Part shown: piece after piece, positions 1 through 41,738 of the stretch
Position numbering within the stretch: position 1 is the stretch's first letter
Layout of the letters: each line of letters opens with the position of its first letter
Origin: a virus
IMG/VR virus record: IMGVR_UViG_3300035670_000493
Location: 1 to 41,738 of that record
Length of the DNA: 41,738 nt
Strand: one strand, 5' to 3'
Position numbers and translations under genes: made by a program
Notes under the pieces: model-generated
Seen by the model: only the letters and a program-made list of their open reading frames with translations
What the model was told of the DNA's origin: nothing
The model's database searches: none

Positions 1-127
1 GGTGGGGGCGGGTTTATTGATATTAGTAAAAATGATGGTCAGGCCATTACGGGAATGATTGTGTTTAAGGATTCTCTACTTGTATTTAAAACCAGATCAA
101 TTTATAAATTCTCTTTCAGTTCATCGG
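1..127. repeat. terminal direct repeat (circularising overlap)
   Basis: These bases are identical to 41612-41738. The reading frame of a tail gene passes through the overlap without a break (41612 minus 40709 is a multiple of three), so the window is a circular or circularly permuted genome of 41,611 bp cut at an arbitrary point. A 127-base overlap is a common assembler k-mer length, so this is more likely an assembly overlap than a biological terminal repeat. Confidence 0.95.
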
Positions 128-1017
128 GTCTTCCGCAGGTAGAACAGGTAAACCCAGGGATCGGGTGTATCGCACCTAGATCAATTGTCGCGGTTGAGAA
201 TGATGTATTCTTCGCTAGTGAGTTTGGGATTTACACCGTAGGTAATGAGGCAGGATTCTCGTTTGATGTACTAAGAACCAATGAGTTATCCGCTAAGGAG
301 AGGTCGCGCTATCAGACGATTGACCCTGCGTATATTCAAAATACCTCGGCGGTGTACGCTAAGGTTGCCAACAAGAATATAGTAATCTTTTCTTACACCC
401 CAAGCGGGTCAACCACCAACGAAAAAGCTCTCGTCTATGATCGTGAGAGGTTATCGTGGTATCCGTGGTCTAATATTAAAGCTAACTGCTGGGCTGTGTA
501 TAAAGACTCTACGGGGACGAACAGAGTCCTTTATGGCTGTGATGCTAGTGGGTATGTAAAAGAGGCTCTAACTGGATCTGATGACTTTGGAAGCTCAATC
601 TCTGCTAACTTCACACTCAAGTCAGTATCTTTTGAGGAGACTAACACTTATAAGAGGTTAAGATTCTTAGATATTTTACTTCGTCAACCCAGGGGAACGA
701 TCACGCTTTCAATTATTAAGGATGGAGTGGAGACAGTTAAAACAATTCCCCTGTCAACCATCTCTCCGTCTGTTAATTTTGGGCATTATGTGTTTACCGA
801 ATTTTTGTTTGGAGAGTCAGTGGGGACGGGAGTCTCCTCACAAGATACCAACTTACTAAGAACAGTGCGCCAGTTGTCAGACATAGGGGACGGGAGAAGT
901 TTTGCTCTAAAGTTTGAGAATAACTCAACGGCTACGTTTACACTTTTACTTTCTTATATGAACGCAAAGGGTCGCTCTGTCCGTTACCGCCACGCCGAGG
1001 ATATTGTGGCTACTTGA
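1..1017 (+). CDS. tail protein, C-terminal part (continues from 40709)
   Basis: Base 1 is the first base of a codon, and the gene really starts at ATG 40709, giving about 639 residues over the join. The first ATG inside the window (55) is internal. The visible part has repeated beta-type segments (VFKDSLLVFKTRSIYKFSF, NKNIVIFSY, RERLSWYPWSN) of the kind seen in beta-propeller-like tail hub or stabilisation proteins of podoviruses. It follows the head-tail connector gene directly. I infer a structural tail role such as nozzle or hub; no catalytic motif is visible. The stop at 1015-1017 is followed within 20 bases by promoter-leader unit A. Confidence 0.75.
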   Translation, partial: GGGGFIDISKNDGQAITGMIVFKDSLLVFKTRSIYKFSFSSSGLPQVEQVNPGIGCIAPRSIVAVENDVFFASEFGIYTVGNEAGFSFDVLRTNELSAKERSRYQTIDPAYIQNTSAVYAKVANKNIVIFSYTPSGSTTNEKALVYDRERLSWYPWSNIKANCWAVYKDSTGTNRVLYGCDASGYVKEALTGSDDFGSSISANFTLKSVSFEETNTYKRLRFLDILLRQPRGTITLSIIKDGVETVKTIPLSTISPSVNFGHYVFTEFLFGESVGTGVSSQDTNLLRTVRQLSDIGDGRSFALKFENNSTATFTLLLSYMNAKGRSVRYRHAEDIVAT

Positions 1018-1032
1018 TAATCGTAACCAAAG

Positions 1033-1096
1033 TGCTAAACTAGGATTAGCTACACAAGTAAATCACTTGCAGGCGACTCGAAAGAGTCGCTTTTTT
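1033..1096 (+). promoter_or_regulatory. promoter-leader-hairpin unit A
   Basis: An extended -10 box (TG-C-TAAACT, -10 at 1036-1041) is followed after 29 nt by AGGC (1071-1074). Then come a perfect hairpin (GCGACTC at 1073-1079, loop GAAA, GAGTCGC at 1084-1090) and six T. The same architecture and spacing occur at 7792 and 39938. Here the unit is separated from its downstream plus-strand gene (1319) by a minus-strand gene. It may also terminate the tail transcript. Confidence 0.75.
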
Positions 1097-1097
1097 G

Positions 1098-1280
1098 TTA
1101 TTTATAAGCAGGAGGAATACCCAATTTAACACTCTCCCCAGCAGAAGAGTAAAAACAACCAAAAGTTCCAGGCCCTTTATCCTCAACTGGAAGATAACAA
1201 AAATGCTCACCAGCAAAAATAGGCAATATGAAAAAGAAAATAATAAAGAAAACAATAATTAAAAGATTTATTAGCTTCAT
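1098..1280 (-). CDS. small secreted or membrane-anchored protein (moron candidate)
   Basis: This 60-residue protein starts with a short basic-polar end and a very hydrophobic segment (MKLINLLIIVFFIIFFFILP, then IFAG), a signal peptide or membrane anchor. A short tail with two Cys (GEHFCYLP and FGCFY) follows. It is the only minus-strand gene among the tail genes. A box TATAAT lies exactly six bases before the ATG, with no Shine-Dalgarno sequence, so it probably has its own leaderless transcript. An isolated, oppositely oriented, self-promoted gene among structural genes is typical of a moron. I infer an effect on the host envelope such as superinfection exclusion; that is not shown by sequence. 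Confidence 0.65.
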   Translation of the reverse strand: MKLINLLIIVFFIIFFFILPIFAGEHFCYLPVEDKGPGTFGCFYSSAGESVKLGIPPAYK

Positions 1281-1286
1281 AGGTAA

Positions 1287-1292
1287 ATTATA
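1287..1292 (-). promoter_or_regulatory. -10 box TATAAT six bases before ATG
   Basis: On the minus strand TATAAT, then TTACCT, then ATG. With the usual distance from -10 to transcription start, the first transcribed base would be the A of the start codon. Confidence 0.6.
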
Positions 1293-1318
1293 CCCTATAA
1301 GTCAAATAAGGAGGAAAT

Positions 1319-2383
1319 ATGGCGTTAAGAATGGGTAGTTGGGGACTTCCCGAGTTTGGTGTTACCGAGGCAATTGGTAATCTATTTGGTGCGCCAAGAA
1401 CTGCTCAAGGAGGAAGTAATCTAAATCTATCGGGAATGGCAAGTTCTACTCCTACTTATAACGGCCCAATCTCCTCACCAGGAGTCAACTACTCAACAGG
1501 AGGATCTGTACTAGGTGGATCTACTTATAAGTCGCCCACCCTTTCTAGTGGCGGAACCACAACCTCTCAACCAACCTATCAAGATCCATACGCCGGAGTT
1601 ACATCCTCAACCCAAGATGAAGCAGCCGCCCAACTTCAGGCTCTTAACACCGAATACGATCGCAATAAATCCGAGCTTGAGGCTCAACTAGCTCAAGCTG
1701 GAACCGCTAGGACTCAAGGACTCTCAAGTTTACAGGGAGCAGTGGACGAATATGGAAACCTAATTAAAAACCAACGCACTTCTGCCGAACAGTCAGCCGC
1801 TAAAAACATTCAGAGTGCAGGAAGCGCGGCTCGTCAAACCCAGGGGAAGAGTCGAAATATCTTACGCGCACTTGGGATTCTCTCAAGTAGTGCCGCAGGA
1901 GACATCCTCTCTCGTCCAATGACCGAGTTTGCAGGCCAAAGAGCAGAGATCAATCAAGCTACTACCGCCAGACTTCAACAGTTAGACGATGCGTTCGCTC
2001 AAAAGACATCTGAACACGCCAATCTAGTCGCTCAACTTGAGAGTCAATATGGAGATATTGTGGGGAGGATTCAATCTGACCTTCGTTTTTCTGACCGAGA
2101 ACGAGCAGATGCTATTGCGGCGGCTAATTCAGCTCTACTTTCAAGGTTGTCCGAGATTAAAATGGCGCAGGCTAACTGGCAGAACGAAATCAACGCCCAA
2201 AAGAACGCCCTAACTTCATCCGGAACTTCTCTCGCCAGCTTCACCAACCCCTCGGCTGACATTGGAGCGATCCAAAGCACCGCTCTTAACCCACAACAGC
2301 AATACAAGCCAGGTCAACAGGTGAGCATCTACGGGACAGACAAGAGGCTAAGCGACCTATATGGTTCTGGAGCGTTAGGATAA
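1319..2383 (+). CDS. Ala/Gln/Ser-rich coiled-coil virion protein
   Basis: A protein of 354 residues with an N-terminal Gly/Ser/Thr-rich low-complexity region (about 25-95), then a long alpha-helical, heptad-like region (about 100-300, rich in A, Q, E and R), and a short C-terminal tail. The start is ATG 1319 after AAGGAGGAAAT. It lies between the tail hub gene and the giant internal virion protein, 10 bp ahead of the latter. Position and composition suit an internal or ejection virion protein or a tail needle. I do not recognise a family and assign no specific function. Confidence 0.7.
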   Translation: MALRMGSWGLPEFGVTEAIGNLFGAPRTAQGGSNLNLSGMASSTPTYNGPISSPGVNYSTGGSVLGGSTYKSPTLSSGGTTTSQPTYQDPYAGVTSSTQDEAAAQLQALNTEYDRNKSELEAQLAQAGTARTQGLSSLQGAVDEYGNLIKNQRTSAEQSAAKNIQSAGSAARQTQGKSRNILRALGILSSSAAGDILSRPMTEFAGQRAEINQATTARLQQLDDAFAQKTSEHANLVAQLESQYGDIVGRIQSDLRFSDRERADAIAAANSALLSRLSEIKMAQANWQNEINAQKNALTSSGTSLASFTNPSADIGAIQSTALNPQQQYKPGQQVSIYGTDKRLSDLYGSGALG

Positions 2384-2393
2384 GGAGGTACTT

Positions 2394-5300
2394 GTGGCCT
2401 CTCTAGTAGACTTTTACAAACAAAAACTGGCTCCAAAGATCAGCAACTTCGTTAATACTCTCGATCGCGATAAGAGCATGGAGGGTTTTCAGATCGCCCC
2501 TGGTGGAATTAGGGGTGGTGTAGAGAGGGTGAGTCAAGCGTTTCGTACAAACCCACAACAGTTTAATGTGTTGTCCCCTACGGCTCAAAGAATAGGGATC
2601 AGGGGATTTGAACAAGACGTCAAACCGCAACTAAAAAGCCCACTAGCTAGAACTTTAACCAACGTAGGTACTAACATACTCAAAGTAGGTGAATCGGCCG
2701 GTACAGACGTTTCTACGGGCTTACAGCGCACATTTAAAGGAGATGTGGCGGCAGGACTAGCACAGACAGCTAGGGGTGGTGGAAAGTATGCTACTTTAGC
2801 TCCCCCATTCTTACCCACAACCCTTACGACTACTACCGCCGCCTCATTAGATCAGCCTGTTGGCAAGAACGATGTATTGAGACGAGCCGGAACGGGATTT
2901 TTTGAGGGATACACCGGAGTTAAGCCAACTGATGTTGGGATACAGAGTAAAAACATAAACGTTTTTGGAGCCGAGTTTGACCCACTACAATCAGCCGCCG
3001 GTATGGTTGGGTTTGTTAAAAACCCACTTAATAAACAACTATTCAAAGCAACCGAAGCGATCCTACCAGGAGCGAGTAAAAAACTTACAACCTGGTTAGG
3101 AGTAACAGCTAGTAGGGGTGGATTAGAAAATATCTTACTTAACCTCCCAGAGAAGCCAGAGAACATGACCGACATGGAAAAGGTGTCATGGATGGTACAA
3201 AACGGTGTAGCTGGGGGAGTACAAGAAATAGTTGGTAGAGGCGTTCTGGGTGGACTTAGTAAAGCGGCCGATGTGACTGGTATAAATAAAGCTGTATCTA
3301 AGGGTGCAGAGTTAAGTAAAAAAGAACTGACCAAAATGTTTGATGCTATGGCAGAGTTTAAGCGCAAAGCTACTATTCCTGTGAGTAAACCTGGATTTGG
3401 AGCTAAACTAGGTCAGACAATAACAGAACCAATGTGGAAATGGGAGATGGGGATGGTAGACGACGGATCAATGCAGAGGTTTGAATCAACCATAGACACC
3501 CCCAAACTAGCAGTAGAGCCAACCCTTTCACCAGAGACTAATCAGTTTATGCAGGCAGTTAGAAATAAGTTTCCTGGATTAGATGAGAACTTAACCAATA
3601 CTTATGCCAGGAAAATAGCAGATCTACAAGGTAGTAAAGACATTAAAGTTCAACACATTGCAGAGGCGGTACAATACACTAATCCTAGTTATACCCCACC
3701 TAACTTTGTTAATACCTCAAGACTATTCGACAAAACTGGTAGAAACTCTAACTTTACAGGCAATGAAATGTATGACCGCCAGATAGAAGTTGGGGCAACC
3801 ACCGGACTAGACCCAGAGTTGCCAAAGTTATTCAAAAAAATATCCTCAAAGTTAGAAAATATACCACCAGAAACGAAACAATTTCTAGACGCCCTTATCA
3901 ATAAAAAGTTTAATACCAACGAACTAACAGTACCTCAATTAAAAGAACTTGACTCGATAATAACTAGGGCGGGAAAGAATTTAACCCCACAAAGTATATC
4001 TAAAGCACTATCTCCCCAACCAGACCTCCTCACAGAAGCCCGTCCAACAGAATATCAGAAATATAAAGAAGTTATAAAAAAGTACCAAAGAAGCGAAGAT
4101 GGGCTTGTATCAAAGATGTTTTCAGATCAGAGAGTAAGAGAGAAGCAGAAGGGGTTCAAAAAAGTTGACTATACCAAAGAAGAGTTTGGTAACTTCTTAA
4201 AAAATAATAGTAAGTACAAAAGTATTTACGATAATTGGGTTAAGAGTGGGTACGATCCTCAGTTAAAACCTAGTGTGGACAGAATAGATCCGAAAAAGGG
4301 ATATTCGCTAGACAATATCCAGGTTGGTACATGGGCAGAAAATGATATTAAGGGTAGGGGGGAAATGAGGATTACTCAAGGAAAACCAATCGTTCAGCTA
4401 GATAAAGATGGAAATGTAATTAAAATACACAGATCGTTAAGCGACGCGGCAGATGAAACTGGTCTTAATTTTAGAAGCATCTCTAATGCTGCACTCGGAT
4501 CAAGGGGAGTAAAGTCAACGGGCGGGTACTCTTGGAGATATGCAACTCCCGATGAAATCTCACCCTCCCTCTACAACCAAGCTAAGGGAGAACCAAAGAT
4601 AGTTACCCCCATCCGTAGACCATTAAAAGAGGTGTATGCGGAGAAACTTACAGGAGTAACCAGAGAAGAACCCCAAATAAAACCCCAGGAAGCGCAAACA
4701 CAAGGTACGTTATTAGAAGCTCCGAAGCCAGTTGTTTCATCTGACTCTATTTTATCACTTCCACAAGGAGAGATTAAGACTTATTCCCCAGCTCAAGCAA
4801 AATCCAGATTCAAACAATCTGGTAAAACAATACCATTTGTGACAAAACTAAAACCAGGAGAAACTCCCATTACTATTCCAAGTGGGGGAGTAACTGGTAA
4901 ACAACTATATCAAGAGGGGACTCCAATTACCGAGAAACAAGCAATAGATCAATGGGACAAAGCGGTTGCCGACTATGCAAACGGAATCACTAGAACAAAA
5001 AGGTCTGTATCAGTAGAGCCAACAATAAAAACTATTTCTAGTATTTCAGACAAGAGCGCAAAATTAAAAGTACAAAACCAAAAGAAACTCGATGATGAAT
5101 GGCAGAAAGCAGTCTTTGGAGAAGCTCAAACTAGAACCGCTAGACAAGCAGAAAAAGACCTTGAGAAAGCTATCAAGACAAGCACTAACGAGGCTACGTT
5201 CAAACTCGATACGGCAGACTCGTGGAAAGATAAAAACGCCCTATCACTAGGGACTGAAACAATGGATAGAAACTTCGAGGATATTATGGGTAAGCAAGCC

Positions 5301-7772
5301 CCAGAGTTAAAAAGAAAATTACTTGAACCAGTTTACAAGTCAGAAGCACAACGCACTAAATTCTTAAATACTGAACGTGAGCAGATCAAAAAACTTGGAA
5401 TTAAAGCTGGCAGTAAAGAGTCATCCCTTGTACAAGAGTATGGAGAGGGTAACATAACCAGAGAGCAACTGGCTCAAAAGACAAATAATCCAGATAAGAT
5501 AATTAAAGCAAGTGAGTTTATTCGTGGTAAGTATGATGAGTATTTAGGACAGTTAAACAAAGTTCTAACCAGAAATGGATATGAGCCAATCCCAAAGAGA
5601 TCAGACTACTTCCACCACTTCCAAGAGCTTACTGGAGCATTTGATTTACTGGGAGTATCGCTTAAAGCACAGGATTTACCAACAGATATAAACGGACTAA
5701 CGGCAGACTTCAAGCCAGGTAAAACATTCTTCTCAGCTGCACTACAGCGACTTGGTGGAGAATACAAAAGTGATGCAATAGGCGGTATTGATAAATATCT
5801 TGAGGGAGCTAGTAATCAAATCTATCATACAGATAATATCCAAGCCCTAAGATCATTTGAAACAGCACTGAGAGAAAAGTTTGCAGGGACTAATCACTTG
5901 AGTAATTTTGTGGCTAACCTTTCTGAGTACACAAACGGGATCGCTGGTAAGAAATCAATGATTGATCGAGCGGCTGAAAGTATTGTGGGTCGTGGTATTT
6001 ACGGGGCTGCTACTGGTCTCAAGAGACAAGTAGGGGCAAACATGGTAGGAGCGAACGTATCCTCAGCCCTTACTAACTTTATTCCCCTAACTCAAACTCT
6101 TGCTACTACCGACAAAGGCTCTGTACTTAACGCAATCATGGCAACGATTAAGAACGTGGGCAAAGATGATGGATTTATCCAAGCGTCTGATTTTCTTACT
6201 ACTAGACATGGAACAGACAGACTAGCCAAATCATTATATGAGAATGTGGCCGATAAAGCTGGGTGGTTATTTAAGAACGTAGATAGCTTTGTATCTCAGG
6301 TAGTTACTAGGTCGAAGTATCTTGAGGGGATTAAGAAGGGAATGAGCGAATCTGATGCTATGGATTATGCAAACTCATGGGCTAAGAAACTTATGGCGGG
6401 TCGTGGAAAGGGTGAAATGCCAACCCTATTTAACTCTCAAACTCTTGGAGCTATAACACAATTCCAGCTTGAAGTTAAAAATCAACTATCTTTTATGGCT
6501 AAGGATATTCCTAGAAACTTCGACAAGGTAGGGGCAGCATCGGCGATAGCTCAACTATTCTTATATGGATACCTGTTTAACAACCTTTACGAAAAGATGA
6601 CAGGTCGCAGGCCAGCATTTGATCCTATCGGCGTAGGACAAAGAACTTATGAGGACTACACCAACCCAGATATGAAAAAGGGTCAGGCAACCAAAAATCT
6701 AGTCAAAAACGTGTCCGATCAACTACCATTTGTTTCCACCTTCACCGGTGGAAGACTACCAATCACATCTGCCATACCAAACCCAATGAAAGTCGTGTCG
6801 GGGGAGTCAACAATCGGTAAGGAACTAACCAAACCATTACAGTTTATTTTACCCACAGGTGGTGGACAGATCAAAAAGACTTATGAGGGTATTAAGGCAT
6901 ACAACCAGGGCGCATCTACAACCCCGAGTGGGAATGTTAGGTTTACGATCCCCCAAACTCCAGCCAATAGAATAAGAACTGCTTTATTTGGGCAGTGGTC
7001 TACCCCAGAGGCACAAAAATATTTACGAGAGGGTCAAACTCCATTAGGAGAAAAACAATCAGAGTTATTTATGCAGAGTAAAGATAAACAGGTTCTGTTT
7101 GACAAGATCAGGAGTAACCAGTTATCTGAAAGACAACTTACTGCCGTAAAAGATACTCTAAAAAAGAATAATGTGGGATCAGCTACAGTAACCGGAGGTA
7201 AATATGTCTACATGGATGACTCCACGGGGGACATAAAAACAATTGATACCTCAAAAGTCTCCTCCATGCCCACCTCTACCCGCTACGATCAGGTTAAAAA
7301 AGAGCAAGAGAAGTGGAAACTGGCAGATGATATTCTCAAGTTAAGCCCACAGGATCAATCTACAGCCTTCAAAGAACTGGGGATTGCCAAAGAGGATGCT
7401 AGTTACTATTCGGTCGCTACAAACGATACTGTAGCCAAATACGCCTATGTCCAGGACCAAGTACAGGGTGCGAGAAACTACCAAGAGTTCTTGCAAAAAG
7501 CCATTCCTTTAATGAGAGAAGTCAATGGGAAAGCTATTTTATCTTCAAGCGTGATTGACGAGCTTTATAACAACGACGTAATCACCTCGGCTCAAAAGAA
7601 ACAGCTCAAGAGTATTGATTTTTCGGGGGCTAAACCTAAGCTAAAATCATCTGGGACTACAAAGGCTAAGTATGTTAAGGCAGTTATGCCCAAGAGTGTT
7701 AAAACCAGTTTACCTAAAGTTAAACGAATCAGAACCAAACGATATAAGTTAGTAATCCCGAAGGTTAAATAA
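2394..7772 (+). CDS. giant internal virion (ejection-type) protein with embedded homing endonuclease
   Basis: A protein of 1,792 residues starting at GTG 2394 after AAGGAGG. Most of it is hydrophilic and helical, with a few mildly hydrophobic stretches (for example 145-155 and around 1365-1395). The C-terminus is strongly basic (RTKRYKLVIPKVK). Length, position after the tail genes and composition resemble the very large internal proteins that short-tailed phages eject into the cell; this is inference. Residues about 555-717 are clearly foreign: a complete HNH plus NUMOD1-type homing endonuclease lies in frame (separate entry). Without it the protein would be about 1,630 residues. No transglycosylase, protease or polymerase motif is obvious. 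Confidence 0.8.
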   Translation: MASLVDFYKQKLAPKISNFVNTLDRDKSMEGFQIAPGGIRGGVERVSQAFRTNPQQFNVLSPTAQRIGIRGFEQDVKPQLKSPLARTLTNVGTNILKVGESAGTDVSTGLQRTFKGDVAAGLAQTARGGGKYATLAPPFLPTTLTTTTAASLDQPVGKNDVLRRAGTGFFEGYTGVKPTDVGIQSKNINVFGAEFDPLQSAAGMVGFVKNPLNKQLFKATEAILPGASKKLTTWLGVTASRGGLENILLNLPEKPENMTDMEKVSWMVQNGVAGGVQEIVGRGVLGGLSKAADVTGINKAVSKGAELSKKELTKMFDAMAEFKRKATIPVSKPGFGAKLGQTITEPMWKWEMGMVDDGSMQRFESTIDTPKLAVEPTLSPETNQFMQAVRNKFPGLDENLTNTYARKIADLQGSKDIKVQHIAEAVQYTNPSYTPPNFVNTSRLFDKTGRNSNFTGNEMYDRQIEVGATTGLDPELPKLFKKISSKLENIPPETKQFLDALINKKFNTNELTVPQLKELDSIITRAGKNLTPQSISKALSPQPDLLTEARPTEYQKYKEVIKKYQRSEDGLVSKMFSDQRVREKQKGFKKVDYTKEEFGNFLKNNSKYKSIYDNWVKSGYDPQLKPSVDRIDPKKGYSLDNIQVGTWAENDIKGRGEMRITQGKPIVQLDKDGNVIKIHRSLSDAADETGLNFRSISNAALGSRGVKSTGGYSWRYATPDEISPSLYNQAKGEPKIVTPIRRPLKEVYAEKLTGVTREEPQIKPQEAQTQGTLLEAPKPVVSSDSILSLPQGEIKTYSPAQAKSRFKQSGKTIPFVTKLKPGETPITIPSGGVTGKQLYQEGTPITEKQAIDQWDKAVADYANGITRTKRSVSVEPTIKTISSISDKSAKLKVQNQKKLDDEWQKAVFGEAQTRTARQAEKDLEKAIKTSTNEATFKLDTADSWKDKNALSLGTETMDRNFEDIMGKQAPELKRKLLEPVYKSEAQRTKFLNTEREQIKKLGIKAGSKESSLVQEYGEGNITREQLAQKTNNPDKIIKASEFIRGKYDEYLGQLNKVLTRNGYEPIPKRSDYFHHFQELTGAFDLLGVSLKAQDLPTDINGLTADFKPGKTFFSAALQRLGGEYKSDAIGGIDKYLEGASNQIYHTDNIQALRSFETALREKFAGTNHLSNFVANLSEYTNGIAGKKSMIDRAAESIVGRGIYGAATGLKRQVGANMVGANVSSALTNFIPLTQTLATTDKGSVLNAIMATIKNVGKDDGFIQASDFLTTRHGTDRLAKSLYENVADKAGWLFKNVDSFVSQVVTRSKYLEGIKKGMSESDAMDYANSWAKKLMAGRGKGEMPTLFNSQTLGAITQFQLEVKNQLSFMAKDIPRNFDKVGAASAIAQLFLYGYLFNNLYEKMTGRRPAFDPIGVGQRTYEDYTNPDMKKGQATKNLVKNVSDQLPFVSTFTGGRLPITSAIPNPMKVVSGESTIGKELTKPLQFILPTGGGQIKKTYEGIKAYNQGASTTPSGNVRFTIPQTPANRIRTALFGQWSTPEAQKYLREGQTPLGEKQSELFMQSKDKQVLFDKIRSNQLSERQLTAVKDTLKKNNVGSATVTGGKYVYMDDSTGDIKTIDTSKVSSMPTSTRYDQVKKEQEKWKLADDILKLSPQDQSTAFKELGIAKEDASYYSVATNDTVAKYAYVQDQVQGARNYQEFLQKAIPLMREVNGKAILSSSVIDELYNNDVITSAQKKQLKSIDFSGAKPKLKSSGTTKAKYVKAVMPKSVKTSLPKVKRIRTKRYKLVIPKVK
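4056..4547 (+). mobile_element. in-frame HNH/NUMOD1 homing endonuclease domain
   Basis: This segment encodes residues about 555-717 of the internal virion protein. It has the hallmarks of a free-standing phage HNH endonuclease: an N-terminal SEDGLVSKMFSDQR stretch, then KSGYDPQLKPSVDRIDPKKG and YSLDNIQVGTW (HNH core, P626 to about W645). A NUMOD1-like DNA-binding module follows (KPIVQLDKDGNV to GGYSWRY, 663-715). No intein splice residues are evident at the edges (no leading Cys/Ser block, no terminal His-Asn), so it appears to stay in the mature protein. The edges are approximate. Confidence 0.8.
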
Positions 7773-7791
7773 TGCAACCCGTAGACAAAAG

Positions 7792-7853
7792 TGGTAATAT
7801 ATTATTAGCTAATCTAGTAACAACCTAGCAGGCAACCGAGAGGTTGTCTTTTT
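7792..7853 (+). promoter_or_regulatory. promoter-leader-hairpin unit B
   Basis: Extended -10 (TG-G-TAATAT, -10 at 7795-7800), exactly 29 nt, AGGC at 7830-7833, then a seven-pair hairpin (GGCAACC, loop GAGA, GGTTGTC, 7831-7848) and five T. GGTATAAGGAGG follows and supplies the ribosome binding site for the fibre gene at 7871. Confidence 0.75.
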
Positions 7854-7870
7854 GGTATAAGGAGGTCAAT

Positions 7871-8626
7871 TTGGCAGTAACTTTTCATCAGAAGTCAGCA
7901 GGGAACTCTGCAACAACCACTCTCGCAAGCGGGGTCACAAACTCTGATACATCGTTTCCCTTAGTTTCAGATACCAACTTCCTTTCGGGTGGAGGAATGG
8001 TTATTGTGGACGAGGGAGAGGCAACCGAAGAACTAGCTTATTACACTGGTAAATCCGGTGGTGCTTTAACTGTTCCTTTGGCTAACCGCGGACTAGAAGG
8101 TGGGAGCGCACAGGCTCACGCTTCTGGGGCTACAGTTAAAGGTATTTTCTCGGCTGATATGTGGAACAACGTCATTGAAACTCTTGCTAATGGGTTTAGT
8201 GCAACTGATGGGACACTAGACACTACAAAAGTCGTAGCTATGACTGGAGATCAAACGGTGGCCGGAGCTAAAACATTTTCCTCCGTAGTAGCCACATCTG
8301 CTGGTATTAAAAATACTCCTCGCATAGTCACAACCACCGACGACGCAACAGCAGAGATAAACACAGATATAACTGACCAATACCAACTCACGGCAGTTGC
8401 TAACGCTACAACATTTACAGTGACAGGAACGCCAGTAGCAGGCCAGAAACTAATCGTAAGAATTAAAGATGCTGGAGTTGCTAAGGGACTAACCTGGACA
8501 GGCTTTACTAACCGTGGAGCTACAGCACCAACTACTACCGTAGCAGGCAAAACGCACTATGTAGGATGTATCTATAACGCAACCGCATCTACCTGGGACG
8601 TAGTGGCTGCAATAGTGGAGAGCTAA
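7871..8626 (+). CDS. tail fibre / virion surface protein
   Basis: The start chosen is TTG 7871, ten bases after the first G of AAGGAGG; a longer reading from 7844 would begin inside the hairpin. The product is about 251 residues, Thr/Ala/Gly/Val-rich. An N-terminal module (TTTLASGVTNSDTSFPLVSD, EELAYYTGKSGG, LANRGLEGG) resembles N-terminal attachment modules seen in phage fibre proteins. The rest is beta-rich (DQTVAGAKTFSSVV is a common fibre motif). It opens the fibre operon that continues to the endolysin. Role: distal tail or fibre component. Confidence 0.7.
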   Translation: MAVTFHQKSAGNSATTTLASGVTNSDTSFPLVSDTNFLSGGGMVIVDEGEATEELAYYTGKSGGALTVPLANRGLEGGSAQAHASGATVKGIFSADMWNNVIETLANGFSATDGTLDTTKVVAMTGDQTVAGAKTFSSVVATSAGIKNTPRIVTTTDDATAEINTDITDQYQLTAVANATTFTVTGTPVAGQKLIVRIKDAGVAKGLTWTGFTNRGATAPTTTVAGKTHYVGCIYNATASTWDVVAAIVES

Positions 8627-8628
8627 TT

Positions 8629-9420
8629 ATGGCACTTTCTGCACCGGCAACTGGTGGGACAATCACCCAAGATGGAATTTATTATGTTCATACATTTACT
8701 TCTAATGGAACATTTACTTGCGGAGCTGGCACATTAGAACATACTCTAGTTGTTGGTTCTGGAGGTGCGGGTGGAGGAGGAAATGATAATGGTGGTGGTG
8801 GTGGAGGTGCTGGAAAAGTTACTTATACCGCTAACCTAGCTGTTACTGCTGGAGGAATAACTATAACTGTCCCATCTGGTGGTACTGGAGTAAGTGATGC
8901 AAATGGGAATGATGGATCATCATCCTCAATTGGAGCTCTGGTGTCAGCAGCTGGTGGTAGTGGTGGTTTGAAAAGTAACGGAACAGCTGGTGGAACTGGT
9001 GGTGCAAGTGGTCAACCAAACAACGGCGGTAACGGATCAGCCGCCAATAAATATACTGGTGGGGGCGGTGGTGGTGCGGGAGCGGTTGGTGGGAACTCAT
9101 CTGGGTCTACTGGCGGAGTTGGAGGTGTTGGGTTAGATTATAGTGCAATTTTTGGTACTGGAGTTGGGGCATCTGGTTGGTTTGGCGGTGGTGGGGGTGG
9201 TTCTAATAATGGTGGTGGTGGATCAACTGGTGGGACTGGTGGTGGAGGAAAGGGTGGAGCATCTGGCTCTGGTTCTGCCGATATGACTGCGGGAACAGCT
9301 AATACTGGTGGTGGAGGTGGTGGATTTTCATCTGGTGCAGCTGGAGCTGGAGCTAGTGGTGGCTCGGGAATAGTTATTATCAGATATACAATCTTAACCC
9401 CATTTTTTATTATGTTCTAA
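8629..9420 (+). CDS. glycine-rich tail fibre adhesin-like protein
   Basis: 263 residues. After an N-terminal beta segment (about 1-50, DGIYYVHTFTSNGTFTCGAG) the protein becomes dominated by poly-Gly blocks (GGGGGG, GGNGS, GGGGKGG) up to about residue 250. It ends with a hydrophobic beta strand (GIVIIRYTIL). Long Gly-rich patches of this kind form polyglycine-type folds in known phage adhesins; the receptor role here is inferred. It starts 2 bp after the preceding fibre gene. The Gly codons are mostly GGT and GGA, giving a locally repetitive DNA sequence prone to length change. Confidence 0.7.
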   Translation: MALSAPATGGTITQDGIYYVHTFTSNGTFTCGAGTLEHTLVVGSGGAGGGGNDNGGGGGGAGKVTYTANLAVTAGGITITVPSGGTGVSDANGNDGSSSSIGALVSAAGGSGGLKSNGTAGGTGGASGQPNNGGNGSAANKYTGGGGGGAGAVGGNSSGSTGGVGGVGLDYSAIFGTGVGASGWFGGGGGGSNNGGGGSTGGTGGGGKGGASGSGSADMTAGTANTGGGGGGFSSGAAGAGASGGSGIVIIRYTILTPFFIMF

Positions 9421-9426
9421 AACTAT

Positions 9427-9939
9427 ATGACAGACACGGCCCTAGTTAGAGACTCATTTGGTGTAGCCGACAAGGTACACATCTCAACTCCCGAACACGA
9501 GAAGTTTATTACGTCTGAAAATGGATTAGACATTGAACCGATTGAAATCAGAGAGGAGTCTGGTGGAGATGCCTTACTTGACGCGCTTGACATAGACGAC
9601 GACCTAATGAACATGCCAGAAGAAGATCGGGAAAATCACAAAGAAGTTAAACAATACATACTCGACATAATTAAAAAATCTGGTGACAGTCCTACGATGG
9701 GAGCGTTCAAACGAACGCTTAACGATATAAAGGCTGACATGGGATTACCAGAGGGAGCAGATCCCTCTATGATTCTTGACCGAATCAGTGGGGTTGTAAG
9801 ATCCTGGAAATCACTTTCATTCATTCATAGCCCATCGGAAAAAAAGAGCATTCTATCTAAACTTATGCGAGCCACAGACTCCAAAGATATGAATAGAATC
9901 GTACTTGAGCAGATGGAGTCTAAAATGATATGGAGGTAA
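9427..9939 (+). CDS. hypothetical acidic virion-region protein
   Basis: 170 residues, acidic in the first 80 (DALDIDDDLMNMPEEDRE) and helical afterwards. It has no recognisable domain or membrane segment. It starts at ATG 9427, 7 bp after the Gly-rich fibre gene and without a strong ribosome binding site, and ends 1 bp before the next gene. The context (between fibre genes) suggests a structural or chaperone role for fibres; this is only positional. Confidence 0.6.
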   Translation: MTDTALVRDSFGVADKVHISTPEHEKFITSENGLDIEPIEIREESGGDALLDALDIDDDLMNMPEEDRENHKEVKQYILDIIKKSGDSPTMGAFKRTLNDIKADMGLPEGADPSMILDRISGVVRSWKSLSFIHSPSEKKSILSKLMRATDSKDMNRIVLEQMESKMIWR

Positions 9940-9940
9940 C

Positions 9941-10468
9941 ATGGTCGACCTAACAACTAAACCACATAGTTTGACCCACATCGGGAACATCTCTTTTGAC
10001 GAAGATAATCAGTTAATCGTTAATGAGATCGTCGGAGTTGATGAAAACGGAGTAGTTAGGAAAGTACCCGTAGGGACGGATGGTAGCTTAATTACTAGCT
10101 CTACCTCTCTCCCCCTCCCCACAGGAGCCGCTACAAGTGCCAAACAAGACACTGGTAACACCTCTCTGGCTAGTATTGACACCAAAATTGACGCTCTAAC
10201 TACTCCTAGCGACACTCAACCCATCTCCGCAGCATCTCTTCCGCTTCCATCTGGGGCTTCAACTGCTGCTAACCAGGCAACAGCTAACGCTTTTCTGGGC
10301 GGGATTGCTGGTTTAACTCCTGCCGCCTACGACTATATCTCCCTTTCATATACAGGATCAAACTTAACAGGGGTAGTATTTAAGAGTGGGGGAAGCGGTG
10401 GAACAACCATTGCCACCCTAACACTCGCATATTCTGGATCAACGCTGACTAGCGTGACTAAAACATAA
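9941..10468 (+). CDS. fibre or baseplate-type protein with duplicated motif
   Basis: 175 residues. The sequence SLPLPTGAATSAKQDTGNTS at about 52-71 and its relative SLPLPSGASTAANQATANAF at about 99-118 form an internal duplication of a motif common in phage baseplate or fibre proteins. The C-terminus is beta-rich (YISLSYTGSNLTGVVFKSG). The start follows GGAGGTAAC. Its stop overlaps the ATG of the next gene, so the two are probably translationally coupled. Confidence 0.65.
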   Translation: MVDLTTKPHSLTHIGNISFDEDNQLIVNEIVGVDENGVVRKVPVGTDGSLITSSTSLPLPTGAATSAKQDTGNTSLASIDTKIDALTTPSDTQPISAASLPLPSGASTAANQATANAFLGGIAGLTPAAYDYISLSYTGSNLTGVVFKSGGSGGTTIATLTLAYSGSTLTSVTKT

Positions 10469-11055
10469 TGGCAGACCAATTTAAGTTCAACCCATTCACG
10501 GCTAAGTTCGACATTGTGCCGACAGTTTCGACTATGACCGTGGGGACAGAGGCCACCATCCTTGCTTTAACTCCTACTTCTGGAGATCTGGCTTACGGCA
10601 CCGATACCCAATTCTTTTACGTCGCAGACGGTACTAACTGGAGGAGAGCATCACTAAAGTTTTATACAGATAGTGCCAATCCCGATATGGGGTACTTACA
10701 AAACAATAGTAAAGACGGATATTACGCCACATTTATAACAGATAAGTACCTATACAACGTCATCCTACAGGGATATAACGGTACTCCAGTCAACGGAGCT
10801 ATTAGAATAAACACCGAGGAAAGCCCCGATACTTTTGAAATCTACATGAGAGATACGGGGTGGTTTACGATTATCTACGACCTATCTATGACGTTGGGGT
10901 ATTTTGTTCACTATCCATTTTCAGCAACACAAGCTATTAAAGTGTGGAGTGGGATGACGGCTAATGAGCCAAATGGAAGACCTTTGATTAACGAGTATGT
11001 AACAAGTATGGGGGCATTACCAGCTCCTAAAATTATTTATGGAGGAACATTTTAA
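10468..11055 (+). CDS. tail fibre-associated protein
   Basis: 195 residues. The N-terminus (FKFNPFTAKFDIV) and the segment GDLAYGTDTQFFYVADGTNW match the short modules often found at the base of phage fibre proteins. The rest is beta-rich without a catalytic motif. Its start overlaps the previous stop by one base, and its stop overlaps the next start in the same way. Inferred to be a fibre or fibre-linker component. Confidence 0.6.
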   Translation: MADQFKFNPFTAKFDIVPTVSTMTVGTEATILALTPTSGDLAYGTDTQFFYVADGTNWRRASLKFYTDSANPDMGYLQNNSKDGYYATFITDKYLYNVILQGYNGTPVNGAIRINTEESPDTFEIYMRDTGWFTIIYDLSMTLGYFVHYPFSATQAIKVWSGMTANEPNGRPLINEYVTSMGALPAPKIIYGGTF

Positions 11056-12002
11056 TGGCAACCGTTTACGTCTCACCATCTGGAAGTAATAGTTATACCT
11101 ACGCTCAGGCACAAAGTAGCAGTACTCCTTGGCTTACGTTAGCCAAGTGCAATACTGATGCAACAACTGGTGACACAATTATTATGATGACAGGCACTCA
11201 TACTAACTCTGGAAACAACGTTGGATATACACTAACGAAATCTTTTACCATTCAGGGTGAAGTAGCTCCAACTTCGGTCAACGGTGTGATGACATGGACG
11301 ACAATAATAGACGCCGCTAACGGACAGTGGGGAATAGGACCAGCCACCTCTGGAGATATATCACTTACCTTGAGAAACATAGAGTTTAGAAATTATAAAT
11401 GTTCTTCACCTGGGTCTGATTACAACTTCGGAATAGGTGCAGGGGCGGGTACAAGCCAGGCAACAACAATAGACTGTCAATACTGCAAATTTAAGACTTG
11501 GGGGATAGGCTCTACTTACTACTCTGGGGGTGTGTTTGCTGGTGCTTTGACTAATGATAATGCGATGACATGGACTATAAAATACAACATCTTTGAGGAT
11601 ATTTATGACTCTAATAACGGTGGGGCGAGTTATATTATCGGTATTAGAAACGGCTCAAGCATAGCAAACATAACTATGATGTATAACACTTTTTATTTAA
11701 CAAGAACCGTTGCAACCGAGATACTGGACAACCTTATTAGCTCTTATGCTGCTGGAACGAACACCTTGACGTGTAAGAATAACATCTTCTATTCTGCTGC
11801 AGCTCTGCCTTTCTGGAAAACAAGTGGTGGTGCTACGGCTTTTAATACAATCACTTCTACAAGCAACGACTTTTACAACATTTCAAGCCCTCCGTCTGGA
11901 ACGGGAAACATTACCAGCGACCCACTATTTATTGACGCAGCCAATGGGAACTTCCACCTCAGACCAAGCTCACCAGCGTTAGATACGGGGACAACAACAT
12001 GA
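11055..12002 (+). CDS. parallel beta-helix fibre protein (pectate-lyase-like fold)
   Basis: 315 residues. The start VYVSPSGSNSYTYAQAQ and the TLAKCNTDATTGDTI segment are typical of right-handed parallel beta-helix proteins of the pectate lyase superfamily. Later turns (ITLRNIEFRNY-like, IDCQYCKF, LTCKNNIFYS, SDPLFIDAANGNFHLRPSSP) follow the same repeat pattern. Such proteins act as tailspikes that bind or cut surface polysaccharide. No catalytic residues can be assigned by eye, so it may only bind. Confidence 0.7.
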   Translation: MATVYVSPSGSNSYTYAQAQSSSTPWLTLAKCNTDATTGDTIIMMTGTHTNSGNNVGYTLTKSFTIQGEVAPTSVNGVMTWTTIIDAANGQWGIGPATSGDISLTLRNIEFRNYKCSSPGSDYNFGIGAGAGTSQATTIDCQYCKFKTWGIGSTYYSGGVFAGALTNDNAMTWTIKYNIFEDIYDSNNGGASYIIGIRNGSSIANITMMYNTFYLTRTVATEILDNLISSYAAGTNTLTCKNNIFYSAAALPFWKTSGGATAFNTITSTSNDFYNISSPPSGTGNITSDPLFIDAANGNFHLRPSSPALDTGTTT

Positions 12003-12241
12003 TAAATGACTTATCACCACAATTTAAGTGGAAGGAACAACTAGAGAAGAAAGAGAAAAAGGTCAAGAAAAAAGACCTACCTTCCATGATGGCTAAACAC
12101 ATTAAAAGTGAAAGCCAACAGTCTGACGGATATTGGATAAAAGGGACTAATTTTATGGGTAACGAAGTCTTAATCCATTGTGCAACCAAAGATGAGTGTT
12201 TGGCTAACTTGGCAACATTAAACGGAGTAACAATAACGTGA
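11999..12241 (+). CDS. small lysine-rich hypothetical protein
   Basis: 80 residues, with a highly charged start (KWKEQLEKKEKKVKKKD) and a C-terminal part GYWIKGTNFMGNEVLIHCAT. It begins at an ATG overlapping the previous stop (ATGA) and ends overlapping a GTG start, so it is coupled to both neighbours. No family is recognised. Confidence 0.55.
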   Translation: MINDLSPQFKWKEQLEKKEKKVKKKDLPSMMAKHIKSESQQSDGYWIKGTNFMGNEVLIHCATKDECLANLATLNGVTIT

Positions 12242-12675
12242 GTAACCTCCATTCTACCGACTACCAGATCAGACTCAAGCAGGGAACTCAAGCCAATATC
12301 AACACGACGGCTACTAAGAACTCGGCTGTTGAGGGAGAACCCCATTACACTACAGACACCCAAACGCTTTATGTAAGTACAGGAGAGGGGTCATTAAACG
12401 AACCCGTTACGGGCAGAAGCCCCCTAGCGAGTGTCTCGGGAAATACAACTCTTACACTTGATTACGAGGTTGTCGAGGTCACTGCCGCCTGCACAATTAC
12501 TCTCCCTACAGCAGTAGGAAATACAAATAAGATATTTGAAATTGTCGCTACAGTTGATGGGATAGTGGTTGATGCTAACTCTACCGAAACTATTAACGGA
12601 GAACTCACTCAAACACTTTATAATGGAGATGCGATGAGAATAATTAGTAACGGATCTAATTGGAGGGTATTATGA
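12238..12675 (+). CDS. tail fibre protein with fibre N-terminal module
   Basis: 145 residues from GTG 12238. The stretch YQIRLKQGTQANINTTA followed by GEPHYTTDTQTLYVSTGEG is the signature of an N-terminal module found in phage fibres and tropism determinants. The C-terminal half (CTITLPTAVGNTNKIFEIVA to GSNWRVL) is the small beta domain often seen at fibre ends. Likely a short structural fibre subunit. Overlaps the next gene by 4 bp. Confidence 0.7.
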   Translation: MSNLHSTDYQIRLKQGTQANINTTATKNSAVEGEPHYTTDTQTLYVSTGEGSLNEPVTGRSPLASVSGNTTLTLDYEVVEVTAACTITLPTAVGNTNKIFEIVATVDGIVVDANSTETINGELTQTLYNGDAMRIISNGSNWRVL

Positions 12676-13889
12676 GTACGTTTGGCGCAGTCCGTTTTAA
12701 CCCCGCTAATCAGAGTGCTTTTGGGACTCTTGAGACTGGCGAGCTTACCCCTGTGGTACATCTTGATTTTGCCTACGGAATAAATATTCAAACTGGAGTA
12801 GAAACCGAGGTCAACAGCGCAACAGTGGATACTAATGGTGGAAGACTTAGACTCCAGACTGGAACTAACTCGGCGGGTAACGCTATTTTTCAATCACGCA
12901 AGTCTGCCAAGTACCGCCCAGGGCTAGGTATGACAGTTAGATACACCCCCCTATTTACAACTGGAGTAGCCAGCTCCTTACAAGCTCAGGGAGTATTTAA
13001 TGTTGTCTCTAATGCTTTATATGATGGGTACGGATTTGGTTTTAACGGGACTTCGTTTGGGATCGTTCACTATATTGCGGGAACTCCCACCTGGGTAGCT
13101 CAAGGATCGTGGAATGGAGACCGGGTTGACGGGAGTGCTGGCACCTCATTCACCTGGGACAAGACTAAGGGAACTCCTGTGATGATTAAGTATCCTTTCC
13201 TGGGGTATGGAGATATATTCTTCTACGTTCAACACCCCACTACTGGAGCGTGGGTATTGGTTCACACGATTAGATACGCCAACACTACAGCGACTATTCA
13301 ACTCTCAAACCCCTCTCTTCACTTTGTGGCTATTGCAACCAACTCTGGCAATACTAGCAACCTGACTATGTATACAGGTTCGGTTGGAATGTTTATCTCT
13401 GGTAAAAGATCATTTGTGGGAAATCCACGATGGGGGGTAGACTCGGTTAAAACTGGTATTACAACTGAAACTAACATTATTAGTATCCAGAACTGTACCT
13501 CATATAACGGAGTCACTAACAACTCACTAATTAGACTCTCATTTCTTTCTTTTGGATCAAGCGCCGCCTCTGGAAACGCATTTATCCGCTTCAAAATAGG
13601 AGCGACTCTTGGCGGAACTCCTTCATACACAACGGTCAATGGAACAACGGCTGACAATGGAGTAACTATTACCTCTGGCAACTCAGTAGCATCTTATGAT
13701 GTGGCTGGAACCACCGTAACGGGTGGAAATTACGTTGGCGGGGTAACCTGTGATAACCCAAACTCATCAGCAATTAGTTTAGAGCCTTACGATTTATTTA
13801 TCTCTCCTGGGGAGATATTAACTATCTCTGGTTACTCATCTGTCTCATCCGCAATTAGCGTAGCACTTAATATCTCGGAGGACATCTAA
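12672..13889 (+). CDS. large beta-rich tail fibre / receptor-binding candidate
   Basis: 405 residues from ATG 12672 (GGAGGGTATT before it). Beta-rich throughout, with aromatic and Gly/Ser/Thr-rich strands (LGYGDIFFYVQHPTTGAWVL) and no helix-forming repeats. It resembles jelly-roll or concanavalin-like host-range proteins in general composition. Being the longest fibre in the operon and immediately before the endolysin, it is a good candidate for the distal receptor-binding protein. Confidence 0.6.
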   Translation: MSTFGAVRFNPANQSAFGTLETGELTPVVHLDFAYGINIQTGVETEVNSATVDTNGGRLRLQTGTNSAGNAIFQSRKSAKYRPGLGMTVRYTPLFTTGVASSLQAQGVFNVVSNALYDGYGFGFNGTSFGIVHYIAGTPTWVAQGSWNGDRVDGSAGTSFTWDKTKGTPVMIKYPFLGYGDIFFYVQHPTTGAWVLVHTIRYANTTATIQLSNPSLHFVAIATNSGNTSNLTMYTGSVGMFISGKRSFVGNPRWGVDSVKTGITTETNIISIQNCTSYNGVTNNSLIRLSFLSFGSSAASGNAFIRFKIGATLGGTPSYTTVNGTTADNGVTITSGNSVASYDVAGTTVTGGNYVGGVTCDNPNSSAISLEPYDLFISPGEILTISGYSSVSSAISVALNISEDI

Positions 13890-14879
13890 ATGACGCTACA
13901 AGAATTCATAGATAAATATAATGGAAAATCTATTGACTGGGATCTGGCATACGGTGGTCAATGCGTGGATTTGTTTCGCCAGTATTGTCACGAGGTTTTG
14001 GGAATCTCACAACCCAAATCTGTTACGGGGGCTGCTGATTTTTGGTCTAACTATGATACTGATAGTGTACTCAATCAAAACTTTACTAAAATAGCCAATA
14101 GCACCGAGTTTGTCCCTCAAGCTGGGGACGTGGGAATCTGGAATCGTCGGGCTGGGGGTGGATATGGACATATCGCTGTCTGTACGGGAAAGGGCGACAC
14201 CAACTCCTTCGAGTCGTTTGACCAGAACTGGAGTAGGGTTTCTTTCTGTGAACTCGTTAACCACAACTACACAAACTTCTACGGAGTGCTTAGGTTTAAC
14301 AAAGTTATGGTTGAGAAGTTATACCGAGGCTACGACCTCTCGAACCTCGACTCAATGAAAATAGCTGTAGACGATCACATTAAAGTTGCAGAAGGACAAC
14401 TGGTCGATAAATCACAATATGAGGCAATCAAAGGACAACTTACAGAATCTCAAAAACGTGTTGAGGAGCTTAGCTCACAACTTGGCACTGCTAACGCTAC
14501 GATCAAAGCTCTTACTGATAAGGTGGAGTCGCAAACTACCATCATCGCTGAATATAACAAGGAAGATGCTGTACAGATCTCTCAATTAAAAGAAGCTCAA
14601 ACTAAGTTGGGTGAGCTAAGTGTTACCCATTGGGGGCTACTAAACCATTTAGCAAGCGAACTAAAGGTTTCCGTAGGTAGTGAGAGCGCAGAAGAGCTAA
14701 CTTCGCGCCTTACAGGGGCATTACAAGGTCAAATCCAGATGTTGGCACTTTACGAAAACAAGGTAAAAGACCTAGAAAAGAAGCTAAGTGTAATAAATAC
14801 ACAAAAACTACCTATTGCAAAACTCACCAATAAAGATTTATTCTTTATAATTATAAGTAGGTTACTTAAAAGGAGTTAA
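13890..14879 (+). CDS. CHAP-domain endolysin or virion peptidoglycan hydrolase
   Basis: 329 residues. Residues 1-135 form a CHAP (Cys-His amidohydrolase/peptidase) domain: catalytic Cys in YGGQCVDLFRQY (C25) and His in GYGHIAVC (H94), with DQNW downstream. Such enzymes cut peptide cross-links or the amide bond of peptidoglycan. Residues about 150-310 are a long coiled coil (VEELSSQLGTANATIKALTD). The C-terminus is LFFIIISRLLKRS, a hydrophobic and basic tail. No known cell-wall binding domain is seen. The gene begins directly after the last fibre gene and precedes the holin-like genes, so lysis is the likely role. Confidence 0.85.
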   Translation: MTLQEFIDKYNGKSIDWDLAYGGQCVDLFRQYCHEVLGISQPKSVTGAADFWSNYDTDSVLNQNFTKIANSTEFVPQAGDVGIWNRRAGGGYGHIAVCTGKGDTNSFESFDQNWSRVSFCELVNHNYTNFYGVLRFNKVMVEKLYRGYDLSNLDSMKIAVDDHIKVAEGQLVDKSQYEAIKGQLTESQKRVEELSSQLGTANATIKALTDKVESQTTIIAEYNKEDAVQISQLKEAQTKLGELSVTHWGLLNHLASELKVSVGSESAEELTSRLTGALQGQIQMLALYENKVKDLEKKLSVINTQKLPIAKLTNKDLFFIIISRLLKRS

Positions 14880-14881
14880 TT

Positions 14882-14917
14882 ATGGCAAAGAAGTTTCCCG
14901 AAGGAAGGTTAAACTAA
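14882..14917 (+). pseudogene. severed 5' end of the holin-like gene
   Basis: AAAAGGAGTTAATT-ATG is a strong start site but opens only 11 codons (MAKKFPEGRLN). The piece shares TTTCCCGA and the residues FPE with the start of the holin-like gene at 15563 (VFPEKYRIL). The endonuclease gene lies between. It looks like the original start of that gene, cut off by the insertion. Confidence 0.6.
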
Positions 14918-15531
14918 AAGGATTTTTTATGCTGCCGAGACCTCTGTTTATTAAGAAAGTAGCAACAAGCTCTACATCGAGTGAATGTTCTGTTGGTATT
15001 TTTAGCCTTTTTATAAAACTCTTTAATAGGAAGTCTTTTTTTACATCGGGAACAATCTTTAAATTTAGAACCACCAATAGTAAAAATAGGATTTCTGGGC
15101 ATGTGTATCTTTCTGTGTTCGGATCTGCTAACCGCCATAAGGTTTTCACTAGAATTGTTGAGCCTGTCACCGTCAATGTGGTGCACATCATAAAACTTTG
15201 GGTCGAGATAATGTCCAAGCTTTTGTTCAAGAACAACCCTGTGTTTGTGGACGTATCCATCGCTCATAGCAAAGGGATGATTTTTGGCAAATATTTTACA
15301 ATATCCCTTTTTAGTCCAAACGGGCTTTCGATCGACTGGTTGTCTAAACGTTTTGTTTCTCCACCTATTCCCAGCAGAACACTTGTGCGAACAAAACTTG
15401 CCAACTCCATGATTAAAATTGTTTTTTATAACAGAAAATTTCTTTTTACACTCCAAACACTCAAGAATATATCTAGAGAGGTATGGGGGGTTGCTGGGGA
15501 TATAGCTAATTATTTTCCGAATATCAATCAT
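14914..15531 (-). CDS. HNH homing endonuclease, antisense insertion
   Basis: 205 residues from ATG 15531 (an alternative start at 15564 adds 11). Zn-type Cys pairs (CLECKKKF, KFCSHKCS) lead into an HNH core (HKHRVVLEQKLGHYLDPKFY, then VHHIDGDRLNNSSENLMAVS and HRKIH). A second Cys pair cluster lies near the end (CSRCKKR, CRACC). These are free-standing phage homing endonucleases that cut a target site and spread by recombination. It is opposite to all its neighbours, AT-richer, and sits between the endolysin and holin genes. Confidence 0.85.
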   Translation of the reverse strand: MIDIRKIISYIPSNPPYLSRYILECLECKKKFSVIKNNFNHGVGKFCSHKCSAGNRWRNKTFRQPVDRKPVWTKKGYCKIFAKNHPFAMSDGYVHKHRVVLEQKLGHYLDPKFYDVHHIDGDRLNNSSENLMAVSRSEHRKIHMPRNPIFTIGGSKFKDCSRCKKRLPIKEFYKKAKNTNRTFTRCRACCYFLNKQRSRQHKKSF

Positions 15532-15562
15532 AATATATTTATTATATATCAAGGAGTCAAGC

Positions 15563-15817
15563 ATGAAAAGCAGTAATGTATTTCCCGAGAAATACAGAAT
15601 CTTATATAGAGGAGTCCGTGGAGCGGTAGCCGCAGGTATCGCCCAGGCTCTTTTATTACAACCCGACTGGTCAGATCACAAACAAGCCCTCATCACGCTG
15701 TTTGTGGCTTTCCTAGCTGGATTTATCCCCGCCATGGGTATGTGGGCGCGCGATCTATTAGATCAATTATTCGGTTACGATGAGAAATCCGTGATCCAAA
15801 AGATCATGCCACTGTAA
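15563..15817 (+). CDS. holin-like small membrane protein
   Basis: 84 residues with hydrophobic segments at about 20-30 (VAAGIAQALLL) and 42-62 (ALITLFVAFLAGFIPAMGMW) and a charged end, the layout of small phage holins that form lesions in the membrane to free the endolysin. The present start has its own site (CAAGGAGTCAAGC-ATG) at the edge of the inserted endonuclease gene; the older start appears to be at 14882. It follows the endolysin and overlaps the next membrane protein by one base. Confidence 0.65.
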   Translation: MKSSNVFPEKYRILYRGVRGAVAAGIAQALLLQPDWSDHKQALITLFVAFLAGFIPAMGMWARDLLDQLFGYDEKSVIQKIMPL

Positions 15818-16041
15818 TGCCTACAAACTACGATCTTCTCAAAGAGATCCATTCTGCCGTAGAGAGGTTAGAGGCTAAGGTAGACGATAGATTTTCAGTA
15901 TATGACGGACGACTTAATAAGGTTGAGTCCAAACTTGACAACCTTTTAGGTAAAGCCGCGCTGGGACTGGTAGTCTTTATGTCGATCTTCGGGACAGCCG
16001 TTACCCTATTCGTTGAATGGGTGAAGGGGAGGCTTAGGTAA
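15817..16041 (+). CDS. coiled-coil, membrane-anchored lysis accessory protein
   Basis: 74 residues: a coiled coil (about 8-42, LKEIHSAVERLEAKVDD, VESKLDNLL), one membrane segment (about 45-66, AALGLVVFMSIFGTAVTLFV) and a basic end. This is the layout of XhlA-type hemolysin/holin partners. It overlaps genes on both sides by one base. Second holin or holin regulator is the best guess. Confidence 0.6.
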   Translation: MPTNYDLLKEIHSAVERLEAKVDDRFSVYDGRLNKVESKLDNLLGKAALGLVVFMSIFGTAVTLFVEWVKGRLR

Positions 16042-16418
16042 TGAGTCCAGAGGGCTATAAACCCTCTGACATACTTAAAGACGTTGCCCTCTTAGGGGGG
16101 TTGTTTTTAATTTCTCAATTAGCTTTTTCACTTAAAACCCGCAAAGCCATTGGAAAGCGGGATAACTGGACTTGTACTACAGACGGATGTGGAAAAAGTT
16201 ACCAAGGTGGGTGGATGGTTCACGCCGCTCACTACCCAGAACATCACCTCAAGACTGATCCCCTTTACGACACCGAGGAAGCTGGGGCTATTCAATGTGT
16301 AGAGCATCATCTAGCGCAACACCTGGCGGGGACAGCTTTGCCCAAGTGTCAGAACGACTACGCTATCCGACAATTACAAAATACAGACCGTAGAGCGGCC
16401 TGGTGGAGGAAAAAATGA
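16041..16418 (+). CDS. HNH nuclease-like protein with hydrophobic N-terminus
   Basis: 125 residues. A hydrophobic stretch (about 13-30, VALLGGLFLISQLAFSL) is followed by an HNH-like zinc site: RDNWTCTTDGCGKSY, MVHAAHYPEHH and IQCVEHHLAQHLAG. The His/Cys pattern fits the HNH superfamily but lacks homing-type DNA-binding modules. It is in a row of overlapping genes after the lysis pair. Its cellular role is unknown; a packaging-associated nuclease is one possibility. Confidence 0.6.
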   Translation: MSPEGYKPSDILKDVALLGGLFLISQLAFSLKTRKAIGKRDNWTCTTDGCGKSYQGGWMVHAAHYPEHHLKTDPLYDTEEAGAIQCVEHHLAQHLAGTALPKCQNDYAIRQLQNTDRRAAWWRKK

Positions 16419-16615
16419 AATTTTCCGAGTGTCCAAAAGATTGTGAGTTTGACCCCGCAAATGATTATTCTCTAGCCTGTGCTAACTGCTGGGTTCTACA
16501 GCTAGAGTTTTTCCCCAAGCCAAAAGCGGTAAGCGTTAAGCTGGGAGACTTTACAGCAGTCGCCGAATATGGTGATATGTACTTATTAACTGACGGCACA
16601 ATGGTACACAAATGA
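16415..16615 (+). CDS. small Cys-rich hypothetical protein
   Basis: 66 residues from ATG 16415, which overlaps the previous stop and follows GGAGG. An N-terminal Cys set (SECPKDCEF, CANCW) suggests a zinc-binding knuckle; the end is short beta (VKLGDFTAVAEYGDMYLL). The role is unknown. Confidence 0.55.
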   Translation: MKFSECPKDCEFDPANDYSLACANCWVLQLEFFPKPKAVSVKLGDFTAVAEYGDMYLLTDGTMVHK

Positions 16616-16851
16616 ACCCTAAAGAAATAGTGATCGAAGACCCAGCTAATTACCCCCATAAAATCCTCAAGTGTTTATCTTGTAGTATCGCCGGATTAGA
16701 ACTCTTAACCCTGTTTCCCGAAGAGGACGTGGCTACACAAAAAGGTGGATATACTGAGGCACAATTAGATTTAATAGAACAATTAGCCACTACCCATGCC
16801 AGAAAGCACACCAATCCGCAGATCAGAGTCTACAATTACACACGACCTTGA
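16612..16851 (+). CDS. hypothetical protein
   Basis: 79 residues, starting at an ATG overlapping the previous stop. A CLSC pair sits at about 22-25 and the second half is helical (EAQLDLIEQLATTHARKH). No family is recognised. The overlapping-start layout supports it being real. Confidence 0.5.
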   Translation: MNPKEIVIEDPANYPHKILKCLSCSIAGLELLTLFPEEDVATQKGGYTEAQLDLIEQLATTHARKHTNPQIRVYNYTRP

Positions 16852-16996
16852 TGATGAGTACACCGAGGAAATGCGTGACCTCATCCTGGCGTGGTTAGAT
16901 GTCTTACTAAACGGAGGAGCGTATGTTGGAAATCCAAAAAATCTTAAAAGACTTCCAGACAGACCGACCCCTAATGAACCAAGTGAACACCCGTGA
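16796..16996 (+). CDS. hypothetical acidic protein overlapping both neighbours
   Basis: 66 residues in another frame, overlapping the previous gene by 56 bases and the next by 74. The centre is acidic and helical (DDEYTEEMRDLILAWLDVLL). No clear ribosome binding site precedes the ATG. It might start later or be a chance frame. Confidence 0.35.
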   Translation: MPESTPIRRSESTITHDLDDEYTEEMRDLILAWLDVLLNGGAYVGNPKNLKRLPDRPTPNEPSEHP

Positions 16997-17279
16997 GTTT
17001 ATTTTAGAATTATTAAAAGGTGAAATTCAAGAATTTGAAGAAAATCCCACCTGGGACGAGGTTGCAGATTTAGTCATATTTACTATTACCCTGGCTAACC
17101 AAATGGGACTAGATGTAGACGAGATAGTACGAACTAAAATTGCTTATAACCACGCAAGATACCCCGCTAAAGACTTCCAAAAAGGAGATTATAACGAGGC
17201 TAGATTGAGGGGAAAGCAAACTGAAAATCTTTGGAAACCCGTTTTTATACGAACCAACCCACCGATAGGTGAAGAGTAG
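16923..17279 (+). CDS. MazG-like nucleotide pyrophosphohydrolase
   Basis: 118 residues from ATG 16923 after GGAGGAGC. The core REFILELLKGEIQEFEEN followed by TWDEVADLVIFTITLAN gives the helical EExxE...ExxD-type metal site of the all-alpha NTP pyrophosphatase (MazG/dUTPase-like) superfamily; KIAYNHARYPAKDF matches the usual end. Such enzymes hydrolyse (d)NTPs to NMP and pyrophosphate and in phages may blunt starvation signals or clean the nucleotide pool. It is the last plus-strand gene before the converging left arm. Confidence 0.7.
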   Translation: MLEIQKILKDFQTDRPLMNQVNTREFILELLKGEIQEFEENPTWDEVADLVIFTITLANQMGLDVDEIVRTKIAYNHARYPAKDFQKGDYNEARLRGKQTENLWKPVFIRTNPPIGEE

Positions 17280-17315
17280 AGATATTAAATCTACCTTCCC
17301 AACGAGTGGGTTCGT
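17249..17315. terminator. possible convergent termination structure
   Basis: An inverted repeat (ACGAACC near 17249, matching GGTTCGT near 17309) and an internal GTAGA/TCTAC stem lie between the converging genes. There is no good T-run, so this is only a weak candidate. Confidence 0.25.
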
Positions 17316-17334
17316 CCAACTTAGAGTGGTTTCA

Positions 17335-17739
17335 TTATAGCAGGTCTTGATATTTCTGTTTATAAAGTTCCGCTAGCTCTTCCCACTGATAAGCCTTCAT
17401 GGGTAGGGTTTTGCCCTGTCGATCCTCAACTTTCTTAACCTCCTCCTCTCCATACAGCTCAATCATTTTTCTTCGATATGGAACCCAGTTGCCTTTGAGT
17501 CCTACGTTGCAATGGTAACACTGGCCAAAAACGAACTTCTCATCTATTAAAACCGAGTTATTTCTCCCCGAGATAAAGTGACCCGCTTGAATACAGCCTA
17601 CTCCAAATGACGGGTAGATCCGACCACAGGTAATACACCTACAAGAGTCTTTTGTCCCCGTGGTGTTAAGCGCATCCCGTAGCCTAATGTACTTAGAGAA
17701 CCATTCCCAGGCTTTCTTCTTTGGTTTTGACTTACTCAT
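17335..17739 (-). CDS. ninG: NinG-like recombination protein
   Basis: 134 residues. A basic start (SKSKPKKKAWEWFSKYIRLR), then CRCITCGR, a GCIQAGHFISGR segment and FGQCYHCN form the zinc/HNH-like core of the lambda NinG (Rap) family, Holliday-junction-acting recombination proteins. The length is shorter than lambda NinG but the core order agrees. It is the last gene of the left arm, overlapping the preceding one by 8 bp. A plain HNH nuclease is the alternative. Confidence 0.75.
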   Translation of the reverse strand: MSKSKPKKKAWEWFSKYIRLRDALNTTGTKDSCRCITCGRIYPSFGVGCIQAGHFISGRNNSVLIDEKFVFGQCYHCNVGLKGNWVPYRRKMIELYGEEEVKKVEDRQGKTLPMKAYQWEELAELYKQKYQDLL

Positions 17740-17926
17740 ATAGTTTAATCACCAAGTTATATTCAGGAACAATACCACAATCGTATGCCAATCTAACAGC
17801 TTCCTCTAGTGATACGGAGTGTCCAATAGTGCTAAGTCTTTTGCCAGTATCGGCATCTCGGTGAGATATTGTGTACCTAGCGGGTCTATTATTTTCTTTG
17901 ATTAGGATGTAGTTGTTAGAACTCAA
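17732..17926 (-). CDS. hypothetical protein with TTG start
   Basis: 64 residues. TTG 17926 follows GAGGGG at a suitable distance. Beta/alpha composition (NYILIKENNRPARYTISHRD, VSLEEAVRLAYDCGI). No family is recognised. Overlaps the NinG-like gene. Confidence 0.55.
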   Translation of the reverse strand: MSSNNYILIKENNRPARYTISHRDADTGKRLSTIGHSVSLEEAVRLAYDCGIVPEYNLVIKLYE

Positions 17927-17927
17927 A

Positions 17928-18041
17928 TTAACCCCTCAAGGTAAAGTACAGAATAATTATACCAATGACGACAAGGAGAGTAGCCCAGGGAAACCCCTCA
18001 TCAAAGTCTGCACAAGTATTGGGGTCAAATTGTGGGTTCAT
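17928..18041 (-). CDS. tiny single-span membrane protein
   Basis: 37 residues: MNPQFDPNTCADFDEGFPW, then a membrane span (ATLLVVIGIIILYFT) and LRG. The ATG at 18041 overlaps the preceding gene's stop (ATGA) and has GGAGGG ahead of it. Only the translation signals and the hydrophobic span support it; the function is unknown. Confidence 0.55.
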   Translation of the reverse strand: MNPQFDPNTCADFDEGFPWATLLVVIGIIILYFTLRG

Positions 18042-18484
18042 TTCTTTCCCTCCAACTCATCTAAACTAACTCTTTTCCTTTTAACTTCTCCACTTTGGTT
18101 GTATTTTAAATATCCTACTGGCTTATATTCTGGAGTGTCTTTTTGCATCTCATCTACTACCGCTAGAGTGTCAGACTTTAACCTCTGTATAAGCCGTTGG
18201 AACTGAACGCACATACTTTGCTTGATGTATTCATCTTTGTCATTTATCAAGTCAATGCTCATACTAGCTACTTCTCCAGCTATTTCTTCCAGCACCTCAG
18301 CTCGTGAGAGGGCTTTTTGGTGAGAGAGAGCGTTTATATCTTTTTGGGTAGCTAGTCTTTCTGGGATAAAACCATCTCCGTATTTACCCAAGTGCAATAC
18401 TCCATGTTCATAGATTGATGGAGGTTCAATTAACTTTTTCCCATACCATAACTCTCTCTCCACTGGTTCTTGGTTAGGTGTCAT
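18038..18484 (-). CDS. hypothetical protein
   Basis: 148 residues from ATG 18484 after TTGGAGGC. Mixed alpha/beta, with helix-rich middle (ALSRAEVLEEIAGEVASMSI, CVQFQRLIQRLKSD) and a basic end. No family is recognised. It belongs to the chain of overlapping left-arm genes. Confidence 0.6.
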   Translation of the reverse strand: MTPNQEPVERELWYGKKLIEPPSIYEHGVLHLGKYGDGFIPERLATQKDINALSHQKALSRAEVLEEIAGEVASMSIDLINDKDEYIKQSMCVQFQRLIQRLKSDTLAVVDEMQKDTPEYKPVGYLKYNQSGEVKRKRVSLDELEGKK

Positions 18485-18867
18485 AAAGCCTCCAATGTTT
18501 TTCTAACTATTGCTCCAACTGAGTGTGCGTAGAACTCCTCGGCTTCGGGAGTTTCTTGTAACTTCTTAAAGATGTCATTTATTGCGTGAGTTGCTTCGTG
18601 AGCCAGAGTAGAGATACTATCGGCGTCTTTAGGCTTTCTCTTTAGCCAAATGATAGGGTGACAACGTGGATTAGCGAGAGTAAATCCATCTCTACCCTCA
18701 AGTGAGCTGTTTATAAACTCCATTGTTTGATTATCTTTGGGATAGTTACAAGACTTCATTTCCTTTTTGAGAACCTTTGGGTCGCTAATTACCACCACCA
18801 CACAGTACTCATCGTTTAGGATTGGAACTACAACGCTTTTCTCTCCCCTAGGTTTGGTTACTTTCAT
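18481..18867 (-). CDS. zincin-like metallopeptidase
   Basis: 128 residues. The motif STLAHEATHAINDI contains HExxH (HEATH), the zinc-binding and catalytic site of zincins, followed by a helix and EEFYAHSVGAIV, which may supply the third ligand. Similar small phage proteins are annotated as putative metallopeptidases; their substrates are unknown. The start is ATG 18867, overlapping the upstream stop. It might act on a host protein early in infection. Confidence 0.65.
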   Translation of the reverse strand: MKVTKPRGEKSVVVPILNDEYCVVVVISDPKVLKKEMKSCNYPKDNQTMEFINSSLEGRDGFTLANPRCHPIIWLKRKPKDADSISTLAHEATHAINDIFKKLQETPEAEEFYAHSVGAIVRKTLEAL

Positions 18868-19259
18868 AAGTCCTCCAGTTTTTTGATAGCCTCATATATT
18901 TCTTTTCCCTTGTCTGTTAACCATGAGCCACCAATACCAGTACCATGCTCTATAAGCCCCTTTGAGTCCATCCAGTGTGCAATCACCTCGTTGGTGGGGT
19001 CGTCGTATATACTCCAACTTCGTTCCATGTGTTCGGTAGTAAATAACTTGAGGACTTTTACAGCTCTTTCTGCTAGTTCGTCACTTGAACCACACCCACA
19101 ACCACCCAGGATAGACCACAGCCATTGTTGAGGGCTATCGTAACTAGTTCCATTCTGGTCGATATAGTCAAACTCATCTGACTTATTTTCTTTGATTAGG
19201 CTGTATGTCATGGCTTTGGTTACTTTCTGTTCTAGTGGGGTGGGGAGAGGGGATTTCAT
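18864..19259 (-). CDS. hypothetical protein
   Basis: 131 residues. It contains GGCGCGSSDELAERAVKVLK and a C-terminal winged-helix-like pattern (VIAHWMDSKGLIEHGTGIGG, then SWLTDKGKEIYEAI). Such a tail could be a DNA-binding wing, but this is only a resemblance. It overlaps the flanking genes by 4 bp. Confidence 0.55.
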   Translation of the reverse strand: MKSPLPTPLEQKVTKAMTYSLIKENKSDEFDYIDQNGTSYDSPQQWLWSILGGCGCGSSDELAERAVKVLKLFTTEHMERSWSIYDDPTNEVIAHWMDSKGLIEHGTGIGGSWLTDKGKEIYEAIKKLEDL

Positions 19260-19444
19260 ATTGAGTCCTCAATTGTTCCTATGGTTATTCCGAATAGTTT
19301 AATTTTCTTTTGTTGTGAGGCTGGTTTCTTATTATGAATAAAATGGTTAGTCCACTCGATTCTATCTGGCTCGTGACCATAAATAGATTTATATTCACCA
19401 CAAGTTTTACAGTTGTCTTCTAAGTGTACATAGCACATATCCAT
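19256..19444 (-). CDS. small Cys/His protein
   Basis: 62 residues from ATG 19444, which follows GGAGGAGAG; a longer reading upstream lacks such a site. CYVHLEDNCKTCGEY is a likely zinc knuckle; the end is basic then hydrophobic (KKIKLFGITIGTI). The function is unknown. Confidence 0.55.
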   Translation of the reverse strand: MDMCYVHLEDNCKTCGEYKSIYGHEPDRIEWTNHFIHNKKPASQQKKIKLFGITIGTIEDSI

Positions 19445-19460
19445 CTCTCCTCCTCGGCAG

Positions 19461-19706
19461 TTACGCCTGTTTGTTAATAAACTCCACATTGTTTGTGTTT
19501 ATGTTAGTTGGGCTGTTATCAACTCTAGTGGGTCTAATAAAGAATCCAATCACAATCAAGCACCACCCCACCATATTTAAGATAACTTCCTCTTTGGTTT
19601 TGGGAGTAGAGTTCCACCCAAATGACCAAGTTTCAACAAACCAGACTATCACGCCGACTATTCCGACTACTGAACCTACTATGTCTCTAACTTTATCTGT
19701 TTTCAT
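19461..19706 (-). CDS. two-span membrane protein
   Basis: 81 residues with spans at about 9-28 (IVGSVVGIVGVIVWFVETWS) and 43-57 (LNMVGWCLIVIGFFI) and a polar end. ATG 19706 follows AAAGGAGGAGTAT. An early membrane protein of unknown role. Confidence 0.6.
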   Translation of the reverse strand: MKTDKVRDIVGSVVGIVGVIVWFVETWSFGWNSTPKTKEEVILNMVGWCLIVIGFFIRPTRVDNSPTNINTNNVEFINKQA

Positions 19707-19724
19707 ATACTCCTCCTTTATTTA

Positions 19725-19952
19725 TTAAATATCCTCTCCAAAACTATCATAGTAATGAGCCTCTTCACACTCCTCTACTGCCTTTTTCACGGCAGACTCA
19801 ACCTCTTTTTTGAGTTTCTTTTTCCATTCCATATCACTTGCCTTCAGAACGATTCTTAATACTTCCTCATCGGATACATTTCTCCAATTAGATTCTAGGC
19901 TCATTTCGTTCAAAGCCCATTCCGTTGCTGTTTTAACTGTGTATTTTTTCAT
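19725..19952 (-). CDS. helical hypothetical protein
   Basis: 75 residues, charged and almost entirely helical (VLKASDMEWKKKLKKEVESA). Only a weak ribosome binding site (AAGAAT) is visible. No family is recognised. Confidence 0.5.
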   Translation of the reverse strand: MKKYTVKTATEWALNEMSLESNWRNVSDEEVLRIVLKASDMEWKKKLKKEVESAVKKAVEECEEAHYYDSFGEDI

Positions 19953-19960
19953 ATATTCTT

Positions 19961-20083
19961 GTTAATAACTGGTGGGGAGGCATTACTTCAGGTTTATTCG
20001 CAGAGCCTAGGTGTTGGTACTTTCGCCAGGTAATGCCAGTCTGCTGGTTAAGAGCTTTGTTTTCTCCCCCATCAATTATTAAC
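19961..20083 (-). ncRNA. structured non-coding element 1
   Basis: Three nested helices can be drawn. GTTAATAA/TTATTAAC pairs 20076-20083 with 19961-19968. GGGGAG/CTCCCC pairs 20064-20069 with 19974-19979. GGCATTAC/GTAATGCC pairs 20030-20037 with 19979-19986. The minus-strand reading ends CTCCCCACCAG, recalling a tRNA 3' end, but no normal cloverleaf forms. No credible ORF crosses it. Strand, RNA nature and function are inferred; a cruciform or replication site is possible. Confidence 0.45.
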
Positions 20084-20106
20084 TTGTTAATTGTTAAATA
20101 AGGTAC

Positions 20107-20222
20107 TTATGGCGCGGGCGCGTTTACCATTTCGCCAGCTAGGTAGGACTTGAACCTACTACGGATATATTCTGAGCTTTATCCTAGTTTATGGCTCATT
20201 ATTACTTCCACCCGCTCCATAA
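20107..20222 (-). ncRNA. structured non-coding element 2 with T-arm-like hairpin
   Basis: TTATGGAGCGGG (minus strand, 20222-20211) pairs with CCCGCGCCATAA (20118-20107) with one mismatch, closing a multibranch region. Inside are GGATA/TATCC (loop 12) and a hairpin identical in form to a tRNA T arm: GTAGG, loop TTCAAGT, CCTAC (20143-20159). A D-arm-like GCG-AAATGGTAAA-CGC lies on the other side of it, so the tRNA parts are in the wrong order for a normal tRNA. 19,953-20,260 otherwise holds no gene. Confidence 0.45.
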
Positions 20223-20260
20223 ATATCCTATTTACTTGTTAATTTCTCTCTACCTGAGAG

Positions 20261-20347
20261 TTAGTCCTCAAATAACTTATAAGCGATAAGAGTTCCAACT
20301 ACTGTACCAAGTGTAGTACCGATAAATATGGCTATAAGTATGTTCAT
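20261..20347 (-). CDS. tiny single-span membrane protein
   Basis: 28 residues: MNILIAIFIGTTLGTVVGTL then IAYKLFED. ATG 20347 follows CTAGGAGGCAA, a strong site. A single glycine-zipper-like membrane span makes up almost all of it. The function is unknown. Confidence 0.55.
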   Translation of the reverse strand: MNILIAIFIGTTLGTVVGTLIAYKLFED

Positions 20348-20368
20348 TTGCCTCCTAGAGTTAGTATT

Positions 20369-20485
20369 TTATTTATATCCTAACTTTCTTAACTTCCTCC
20401 AGTCTGCGGGTTTAAGTTCGTCATCATTACAAAACTTCCGCCATAAGAGTTTCCAGTACATAAGTCTATCTAGTATGTATTTCAT
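20369..20485 (-). CDS. tiny basic protein
   Basis: 38 residues, rich in W, K, R and L (MKYILDRLMYWKLLWRKF). ATG 20485 follows CTAGGAGGTAAAGT, nearly the same site as the tiny gene downstream. The translation signal is the main support. Confidence 0.5.
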   Translation of the reverse strand: MKYILDRLMYWKLLWRKFCNDDELKPADWRKLRKLGYK

Positions 20486-20495
20486 ACTTTACCTC

Positions 20496-20666
20496 CTAGA
20501 TTTCTCCATTTTTAACCTGTTCTAGTCTATCTATCAACCAATCAATAGCTTCCTCTCGCTTATCTCCGTCCGCTAACATATCGGGGTACATATCATCTAA
20601 CACTGGCTCGTTTAACCAGATTATAGTGTCGTCAATGAGGAGGTAGAGATCGGCTTTTATGCTCAT
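20496..20666 (-). CDS. small acidic hypothetical protein
   Basis: 56 residues from ATG 20666 (AAAGGAG upstream); a TTG 30 bases earlier is an alternative start. Acidic and helical (DLYLLIDDTIIWLNEP, AIDWLIDRLEQVKNG). No family is recognised. Confidence 0.5.
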   Translation of the reverse strand: MSIKADLYLLIDDTIIWLNEPVLDDMYPDMLADGDKREEAIDWLIDRLEQVKNGEI

Positions 20667-20668
20667 AG

Positions 20669-21235
20669 TTATTTGGCTCCTTTTACCGATAGACAATCTC
20701 CCACATTTATTGGTCCCCAGTTGCGCTCTCTACCATCAGATAATGCCCATACAGTAGTTTCGATAGCTTGCTCTGGGTTGTAGCGTGAGCCGATTTCTGT
20801 AACCAGACCTCTCTCGATCATAATCTTCCTAAACCCAGTCCATGTTGGCTCGTGATACTGAAGAATTCCTCCAGCTTTCCCCGAGTCGCCGTGGTGATCG
20901 TCAGCATCCATAAAGGTGTGTTGAGATTCTTTATTTAACAGACACTGCATAGTTGCCCGCATCCGAGAGCGTCCATAGTGAGTCTTAAAATACTTATCCA
21001 CATACTTTTGTACCCAGTAGTCGGTCATTTGAATGTCGTCAGGAGGCTGTGTAGTGGGTTCTACGGACGGTTTAGGCTCTACTGCTATAACTTCACCGGC
21101 GATGGGTCTGTGGAGTTCTACGGGGGCATACAGCCAGTTAATGAACGCTCCGATAGCAACGGTAACGATAAGTAAGCGAAGTCCGCTAAAGTTTGAGCTG
21201 TTGTATCGGAATGTACCGTTTTTGTGTCGTCTCAT
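20669..21235 (-). CDS. membrane-anchored lysozyme/transglycosylase-like protein
   Basis: 188 residues: a basic start, one membrane segment (about 19-36, LRLLIVTVAIGAFINWLY), a Pro-rich linker (EPKPSVEPTTQPP) and a C-terminal lysozyme-fold-like domain from about 70. There CLLNKESQH (E103 as candidate catalytic acid), DHHGDSGKAGGILQYHEPTW and YNPEQAIETTVWAL follow the order seen in SLT-type muramidase domains. Expected action: cleavage of peptidoglycan glycan strands outside the membrane. It is in the early left arm, far from the lysis genes, and has its own strong promoter just upstream. Confidence 0.65.
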   Translation of the reverse strand: MRRHKNGTFRYNSSNFSGLRLLIVTVAIGAFINWLYAPVELHRPIAGEVIAVEPKPSVEPTTQPPDDIQMTDYWVQKYVDKYFKTHYGRSRMRATMQCLLNKESQHTFMDADDHHGDSGKAGGILQYHEPTWTGFRKIMIERGLVTEIGSRYNPEQAIETTVWALSDGRERNWGPINVGDCLSVKGAK

Positions 21236-21252
21236 ATTTCCTTTCTTCCTCT

Positions 21253-21281
21253 ACACTAGCACAATAGTCAACGGGTGTCAA
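21253..21281 (-). promoter_or_regulatory. sigma70-type promoter inside the left arm
   Basis: On the minus strand TTGACA (21281-21276), a 17-bp spacer ending in TGC, then TAGTGT (21258-21253). It points at the lysozyme-like gene starting at 21235 and overlaps the end of the small HTH gene. Confidence 0.65.
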
Positions 21282-21430
21282 TACTTGCTTATGATTTGGT
21301 ATATTCTGGCCCGGGTGATCTTGTACTTAGCCATCATATGCTTGATAAGCATGCCGTTTTTGTAGTCGGCTACTAGCTCTAGGTTTCTTTTATGTTTGGT
21401 TTGGATGTTCTCGCGCCTATTTGGTTTCAT
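21278..21430 (-). CDS. small helix-turn-helix protein
   Basis: 50 residues, very basic (MKPNRRENIQTKHKRN). A helix-turn-helix-like part follows: YKNGMLIKHMMAKYKITRAR, then IYQIISKY. ATG 21430 follows AATAAGGAGATTT. Probably DNA binding, perhaps a regulator of the left arm; its stop overlaps the promoter of the next gene. Confidence 0.6.
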   Translation of the reverse strand: MKPNRRENIQTKHKRNLELVADYKNGMLIKHMMAKYKITRARIYQIISKY

Positions 21431-21490
21431 AAATCTCCTTATTAAATAATCTATTGCCCCCTACTCCTGCCCGGTTATAGGGGGCGTAGG

Positions 21491-21673
21491 TTATCTAATT
21501 CCTCCCGATTGGTAGGCTTTTTGGATGTCTACCGTCATAGGACGATCTTCAACTAAAGGTTTAACCAAACTAGGGTTCCCATAGAGTAAGAGCATAAATG
21601 CTCCTGCTACGATCACATCAAATAAGACTAGAGCCCAGATGGCTATTGATAGCCTCTGAATGGATTTCTTCAT
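21491..21673 (-). CDS. small membrane-anchored protein
   Basis: 60 residues from ATG 21673 (TAAGGAGATTT upstream, the same site as the HTH gene at 21430). Membrane span at about 9-29 (SIAIWALVLFDVIVAGAFML), then a short polar tail. The function is unknown. Confidence 0.6.
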   Translation of the reverse strand: MKKSIQRLSIAIWALVLFDVIVAGAFMLLLYGNPSLVKPLVEDRPMTVDIQKAYQSGGIR

Positions 21674-21681
21674 AAATCTCC

Positions 21682-21972
21682 TTATATGAGGCTGTTTTGC
21701 CCCTTTGTAATTAAGCGGTAGCATTCTTGCTGCTTTCCGAATGACGAAGTGGTGAAGCCGTGGTATTCGATAACCCCCTTAGCCCTCAACTCTTTTAGCC
21801 TTCCTGAAACTCGGTTGGGGGTATATCCCAGGTGTTTGCAGATATTCTCACAACTAGCGGGGATACTCCGCCCCTCTAAGTGTCTGATCGCCGAGGCCAC
21901 CTCGTATTGTCGATCTCCTAAATTTAGGTCGTAGTATGAGATTATGCTGGTGTGGGAAACGTCAGTCTTCAT
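21682..21972 (-). CDS. winged-helix transcriptional regulator
   Basis: 96 residues. The central part (SCENICKHLGYTPNRVSGRL, then KELRAKGVIEYHGF) is a classic winged helix: recognition helix, then wing, as in MarR/ArsR-like folds. QYEVASAIRHLEG forms the first helix. Likely a DNA-binding regulator of the early genes. Overlaps the upstream gene by 11 bp. Confidence 0.7.
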   Translation of the reverse strand: MKTDVSHTSIISYYDLNLGDRQYEVASAIRHLEGRSIPASCENICKHLGYTPNRVSGRLKELRAKGVIEYHGFTTSSFGKQQECYRLITKGQNSLI

Positions 21973-22324
21973 ATTCTTGTATTTTCTCCTTTACTTTGTC
22001 GATTATCTTTTGCATCTGTTGTGCATAATATGTGGAGAACTCAGTGTCTGACCCTGATTTTTGGTGCAGCACGTAGAGCGCGCCCCGTAACCGCGAGCTG
22101 GCGGTCTTCCTCTCAACCTCCGACTTCGTTTCAACTATCTCTGGAAACTCCTCGTCCTGGGGCTGGATTAACATATCGCAAACGATGTCTTGTAGATCAA
22201 AGATAACACCACGCTCATCACGAGAAAGCTCTGGGGTGCTGACCCTAAAGGATACGCCGTTGTTTTTACTCTTAGCGGTGATGCTCCCGATAACGGCTGA
22301 TGGTAAGTGGATAGCCTTGATCAT
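21962..22324 (-). CDS. hypothetical protein next to annealing protein
   Basis: 120 residues. N-terminal beta part (IHLPSAVIGSITAKSKNNG, VSFRVSTPEL), acidic middle, C-terminal helix (YAQQMQKIIDKVKEKIQEYE). It starts one base after the stop of the annealing-protein gene, so a recombination or repair role is plausible by position. No family is recognised. Confidence 0.6.
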   Translation of the reverse strand: MIKAIHLPSAVIGSITAKSKNNGVSFRVSTPELSRDERGVIFDLQDIVCDMLIQPQDEEFPEIVETKSEVERKTASSRLRGALYVLHQKSGSDTEFSTYYAQQMQKIIDKVKEKIQEYED

Positions 22325-22325
22325 A

Positions 22326-22820
22326 TTATTTTACGAAGTAGGGCTTATGGCTTCTATCTTTAGAACAGAAGTAACCTTTCCAGCTCTTACCCTCGGCGGT
22401 TGTGCCTGTTTTGTAAATTGTCTCTGAACCACATTGCTTACAGGGAACCCTCACCCCGTCAAAGTTCTCGTCTGTTTTTGGTTCGGGGATCTTTCTCATC
22501 TCCTCGGCACTAGCGATCCCATTGGTTGTCTCGTAGCCAGCGAAGGCCAAGGCTCTGCCGACTGCGCTAGTCTCGGCAACTTCCCAGGGGCTTTCTTTTT
22601 CTAGTGTCTTACTAGGATTGGCGGCACTAATGCCGGTAAAAGTACCCTTCTTGGTTGTTATAGTAGCCTTGATGACCACTGGTTCGCTAAAGAGTACCTC
22701 GGTACTTACCCCTGTTAGATCGTCCCCTGCGGCCAGTACGCGCTCTGCTACGGTGTTATACGACTTACCGTGAATAGTTATTGGCGTAGGCCCTCCGTTT
22801 CTTTCGTGTATCTTTTCCCA
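22326..22820 (-). CDS. single-strand annealing protein (Rad52/DdrA-like), separated from its start
   Basis: The open frame gives 164 residues but has no ATG before the GTG at 22679. The 47 residues ahead of that GTG clearly belong to the protein (WEKIHERNGGPTPITIHGKS, then YNTVAERVLAA). The core AETSAVGRALAFAGYETTNG and IASAEEM is characteristic of Rad52/DdrA/ERF-type annealing proteins, which bind ssDNA and pair complementary strands. The C-terminus has a CKQCGSE and FCSKDRSH zinc site. An endonuclease gene occupies the place of its N-terminus. A start with a good ribosome site stands on the far side (23337). It may be split by an intron, started at a non-standard codon, or broken. Confidence 0.65.
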   Translation of the reverse strand, partial: WEKIHERNGGPTPITIHGKSYNTVAERVLAAGDDLTGVSTEVLFSEPVVIKATITTKKGTFTGISAANPSKTLEKESPWEVAETSAVGRALAFAGYETTNGIASAEEMRKIPEPKTDENFDGVRVPCKQCGSETIYKTGTTAEGKSWKGYFCSKDRSHKPYFVK

Positions 22821-23302
22821 TTAAGTATTCTAGACACACTAGATTGATTGATATTAAATAACTTAGATATTTCCGCTTGATTTTTACCGCGTTTGTTTAG
22901 ATTAAATATTTTAATAATGTCTTGATGGGTTAGATTTGATATTTTAGAGTCTGAACCAGACTTAGATTTTTTTATTCCTATCCTTATCGCATGTAGTAAA
23001 TTATCTCTCATAGAAAGTAGCTCAATGTTTCTTGGATTGTTATTAAGCTTGTTTCCGTCGATGTGATTTACCGTTAATTCTGTATATAAACCGAATTTAT
23101 TTATTGCTATTAGCTGATGTAATAAAATATTAAACTCGCCATTTTTGTCGCTAAGGATTAGGGCTAAATATCCATTTTTTCGCAGGGTTGGTTTCAAATA
23201 CCTTTTTTTATAATTTGACCAGATTTTATCCTCGTGTATTTCATATAGTCCGTTTTTAATTAGATTATATGCTCTGGTTACTACCCGTGAAGTTGTTAGC
23301 AT
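22778..23302 (-). CDS. HNH homing endonuclease (I-HmuI-like)
   Basis: 174 residues. Core: LHQLIAINKFGL, LTVNHIDGNKLNNNPRNIEL (HNH); C-terminal helix-turn-helix QAEISKLFNINQSSVSRILN. This layout is that of I-HmuI-type endonucleases, often carried by group I introns. TATAAT is six bases ahead of the ATG, with no Shine-Dalgarno sequence. Its 3' end overlaps the annealing-protein frame by 43 bases. It is distinctly AT-rich. Confidence 0.85.
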   Translation of the reverse strand: MLTTSRVVTRAYNLIKNGLYEIHEDKIWSNYKKRYLKPTLRKNGYLALILSDKNGEFNILLHQLIAINKFGLYTELTVNHIDGNKLNNNPRNIELLSMRDNLLHAIRIGIKKSKSGSDSKISNLTHQDIIKIFNLNKRGKNQAEISKLFNINQSSVSRILNGKRYTKETEGLRQ

Positions 23303-23337
23303 AATGGCATTATATCACTTATTAACTGTATCGGCAT
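23296..23337 (-). pseudogene. severed start of the annealing-protein gene
   Basis: AAAGGAGAACAACC-ATG is a strong start but encodes only 13 residues (MPIQLISDIMPLC) before a stop inside the endonuclease start region. It lies 20 bases after a normal gene end region and points at the annealing-protein body at 22820. I infer it is the original start (or first exon). Confidence 0.5.
23309..23314 (-). promoter_or_regulatory. extended -10 (TG-A-TATAAT) six bases before ATG
   Basis: The minus strand reads TGATATAAT, GCCATT, ATG for the endonuclease gene. The box also lies within the severed start of the annealing-protein gene. Confidence 0.6.
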
Positions 23338-23467
23338 GGTTGTTCTCCTTTACGAATTTAGTAACAAAGTTGATAACATCTAGGTTTTTACTGTTATTAG
23401 CTTCTTCTTGTAGTTTAAGAAGAACTTGTAATTTAGCTAGGAACGCTTTGGCTTCGAGTAAGTTCAT
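23315..23467 (-). CDS. small helical hypothetical protein
   Basis: 50 residues (MNLLEAKAFLAKLQVLLKLQ, then a charged helix). ATG 23467 overlaps the preceding stop and follows ACAGGAGACTGG. Its end overlaps the severed annealing-protein start, as in a coupled pair. The function is unknown. Confidence 0.55.
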   Translation of the reverse strand: MNLLEAKAFLAKLQVLLKLQEEANNSKNLDVINFVTKFVKENNHADTVNK

Positions 23468-23757
23468 GACCAGTCTCCTGTTAATTGATGATAATCATGC
23501 TGTTCCCAATCTTCTAAAAGGTCGTCGGTGTCTCTAGCCTCTTCGCTGGAGTCGTCATCTTCGTCTGTTTCATCGGTCTCAATGTTTACTTCGTGGGATA
23601 TTTCTTTGACTATAGAGGGGTTGATCTCGCGGGCTAGGTCGGGGTCAAGATCAGAATCAGTCAATCCTTCTAAATCTTTATCGGCTGGGTCTACAAACTT
23701 TCCGTACATTTTCTCGTATTCCTCGGTTGTGGTGGGGACTGGGTAGTAGTCGCTCAT
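23464..23757 (-). CDS. very acidic first protein of the left arm
   Basis: 97 residues with long Asp/Glu runs (ETDETDEDDDSSEEARDTDD). ATG 23757 follows AAAGGTCAAAGAT. First gene after the strong leftward promoter. Small acidic early phage proteins often act as DNA mimics or inhibitors of host enzymes; here this is only suggested by composition. Confidence 0.6.
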   Translation of the reverse strand: MSDYYPVPTTTEEYEKMYGKFVDPADKDLEGLTDSDLDPDLAREINPSIVKEISHEVNIETDETDEDDDSSEEARDTDDLLEDWEQHDYHQLTGDWS

Positions 23758-23795
23758 ATCTTTGACCTTTCATGTAAAGATAAGTAATTAAGCCC

Positions 23796-23824
23796 AGTGT
23801 ACACCCATATACGCATATTGTCAA
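23796..23824 (-). promoter_or_regulatory. strong leftward early promoter
   Basis: Minus strand: TTGACA (23824-23819), spacer of 17, TACACT (23801-23796). The palindrome GTGTACAC (23797-23804) overlaps the -10, and ATATGCGTATAT within the spacer is nearly symmetric, so regulator sites may be present. Drives the left arm from 23757. Confidence 0.75.
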
Positions 23825-23829
23825 GGGGG

Positions 23830-23838
23830 TGTTATAAT
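23830..23838 (+). promoter_or_regulatory. rightward early promoter (extended -10)
   Basis: TG-T-TATAAT on the plus strand, six bases from the leftward -35, so the two early promoters are divergent and close enough to interfere. No good -35 is visible. Confidence 0.6.
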
Positions 23839-23842
23839 AGGG

Positions 23843-23956
23843 ATGGATCAACTCATGTTGACCTTTCACCATTGGGGAGCTTCGGCTCCCTTTTGGTATG
23901 TAATGGGTATGGTTGACAGTCTTTCAAAAAAGTGGTTAAGTGGAGTAGTTAATTGA
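23843..23956 (+). CDS. possible leader peptide at the head of the right arm
   Basis: 37 residues (MDQLMLTFHHWGASAPFWYV, then MGMVDSLSKKWLSGVVN). The ATG is four bases after TATAAT. The frame runs through a strong hairpin (23875-23890), so ribosome movement could alter that hairpin. It could also be a chance frame in a 5' leader. Confidence 0.35.
   Translation: MDQLMLTFHHWGASAPFWYVMGMVDSLSKKWLSGVVN
23875..23894 (+). terminator. leader hairpin / attenuator of the right arm
   Basis: GGGAGC, loop TTCG, GCTCCC, then TTTTGGTATG. It lies about 35 nt after the expected transcription start and before the first real gene. It resembles the hairpins of units A-D, including the TTTTGGTAT sequence after the stem. 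Confidence 0.6.
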
Positions 23957-23974
23957 TAGATGGAGGACAGAAAG

Positions 23975-24154
23975 ATGGAAGTTAATAACTTTCCTGAACC
24001 AAAGAAAATACCCTTTAAGTGTCCCGTGTGTAACGGATTCGGGACGCTCAAATACGGATCTGTAACCTGCCAAGGCTGCGGTGGTAAGGGGTGGGTGATA
24101 GTTAGTCAAGATGGACAGACAGAGGAGCAAGATGGACAATCAAACATGGATTAA
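23975..24154 (+). CDS. small zinc-ribbon (DnaJ-type) protein
   Basis: 59 residues from ATG 23975 (GGAGGACAGAAAG before it; an ATG at 23960 is an alternative). FKCPVCNGFGTLK and TCQGCGGKGWV are CxxCxGxG units, as in DnaJ Cys-rich domains, binding zinc. First gene of the right arm, overlapping the replication initiator by 23 bp. Probably a protein- or DNA-binding adaptor. Confidence 0.6.
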   Translation: MEVNNFPEPKKIPFKCPVCNGFGTLKYGSVTCQGCGGKGWVIVSQDGQTEEQDGQSNMD

Positions 24155-24758
24155 GTTATTCCGCAGAATAGTAGATCATGATATTTTCAACGACGAGTCG
24201 GCTTTTAGGGTTTTTATGTGGATTTTGTGTAGTTGTGACTACAAATCAGGGTCAATGAAAAGTGGTAGGTTTTGGGCTTCCGAGAGATTGGGCATCAACC
24301 CCATAACTTATTACAAGATTTTAAAAAGATTAGAAAAAAAATACGATTTGGTAACACTAAAGAGTAACAACAAGAATACCACTATTTTAGTCAATAAGTG
24401 GCACGCTTATCAGGATCAAAGTAACAACGAAAGTAACAACCAAGTAACAACAAAGGAACAACAAAGTAACACTACTCAAGAATTAAGAATTAAGAATAAA
24501 GAAAATATATATAGATATATAGATTCTCTTAACGAAGAAACAATAGGGGTAGTAGCGGACAAATACTCGGTCTCTACGGAGAATGTAGCCGATCTAGCAG
24601 AAACGTTAAAACTTTACTGTCAGTCAAAAGGCAAAAAGTATGCCAATTATAAAGCAGCCCTGATGGAATGGACTAGAAGAGCCATAAAAGAGGGGCGTAT
24701 ATCAAAAAAAACAAAGGGGGATGACTATGTCGCAAGACTTAACGCGGCCAGTAAGTAG
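24132..24758 (+). CDS. replication initiator with internal origin
   Basis: 208 residues from ATG 24132 (GAGGAGCAAG upstream). The N-terminal half is a winged-helix domain of the phage replication initiator type (TWIKLFRRIVDHDIFNDESA, FWASERLGINPITYYKILKR). A polar Asn/Gln linker (about 95-125) is encoded by iterons, and the C-terminal part is helical (NVADLAETLKLYCQSKGKKY, ANYKAALMEWTRRA), like the DnaD-related tail of such proteins. It would bind the repeats in its own gene and recruit the host helicase. No helicase loader is visible nearby. Confidence 0.75.
   Translation: MDNQTWIKLFRRIVDHDIFNDESAFRVFMWILCSCDYKSGSMKSGRFWASERLGINPITYYKILKRLEKKYDLVTLKSNNKNTTILVNKWHAYQDQSNNESNNQVTTKEQQSNTTQELRIKNKENIYRYIDSLNEETIGVVADKYSVSTENVADLAETLKLYCQSKGKKYANYKAALMEWTRRAIKEGRISKKTKGDDYVARLNAASK
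24420..24530 (+). other. probable replication origin: five iterons plus AT-rich stretch
   Basis: AGTAACAAC occurs at 24420, 24432 and 24443, with variants AGGAACAAC at 24454 and AGTAACAC at 24465; steps are 12, 11, 11 and 11 bp, one helical turn. A further copy is at 24363. Bases 24481-24530 are almost pure A/T with some G. Iterons beside an AT-rich region inside an initiator gene is the lambda-type origin design. Confidence 0.7.
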
Positions 24759-25131
24759 TATTGTTAAAAGGTTTCCTAAAAAATCTCCAGAGGGGGTAGC
24801 TAAATATCTTAAAGACAGGGAAATAGAGAGTAACCTAGAAAATTGGAAAAGGGTTAAGGCATGGGTGGACTCAAACGAAGAGCTAGATGTCTCTTTGGCA
24901 AAGGAGGTAGAACCCAGAATAAGCGGAAAACACGGGAGAGAGGAACATTCCCTTGACCTTTATGTTTATACCTTCCCGCCAAAGTACCCTTTTATATCCG
25001 CGTCTTATTCTTGGTCTAGATGTAAAAAATGTAACGAAACAAGGTGGATTAAAAAAGAGGCGTGGTTTGAGGGGAACCCCGCACTTTGTTATGACAGATA
25101 TACTAAACAATCAGCTCAAAAAAGCGACTAA
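24727..25131 (+). CDS. hypothetical zinc-knuckle protein
   Basis: 134 residues from ATG 24727 (AAAGGGGGATGACT upstream). Helical N-terminal part (SSIVKRFPKKSPEGVAKYLK), C-terminal CKKCNETRWIKKEAWFEGN with a possible zinc site. Overlaps the initiator gene. By context an accessory replication protein; no family is recognised. Confidence 0.55.
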   Translation: MSQDLTRPVSSIVKRFPKKSPEGVAKYLKDREIESNLENWKRVKAWVDSNEELDVSLAKEVEPRISGKHGREEHSLDLYVYTFPPKYPFISASYSWSRCKKCNETRWIKKEAWFEGNPALCYDRYTKQSAQKSD

Positions 25132-25294
25132 TCTAGCCAAGTGGCTTATTGAGAAGAAAAGCACCAAGTCCAGTGTGGCATACTTAATCGCTTGCCGGAA
25201 ATATAACTTGCCACCGGTTACTGGTAGGGAGCTGGTGAGAAAAGAATATCAGAAGATTAAGGGGATAGACCCTAATCAAGTTAAGTTATTTTAA
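25091..25294 (+). CDS. small basic hypothetical protein
   Basis: 67 residues from ATG 25091 inside the end of the previous gene (a longer reading from 24953 lacks a site). Basic and helical (KKATNLAKWLIEKKSTKSSV). No family is recognised. Confidence 0.5.
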   Translation: MTDILNNQLKKATNLAKWLIEKKSTKSSVAYLIACRKYNLPPVTGRELVRKEYQKIKGIDPNQVKLF

Positions 25295-25331
25295 TAATAA
25301 CCTACCCATAGACAAAACCCTATCAAAATGG

Positions 25332-25337
25332 TATACT
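25332..25337 (+). promoter_or_regulatory. extended -10 (TG-G-TATACT) six bases before ATG
   Basis: TATACT, AAACTT, ATG 25344. Probable leaderless transcript for the zinc-ribbon gene. Confidence 0.6.
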
Positions 25338-25343
25338 AAACTT

Positions 25344-25565
25344 ATGATATGCCCTTGGTGTAAAAGACCAATTAAATTTCCTAGAACCGGACAGAAGTAT
25401 CACGGGAAATGCGGAGAGAAGGCAAGGGGTAAGATTTATAGGGAGAAGAAGAAGGGAATCAAATCAACTCAGTTACCAGAAACACCTAAAATTATGACGG
25501 ATGCAGAGTGGTATAAGAGCGAGAATTATTTTAAGTTAGTAGAGTTGTCTAGGAGAAAACTATGA
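25344..25565 (+). CDS. small zinc-ribbon protein
   Basis: 73 residues: CPWCKRPIKF and YHGKCGEKAR form a zinc site, followed by a basic stretch (KIYREKKKGIKS) and a helical tail. No Shine-Dalgarno sequence; the -10 box is directly before it. Its stop overlaps the next ATG. Confidence 0.6.
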   Translation: MICPWCKRPIKFPRTGQKYHGKCGEKARGKIYREKKKGIKSTQLPETPKIMTDAEWYKSENYFKLVELSRRKL

Positions 25566-25810
25566 CACCATCTAGTTTTGAGGAGCGGTTTGATGAGGGG
25601 GTAGTTTATAAGAACGCCCATAGGGGAACGATAGACAGCCCTGCCTTTATCAAAGACACCAAAGACTTCATAAAATCCGAACTAGATAAGCGAGATGGGG
25701 AGTGGAGGGAAAAATTAGGATTGCTTGCAGAGGAAATGAAAAATGACGGAGATTGTTATGTTTTACATTACGGGGAAAAGTTATCCAACCTATTGAGGAG
25801 TAAGACATAA
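25562..25810 (+). CDS. hypothetical protein
   Basis: 82 residues, charged and helical (FIKSELDKRDGEWREKLGLL). Coupled to the previous gene (ATG inside its end). No family is recognised. Confidence 0.5.
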   Translation: MTPSSFEERFDEGVVYKNAHRGTIDSPAFIKDTKDFIKSELDKRDGEWREKLGLLAEEMKNDGDCYVLHYGEKLSNLLRSKT

Positions 25811-26001
25811 AGCTATTTCACAGACACAAGTTTTTACCAGTAGAAACAAAATATCCCATTAGGGTGGCGGGTAAATATGGTTTTGACGACGGCACTGCCG
25901 TTTACTGGAAGTGTGAGTGCGGGGCTGGAAAAGTAACAGAACACCCGTTACAGTGGGTAATTTGGAACCAAGCAATAGTACACGTTTTAGGAGAGGAGTA
26001 A
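25807..26001 (+). CDS. hypothetical protein with apparent ATA start
   Basis: 64 codons (KLFHRHKFLPVETKYP... WKCECGAGKVTEH... VIWNQAIVHVLGEE) are open but the frame has no ATG. A Shine-Dalgarno-like GAGGAGTAAGAC stands directly before ATA 25807, and the same 12 bases precede the next gene's ATG at 26008. GTG 25864 is an alternative but has no site. Protein-like composition and a CEC pair support it being real. Confidence 0.45.
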   Translation: MKLFHRHKFLPVETKYPIRVAGKYGFDDGTAVYWKCECGAGKVTEHPLQWVIWNQAIVHVLGEE

Positions 26002-26007
26002 GACGGA

Positions 26008-26319
26008 ATGAAGCCAGTACTAGTTATATGGGTAGACTCAGGAGGAGCAGAGAACATCTGGGAGCCTGCTGATGACTACACAACTGAGTATGCGGTAGTT
26101 ACTTCCGTAGGATATTTACTGGTAAACGACAAAGACAAGGTGGTAATTTGCCAGTCTGATGGTGATATTCAAGTGGGGGGAGTGTTTGTTATTCCTAAAG
26201 TAGCGGTTAAATCAATATCAGACCTATTTGAAGGTGCCGACAAAACATCGCCACCAGACCCAGTTAATGAAATGCTATCAAGAAACAATCAAAAGATAGG
26301 AGCTAGAGCTAGAAAGTGA
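26008..26319 (+). CDS. hypothetical phage protein
   Basis: 103 residues. The N-terminal beta part (MKPVLVIWVDSGGAEN, YAVVTSVGYLLVNDKDKVVI) and VGGVFVIPKVAVKSI match small proteins often met upstream of phage terminases, of unknown function. Good site GAGGAGTAAGACGGA before ATG 26008. Confidence 0.6.
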   Translation: MKPVLVIWVDSGGAENIWEPADDYTTEYAVVTSVGYLLVNDKDKVVICQSDGDIQVGGVFVIPKVAVKSISDLFEGADKTSPPDPVNEMLSRNNQKIGARARK

Positions 26320-26337
26320 TATTAGCTCGGAGGATTT

Positions 26338-26625
26338 ATGACAGATAAAGCAACTATAGACGAGCGGTTAAGAAAGTTGTTAACAAATATTGATGTGTTT
26401 GTCTCAACAGAACCAAACATGGATAATAAAAGAAAGATGGATGTATACGTTAAAAATATAAAATCCCTCCTCCTAGAAGTAGTGAGAGAGGTAGTGGGGG
26501 AGGAAGAAAAATACGGGGACAAATTAACTCCAACCCTAAGAATGCCAAAGAAAGAATATAGGAAACTAATCCGCAACGAATTAAGATATGAAATTCTTGA
26601 GAGGTGTAGACAGTACTCTGGTTGA
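26338..26625 (+). CDS. hypothetical helical protein
   Basis: 95 residues, charged and helical (LRKLLTNIDVFVSTEP, SLLLEVVREVVGEEEKYGD). ATG 26338 follows GGAGGATTT. No family is recognised. Confidence 0.55.
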   Translation: MTDKATIDERLRKLLTNIDVFVSTEPNMDNKRKMDVYVKNIKSLLLEVVREVVGEEEKYGDKLTPTLRMPKKEYRKLIRNELRYEILERCRQYSG

Positions 26626-26630
26626 TATGC

Positions 26631-26636
26631 TAGAAT
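26631..26636 (+). promoter_or_regulatory. extended -10 (TG-C-TAGAAT) six bases before ATG
   Basis: TAGAAT, GTAAGA, ATG 26643. Probable leaderless start of the HNH gene. Confidence 0.5.
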
Positions 26637-26642
26637 GTAAGA

Positions 26643-27122
26643 ATGGACGCAGTTTATCAAAGATTTATAAATAAGGTAACATTAAGAGAAGATGGTTGTT
26701 GGGATTGGTCAGGATCGCAAAAGGCTGGGATCGGCTATAGTCAGTTTTACTTCAAAAGATCGAATGGGAAGTGGTGCGCAAGGGCACATATTTACTCTTA
26801 CTTGCACTATGTTGGAGATATTCCAGAGGGGTTAGTGTTGGATCATATTTGCAGAAACAGATTTTGTGTTAATCCGAAACATCTAAGGGCTGTAACACAA
26901 AGAGAGAACATCCTAAGTGGGCGTGGAAGATCAGCCATAAATGCTCGTAAAACAAAATGTTCTCATGGGCACGACTTTACAGAAGAAAACACCTACAGAG
27001 CAAAAGTTTACATTAATGGTAAATTAAGCATACGAAGATCGTGTAAAAAATGCTCTATAGAACGCACTAAAATATGGAAACTTGCTCATAAATCAAAATC
27101 TGAGAAAGTGAGGGGATTGTGA
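26643..27122 (+). CDS. HNH endonuclease upstream of terminase
   Basis: 159 residues. GCWDWSGSQKAGIGYSQFYF, RAHIYSYLHYVGDIPEGLVL then DHICRNRFCVNPKHLRAVTQ is the common phage HNH family (His-rich core with two Cys). The C-terminus has CSHGHDFTEENT and CKKCSIER, a zinc unit. Genes of this family move as homing endonucleases, but some beside terminases help genome cleavage in packaging. The absence of a ribosome site and the own -10 box favour a mobile gene. Confidence 0.8.
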   Translation: MDAVYQRFINKVTLREDGCWDWSGSQKAGIGYSQFYFKRSNGKWCARAHIYSYLHYVGDIPEGLVLDHICRNRFCVNPKHLRAVTQRENILSGRGRSAINARKTKCSHGHDFTEENTYRAKVYINGKLSIRRSCKKCSIERTKIWKLAHKSKSEKVRGL

Positions 27123-27131
27123 AGAGTCTGG

Positions 27132-27137
27132 TATAAT
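27132..27137 (+). promoter_or_regulatory. extended -10 (TG-G-TATAAT) six bases before ATG
   Basis: TATAAT, GGACCT, ATG 27144. Probable leaderless transcript beginning with the small terminase gene; the box lies just after the HNH gene stop. Confidence 0.65.
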
Positions 27138-27143
27138 GGACCT

Positions 27144-27422
27144 ATGACCGATACAAATAGTGACACAGAGCAGATCAAATTACCCCCTCATCCCTCTCAA
27201 GCAGCGATAAGAAATGCAATAGCTCCCCATGCTGGAGATATAGTCAGGACCTTGCTCCACTTAATGCACAACGCCGATAACGATAGTGTTAAAGTGGGTG
27301 CAGCCAAAACCCTTCTCGCTAAGATTGTGCCAGACCTAAAAAGTAGTGACTTCCAAGGAGAAGGAGTAAAATCAATTGTCGGACTTCTCAATATCATCGC
27401 CGAAAGAAATCAGACTGTCTAA
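27144..27422 (+). CDS. terS: terminase small subunit
   Basis: 92 residues, helical, with a C-terminal helix-repeat (HAGDIVRTLLHLMHNADNDS, VKVGAAKTLLAKIVPDLK) like small terminases that bind packaging sites and form rings. It lies directly upstream of, and overlaps by 47 bp, the large subunit. No Shine-Dalgarno sequence. The identification rests mainly on position and helical make-up. Confidence 0.65.
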   Translation: MTDTNSDTEQIKLPPHPSQAAIRNAIAPHAGDIVRTLLHLMHNADNDSVKVGAAKTLLAKIVPDLKSSDFQGEGVKSIVGLLNIIAERNQTV

Positions 27423-28650
27423 GTGGCAGAGCGAGATTCTTTTTGACGATCATCGCTATAAGGTAATCAACTGCGGAAGGCGGGCGGGTAAAAGCACGAT
27501 CTCCTCAATTAAGTTGTTAGAGTACGCAAGTAAACACGAAAAGAGTGTTTGTTGGTACATTGCCCCCCAATATAAGCAAGCCAAGGGAATCATGTGGCAG
27601 ATGTTGATGGAGCTAATCCCCAACGAAGTAATCCTAAAAAGAAACGAAACTGAACTGGTCATAACCCTAATCAATGGCTCAAGAATCATGCTAAAGGGGG
27701 CAGAAGACCCCAATAGCCTCCGTGGAGTACGAATAGATTTTTGTGTGTTTGATGAGGTGGCCTTTATCGACCGGTGGGAGGATGTTTGGAAGGTTATCAG
27801 ACCCACCCTAGCTGACTCTAAGGCAAGTTGTTGGTTTATCTCTACTCCCAACGGGTTTAATCACTTTAAGGACATGGCCGAGATGAATGACCCTGACTGG
27901 CAGTATTTTCATTACACAAGCTACGACAATCCCTATATTCCCAAAGAGGAGATAGATAAGGCCAAGCTAGAGATGACCGAGGACTCATTCGCCCAAGAGT
28001 GGATGGGTGAATTTAGAAAAATGAGTGGTCTTATCTACAAGGATTTTCACCGAGACACTCACATGGTGGAAGTTCCCAGATTAGATTTTAACTGGACGTT
28101 TACTAGGGCAATTGACTTTGGTTTTGGACATAAAACTGCACTAGGTTACTTTGCCATTAACTCTAACGGAACAGAAATTTATATGTACGACGGGATTTAC
28201 TTATCAGGGATGACCACACACGACATCGCGGAAGCAGTTAAAATTAAGGACGCTGGTAGAGTGTTTACTAACCCCGTGGCCGACTCTGCACAACCCATGC
28301 TGATCGAGGAGTTAAGCAGGGAGGGAGTGCATTTTAACCCCGTGGAAAAAGGACCGGACTCGGTTAAAAACGGGATCGCTAAAGTAGCCGAGCTTTTGAA
28401 AAAGCGTAATGACACGGGAAAGCCTACACTCATGTTTTCTAAACACCTGACCTGGATCGCAGACGAGTTTGAAAAATACCGGTGGATTGAGAATAGGTCC
28501 CAAGAATACCTAACCGAGGTTCCGCTAAAAAGAGATGATGACGGGGTTGACATGGTTAGGTACATGGCGATGAGCTATCGCAAGCCCGAAGTTATTAACC
28601 CAGCAAACTTGCCTAAATTTGTTCCATTCGATACAAAAATTGGTATTTGA
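27376..28650 (+). CDS. terL: terminase large subunit
   Basis: 424 residues. Start: TTG 27376 after AAGGAGTAAAATCAA. Walker A GRRAGKST (34-41), Walker B CVFDEVAF (D126, E127), coupling motif-like STPNGFNHF, then a C-terminal RNaseH-like nuclease with AIDFGFGHKTALGYF (first Asp) and DDDGVDMVRYMAMSY near the end. The motor pumps DNA into the prohead and cuts concatemers. Its length is typical of phage large terminases. It overlaps the small-subunit gene, and the -10 box of the next gene touches its stop. Confidence 0.93.
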   Translation: MSDFSISSPKEIRLSKWQSEILFDDHRYKVINCGRRAGKSTISSIKLLEYASKHEKSVCWYIAPQYKQAKGIMWQMLMELIPNEVILKRNETELVITLINGSRIMLKGAEDPNSLRGVRIDFCVFDEVAFIDRWEDVWKVIRPTLADSKASCWFISTPNGFNHFKDMAEMNDPDWQYFHYTSYDNPYIPKEEIDKAKLEMTEDSFAQEWMGEFRKMSGLIYKDFHRDTHMVEVPRLDFNWTFTRAIDFGFGHKTALGYFAINSNGTEIYMYDGIYLSGMTTHDIAEAVKIKDAGRVFTNPVADSAQPMLIEELSREGVHFNPVEKGPDSVKNGIAKVAELLKKRNDTGKPTLMFSKHLTWIADEFEKYRWIENRSQEYLTEVPLKRDDDGVDMVRYMAMSYRKPEVINPANLPKFVPFDTKIGI

Positions 28651-28656
28651 TATAAT
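28651..28656 (+). promoter_or_regulatory. extended -10 (TG-A-TATAAT) six bases before ATG
   Basis: TATAAT, GAATCT, ATG 28663; the TG is part of the terminase stop codon. Confidence 0.65.
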
Positions 28657-28662
28657 GAATCT

Positions 28663-28851
28663 ATGAACGGACTCGCCCCCGAAGAATACGCTCGTATTAT
28701 AGAACAACAAAAACCCCACCTAATTGAGATTGAAAACCACGTTTCCGAACTTGAGTATGGAGAGTTATCTATCACCCTGACTGTTAGAGCGGGAGTTGTA
28801 GCGAAGATGGAGTTTCACGACTCTAAAACCTGGCTACGACCCAAAGATTGA
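28663..28851 (+). CDS. small hypothetical protein
   Basis: 62 residues (MNGLAPEEYARIIEQQKPHL, ELEYGELSITLTVRAGVVAK). Helix then beta hairpin. No Shine-Dalgarno sequence, -10 box before it. Located between terminase and portal. The function is unknown. Confidence 0.55.
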   Translation: MNGLAPEEYARIIEQQKPHLIEIENHVSELEYGELSITLTVRAGVVAKMEFHDSKTWLRPKD

Positions 28852-28864
28852 CAGTTGATAAACG

Positions 28865-28938
28865 TGATATACTGATTATATAGTCTGTACCTAAAACATT
28901 AGGCAAGACACTTCCCAGATTGGGCGGTGTCTTTTTTT
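28865..28938 (+). promoter_or_regulatory. promoter-leader-hairpin unit D
   Basis: Extended -10 (TG-A-TATACT, 28868-28873), 27 nt, AGGC at 28901, then a hairpin (AAGACAC at 28905-28911 with GTGTCTT at 28927-28933, inner CCC/GGG) and a run of seven T. GGTATAAGGAG follows and serves the portal gene at 28955. Related to units A-C but less alike in the leader. Confidence 0.65.
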
Positions 28939-28954
28939 GGTATAAGGAGAACAA

Positions 28955-30919
28955 ATGGTCAAATATAAATCCGATAAAGAGAGCGAATTATTTGAAGAGG
29001 TTAGCTCACAGTTTAAGTTAGCCAAAGAATATCTTGATGTCATCCACCAGAGAATGAACGATCAAGAAGAGTTGTATCGGACTTATCTTGACCCCAATAA
29101 CTACCCCCACGGAGCCAAAGTATTTGACCCCCGCATATTCCGCGTGATTGAAACTATTACTCCCAGAATGGTAGCCAACGAACCAAGCGGGTCGTTCTAT
29201 CCTTCCGAGCAGGGAGATGTGGTGACGAGTAAGATTCTTAACACTTTAATCAAGTACGACTGGCGTAGAGCCGAGATGTTCCCCAAGCTGGTCAACTTTG
29301 TTAAATCCATGTTAATTTTCGGAACCTCATTCGGGCGCAACTATTGGGACTTTAGGGAATGTGAGAAGTTACAGATGGTTCCCAAAAAGCTCGATGGGCG
29401 CATGGTCTGGACCCCTAAGAACGCTAAAAAGATTAAGTACACCGAGTTTGATGGTCCCAACTTTGAAGTATTAAACATCTACGATTGTTTCCCTGATCCC
29501 AACGCCACCAACCTACATAATATGCGCTGGTTTATTTATCGGACCTTTAAGACCCTGGACGAACTCAAGAAAGAAAACGACCGACGGGGAGTTGAGTATT
29601 ATAAAAATCTCGACGTACTCGAGCAGAACCTAGAAAAAGAGCAAAAAGATGGCAAGGCTTCGCAAACGGCGGATGATAACCAGTTTAGACAACACCGAAG
29701 GACTATGATCGGAACCCAGGAGTTTAGGGGAAAAGACGAATCAAACAAAGAGTTTGTAGTATTAAGACGATTTGACCGGGATATGTGGGTTGATATTGTC
29801 CCCGAATACAACGTAGTTATTCGTGAAGAGCAAAACCCCTATTTTCACGGCGAACTGCCAATTGTTTACGGCGTTGATTATCCCTATCCTGGTGAATTGT
29901 ACGGAATGGGTGAGATCGAGCCGGTAGACCGCATCCAGCGAGCTATTAACGCCGTTCTTAACCAAAGACTAGATAACGTCCAACTAACCCTAAGATCAAT
30001 GTGGAAGGTTAAAAAGAACTCGGGCGTTGATATGCACACCCTGATCTCCTCCCCTGGAAACATTGTAACCGTTGATGATATGAACTCGGTCGAGATGTTA
30101 CAAGTCCCAGATGTTACCGGAGCCACATTCGTTCAAACCATGAACTACCTAACTTCAGCTTTGCAGAACGGAACTGGAGTAACCGACTACACGGTAGGGG
30201 TAGGCAATAAGACCGTAGGAAACACCACCGCAACCGGCACTAGATTGGTACAACAAGAGGCCAATGCACAATTTAAGCTCAAGGTACAACTGTTTAATCA
30301 CATGGTAGTGCAAAGGATCGCTAACCAGTGGAAGGATTTGAGGATTCAATACACTACCGAGGCACAAAAACTTCGTATTATGGGTAATGAAGAGATACAA
30401 GATCTACGTGACAGCACCGACTTAACTAAAATATCTCTTGATGGGGAACCCCTTTACCCAGGAGACGAGCGCGAAGCTAAAATGGAAGTCGGTAAAGGTG
30501 AGAACTTTGCATTTCTTAACCTTATGCCAGAGGACATTCAGCCATCAATCGTGGGAGATTATGACTTTATCGCTCAGGTAAGCTCGGATCAGATTAACGA
30601 TCCAATCGTCTTACAAGAAAACTTCTTCTCGGCACTTGACCGAGTAAGTAAACCAGAGTGGATTCAAGGCCTGGCCCAACAGGGAAAGCAGTTAGACTAC
30701 TCATCCGCTACCGAGAAAATCTTTGACAAACTTCAAATCGGGATTGAGGGGAGAAGCATGATTAAAGAACTCAAACCCCAGATGCCTAATCCTCAAGCGC
30801 AACCACTTCCCGAGGGAGCTGTTAGAGAAATGGCGGGTCAACCCATACCGGAGATGTTTGATATTCAAAAGCCAGAGTCTCCAATGGGGACACCTGAACA
30901 AGTAATGGGAGGATTATGA
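28955..30919 (+). CDS. portal protein
   Basis: 654 residues. N-terminal helices (EYLDVIHQRMNDQEELYRTY), conserved FGTSFGRNYWDF, a wing region (EFDGPNFEVLNIYDCFPDPN), VYGVDYPYPGELYGMGEIEP and the long stem helix region (DRIQRAINAVLNQRLDNVQL) match phage portal proteins, twelve-subunit rings at the packaging vertex. The length fits podovirus portals. The C-terminal Pro/Gln/Met-rich tail may face inside the head. Strong site ATAAGGAGAACAA before ATG; the end overlaps the next start. Confidence 0.9.
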   Translation: MVKYKSDKESELFEEVSSQFKLAKEYLDVIHQRMNDQEELYRTYLDPNNYPHGAKVFDPRIFRVIETITPRMVANEPSGSFYPSEQGDVVTSKILNTLIKYDWRRAEMFPKLVNFVKSMLIFGTSFGRNYWDFRECEKLQMVPKKLDGRMVWTPKNAKKIKYTEFDGPNFEVLNIYDCFPDPNATNLHNMRWFIYRTFKTLDELKKENDRRGVEYYKNLDVLEQNLEKEQKDGKASQTADDNQFRQHRRTMIGTQEFRGKDESNKEFVVLRRFDRDMWVDIVPEYNVVIREEQNPYFHGELPIVYGVDYPYPGELYGMGEIEPVDRIQRAINAVLNQRLDNVQLTLRSMWKVKKNSGVDMHTLISSPGNIVTVDDMNSVEMLQVPDVTGATFVQTMNYLTSALQNGTGVTDYTVGVGNKTVGNTTATGTRLVQQEANAQFKLKVQLFNHMVVQRIANQWKDLRIQYTTEAQKLRIMGNEEIQDLRDSTDLTKISLDGEPLYPGDEREAKMEVGKGENFAFLNLMPEDIQPSIVGDYDFIAQVSSDQINDPIVLQENFFSALDRVSKPEWIQGLAQQGKQLDYSSATEKIFDKLQIGIEGRSMIKELKPQMPNPQAQPLPEGAVREMAGQPIPEMFDIQKPESPMGTPEQVMGGL

Positions 30920-31209
30920 ACAAAAACGGCATGACCGAGGCAGCAGAAAAAGCCCTAAGAGAAACCCTTGGGAGAGCGATTGAGTTTGACCAGTTGGTCA
31001 ATATGCCAGGGTGGAAGAGAATTGAGTCTTATTACGCCAATAAGGTCCAACAGTTTACTAATGATGTTTTGCTTTCTGACAAACCCCTATCCGACTTTGA
31101 GTCGCGCCGTAGTGAGATTAACGGTATCCGTGGGTTGCTAAACCATATAAGTAGCGACCTGGAGGAGTTGAAGAATGAGCGCAAAGCTCCCAGACTTACC
31201 GACGAATGA
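30916..31209 (+). CDS. hypothetical helical protein of the head operon
   Basis: 97 residues, helical (TEAAEKALRETLGRAIEFDQ, RSEINGIRGLLNHISSDLEE). Overlaps the portal stop (ATGA) and the next gene by 35 bp. Perhaps a head assembly factor; no family is recognised. Confidence 0.6.
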   Translation: MNKNGMTEAAEKALRETLGRAIEFDQLVNMPGWKRIESYYANKVQQFTNDVLLSDKPLSDFESRRSEINGIRGLLNHISSDLEELKNERKAPRLTDE

Positions 31210-31432
31210 TGACGAATATTGGAAAGATGCCGTCGTCTCTCGGCACTCACCCAAGTCGGTAAAGTTATGTCCCGATCATGGTCGTAAGACCTGGGACAAA
31301 CACGAAGGGTACATTGACAACAAAGACGGGTCTATTAGCTGTATGTATTGCCCGTGGGGTACTAAGGTCCCAGGCTACATAAAGGTAATGGACGGTAAAG
31401 CAATAGATTTACGCCGTAAGCATAGCGACTAG
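31175..31432 (+). CDS. small zinc-binding hypothetical protein
   Basis: 85 residues. VKLCPDHGRKTWDKHEGY and SISCMYCPWGTKVPGYI form a Cys/His zinc site. ATG 31175 follows GGAGGAGTTGAAG. It is in the head operon between portal and scaffold; its role is unknown. Confidence 0.6.
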   Translation: MSAKLPDLPTNDDEYWKDAVVSRHSPKSVKLCPDHGRKTWDKHEGYIDNKDGSISCMYCPWGTKVPGYIKVMDGKAIDLRRKHSD

Positions 31433-31537
31433 GCACAGGGTCGCTATCCTGACTGCATAAGTCACGCTCATCCCGTAAGGATGCAATTAGTTATTTGGAT
31501 GTCCTGGGTTACATTCTTAGCCCTGCGAAAGGAGCTT
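31424..31537 (+). promoter_or_regulatory. structured leader of the scaffold gene
   Basis: Two perfect hairpins: AGCGAC (31424-31429) with GTCGCT (31440-31445), and CATCC-CGTAA-GGATG (31469-31483). CCTGGG and CCCTGCG near 31503-31526 may pair as well. GAAAGGAGCTT then gives the start at 31538. No T-run, so these look like RNA-processing or translational structures, not a terminator. Confidence 0.4.
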
Positions 31538-32266
31538 ATGTCTGACGCAGACATGGCACAACAATTAGCCGCCGCCCTAAACGGGCACGAAGTTACCAAC
31601 GACGAAGGTAACGTAGATGAGAGAGAAACATCTATCGAGGAATCGGCCCCTCAAGAACAAACGCCAGTAGAGGAAAGTGCCACGGCAGAGTCGGCCGATG
31701 AGACTGATGTTGAGGTTCCCAAAGCCGAAACGGAGGAATCTGAAACAGATCTAGCACAAGACGAATCTGGTAAGCGGTACGTCCCTGAAAAGAGATTTAA
31801 GGAGATTTACGGAAAAGCCAAGGCAACTGAAAGGGAGCTTCAAGCGCTTCGTGCGCAACTGGCTCAAGGTAACAGTGTGTTACAACAAGCCGTGGGGAAA
31901 CCTAACTCTAAAAATCTTGCTCCAAAAGTAGACAAAGCTGATCTCTTGGAGTTGAAGATGACGTTGCCTCAATTTAATCCTGGGTCTGCCGATTACTCGG
32001 AAGATCTTGATACCCTCGGGTTTCAGATCCTAAGAGCCAATCCTGGTATGACTCCTTTGCAAGCTGGTTATCAAGCCCTTGAAATGGCTAAGAAAATCGC
32101 TAGTAAGGTAACGGGAGTTAAAGAAGAGGCCCGTACTGTGAAAGCCCTACAGTCGGACCAAGGTATCACAAACCGCGTAACTTCACGCCAAGCGAGCCAG
32201 GTAAATCCAGACAATATGTCTGCGAAAGAACTGGAGGCTTACATGAAGCAAAACGGAATGTGGTGA
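31538..32266 (+). CDS. capsid scaffolding protein
   Basis: 242 residues from ATG 31538. Acidic N-terminal half (NDEGNVDERETSIEESAP, VEVPKAETEESETDLAQDES), coiled-coil middle (KAKATERELQALRAQLAQGN), helical end (NMSAKELEAYMKQNGMW). Acidic plus coiled-coil proteins directly before the capsid gene are the usual scaffolds that guide prohead assembly. It ends 22 bp before the capsid gene. Confidence 0.8.
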   Translation: MSDADMAQQLAAALNGHEVTNDEGNVDERETSIEESAPQEQTPVEESATAESADETDVEVPKAETEESETDLAQDESGKRYVPEKRFKEIYGKAKATERELQALRAQLAQGNSVLQQAVGKPNSKNLAPKVDKADLLELKMTLPQFNPGSADYSEDLDTLGFQILRANPGMTPLQAGYQALEMAKKIASKVTGVKEEARTVKALQSDQGITNRVTSRQASQVNPDNMSAKELEAYMKQNGMW

Positions 32267-32288
32267 TTTTCTTTAAGGAGAAAATAAT

Positions 32289-33266
32289 ATGGCCGTTGAT
32301 TCAGCAAAATCCACTTCATCGACAGTTAGTCAGGCGATTAAAAACCGCTATTATGACAAATTGTTCTTGGAGATTGCCGAGAGCAAGCTCGTCCACAAGC
32401 AATTGGGACAGCGCAACCGCAAGGTTGAGCAGGGCGAAGGTGGATACGGTACTGGCGTAGTTTATTGGACCAAGTGGACTAACCTCCCCGAGGTCACAGC
32501 CGGACAAGGCGAGGGTGTTCCCACCACCGCAGTGTCTATGACTGCTACGAACGTAACCGGTTCTACCGCTCAATACGACGCAGCCGTCTCTATTTCCGAC
32601 ATTCTTGCTTACACCTCTTTTGGTGATGTCATGAAAGCCGCTATGGAGCGTCTCGCGTACAACGCTGGTAAATCGATTGATGGTATTGTGAAGAAAGAGA
32701 TCCAAGCTTCCGGTACGTTTGCTACCATTCCTGGTAGTATCGCTGCCGCTGCGTGGACTTCTATTCCCGCAACCGCCACCCTTACGATTGCTGGTGTCCG
32801 TATGGCAAAACGAACCTTGTCTCGAAACGACGCTATGCAGCTTCCTGATGGAAACTGGGTTGCCGTTATTCATCCCGATGCTTTGTATGACCTTCAAGCC
32901 GACACCACCACTGGTGGTTGGATTGATGCCAACAAATACACGGATGCTAACGCTAGCAAGCTAATGACTGGTGAAGTCGGTAAACTTATGGGTGTTCGAT
33001 TCCTCGAAACCTCTAACGCTGCCGTTCCTCGCACAGGCGTTGCCGCTACCGGTTCTATCTACGTTACGTCCTTCTTTGGTCGTGAAGCGTTCGGTGTCAC
33101 TGAACTCCAAAGTCTCAAGACTTATGTCAAGGGCTTTGCTTCAGGTGGTACGGGCGATCCTACCGAAAAAGTCGCTACCGCGGGTTGGAAGACTACATTT
33201 GGCGCAGCTTCGTTGAACAGTGCGTTCTATGTGAACCTAAATCATCCAGTCTCAACTACTGCTTGA
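32289..33266 (+). CDS. major capsid protein (N4-gp56 family)
   Basis: 325 residues. VEQGEGGYGTGVVYWTKWTN, SISDILAYTSFGDVMKAAME, VIHPDALYDLQADTTTGGWI and GKLMGVRFLETSNA follow the N4-gp56 family of HK97-fold capsid proteins. Start ATG 32289 after TTAAGGAGAAAATAAT. Codon use is richer in C and G at third positions than in its neighbours, as in highly expressed genes. A strong terminator follows. Confidence 0.9.
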   Translation: MAVDSAKSTSSTVSQAIKNRYYDKLFLEIAESKLVHKQLGQRNRKVEQGEGGYGTGVVYWTKWTNLPEVTAGQGEGVPTTAVSMTATNVTGSTAQYDAAVSISDILAYTSFGDVMKAAMERLAYNAGKSIDGIVKKEIQASGTFATIPGSIAAAAWTSIPATATLTIAGVRMAKRTLSRNDAMQLPDGNWVAVIHPDALYDLQADTTTGGWIDANKYTDANASKLMTGEVGKLMGVRFLETSNAAVPRTGVAATGSIYVTSFFGREAFGVTELQSLKTYVKGFASGGTGDPTEKVATAGWKTTFGAASLNSAFYVNLNHPVSTTA

Positions 33267-33297
33267 TCCTATAGTAATATAGGTGAGTTCAAGATCA

Positions 33298-33329
33298 CAA
33301 GCCCCTTCAGCAAGGGCTTGTTTTCTTTT
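33298..33329 (+). terminator. rho-independent terminator after capsid gene
   Basis: CAAGCCC (33298-33304) pairs with GGGCTTG (33314-33320), followed by TTTTCTTTT. A second small perfect hairpin CCTATA-GTAA-TATAGG stands just ahead (33268-33283). Confidence 0.85.
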
Positions 33330-33340
33330 ACATAAACTTG

Positions 33341-33346
33341 TATACT
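33341..33346 (+). promoter_or_regulatory. -10 box TATACT six bases before ATG
   Basis: TATACT, ACAGTC, ATG 33353. It begins twelve bases after the capsid terminator T-run, giving the HNH gene its own probable leaderless transcript. Confidence 0.6.
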
Positions 33347-33352
33347 ACAGTC

Positions 33353-34012
33353 ATGAGTAAGGTAGAAATAGTTTGTGAGTATTGTGAAAAGAAGTTTTAT
33401 AGGTATAAATCCCAGTTGGTCGGTAAAAGAAACGTTTGTTCTCGAGAGTGTGCCAACCTAATCAGGTTAACGCATGTGTATGAGTGCGAGGTTTGCCACA
33501 AAGTTTTTCATAAACCACAAAAGAAGGGTGTTGTAGCTAGGTTTTGTTCTCAAAAGTGTAGGGGTATTGGATTAACCGCCAAGAAAAATACTAATTGTTT
33601 AGTTTGCGGCAAACCAATTTACATTGCTGAATGGCAAAAAAAGATTGGTGGGGGGAAATACTGTAGTCGTCCTTGTAAGTCGAAGGGACAGACATGTTCT
33701 TTTCTGGGCGTTAGTCCAGCTCACTACTATTCAACAAGTGTATGGAAAAGGTTAAGGCTAGAAATACTTGAAAGAGATAAATACATTTGTCTTAATTGTG
33801 GTGTCTCCCCACAAGACAAATCTATGTTACAGGTTAATCATATAACTTTTAGAGAGCTTGGAGGATCTGACAATCCAGAAAATCTTGAAACTCTTTGCCG
33901 GTCTTGTCATGCTAAAAAAGATGCCCTTAGATTAAAAGAGTTGACTGGAAACGAAAAAGCTAGAATGAGGGATTATAAGCAACATATAGATGAAATAAGA
34001 AGCCTTCTGTAG
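33353..34012 (+). CDS. HNH endonuclease with tandem zinc fingers
   Basis: 219 residues. Three Cys-pair units lie in series (CEYCEKKF with CSREC, CEVCHKVF with CSQKC, CLVCGKPI with CSRPC). An HNH domain follows (RLEILERDKYICLNCG, LQVNHITFRELGGSDNPENL, ETLCRSCHAKKDA). This is a free-standing homing endonuclease type. TTG 33338 upstream is unlikely as start because it lies across the -10 box. Inserted between the capsid terminator and the GroES-like gene. Confidence 0.85.
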   Translation: MSKVEIVCEYCEKKFYRYKSQLVGKRNVCSRECANLIRLTHVYECEVCHKVFHKPQKKGVVARFCSQKCRGIGLTAKKNTNCLVCGKPIYIAEWQKKIGGGKYCSRPCKSKGQTCSFLGVSPAHYYSTSVWKRLRLEILERDKYICLNCGVSPQDKSMLQVNHITFRELGGSDNPENLETLCRSCHAKKDALRLKELTGNEKARMRDYKQHIDEIRSLL

Positions 34013-34025
34013 TTGCGTGATCTGT

Positions 34026-34031
34026 TATAAT
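34026..34031 (+). promoter_or_regulatory. extended -10 (TG-T-TATAAT) six bases before ATG
   Basis: TATAAT, GTAGTT, ATG 34038. Probable leaderless promoter of the co-chaperonin and glycan operon. Confidence 0.65.
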
Positions 34032-34037
34032 GTAGTT

Positions 34038-34610
34038 ATGGTTGATTTAGCCTACAAGCCCGAATGGGCTAAATACGAAAAAGACCTAACTAATCCCGAT
34101 CCCGAGATAGCAAGTAGAGCCGCCGAAGCGTTTGACGAAACTCGCCGTGAGGAAATGAAGAATGATCCTAAAGCTCGTGAGTGGGAGCAGTCCCGTAAGG
34201 AAGCGTTTCTCAAAGATAAGCCCGAATGGACAAAGCAAAGACTCGCCAAAGAAAAAGCCGAATACGATAAGACGTTAGATAAATACTTAAATGGAGGAAT
34301 TATCATGGGTAAGTTTATTCCAGCCCCAGGTTTCTTGTTAGTTAGACCAATTGAGATTGAGCAGACTAAGGCGGGGATTTATTTGCCCCCAGGAGCCGAT
34401 ACAGCCGACGTAGGGGAGCCAAACCGAGGCATTGTGGTAGCGGTAGGAAAAGACAAATACTTTACCAATGGCGCGATTGTAGAGTCTCCCGCTAAAGTTG
34501 GAGAGACAGTAATGTTTAAGTGGCATACCATGAAGATGATGTACGAGGGGAAAATCCACCACTTCATGTCATTCGAAGATGTTTTTGCCGTTATCAAGGA
34601 GGAAGAATGA
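34038..34610 (+). CDS. GroES-like co-chaperonin with N-terminal extension
   Basis: 190 residues. Residues 1-88 are a highly charged helical extension (YKPEWAKYEKDLTNPDPEIA, RREEMKNDPKAREWEQSRKE). From M90 a complete co-chaperonin follows: GKFIPAPGFLLVRPIEIEQT, KAGIYLPPG, NRGIVVAVGKD, PAKVGETVMFKWHTMKMMYE. GroES caps GroEL; phages use their own for capsid folding. GGAGGAATTATC-ATG at 34305 is a good internal start that would give a 101-residue protein, the normal GroES size, so two products are possible. Confidence 0.8.
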   Translation: MVDLAYKPEWAKYEKDLTNPDPEIASRAAEAFDETRREEMKNDPKAREWEQSRKEAFLKDKPEWTKQRLAKEKAEYDKTLDKYLNGGIIMGKFIPAPGFLLVRPIEIEQTKAGIYLPPGADTADVGEPNRGIVVAVGKDKYFTNGAIVESPAKVGETVMFKWHTMKMMYEGKIHHFMSFEDVFAVIKEEE

Positions 34611-36010
34611 CTTTAATATCGGTAATCACCTCAACGTATAAAAGACCTCAACTACTAAAGCGAGCCATTGAGTCTGTACGAAGTCAAACATTCACTGATT
34701 GGGAGATGATTATTGTGAACGACGACCCAGACCACGAGACAAAAAGAGTCGTCGAGGACTTTAACGACAATCGATTAACCTATATCGCGATGGGGGGGAA
34801 GTTTGGTTGTGACACTAGACCAAAAAACATTGGGATTAAATCCTCAACGGGTAAGTATATCGCTTTTCTTGATGACGACTGCGCGTACCGACCGGATCAC
34901 CTGCAAGCCCTAATCAAAGCACTAGAGCCAGGAGTTGATGCGGTTTATGGGGACCGGTGGATATTTGAGGAGGACAAAAGCGTTTCGATCGGGATTTTCC
35001 ATGAGTTTGATCCATTCTTAATGATGAGAAGAAATTATATTGATACATCCGACGTTTTAATCAGGAAAGAGGCTATCGTTGAGGTGGGAGGATTTGACGA
35101 GAGATATAAAAAATACGTTGACTGGAATCTTTGGGTACGGATGATGAAAGCTGGATATAAATTTAAGCGTGTTCCCCTGGTTTTAACCGACTACCATGTT
35201 TATCCTCACTCAAAAAGTAACCGCAAAGAGGACGAAAGGGGGTTTAGTATCCCCGCATGGGAGCCGTTTGACGTTGATATTCATGTCCCACACCTCTCAC
35301 CAGAGAAAGAGCCTACAGTCGGGATCTTCTCGATCACCTATGACCGGCTTGACTACACCAAAAAGTCATTCAAGAGTCTTTGGGAGACAGCCGAGCATCC
35401 TTTTCACCACCTAGTAATTGATAACGGCTCAACCGACGGAACTCTGGAGTGGTTAGACAAATATATGTTAGAGCATCCTGGCAAAGTTAATTTAAAAACC
35501 TACACTAAAAACCACGGAATCTCAATCACAAGTAACTACGCGATTAAACAGTTAAAAGAGTACGACATAATTGTTAAAGTGGATAACGATGCCATCTTCT
35601 TGACTAAGGGATGGTTGAAACGAATGGTGGAATTGTGGAAAAGTAACCGGATGCTAGTGATGAGTCCTTATGTTCAGGGGCTAAAGGATAACCCAGGGGG
35701 CGCACCACGAGGAGATTATGGAATAGTTAAGGGAGAGTATCTTGGACTCACCTACCATATCGGAGGAATGGTACATTTTGCCGACTCTCATGCTTATGAC
35801 GGGTTTAAGTGGGATGAGACAACTTTTTATCATGGAGAACAAGATAAAGAGTTATCTATATATCTAAACTCCAGGGGTTATCAGCATTGTTATCTTGAGA
35901 ATTTTTATGCGAGTCATGGCGATGGCGGCACAGAAGCCCAATTTAAACATTATCCAGAGTATTTCGAAAGAAGGAAATGGGAAAAGTCTCATAGATATGG
36001 CGAGAAATAG
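34607..36010 (+). CDS. two-domain GT-A (family 2-like) glycosyltransferase
   Basis: 467 residues from ATG 34607, overlapping the GroES-like stop and preceded by AAGGAGGAAGA. Domain 1 (about 1-215): ISVITSTYKRPQLLKRAIES, MIIVNDDPDHETKR, KYIAFLDDDCAYRPDHL (DxD). Domain 2 (about 240-460): TVGIFSITYDRLDYTKKSF, HHLVIDNGSTDGTLEWLDKY, IIVKVDNDAIFLTKGW (second DxD). Two catalytic domains in one chain often add alternating sugars. Substrates cannot be read from sequence. First gene of the glycan cassette. Confidence 0.85.
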   Translation: MTLISVITSTYKRPQLLKRAIESVRSQTFTDWEMIIVNDDPDHETKRVVEDFNDNRLTYIAMGGKFGCDTRPKNIGIKSSTGKYIAFLDDDCAYRPDHLQALIKALEPGVDAVYGDRWIFEEDKSVSIGIFHEFDPFLMMRRNYIDTSDVLIRKEAIVEVGGFDERYKKYVDWNLWVRMMKAGYKFKRVPLVLTDYHVYPHSKSNRKEDERGFSIPAWEPFDVDIHVPHLSPEKEPTVGIFSITYDRLDYTKKSFKSLWETAEHPFHHLVIDNGSTDGTLEWLDKYMLEHPGKVNLKTYTKNHGISITSNYAIKQLKEYDIIVKVDNDAIFLTKGWLKRMVELWKSNRMLVMSPYVQGLKDNPGGAPRGDYGIVKGEYLGLTYHIGGMVHFADSHAYDGFKWDETTFYHGEQDKELSIYLNSRGYQHCYLENFYASHGDGGTEAQFKHYPEYFERRKWEKSHRYGEK

Positions 36011-36536
36011 TAAGGTAAATACCGCTTGTTTTCAGTGTGGAAAAACATTTAAAAGAAATGTCTGTCATTTAGGAGCTAGAAACTTTTGTAGTAGAAAGTG
36101 TTCCGCAACTGGACACAAAAAAAGGCCGATTCTTTGGAAGGGACAAGAAAAGCCTAAATGTATAGACTGCGGTAAACCAATCTGGTATAAAAGTAAAAGG
36201 TGTGGTCATTGTTGTAAGTCTGGTAAAAATAGCTGGAAATGGGCTGGTGGAATTACTCCAGTTAATACAAAAATAAGGATGTCAGATCAGTCCCTAGAGT
36301 GGAGAAAGAAAGTTTTTTATAGAGACAACTATACTTGCCAACATTGTTGTTCTTCTGAAAGGACAATCCAGGCACATCACATAAAAGAATTTGCGACTTA
36401 TCCAGAATTAAGATTTTCGGTAGAGAACGGATTAACTTTATGTAAGTTGTGTCACAGGAAACATCATAAGATAAAAAATCTTTATCAAAACTTTGACCCT
36501 AATCAATTTTTTGTTAGGTTAGTGAGGCAGATATGA
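35997..36536 (+). CDS. HNH endonuclease inside the glycan cassette
   Basis: 179 residues from ATG 35997, which overlaps the glycosyltransferase end by 14 bp. Zinc units CFQCGKTF and FCSRKCSATG, CIDCGKPI and CGHCC, then an HNH domain (WRKKVFYRDNYTCQHC, IQAHHIKEFATYPELRFSVE, NGLTLCKLCHRKHHKI). Free-standing homing type, similar in layout to the gene at 33353. Its stop overlaps the next ATG, so it is translated with the cassette. Confidence 0.85.
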   Translation: MARNSKVNTACFQCGKTFKRNVCHLGARNFCSRKCSATGHKKRPILWKGQEKPKCIDCGKPIWYKSKRCGHCCKSGKNSWKWAGGITPVNTKIRMSDQSLEWRKKVFYRDNYTCQHCCSSERTIQAHHIKEFATYPELRFSVENGLTLCKLCHRKHHKIKNLYQNFDPNQFFVRLVRQI

Positions 36537-37210
36537 GCGTATCAGCCTGCATCCTACTTCACTATACTGATCGTGATGAGCCTAACGCTCCCCAAATAGC
36601 CGAGGCGTTAAGGGGGCAGGTGGATGAACTTGTCTTTTTTGTGGATAACCCAGCGATCAAGTTTGACGATCCCAACTGTACGTTTATCCGCTCGTCTCGG
36701 GGGTTTCCTGTGATCGCTAGAAACGCGATAGGCAGTTTACTTGATACGGATTATGTTTTCTTTCAAGACTCTGATTTAACAGTAGAGCCCGGAACTATTG
36801 AGTATATGCTGGAGTGGGCGGAGAAGTACCCTAACGCTGTTTTGGGATTTGAGGGTTCTCGGATGGCAGAGAGTAAAAACCCCTACACAGAAGGTCATAC
36901 AATCAATCGTAGCGACAAATTAGAGCCAGTTGATATGCTGATTCGCACGTGGCTGGTTCCGAGGCGGGTAGTGGGGATGGCAACCAATCTTTACCTGAAC
37001 AATCGAGGTTCTATCCCTGACAAGTATGTGGATGATATTCTATTTTGTTTAGGAAATCGCTACGGGTTTAAAGAGATGAACTACGCCTTACCCATTAAAC
37101 CTGGATGTGGAGTTGTTGAGCTTAACGCGGCGGGTGACGGGCAATCAACAACTCCGATTCATTACGCCATAAGGGATCAGGTATGTCGCTACCTAATGAA
37201 CGCTAGATGA
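36533..37210 (+). CDS. GT-A-like glycosyltransferase
   Basis: 225 residues. VSACILLHYTDRDEPNAPQI, VDELVFFVDNPAI, then DYVFFQDSDLTVEPGTIEYM contains the DxD metal and nucleotide-sugar site (DSD). Later NYALPIKPGCGVVELNA. A short, single-domain GT-A fold. It overlaps genes on both sides by 4 bp. The sugar and acceptor are unknown. Confidence 0.7.
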   Translation: MSVSACILLHYTDRDEPNAPQIAEALRGQVDELVFFVDNPAIKFDDPNCTFIRSSRGFPVIARNAIGSLLDTDYVFFQDSDLTVEPGTIEYMLEWAEKYPNAVLGFEGSRMAESKNPYTEGHTINRSDKLEPVDMLIRTWLVPRRVVGMATNLYLNNRGSIPDKYVDDILFCLGNRYGFKEMNYALPIKPGCGVVELNAAGDGQSTTPIHYAIRDQVCRYLMNAR

Positions 37211-38337
37211 TTAAACTAATCAAAAACACCTTCTATCACGAGACTTGGACTAAGTTGAGGTTGATGTGGTTTATTTTATGGGCAAAACAGCTCTCATTCG
37301 GGGAGAAGTGCCAGCAGTTTGAACGTGAGTTTGCTAAATGGCAGGGTAGAGAGGATGCAATCTTTGTAAACTCTGGTTCTAGTGCCAACTTAGCTTTAAT
37401 TCAGGCTCTACTTAACCTTGGATACCTCAAAAAAGGCGATAAAGTGGGTTTTTCAGCTCTGGGTTGGTCAACTACCGTGATGCCATTGATACAATTAGGG
37501 CTAAAGCCCGTTCCGATGGATGTGGCAACCAAGTCGCTGAACATATACAGGCAACCAACCAAAGATTTAAAAGCCCTATTCGTCACAAATCTTCTGGGAA
37601 TGTCCCCGACTAACCCAAATTTTCTCGTAGATGAGTGTAGAAAGCGCGGGATTATTCTACTAGAGGACAACTGCGAGAGTTTGGGGTCGGTAGTGAGTGG
37701 TAAAAAACTTGGTAACTTCGGTTTAGCATCAACTTTTTCATTCTATGTCGGACATCACATGAGTACAATTGAGGGTGGGATGGTGTGTACCAATGATAAC
37801 CGCCTTGCCCGTGAGTTAAGGATCGTTCGCGCGCACGGATGGGATCGCAACTTAGACGTTCGTACTCAAAAGGCTATCAGAAAACAGTACGGAGTGGCTA
37901 CTTCGTTCTATTCTCGCTATACATTCTATTCTCTAGGGTACAACTTTAGACCGACCGAAATTGCGGGCTTCCTAGGGCTACTACAGCTCCCCTACCTCAA
38001 GGAAATAATTGATAAAAGAGAGAGAATATACCAAAAAATACGCTCACAGGTAACTAAATACTACATTCCTAACCCCGTTTGGATGGATAAGCACTCTGCT
38101 TTTTCGCTTCCAGTGATTTGTGGGTCTTCACAAGAGCGAGATCAACTTGTAAAACGCTGTGAGAGTAGAATAGAGGTACGCCCAATCGTCGGAGGCGACT
38201 TAACTATGCAACCATTCTACGGCGGCAGAGGAATGAAAAACGCCAGGAAAATCCATGAGACGGGATTGTATATTGGAATTAACCCAGACATGAGCAAAAA
38301 GGATATTAAGATGATAGTGGAGGTGTTAAATGCCTAA
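37207..38337 (+). CDS. DegT-family PLP enzyme, sugar 3-dehydrase-like (catalytic Lys replaced by His)
   Basis: 376 residues of the DegT/DnrJ/EryC1/StrS fold. IFVNSGSSANLALIQALL binds PLP phosphate, KALFVTNLLGMSP and IILLEDNCESLGS hold the PLP-ring Asp, and STFSFYVGHHMSTIEGGMVC carries the active-site loop. There the Schiff-base Lys of aminotransferases is replaced by His (H183-H184). The known members with this change are C3-deoxygenating enzymes such as ColD and RfbH/E1, which make 3-deoxy or dideoxy sugars. The four-Cys Fe-S pattern of E1 is not evident, so it is nearer ColD. Overlaps both neighbours. Confidence 0.8.
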   Translation: MIKLIKNTFYHETWTKLRLMWFILWAKQLSFGEKCQQFEREFAKWQGREDAIFVNSGSSANLALIQALLNLGYLKKGDKVGFSALGWSTTVMPLIQLGLKPVPMDVATKSLNIYRQPTKDLKALFVTNLLGMSPTNPNFLVDECRKRGIILLEDNCESLGSVVSGKKLGNFGLASTFSFYVGHHMSTIEGGMVCTNDNRLARELRIVRAHGWDRNLDVRTQKAIRKQYGVATSFYSRYTFYSLGYNFRPTEIAGFLGLLQLPYLKEIIDKRERIYQKIRSQVTKYYIPNPVWMDKHSAFSLPVICGSSQERDQLVKRCESRIEVRPIVGGDLTMQPFYGGRGMKNARKIHETGLYIGINPDMSKKDIKMIVEVLNA

Positions 38338-38944
38338 AATCTCATTCGAGCTTCACGACGGGAGCGTCCTACGGAATAACTATGAAGCCTTATTCAAACT
38401 CAAAGAACACATCCCCGAGTTAAAAGTCTCGCTATTCTTCATCCCCTACGACTATGTTGTTGAGAGGTCACAACTTAGTTTGCAAAGAAAAGCCAAGTTA
38501 AAACTTCTGAAAGACAACCTGGACTGGATTAGGTTATACCCTCACGGGGTAATGCACATCCCTAACGAGTTTGAAAAGTGTGACCGCGAGACAATGGAGC
38601 TGTGTCTAAAAGCAATTGACGAGGCGATGAGTAAGGATGAGTTACCCTACGAAAAAGGTTTTTGCGCCCCGTTCTGGCTGTGGAACAAGGATGTTACAAG
38701 TGTGCTAGACGAGCATGGGTGGTTTGGTGCAATAGATCGTAACCAACCAGAGATGGTTAAGACAAAAAGAACCTACACTTATACCCACTCAATAGATGAG
38801 GACTTTAGAAACTTTAAGGGGTCAGAACTTATTCTGCATGGTCACATGACCCCGCCTTCATTCAACAACCTTGATGATTGTATGCTCAACTTACTAAAAA
38901 TACCCAAAGGAGAGTTCGTCTTCATTGACGAGATGGTCAAATGA
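38330..38944 (+). CDS. polysaccharide deacetylase-like protein
   Basis: 204 residues. ISFELHDGSVLRNNYEALFK (candidate metal Asp), WIRLYPHGVMHIPNEFEKCD (His pair), GFCAPFWLWNKDVTSVLDEH and SELILHGHMTPPSFNN follow the order of NodB-type deacetylase motifs on a short TIM-like barrel. It would remove acetyl groups from an amino sugar or act on another glycan amide. Overlaps the PLP-enzyme gene by 8 bp and the next gene by 4 bp. Confidence 0.7.
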   Translation: MPKISFELHDGSVLRNNYEALFKLKEHIPELKVSLFFIPYDYVVERSQLSLQRKAKLKLLKDNLDWIRLYPHGVMHIPNEFEKCDRETMELCLKAIDEAMSKDELPYEKGFCAPFWLWNKDVTSVLDEHGWFGAIDRNQPEMVKTKRTYTYTHSIDEDFRNFKGSELILHGHMTPPSFNNLDDCMLNLLKIPKGEFVFIDEMVK

Positions 38945-39927
38945 AAAAACTTGTGATGTATACCAATGGAAGCGCGTCGGCCCAATGGAGGCTAGAGGAC
39001 CCCGCTAAGTACATGGACTTTGAGGTCAGGTTCCCTAAGAATGGGATACAAGAAGAAGATATTCAATGGGCGGACTGTGTGACATTACAAGGATGTGTTG
39101 ATAAAGAAGCGATCGCGATAATCGCCTATTATAAGGACCAGGGAAAGAAACTAGTATTAGAACAAGATGACCGAATAGTGGTTGAGGACGATAACCCCCA
39201 CAAACAACAACATGAGATTACCCAGGCCAGTAAAGTTATCGAGATTACAGCGAAGATGGCAGATATGATTACCTGTACCACGCCATATCTGGCAGATAAC
39301 CTAAAACAATACAACGATAATGTAGTAGTGTTGCCTAATTATATGGACATGAAACGCTGGGACTTGCCAGAGAAGAATAAAAATAATGGAGATCAAATTA
39401 GAATCGGCTGGGGAGGGTCCATTACTCATATTGAAGACATTAAAATGATTATCCCCGCGCTACACAAGCTCTACGCAGAGTTTCCTCAAATCGTTTTTGT
39501 GTTTGTGGGCGACCCCAGGATAGCAGACTATATGGAAGGACTGCCAAGCGAGGTAATGATGGGAGTTCCCTTTGACGGCTGGCCCACCAAGCTACACTCA
39601 CTGCGACTTGATGTAGGGATCGCTCCCCTACGAGATTCGGAGTTTAACAAGAATAAGAGCGCGATCAAATTTTATGAATACTCTATCGCTAAATATCCTT
39701 TTGTCGGCTCCCCCACGGTCTATGAGCATGAAGTCTGGCACAATGTAACAGGACTCATCGCCCATAACCTAGACGATTGGTATACACACATTAAAACCCT
39801 CATTACTCAACCCAGAAAAGCGCAGTCGATGGTGGATAACGCGTACAGTTACGTCAAAGAAAATAAAAACCTCGAGAAAAGAATCTACAAATTTAACAAT
39901 GCTTACCAAAGTCTTTGGTTAGCTTGA
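38941..39927 (+). CDS. GT-B (family 4-like) glycosyltransferase
   Basis: 328 residues. The N-terminal Rossmann-like half ends with ITCTTPYLADNLKQYNDNVV and VLPNYMDMKRW. The C-terminal half has IRIGWGGSITHIEDIKMIIP, FVFVGDP, LRLDVGIAPLRDSEFNKNKS and AIKFYEYSIAKYPFVGSPT, the usual GT4 donor-binding set (ExxE-like region). Last gene of the cassette; unit C follows at once. Confidence 0.8.
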   Translation: MKKLVMYTNGSASAQWRLEDPAKYMDFEVRFPKNGIQEEDIQWADCVTLQGCVDKEAIAIIAYYKDQGKKLVLEQDDRIVVEDDNPHKQQHEITQASKVIEITAKMADMITCTTPYLADNLKQYNDNVVVLPNYMDMKRWDLPEKNKNNGDQIRIGWGGSITHIEDIKMIIPALHKLYAEFPQIVFVFVGDPRIADYMEGLPSEVMMGVPFDGWPTKLHSLRLDVGIAPLRDSEFNKNKSAIKFYEYSIAKYPFVGSPTVYEHEVWHNVTGLIAHNLDDWYTHIKTLITQPRKAQSMVDNAYSYVKENKNLEKRIYKFNNAYQSLWLA

Positions 39928-39937
39928 TTATTTGGAG

Positions 39938-40006
39938 TAAAATAGTAAACTAGAGTAAGCTACACTAGAAAATAACTAGCAGGCGCACCGAGAGGGGCGT
40001 CTTTTT
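39938..40006 (+). promoter_or_regulatory. promoter-leader-hairpin unit C
   Basis: TAAACT at 39946-39951, exactly 29 nt, AGGC at 39981-39984, hairpin GGCGCACC-GAGA-GGGGCGTC (39982-40001, one mismatch, one G-T), five T, then GGTATAGGAGGG for the gene at 40022. A second candidate -10, TAAAAT at 39938-39943, has TTGGTT 17 bp upstream. The leader TAAACTAG-N3-TAAGCTACAC is nearly the same as in unit A. Confidence 0.75.
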
Positions 40007-40021
40007 GGTATAGGAGGGTAA

Positions 40022-40708
40022 ATGTCCACACTTAATAAGGGCTTGGTATCAGATATATGTCAGATTATTTCTGACTACCGAGGAGAAAGCACGGTTGATA
40101 CTTCCGCCAAGCGGATTAGAGCTATTAGTAGACAAGAACAGTCACTCGCAAAGCGCAAACTGTGGAGGTTTTATCTTTTACGAGATCAATCGCAAGCGGG
40201 AAGCGGGGTAAATGACTACACTGTCGGGTCTGCTACCTACCCAATGAGATTTAAAGGACTTGCCGAGGTCTTTGTTGGTGGGACTACCGAAGATAAACGC
40301 TATCAGATAGTCGATTTTTTCAAGTATAAAAACCTCTACAATCGCAATAACGCCGAGAAAATAGTCTACGAATGGTACGATGCGGCTAACGATCTTTGGA
40401 AAATGCACATCAATCCTATTCCCACGGCCTCGGATACGATTTACTATTCATACTTCTGGCTACCACCCACAAGAACCGCAAGTAGCGACGCGGTTACTTA
40501 CATTGATGATGAGGCACTAGCCAGACTAGCTTTGTCAGAAATCTACGAAGGGGAGGATGAGGATGATAAGGCAATCGCCCAAAAGTCTCTCGCCGAGCAG
40601 ATAGTAGAAGAGATGTTGTCAACGGAAAATGCGCCAGCACAAAACCAAACATATAACATGGGAGCCATTGAGAACTCGATAACAAATCGAGGGATAGGGT
40701 CTTACTAA
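40022..40708 (+). CDS. head-tail connector / adaptor protein
   Basis: 228 residues. The N-terminal helix region (LVSDICQIISDYRGESTVDT, RRxxxRxxxA-like spacing), a central beta segment (FKGLAEVFVGGTTEDKRYQI, VYEWYDAANDLWKMHINPIP) and IYYSYFWLPPTRTASSDAVT then YIDDEALARLALSEIYEGED fit podovirus head-tail adaptors that dock under the portal. ATG 40022 follows AGGAGGGTAA. It is followed by one base-adjacent tail gene. Confidence 0.7.
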   Translation: MSTLNKGLVSDICQIISDYRGESTVDTSAKRIRAISRQEQSLAKRKLWRFYLLRDQSQAGSGVNDYTVGSATYPMRFKGLAEVFVGGTTEDKRYQIVDFFKYKNLYNRNNAEKIVYEWYDAANDLWKMHINPIPTASDTIYYSYFWLPPTRTASSDAVTYIDDEALARLALSEIYEGEDEDDKAIAQKSLAEQIVEEMLSTENAPAQNQTYNMGAIENSITNRGIGSY

Positions 40709-41738
40709 ATGAGGCAATTTTCTATTCCAAAAACTAAGAAGAGATATTTTGAGTCTCGTCAGGAGTCGTGGATTAAGGGTGAGAATAAATTAGTCAGTAA
40801 CACCCAGATCAAAGATAACGAAATAGCAGATTGTATTGATATACAGTTGGTTGAGGACGGAAAGATTCAATGCCCCAGAGATGGTCAGGCCTATTACGGA
40901 AGCTCTAGCGGTTCAAGAGTTACTGGACTCTACCCTTACTACAAGTCAGATGGAACCAATAAACTTTTAAGAACCTGTGGTACGAACCTGGAGTATTACA
41001 ACTCTGGAAGCTGGTCGAGTGTGACCGGTGGGACGGGATATACAACCACTCTAAACACTAACGGTGTGATGGCGTATGACAAACTTTACCTTGAGAATGG
41101 AACCGACTCACTAACTTATTACGACGGATCACAAGTACAAACCTTCACCCAAAGATCAGCCCCCACAATCTCAAGCGTAACCAGAACCGGAACCAATGGA
41201 ACGTATACTTTTTCCTACAAGTTGACCACTGTTACAGCTAATGGTGAGACAACCCCCAGCGCGGCGGTATCACAGACCATTAACGTTTCTGAACTCACGG
41301 CCTCTGCCTACATGACACTGGCGTGGAGCGCGGTCACGGGGGCGGTCGGGTATAACGTGTACGGGAATAAGGATGGTGGGTGGTACTTCATGGCGTATGT
41401 CGAGGGCAACGGAACCACTAGTTATGTTGACAACGGAGCGGATATTCCCAATGAGTTCTTCACTCCCCCAGAGGGAAACTCAACTGGAGGTCAAAAAGGG
41501 CAATATATTGCGCTTTATAAGGATTCGTTATTTGTTGGGGGAGATACGGCTAACCCGTCGAGACTCTATTATTCTGGAGGTGGAGATCAGATTGAGGACT
41601 TTACAGTAGGAGGTGGGGGCGGGTTTATTGATATTAGTAAAAATGATGGTCAGGCCATTACGGGAATGATTGTGTTTAAGGATTCTCTACTTGTATTTAA
41701 AACCAGATCAATTTATAAATTCTCTTTCAGTTCATCGG
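40709..41738 (+). CDS. tail protein, N-terminal part (continues at 1-1017)
   Basis: Starts at ATG 40709, directly after the connector stop, and runs off the window end in frame with base 1; the total is about 639 residues. N-terminal TKKRYFESRQESWIKGENKL and DNEIADCIDIQLVEDGKIQC resemble podovirus tail hub or stabiliser proteins. A fibronectin type III-like domain lies at about 155-240 (PTISSVTRTGTNGTYTFSYK, LAWSAVTGAVGYNVYG). Then KDSLFVGGDTANPSRLYYSG marks propeller-like repeats. Inferred role: tail nozzle or hub, perhaps with surface sugar contact through the FN3 part. Confidence 0.75.
   Translation, partial: MRQFSIPKTKKRYFESRQESWIKGENKLVSNTQIKDNEIADCIDIQLVEDGKIQCPRDGQAYYGSSSGSRVTGLYPYYKSDGTNKLLRTCGTNLEYYNSGSWSSVTGGTGYTTTLNTNGVMAYDKLYLENGTDSLTYYDGSQVQTFTQRSAPTISSVTRTGTNGTYTFSYKLTTVTANGETTPSAAVSQTINVSELTASAYMTLAWSAVTGAVGYNVYGNKDGGWYFMAYVEGNGTTSYVDNGADIPNEFFTPPEGNSTGGQKGQYIALYKDSLFVGGDTANPSRLYYSGGGDQIEDFTVGGGGGFIDISKNDGQAITGMIVFKDSLLVFKTRSIYKFSFSSS
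41612..41738. repeat. terminal direct repeat, second copy
   Basis: Identical to bases 1-127. See the first copy. Confidence 0.95.

Follow-up and report, generated by a model that had tools for sequence, protein, structure and literature searches.

A capsid-adjacent glycan cassette with a constant core and an exchangeable slot in a podovirus-like phage lineage

Virion glycosylation has been demonstrated in few phages. Three articles (PMC12363180, PMC11256854 and PMC12619734, citing Freeman et al. 2023) describe phages with glycosylated capsids, and glycosylation of the capsid and the tail tube is reported as demonstrated for Che8, Corndog and Myrna (PMC12363180, citing Freeman 2023). These phages encode tandem glycosyltransferases (GTs); in cluster O, an O-methyltransferase gene adjoins three GT genes (PMC11600133). 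Phage-encoded GTs are likewise present in the cassette described here. However, the Che8 GTs are encoded near the genome end (gp108–110), whereas the present set is locked beside the major capsid protein (MCP) gene and has an exchangeable slot. Furthermore, the accessible text of PMC12363180, PMC11256854, PMC12619734 and PMC11600133 names no CE4 protein or ColD-like enzyme for Che8, Corndog or Myrna. Our hhalign comparison, which covered GT4 against gp108 and the tandem GT2 enzyme (GT2x2) against gp109 and gp110 and left GT2b, Corndog and Myrna outside its scope, gave homology probabilities of 0.1–0.7%. Because no kinship of GT4 or GT2x2 to the Che8 GTs is detectable, we suggest by analogy that the cassette may work like the Che8/Corndog system, rather than being a member of it. 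The gtrABC seroconversion cassettes of temperate phages comprise a phage-encoded GT2, a GtrA flippase and a membrane-anchored GtrB. The present cassette also encodes GT2 enzymes, and the best PHROG match of GT2x2 is a GtrB-like O-antigen conversion family, but it has neither a GtrA flippase nor a membrane GT and occupies a late structural position. Gtr-type O-antigen conversion was rejected because the cassette proteins of the window include no membrane components. In the Manatee Spring podovirus ctQWt234 (MW202801; MCP identity ~30%), a metagenome record annotated gene by gene only, the homologous MCP gene is immediately followed by genes for a GT, a methyltransferase, a nodB-like protein and another GT. 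It differs from our genome in the radical-SAM and PhyH genes of its slot and in its single-domain GT2.

The stretch of DNA analysed here, hereafter the window, is an entire IMG/VR virus record (IMGVR_UViG_3300035670_000493; 41,738 nt) with a 127-bp terminal repeat at its ends. Because of this repeat, a complete circular map of ~41.6 kb is likely for this podovirus-like genome. The late genes are arranged in the order TerL, portal, scaffold, MCP, HNH endonuclease, GroES-fusion, glycan cassette, SU10-type adaptor and a virion structural protein whose gene wraps through the end repeat (Table 1). A preliminary description of the window had placed three GTs, a sugar 3-dehydrase-like enzyme and a deacetylase-like protein at 34607–39927, upstream of the head-tail connector. 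All five genes are found there by ORF analysis together with Pfam/PHROGs/NCBIfam, PDB and fold matches: family matches identify the GTs as GT2x2, GT2b and GT4, the dehydrase-like assignment agrees with the family match and the active-site histidine, and the next gene encodes the adaptor. The same description spoke of one overlapping unit. The cassette genes do overlap, by 4, 4, 4, 8 and 4 nt, but an HNH gene (~35997–36536) absent from that list lies inside the unit. Similarly, the GroES-like gene said to lie upstream has a Cpn10 domain, but it is a fusion gene whose GroES half is absent in some relatives (for example, L034, L036, L037 and L017).

Table 1. Features of the late region of the window.
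Feature	Coordinates	Strand	Evidence or remark
Major capsid protein (MCP), candidate glycan acceptor, 19.4% Ser/Thr	32289..33266	+	phrog_1357
HNH endonuclease between MCP and GroES-fusion genes, GC 0.375	33338..34012	+	absent here in most relatives
Capsid-adjacent protein: conserved charged N-terminal part and GroES (Cpn10) domain	34017..34610	+	Cpn10 2.8e-11
Core gene 1, GT2x2: two-domain family-2 glycosyltransferase	34607..36010	+	PF00535 3.3e-42, two stretches
HNH endonuclease at GT2x2/GT2b junction, GC 0.354	~35997..36536	+	start codon inferred
Slot gene GT2b: single GT2/GT-A glycosyltransferase	36533..37210	+	PF00535 1.2e-8; AF2 GT-A fold
Slot gene: ColD-like nucleotide-sugar 3-dehydratase, DegT family, His at PLP-lysine position (FSFYVGHHMSTIEGG)	37207..38337	+	DegT/DnrJ/EryC1/StrS 2.4e-55
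Core gene 2: CE4/NodB-fold protein, probable sugar deacetylase	38330..38944	+	AF2 fold; D10/H72/H76 conserved, catalytic Asp -> His9
Core gene 3: GT-B/GT4-type glycosyltransferase, most widely conserved member	38941..39927	+	phrog_7162 1.8e-33
SU10-type head-tail adaptor, right cassette boundary in the window	40022..40708	+	match 9.2e-7

The GC content of the cassette (0.43–0.47) is close to that of the genome (0.43), and both HNH genes look like later insertions because theirs differs from both. In the related contig L004, GT2x2 and GT2b abut directly and an HNH gene lies elsewhere. A recent foreign insertion of the cassette itself is unsupported: its GC content agrees with the genome's, unlike that of the HNH genes, and its core is common to the lineage. 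An Rfam search of the window and of contig L016 returned zero matches, and a promoter/terminator scan gave fewer matches than expected by chance. Elsewhere in the window, the central part of a 1792-aa protein (2394–7772) is endonuclease VII/HNH-like (phrog_1035, 6.7e-11).

We searched related genomes for the same cassette beside capsid genes, as the preliminary description had advised. IMG/VR relatives were found by the capsid protein alone and counted if at least 4.1 kb follows the MCP gene. In all 18 such contigs, representing 16 distinct capsids (two pairs are identical), MCP is followed first by the GroES-fusion gene, in full or as the N-terminal part, and then in turn by GT2x2, a slot, NodB and GT4. 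About a dozen further contigs with identical gene order came from searches with NodB and GT4. The search with GT4 alone gave 80 loci, 45 of which have a homologous MCP gene upstream (the match is weak in three, L057, L059 and L063), in some cases within 1 kb and with a single small ORF between. Chance co-occurrence is ruled out by the conservation in 18 of 18 contigs and by the independent GT4 search. No MCP was recognised in the available sequence of the other 35 loci, and in all four of these that were inspected (L066, L070, L079 and L094), GT4 lies shortly before TerL. A methyltransferase-like gene stands directly upstream of GT4 in three of these four. No GT4 follows the MCP gene in nine distant MCP relatives (Pagevirus, Beephvirinae, a Paenibacillus phage, and gut and Bacillota contigs), one of which shows only 2.5 kb. 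A search of bacterial genomes with the MCP sequence, aimed at the host, found only relatives of ~30–33% identity in Bacillota genomes, where the cassette is absent. The genes after the cassette vary (the adaptor in the window, a p9427 homologue in most relatives), while the cassette stays beside MCP. Homologues of window gene 9427–9939 directly follow GT4 in most relatives, whereas in the window itself this gene is distant from GT4, implying a post-cassette rearrangement. The cassette genes are shown at the sequence level to be under purifying selection (pS 0.71–0.87 and pN 0.17–0.25 for every gene, window versus L004).

The slot is the position between GT2x2 and NodB. It contains GT2b and the DegT enzyme in the window, L004 and L147; GT2b alone in L049 and L118; and a class I methyltransferase in most relatives. 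In L012, L014, L016, L031, L106 and L135, the methyltransferase is fused to GT2x2, and in L011 the slot is expanded to methyltransferase, GT2, GmhA-like, HddA-like and RGP genes. The last of these (reversibly glycosylated polypeptide, L011:15036–15926; PF03214, 1.6e-31) lies beside the GmhA-like and HddA-like genes. The slot state requires at least eight changes on the capsid tree (shuffled mean 11.3), and the DegT and GT2b combination requires two changes even when only well-supported branches are considered. These comparisons indicate that the framework is passed on together with the capsid and the slot is exchanged, because the core remains constant while the slot changes at least eight times on the capsid tree. 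We found no description of such a fixed-core, exchangeable-slot architecture in the literature searched, which covered subscription journals only to a small extent. This architecture is the new part, virion glycosylation itself being already known. We tentatively propose, as a serious possibility, that the virion-glycan locus of this lineage of uncultured podoviruses resembles a bacterial surface-antigen locus, with a constant core, a swapped slot and serotype-like variation of the coat.

The GT2b model (AF2, pLDDT 77, from a five-sequence alignment) has a GT-A fold, and polypeptide GalNAc-transferases are among its best PDB matches. This likeness is a mild hint of function at most, because GT-A folds resemble each other. 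None of the cassette proteins of the window has a transmembrane segment (no hydrophobic stretch ≥ KD19 1.6). The tandem GT2 gene of L016 (10550–13015) has an in-frame low-complexity insertion of ~200 residues in its second domain, with no Rfam intron match.

The best PDB match of the slot DegT enzyme is ColD, GDP-4-keto-6-deoxymannose 3-dehydratase (9e-52). Both marks of the ColD type, the DegT fold family and the replacement of the PLP lysine of DegT aminotransferases by histidine, are found in this protein, and the histidine is shared by L004, L005 and the 28%-identical L147. The enzyme would thus be predicted to yield a 3-deoxy-4-keto sugar. In contrast to the colitose pathway, no Gmd or ColC partner was identified in the window phage, and the ColD-like activity is a predicted one. 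Since no partner dehydratase supplying the substrate and no reductase gene were identified among the window ORFs scanned, the host would have to provide these enzymes. The unusual deoxy sugar raised as a possibility in the preliminary description is therefore favoured by the ColD-like enzyme, but this enzyme sits in the exchangeable slot and its partner genes were not identified in the window ORFs scanned. In L005, a 67%-identical DegT enzyme adjoins an SDR epimerase/dehydratase-family gene, with a PIG-L-family gene and GTs nearby. This neighbourhood supports a function in making nucleotide sugars.

We consider it fairly probable that the cassette is a virion-glycosylation system, in which a conserved backbone assembler is combined with an exchangeable tailoring module. 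The cassette genes would be expressed late with the capsid gene, as their position suggests. Soluble GTs would draw on cytosolic nucleotide sugars of the host to assemble a short glycan, the virion protein that carries it being most likely MCP or the protein encoded next to it. One residue would be de-N-acetylated by the CE4 protein, and the slot enzymes would set the outer sugar; in the window, the 3-dehydratase may convert a 4-keto-6-deoxy nucleotide sugar of the host to a 3-deoxy (3,6-dideoxyhexose-type) sugar. Exchange of the slot would then alter the surface chemistry of the particle, leaving the assembly machinery unchanged. We infer the virion as target, the late expression and the order of the enzymatic steps, as well as the glycan and its acceptor. 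In favour of this reading, the genes keep to the capsid gene, none of the enzymes is other than soluble, and capsid glycosylation is known from other phages.

The main rival is modification of the host surface, which was the second option of the preliminary description: a late change in envelope glycans would keep progeny from being trapped on debris, or exclude superinfecting phages. The tandem GT2 and GT4 resemble enzymes of cell-surface polysaccharide synthesis (TuaG, TuaH, PglI and WcaA models), the best PHROG of the tandem GT2 is GtrB-like, and LPS/capsule pathways typically include ColD and heptose genes. The close DegT homologue of L005 also belongs to a large glycan cluster. However, the cassette encodes no membrane protein, flippase, GtrA/GtrC-like partner or transmembrane GT, and its position beside the capsid gene is invariant instead of scattered over accessory sites, so that we regard host-surface modification as rather unlikely. 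Of the two options, virion glycosylation is better supported by the capsid-adjacent position, the soluble enzymes and the precedents, although the GT4 relatives that precede TerL with no recognised capsid gene nearby count against it.

The CE4 protein has no match in Pfam, PHROGs, NCBIfam, PDB sequences or the phage collection. The preliminary label of a deacetylase-like protein is borne out by the fold, although sequence families lend it no support: the AF2 model (pLDDT 92) has a CE4 fold, with Foldseek matches to CE4 proteins from 9.3e-7 (probability 1.00), including acetylxylan esterases, ArnD and peptidoglycan deacetylases. The predicted Asp-His-His metal triad (D10, H72 and H76) is invariant across 10 sequences. 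The catalytic-base Asp of motif 1 is retained in L004, L011, L012, L014 and L016, but is replaced by His (His9) in the window and three others. On the model, the window protein is a probable sugar deacetylase, its activity being uncertain because His stands in place of the catalytic Asp. Further matches of the model are to the turret of Haloferax tailed virus 1 (8qpg, 1.7e-4), where a CE4-like fold serves as a virion part, and to phage minor tail proteins. These matches and the His substitution would suit a virion enzyme, in a turret or the tail, that acts on glycans of the host or the environment, with only the GTs modifying the virion. We find this improbable, as the protein is a bare domain of ~204 aa lacking attachment domains, always lies between glycan genes and is once fused to a methyltransferase (L016/L047). 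A second NodB-like gene is found 3' of the cassette in two contigs (L039:14966–15577 and L040:11332–11943).

Glycosylation of hypermodified bases in phage DNA, for which phage GTs are well known (PMC12619734, citing Pyle 2024), is very improbable here, since no base-hydroxylation gene was recognised among the 10 early ORFs scanned, the cassette sits amid capsid and tail genes, and the CE4, methyltransferase, GmhA/HddA and RGP genes of the relatives better suit glycan building. If virion glycosylation holds for the whole lineage, this would suggest that a sugar coat is important for ordinary environmental phages and is not an occasional accessory. The combination of conserved genes and a swappable slot raises the question of which selective forces favour change in the particle surface. 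The soluble tandem GT2, the cytosolic CE4 protein and the viral ColD are also candidate small enzymes for glycoprotein work.

As for the acceptor, Ser/Thr residues average 19.0% in GT4-linked MCPs and 15.3% in MCPs without GT4, a difference that is confounded by phylogeny and gives a weak hint. The MCP C-terminus has a TV(S/T)(S/T)TA-like sequence in most members of the close clade. The Ser/Thr residues and the C-terminus are only candidate O-glycan sites, because the Ser/Thr content is just as high in many further structural proteins of the window and the comparison is phylogeny-confounded. Next to MCP, the charged N-terminal part of the GroES-fusion protein is kept in all relatives (alignment A5). 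L111 encodes, in addition to the GroES-fusion gene, a complete Cpn60 (GroEL-type) gene within the cassette, at the NodB/GT4 junction (10237–11778; Cpn60_TCP1, 1.2e-53).
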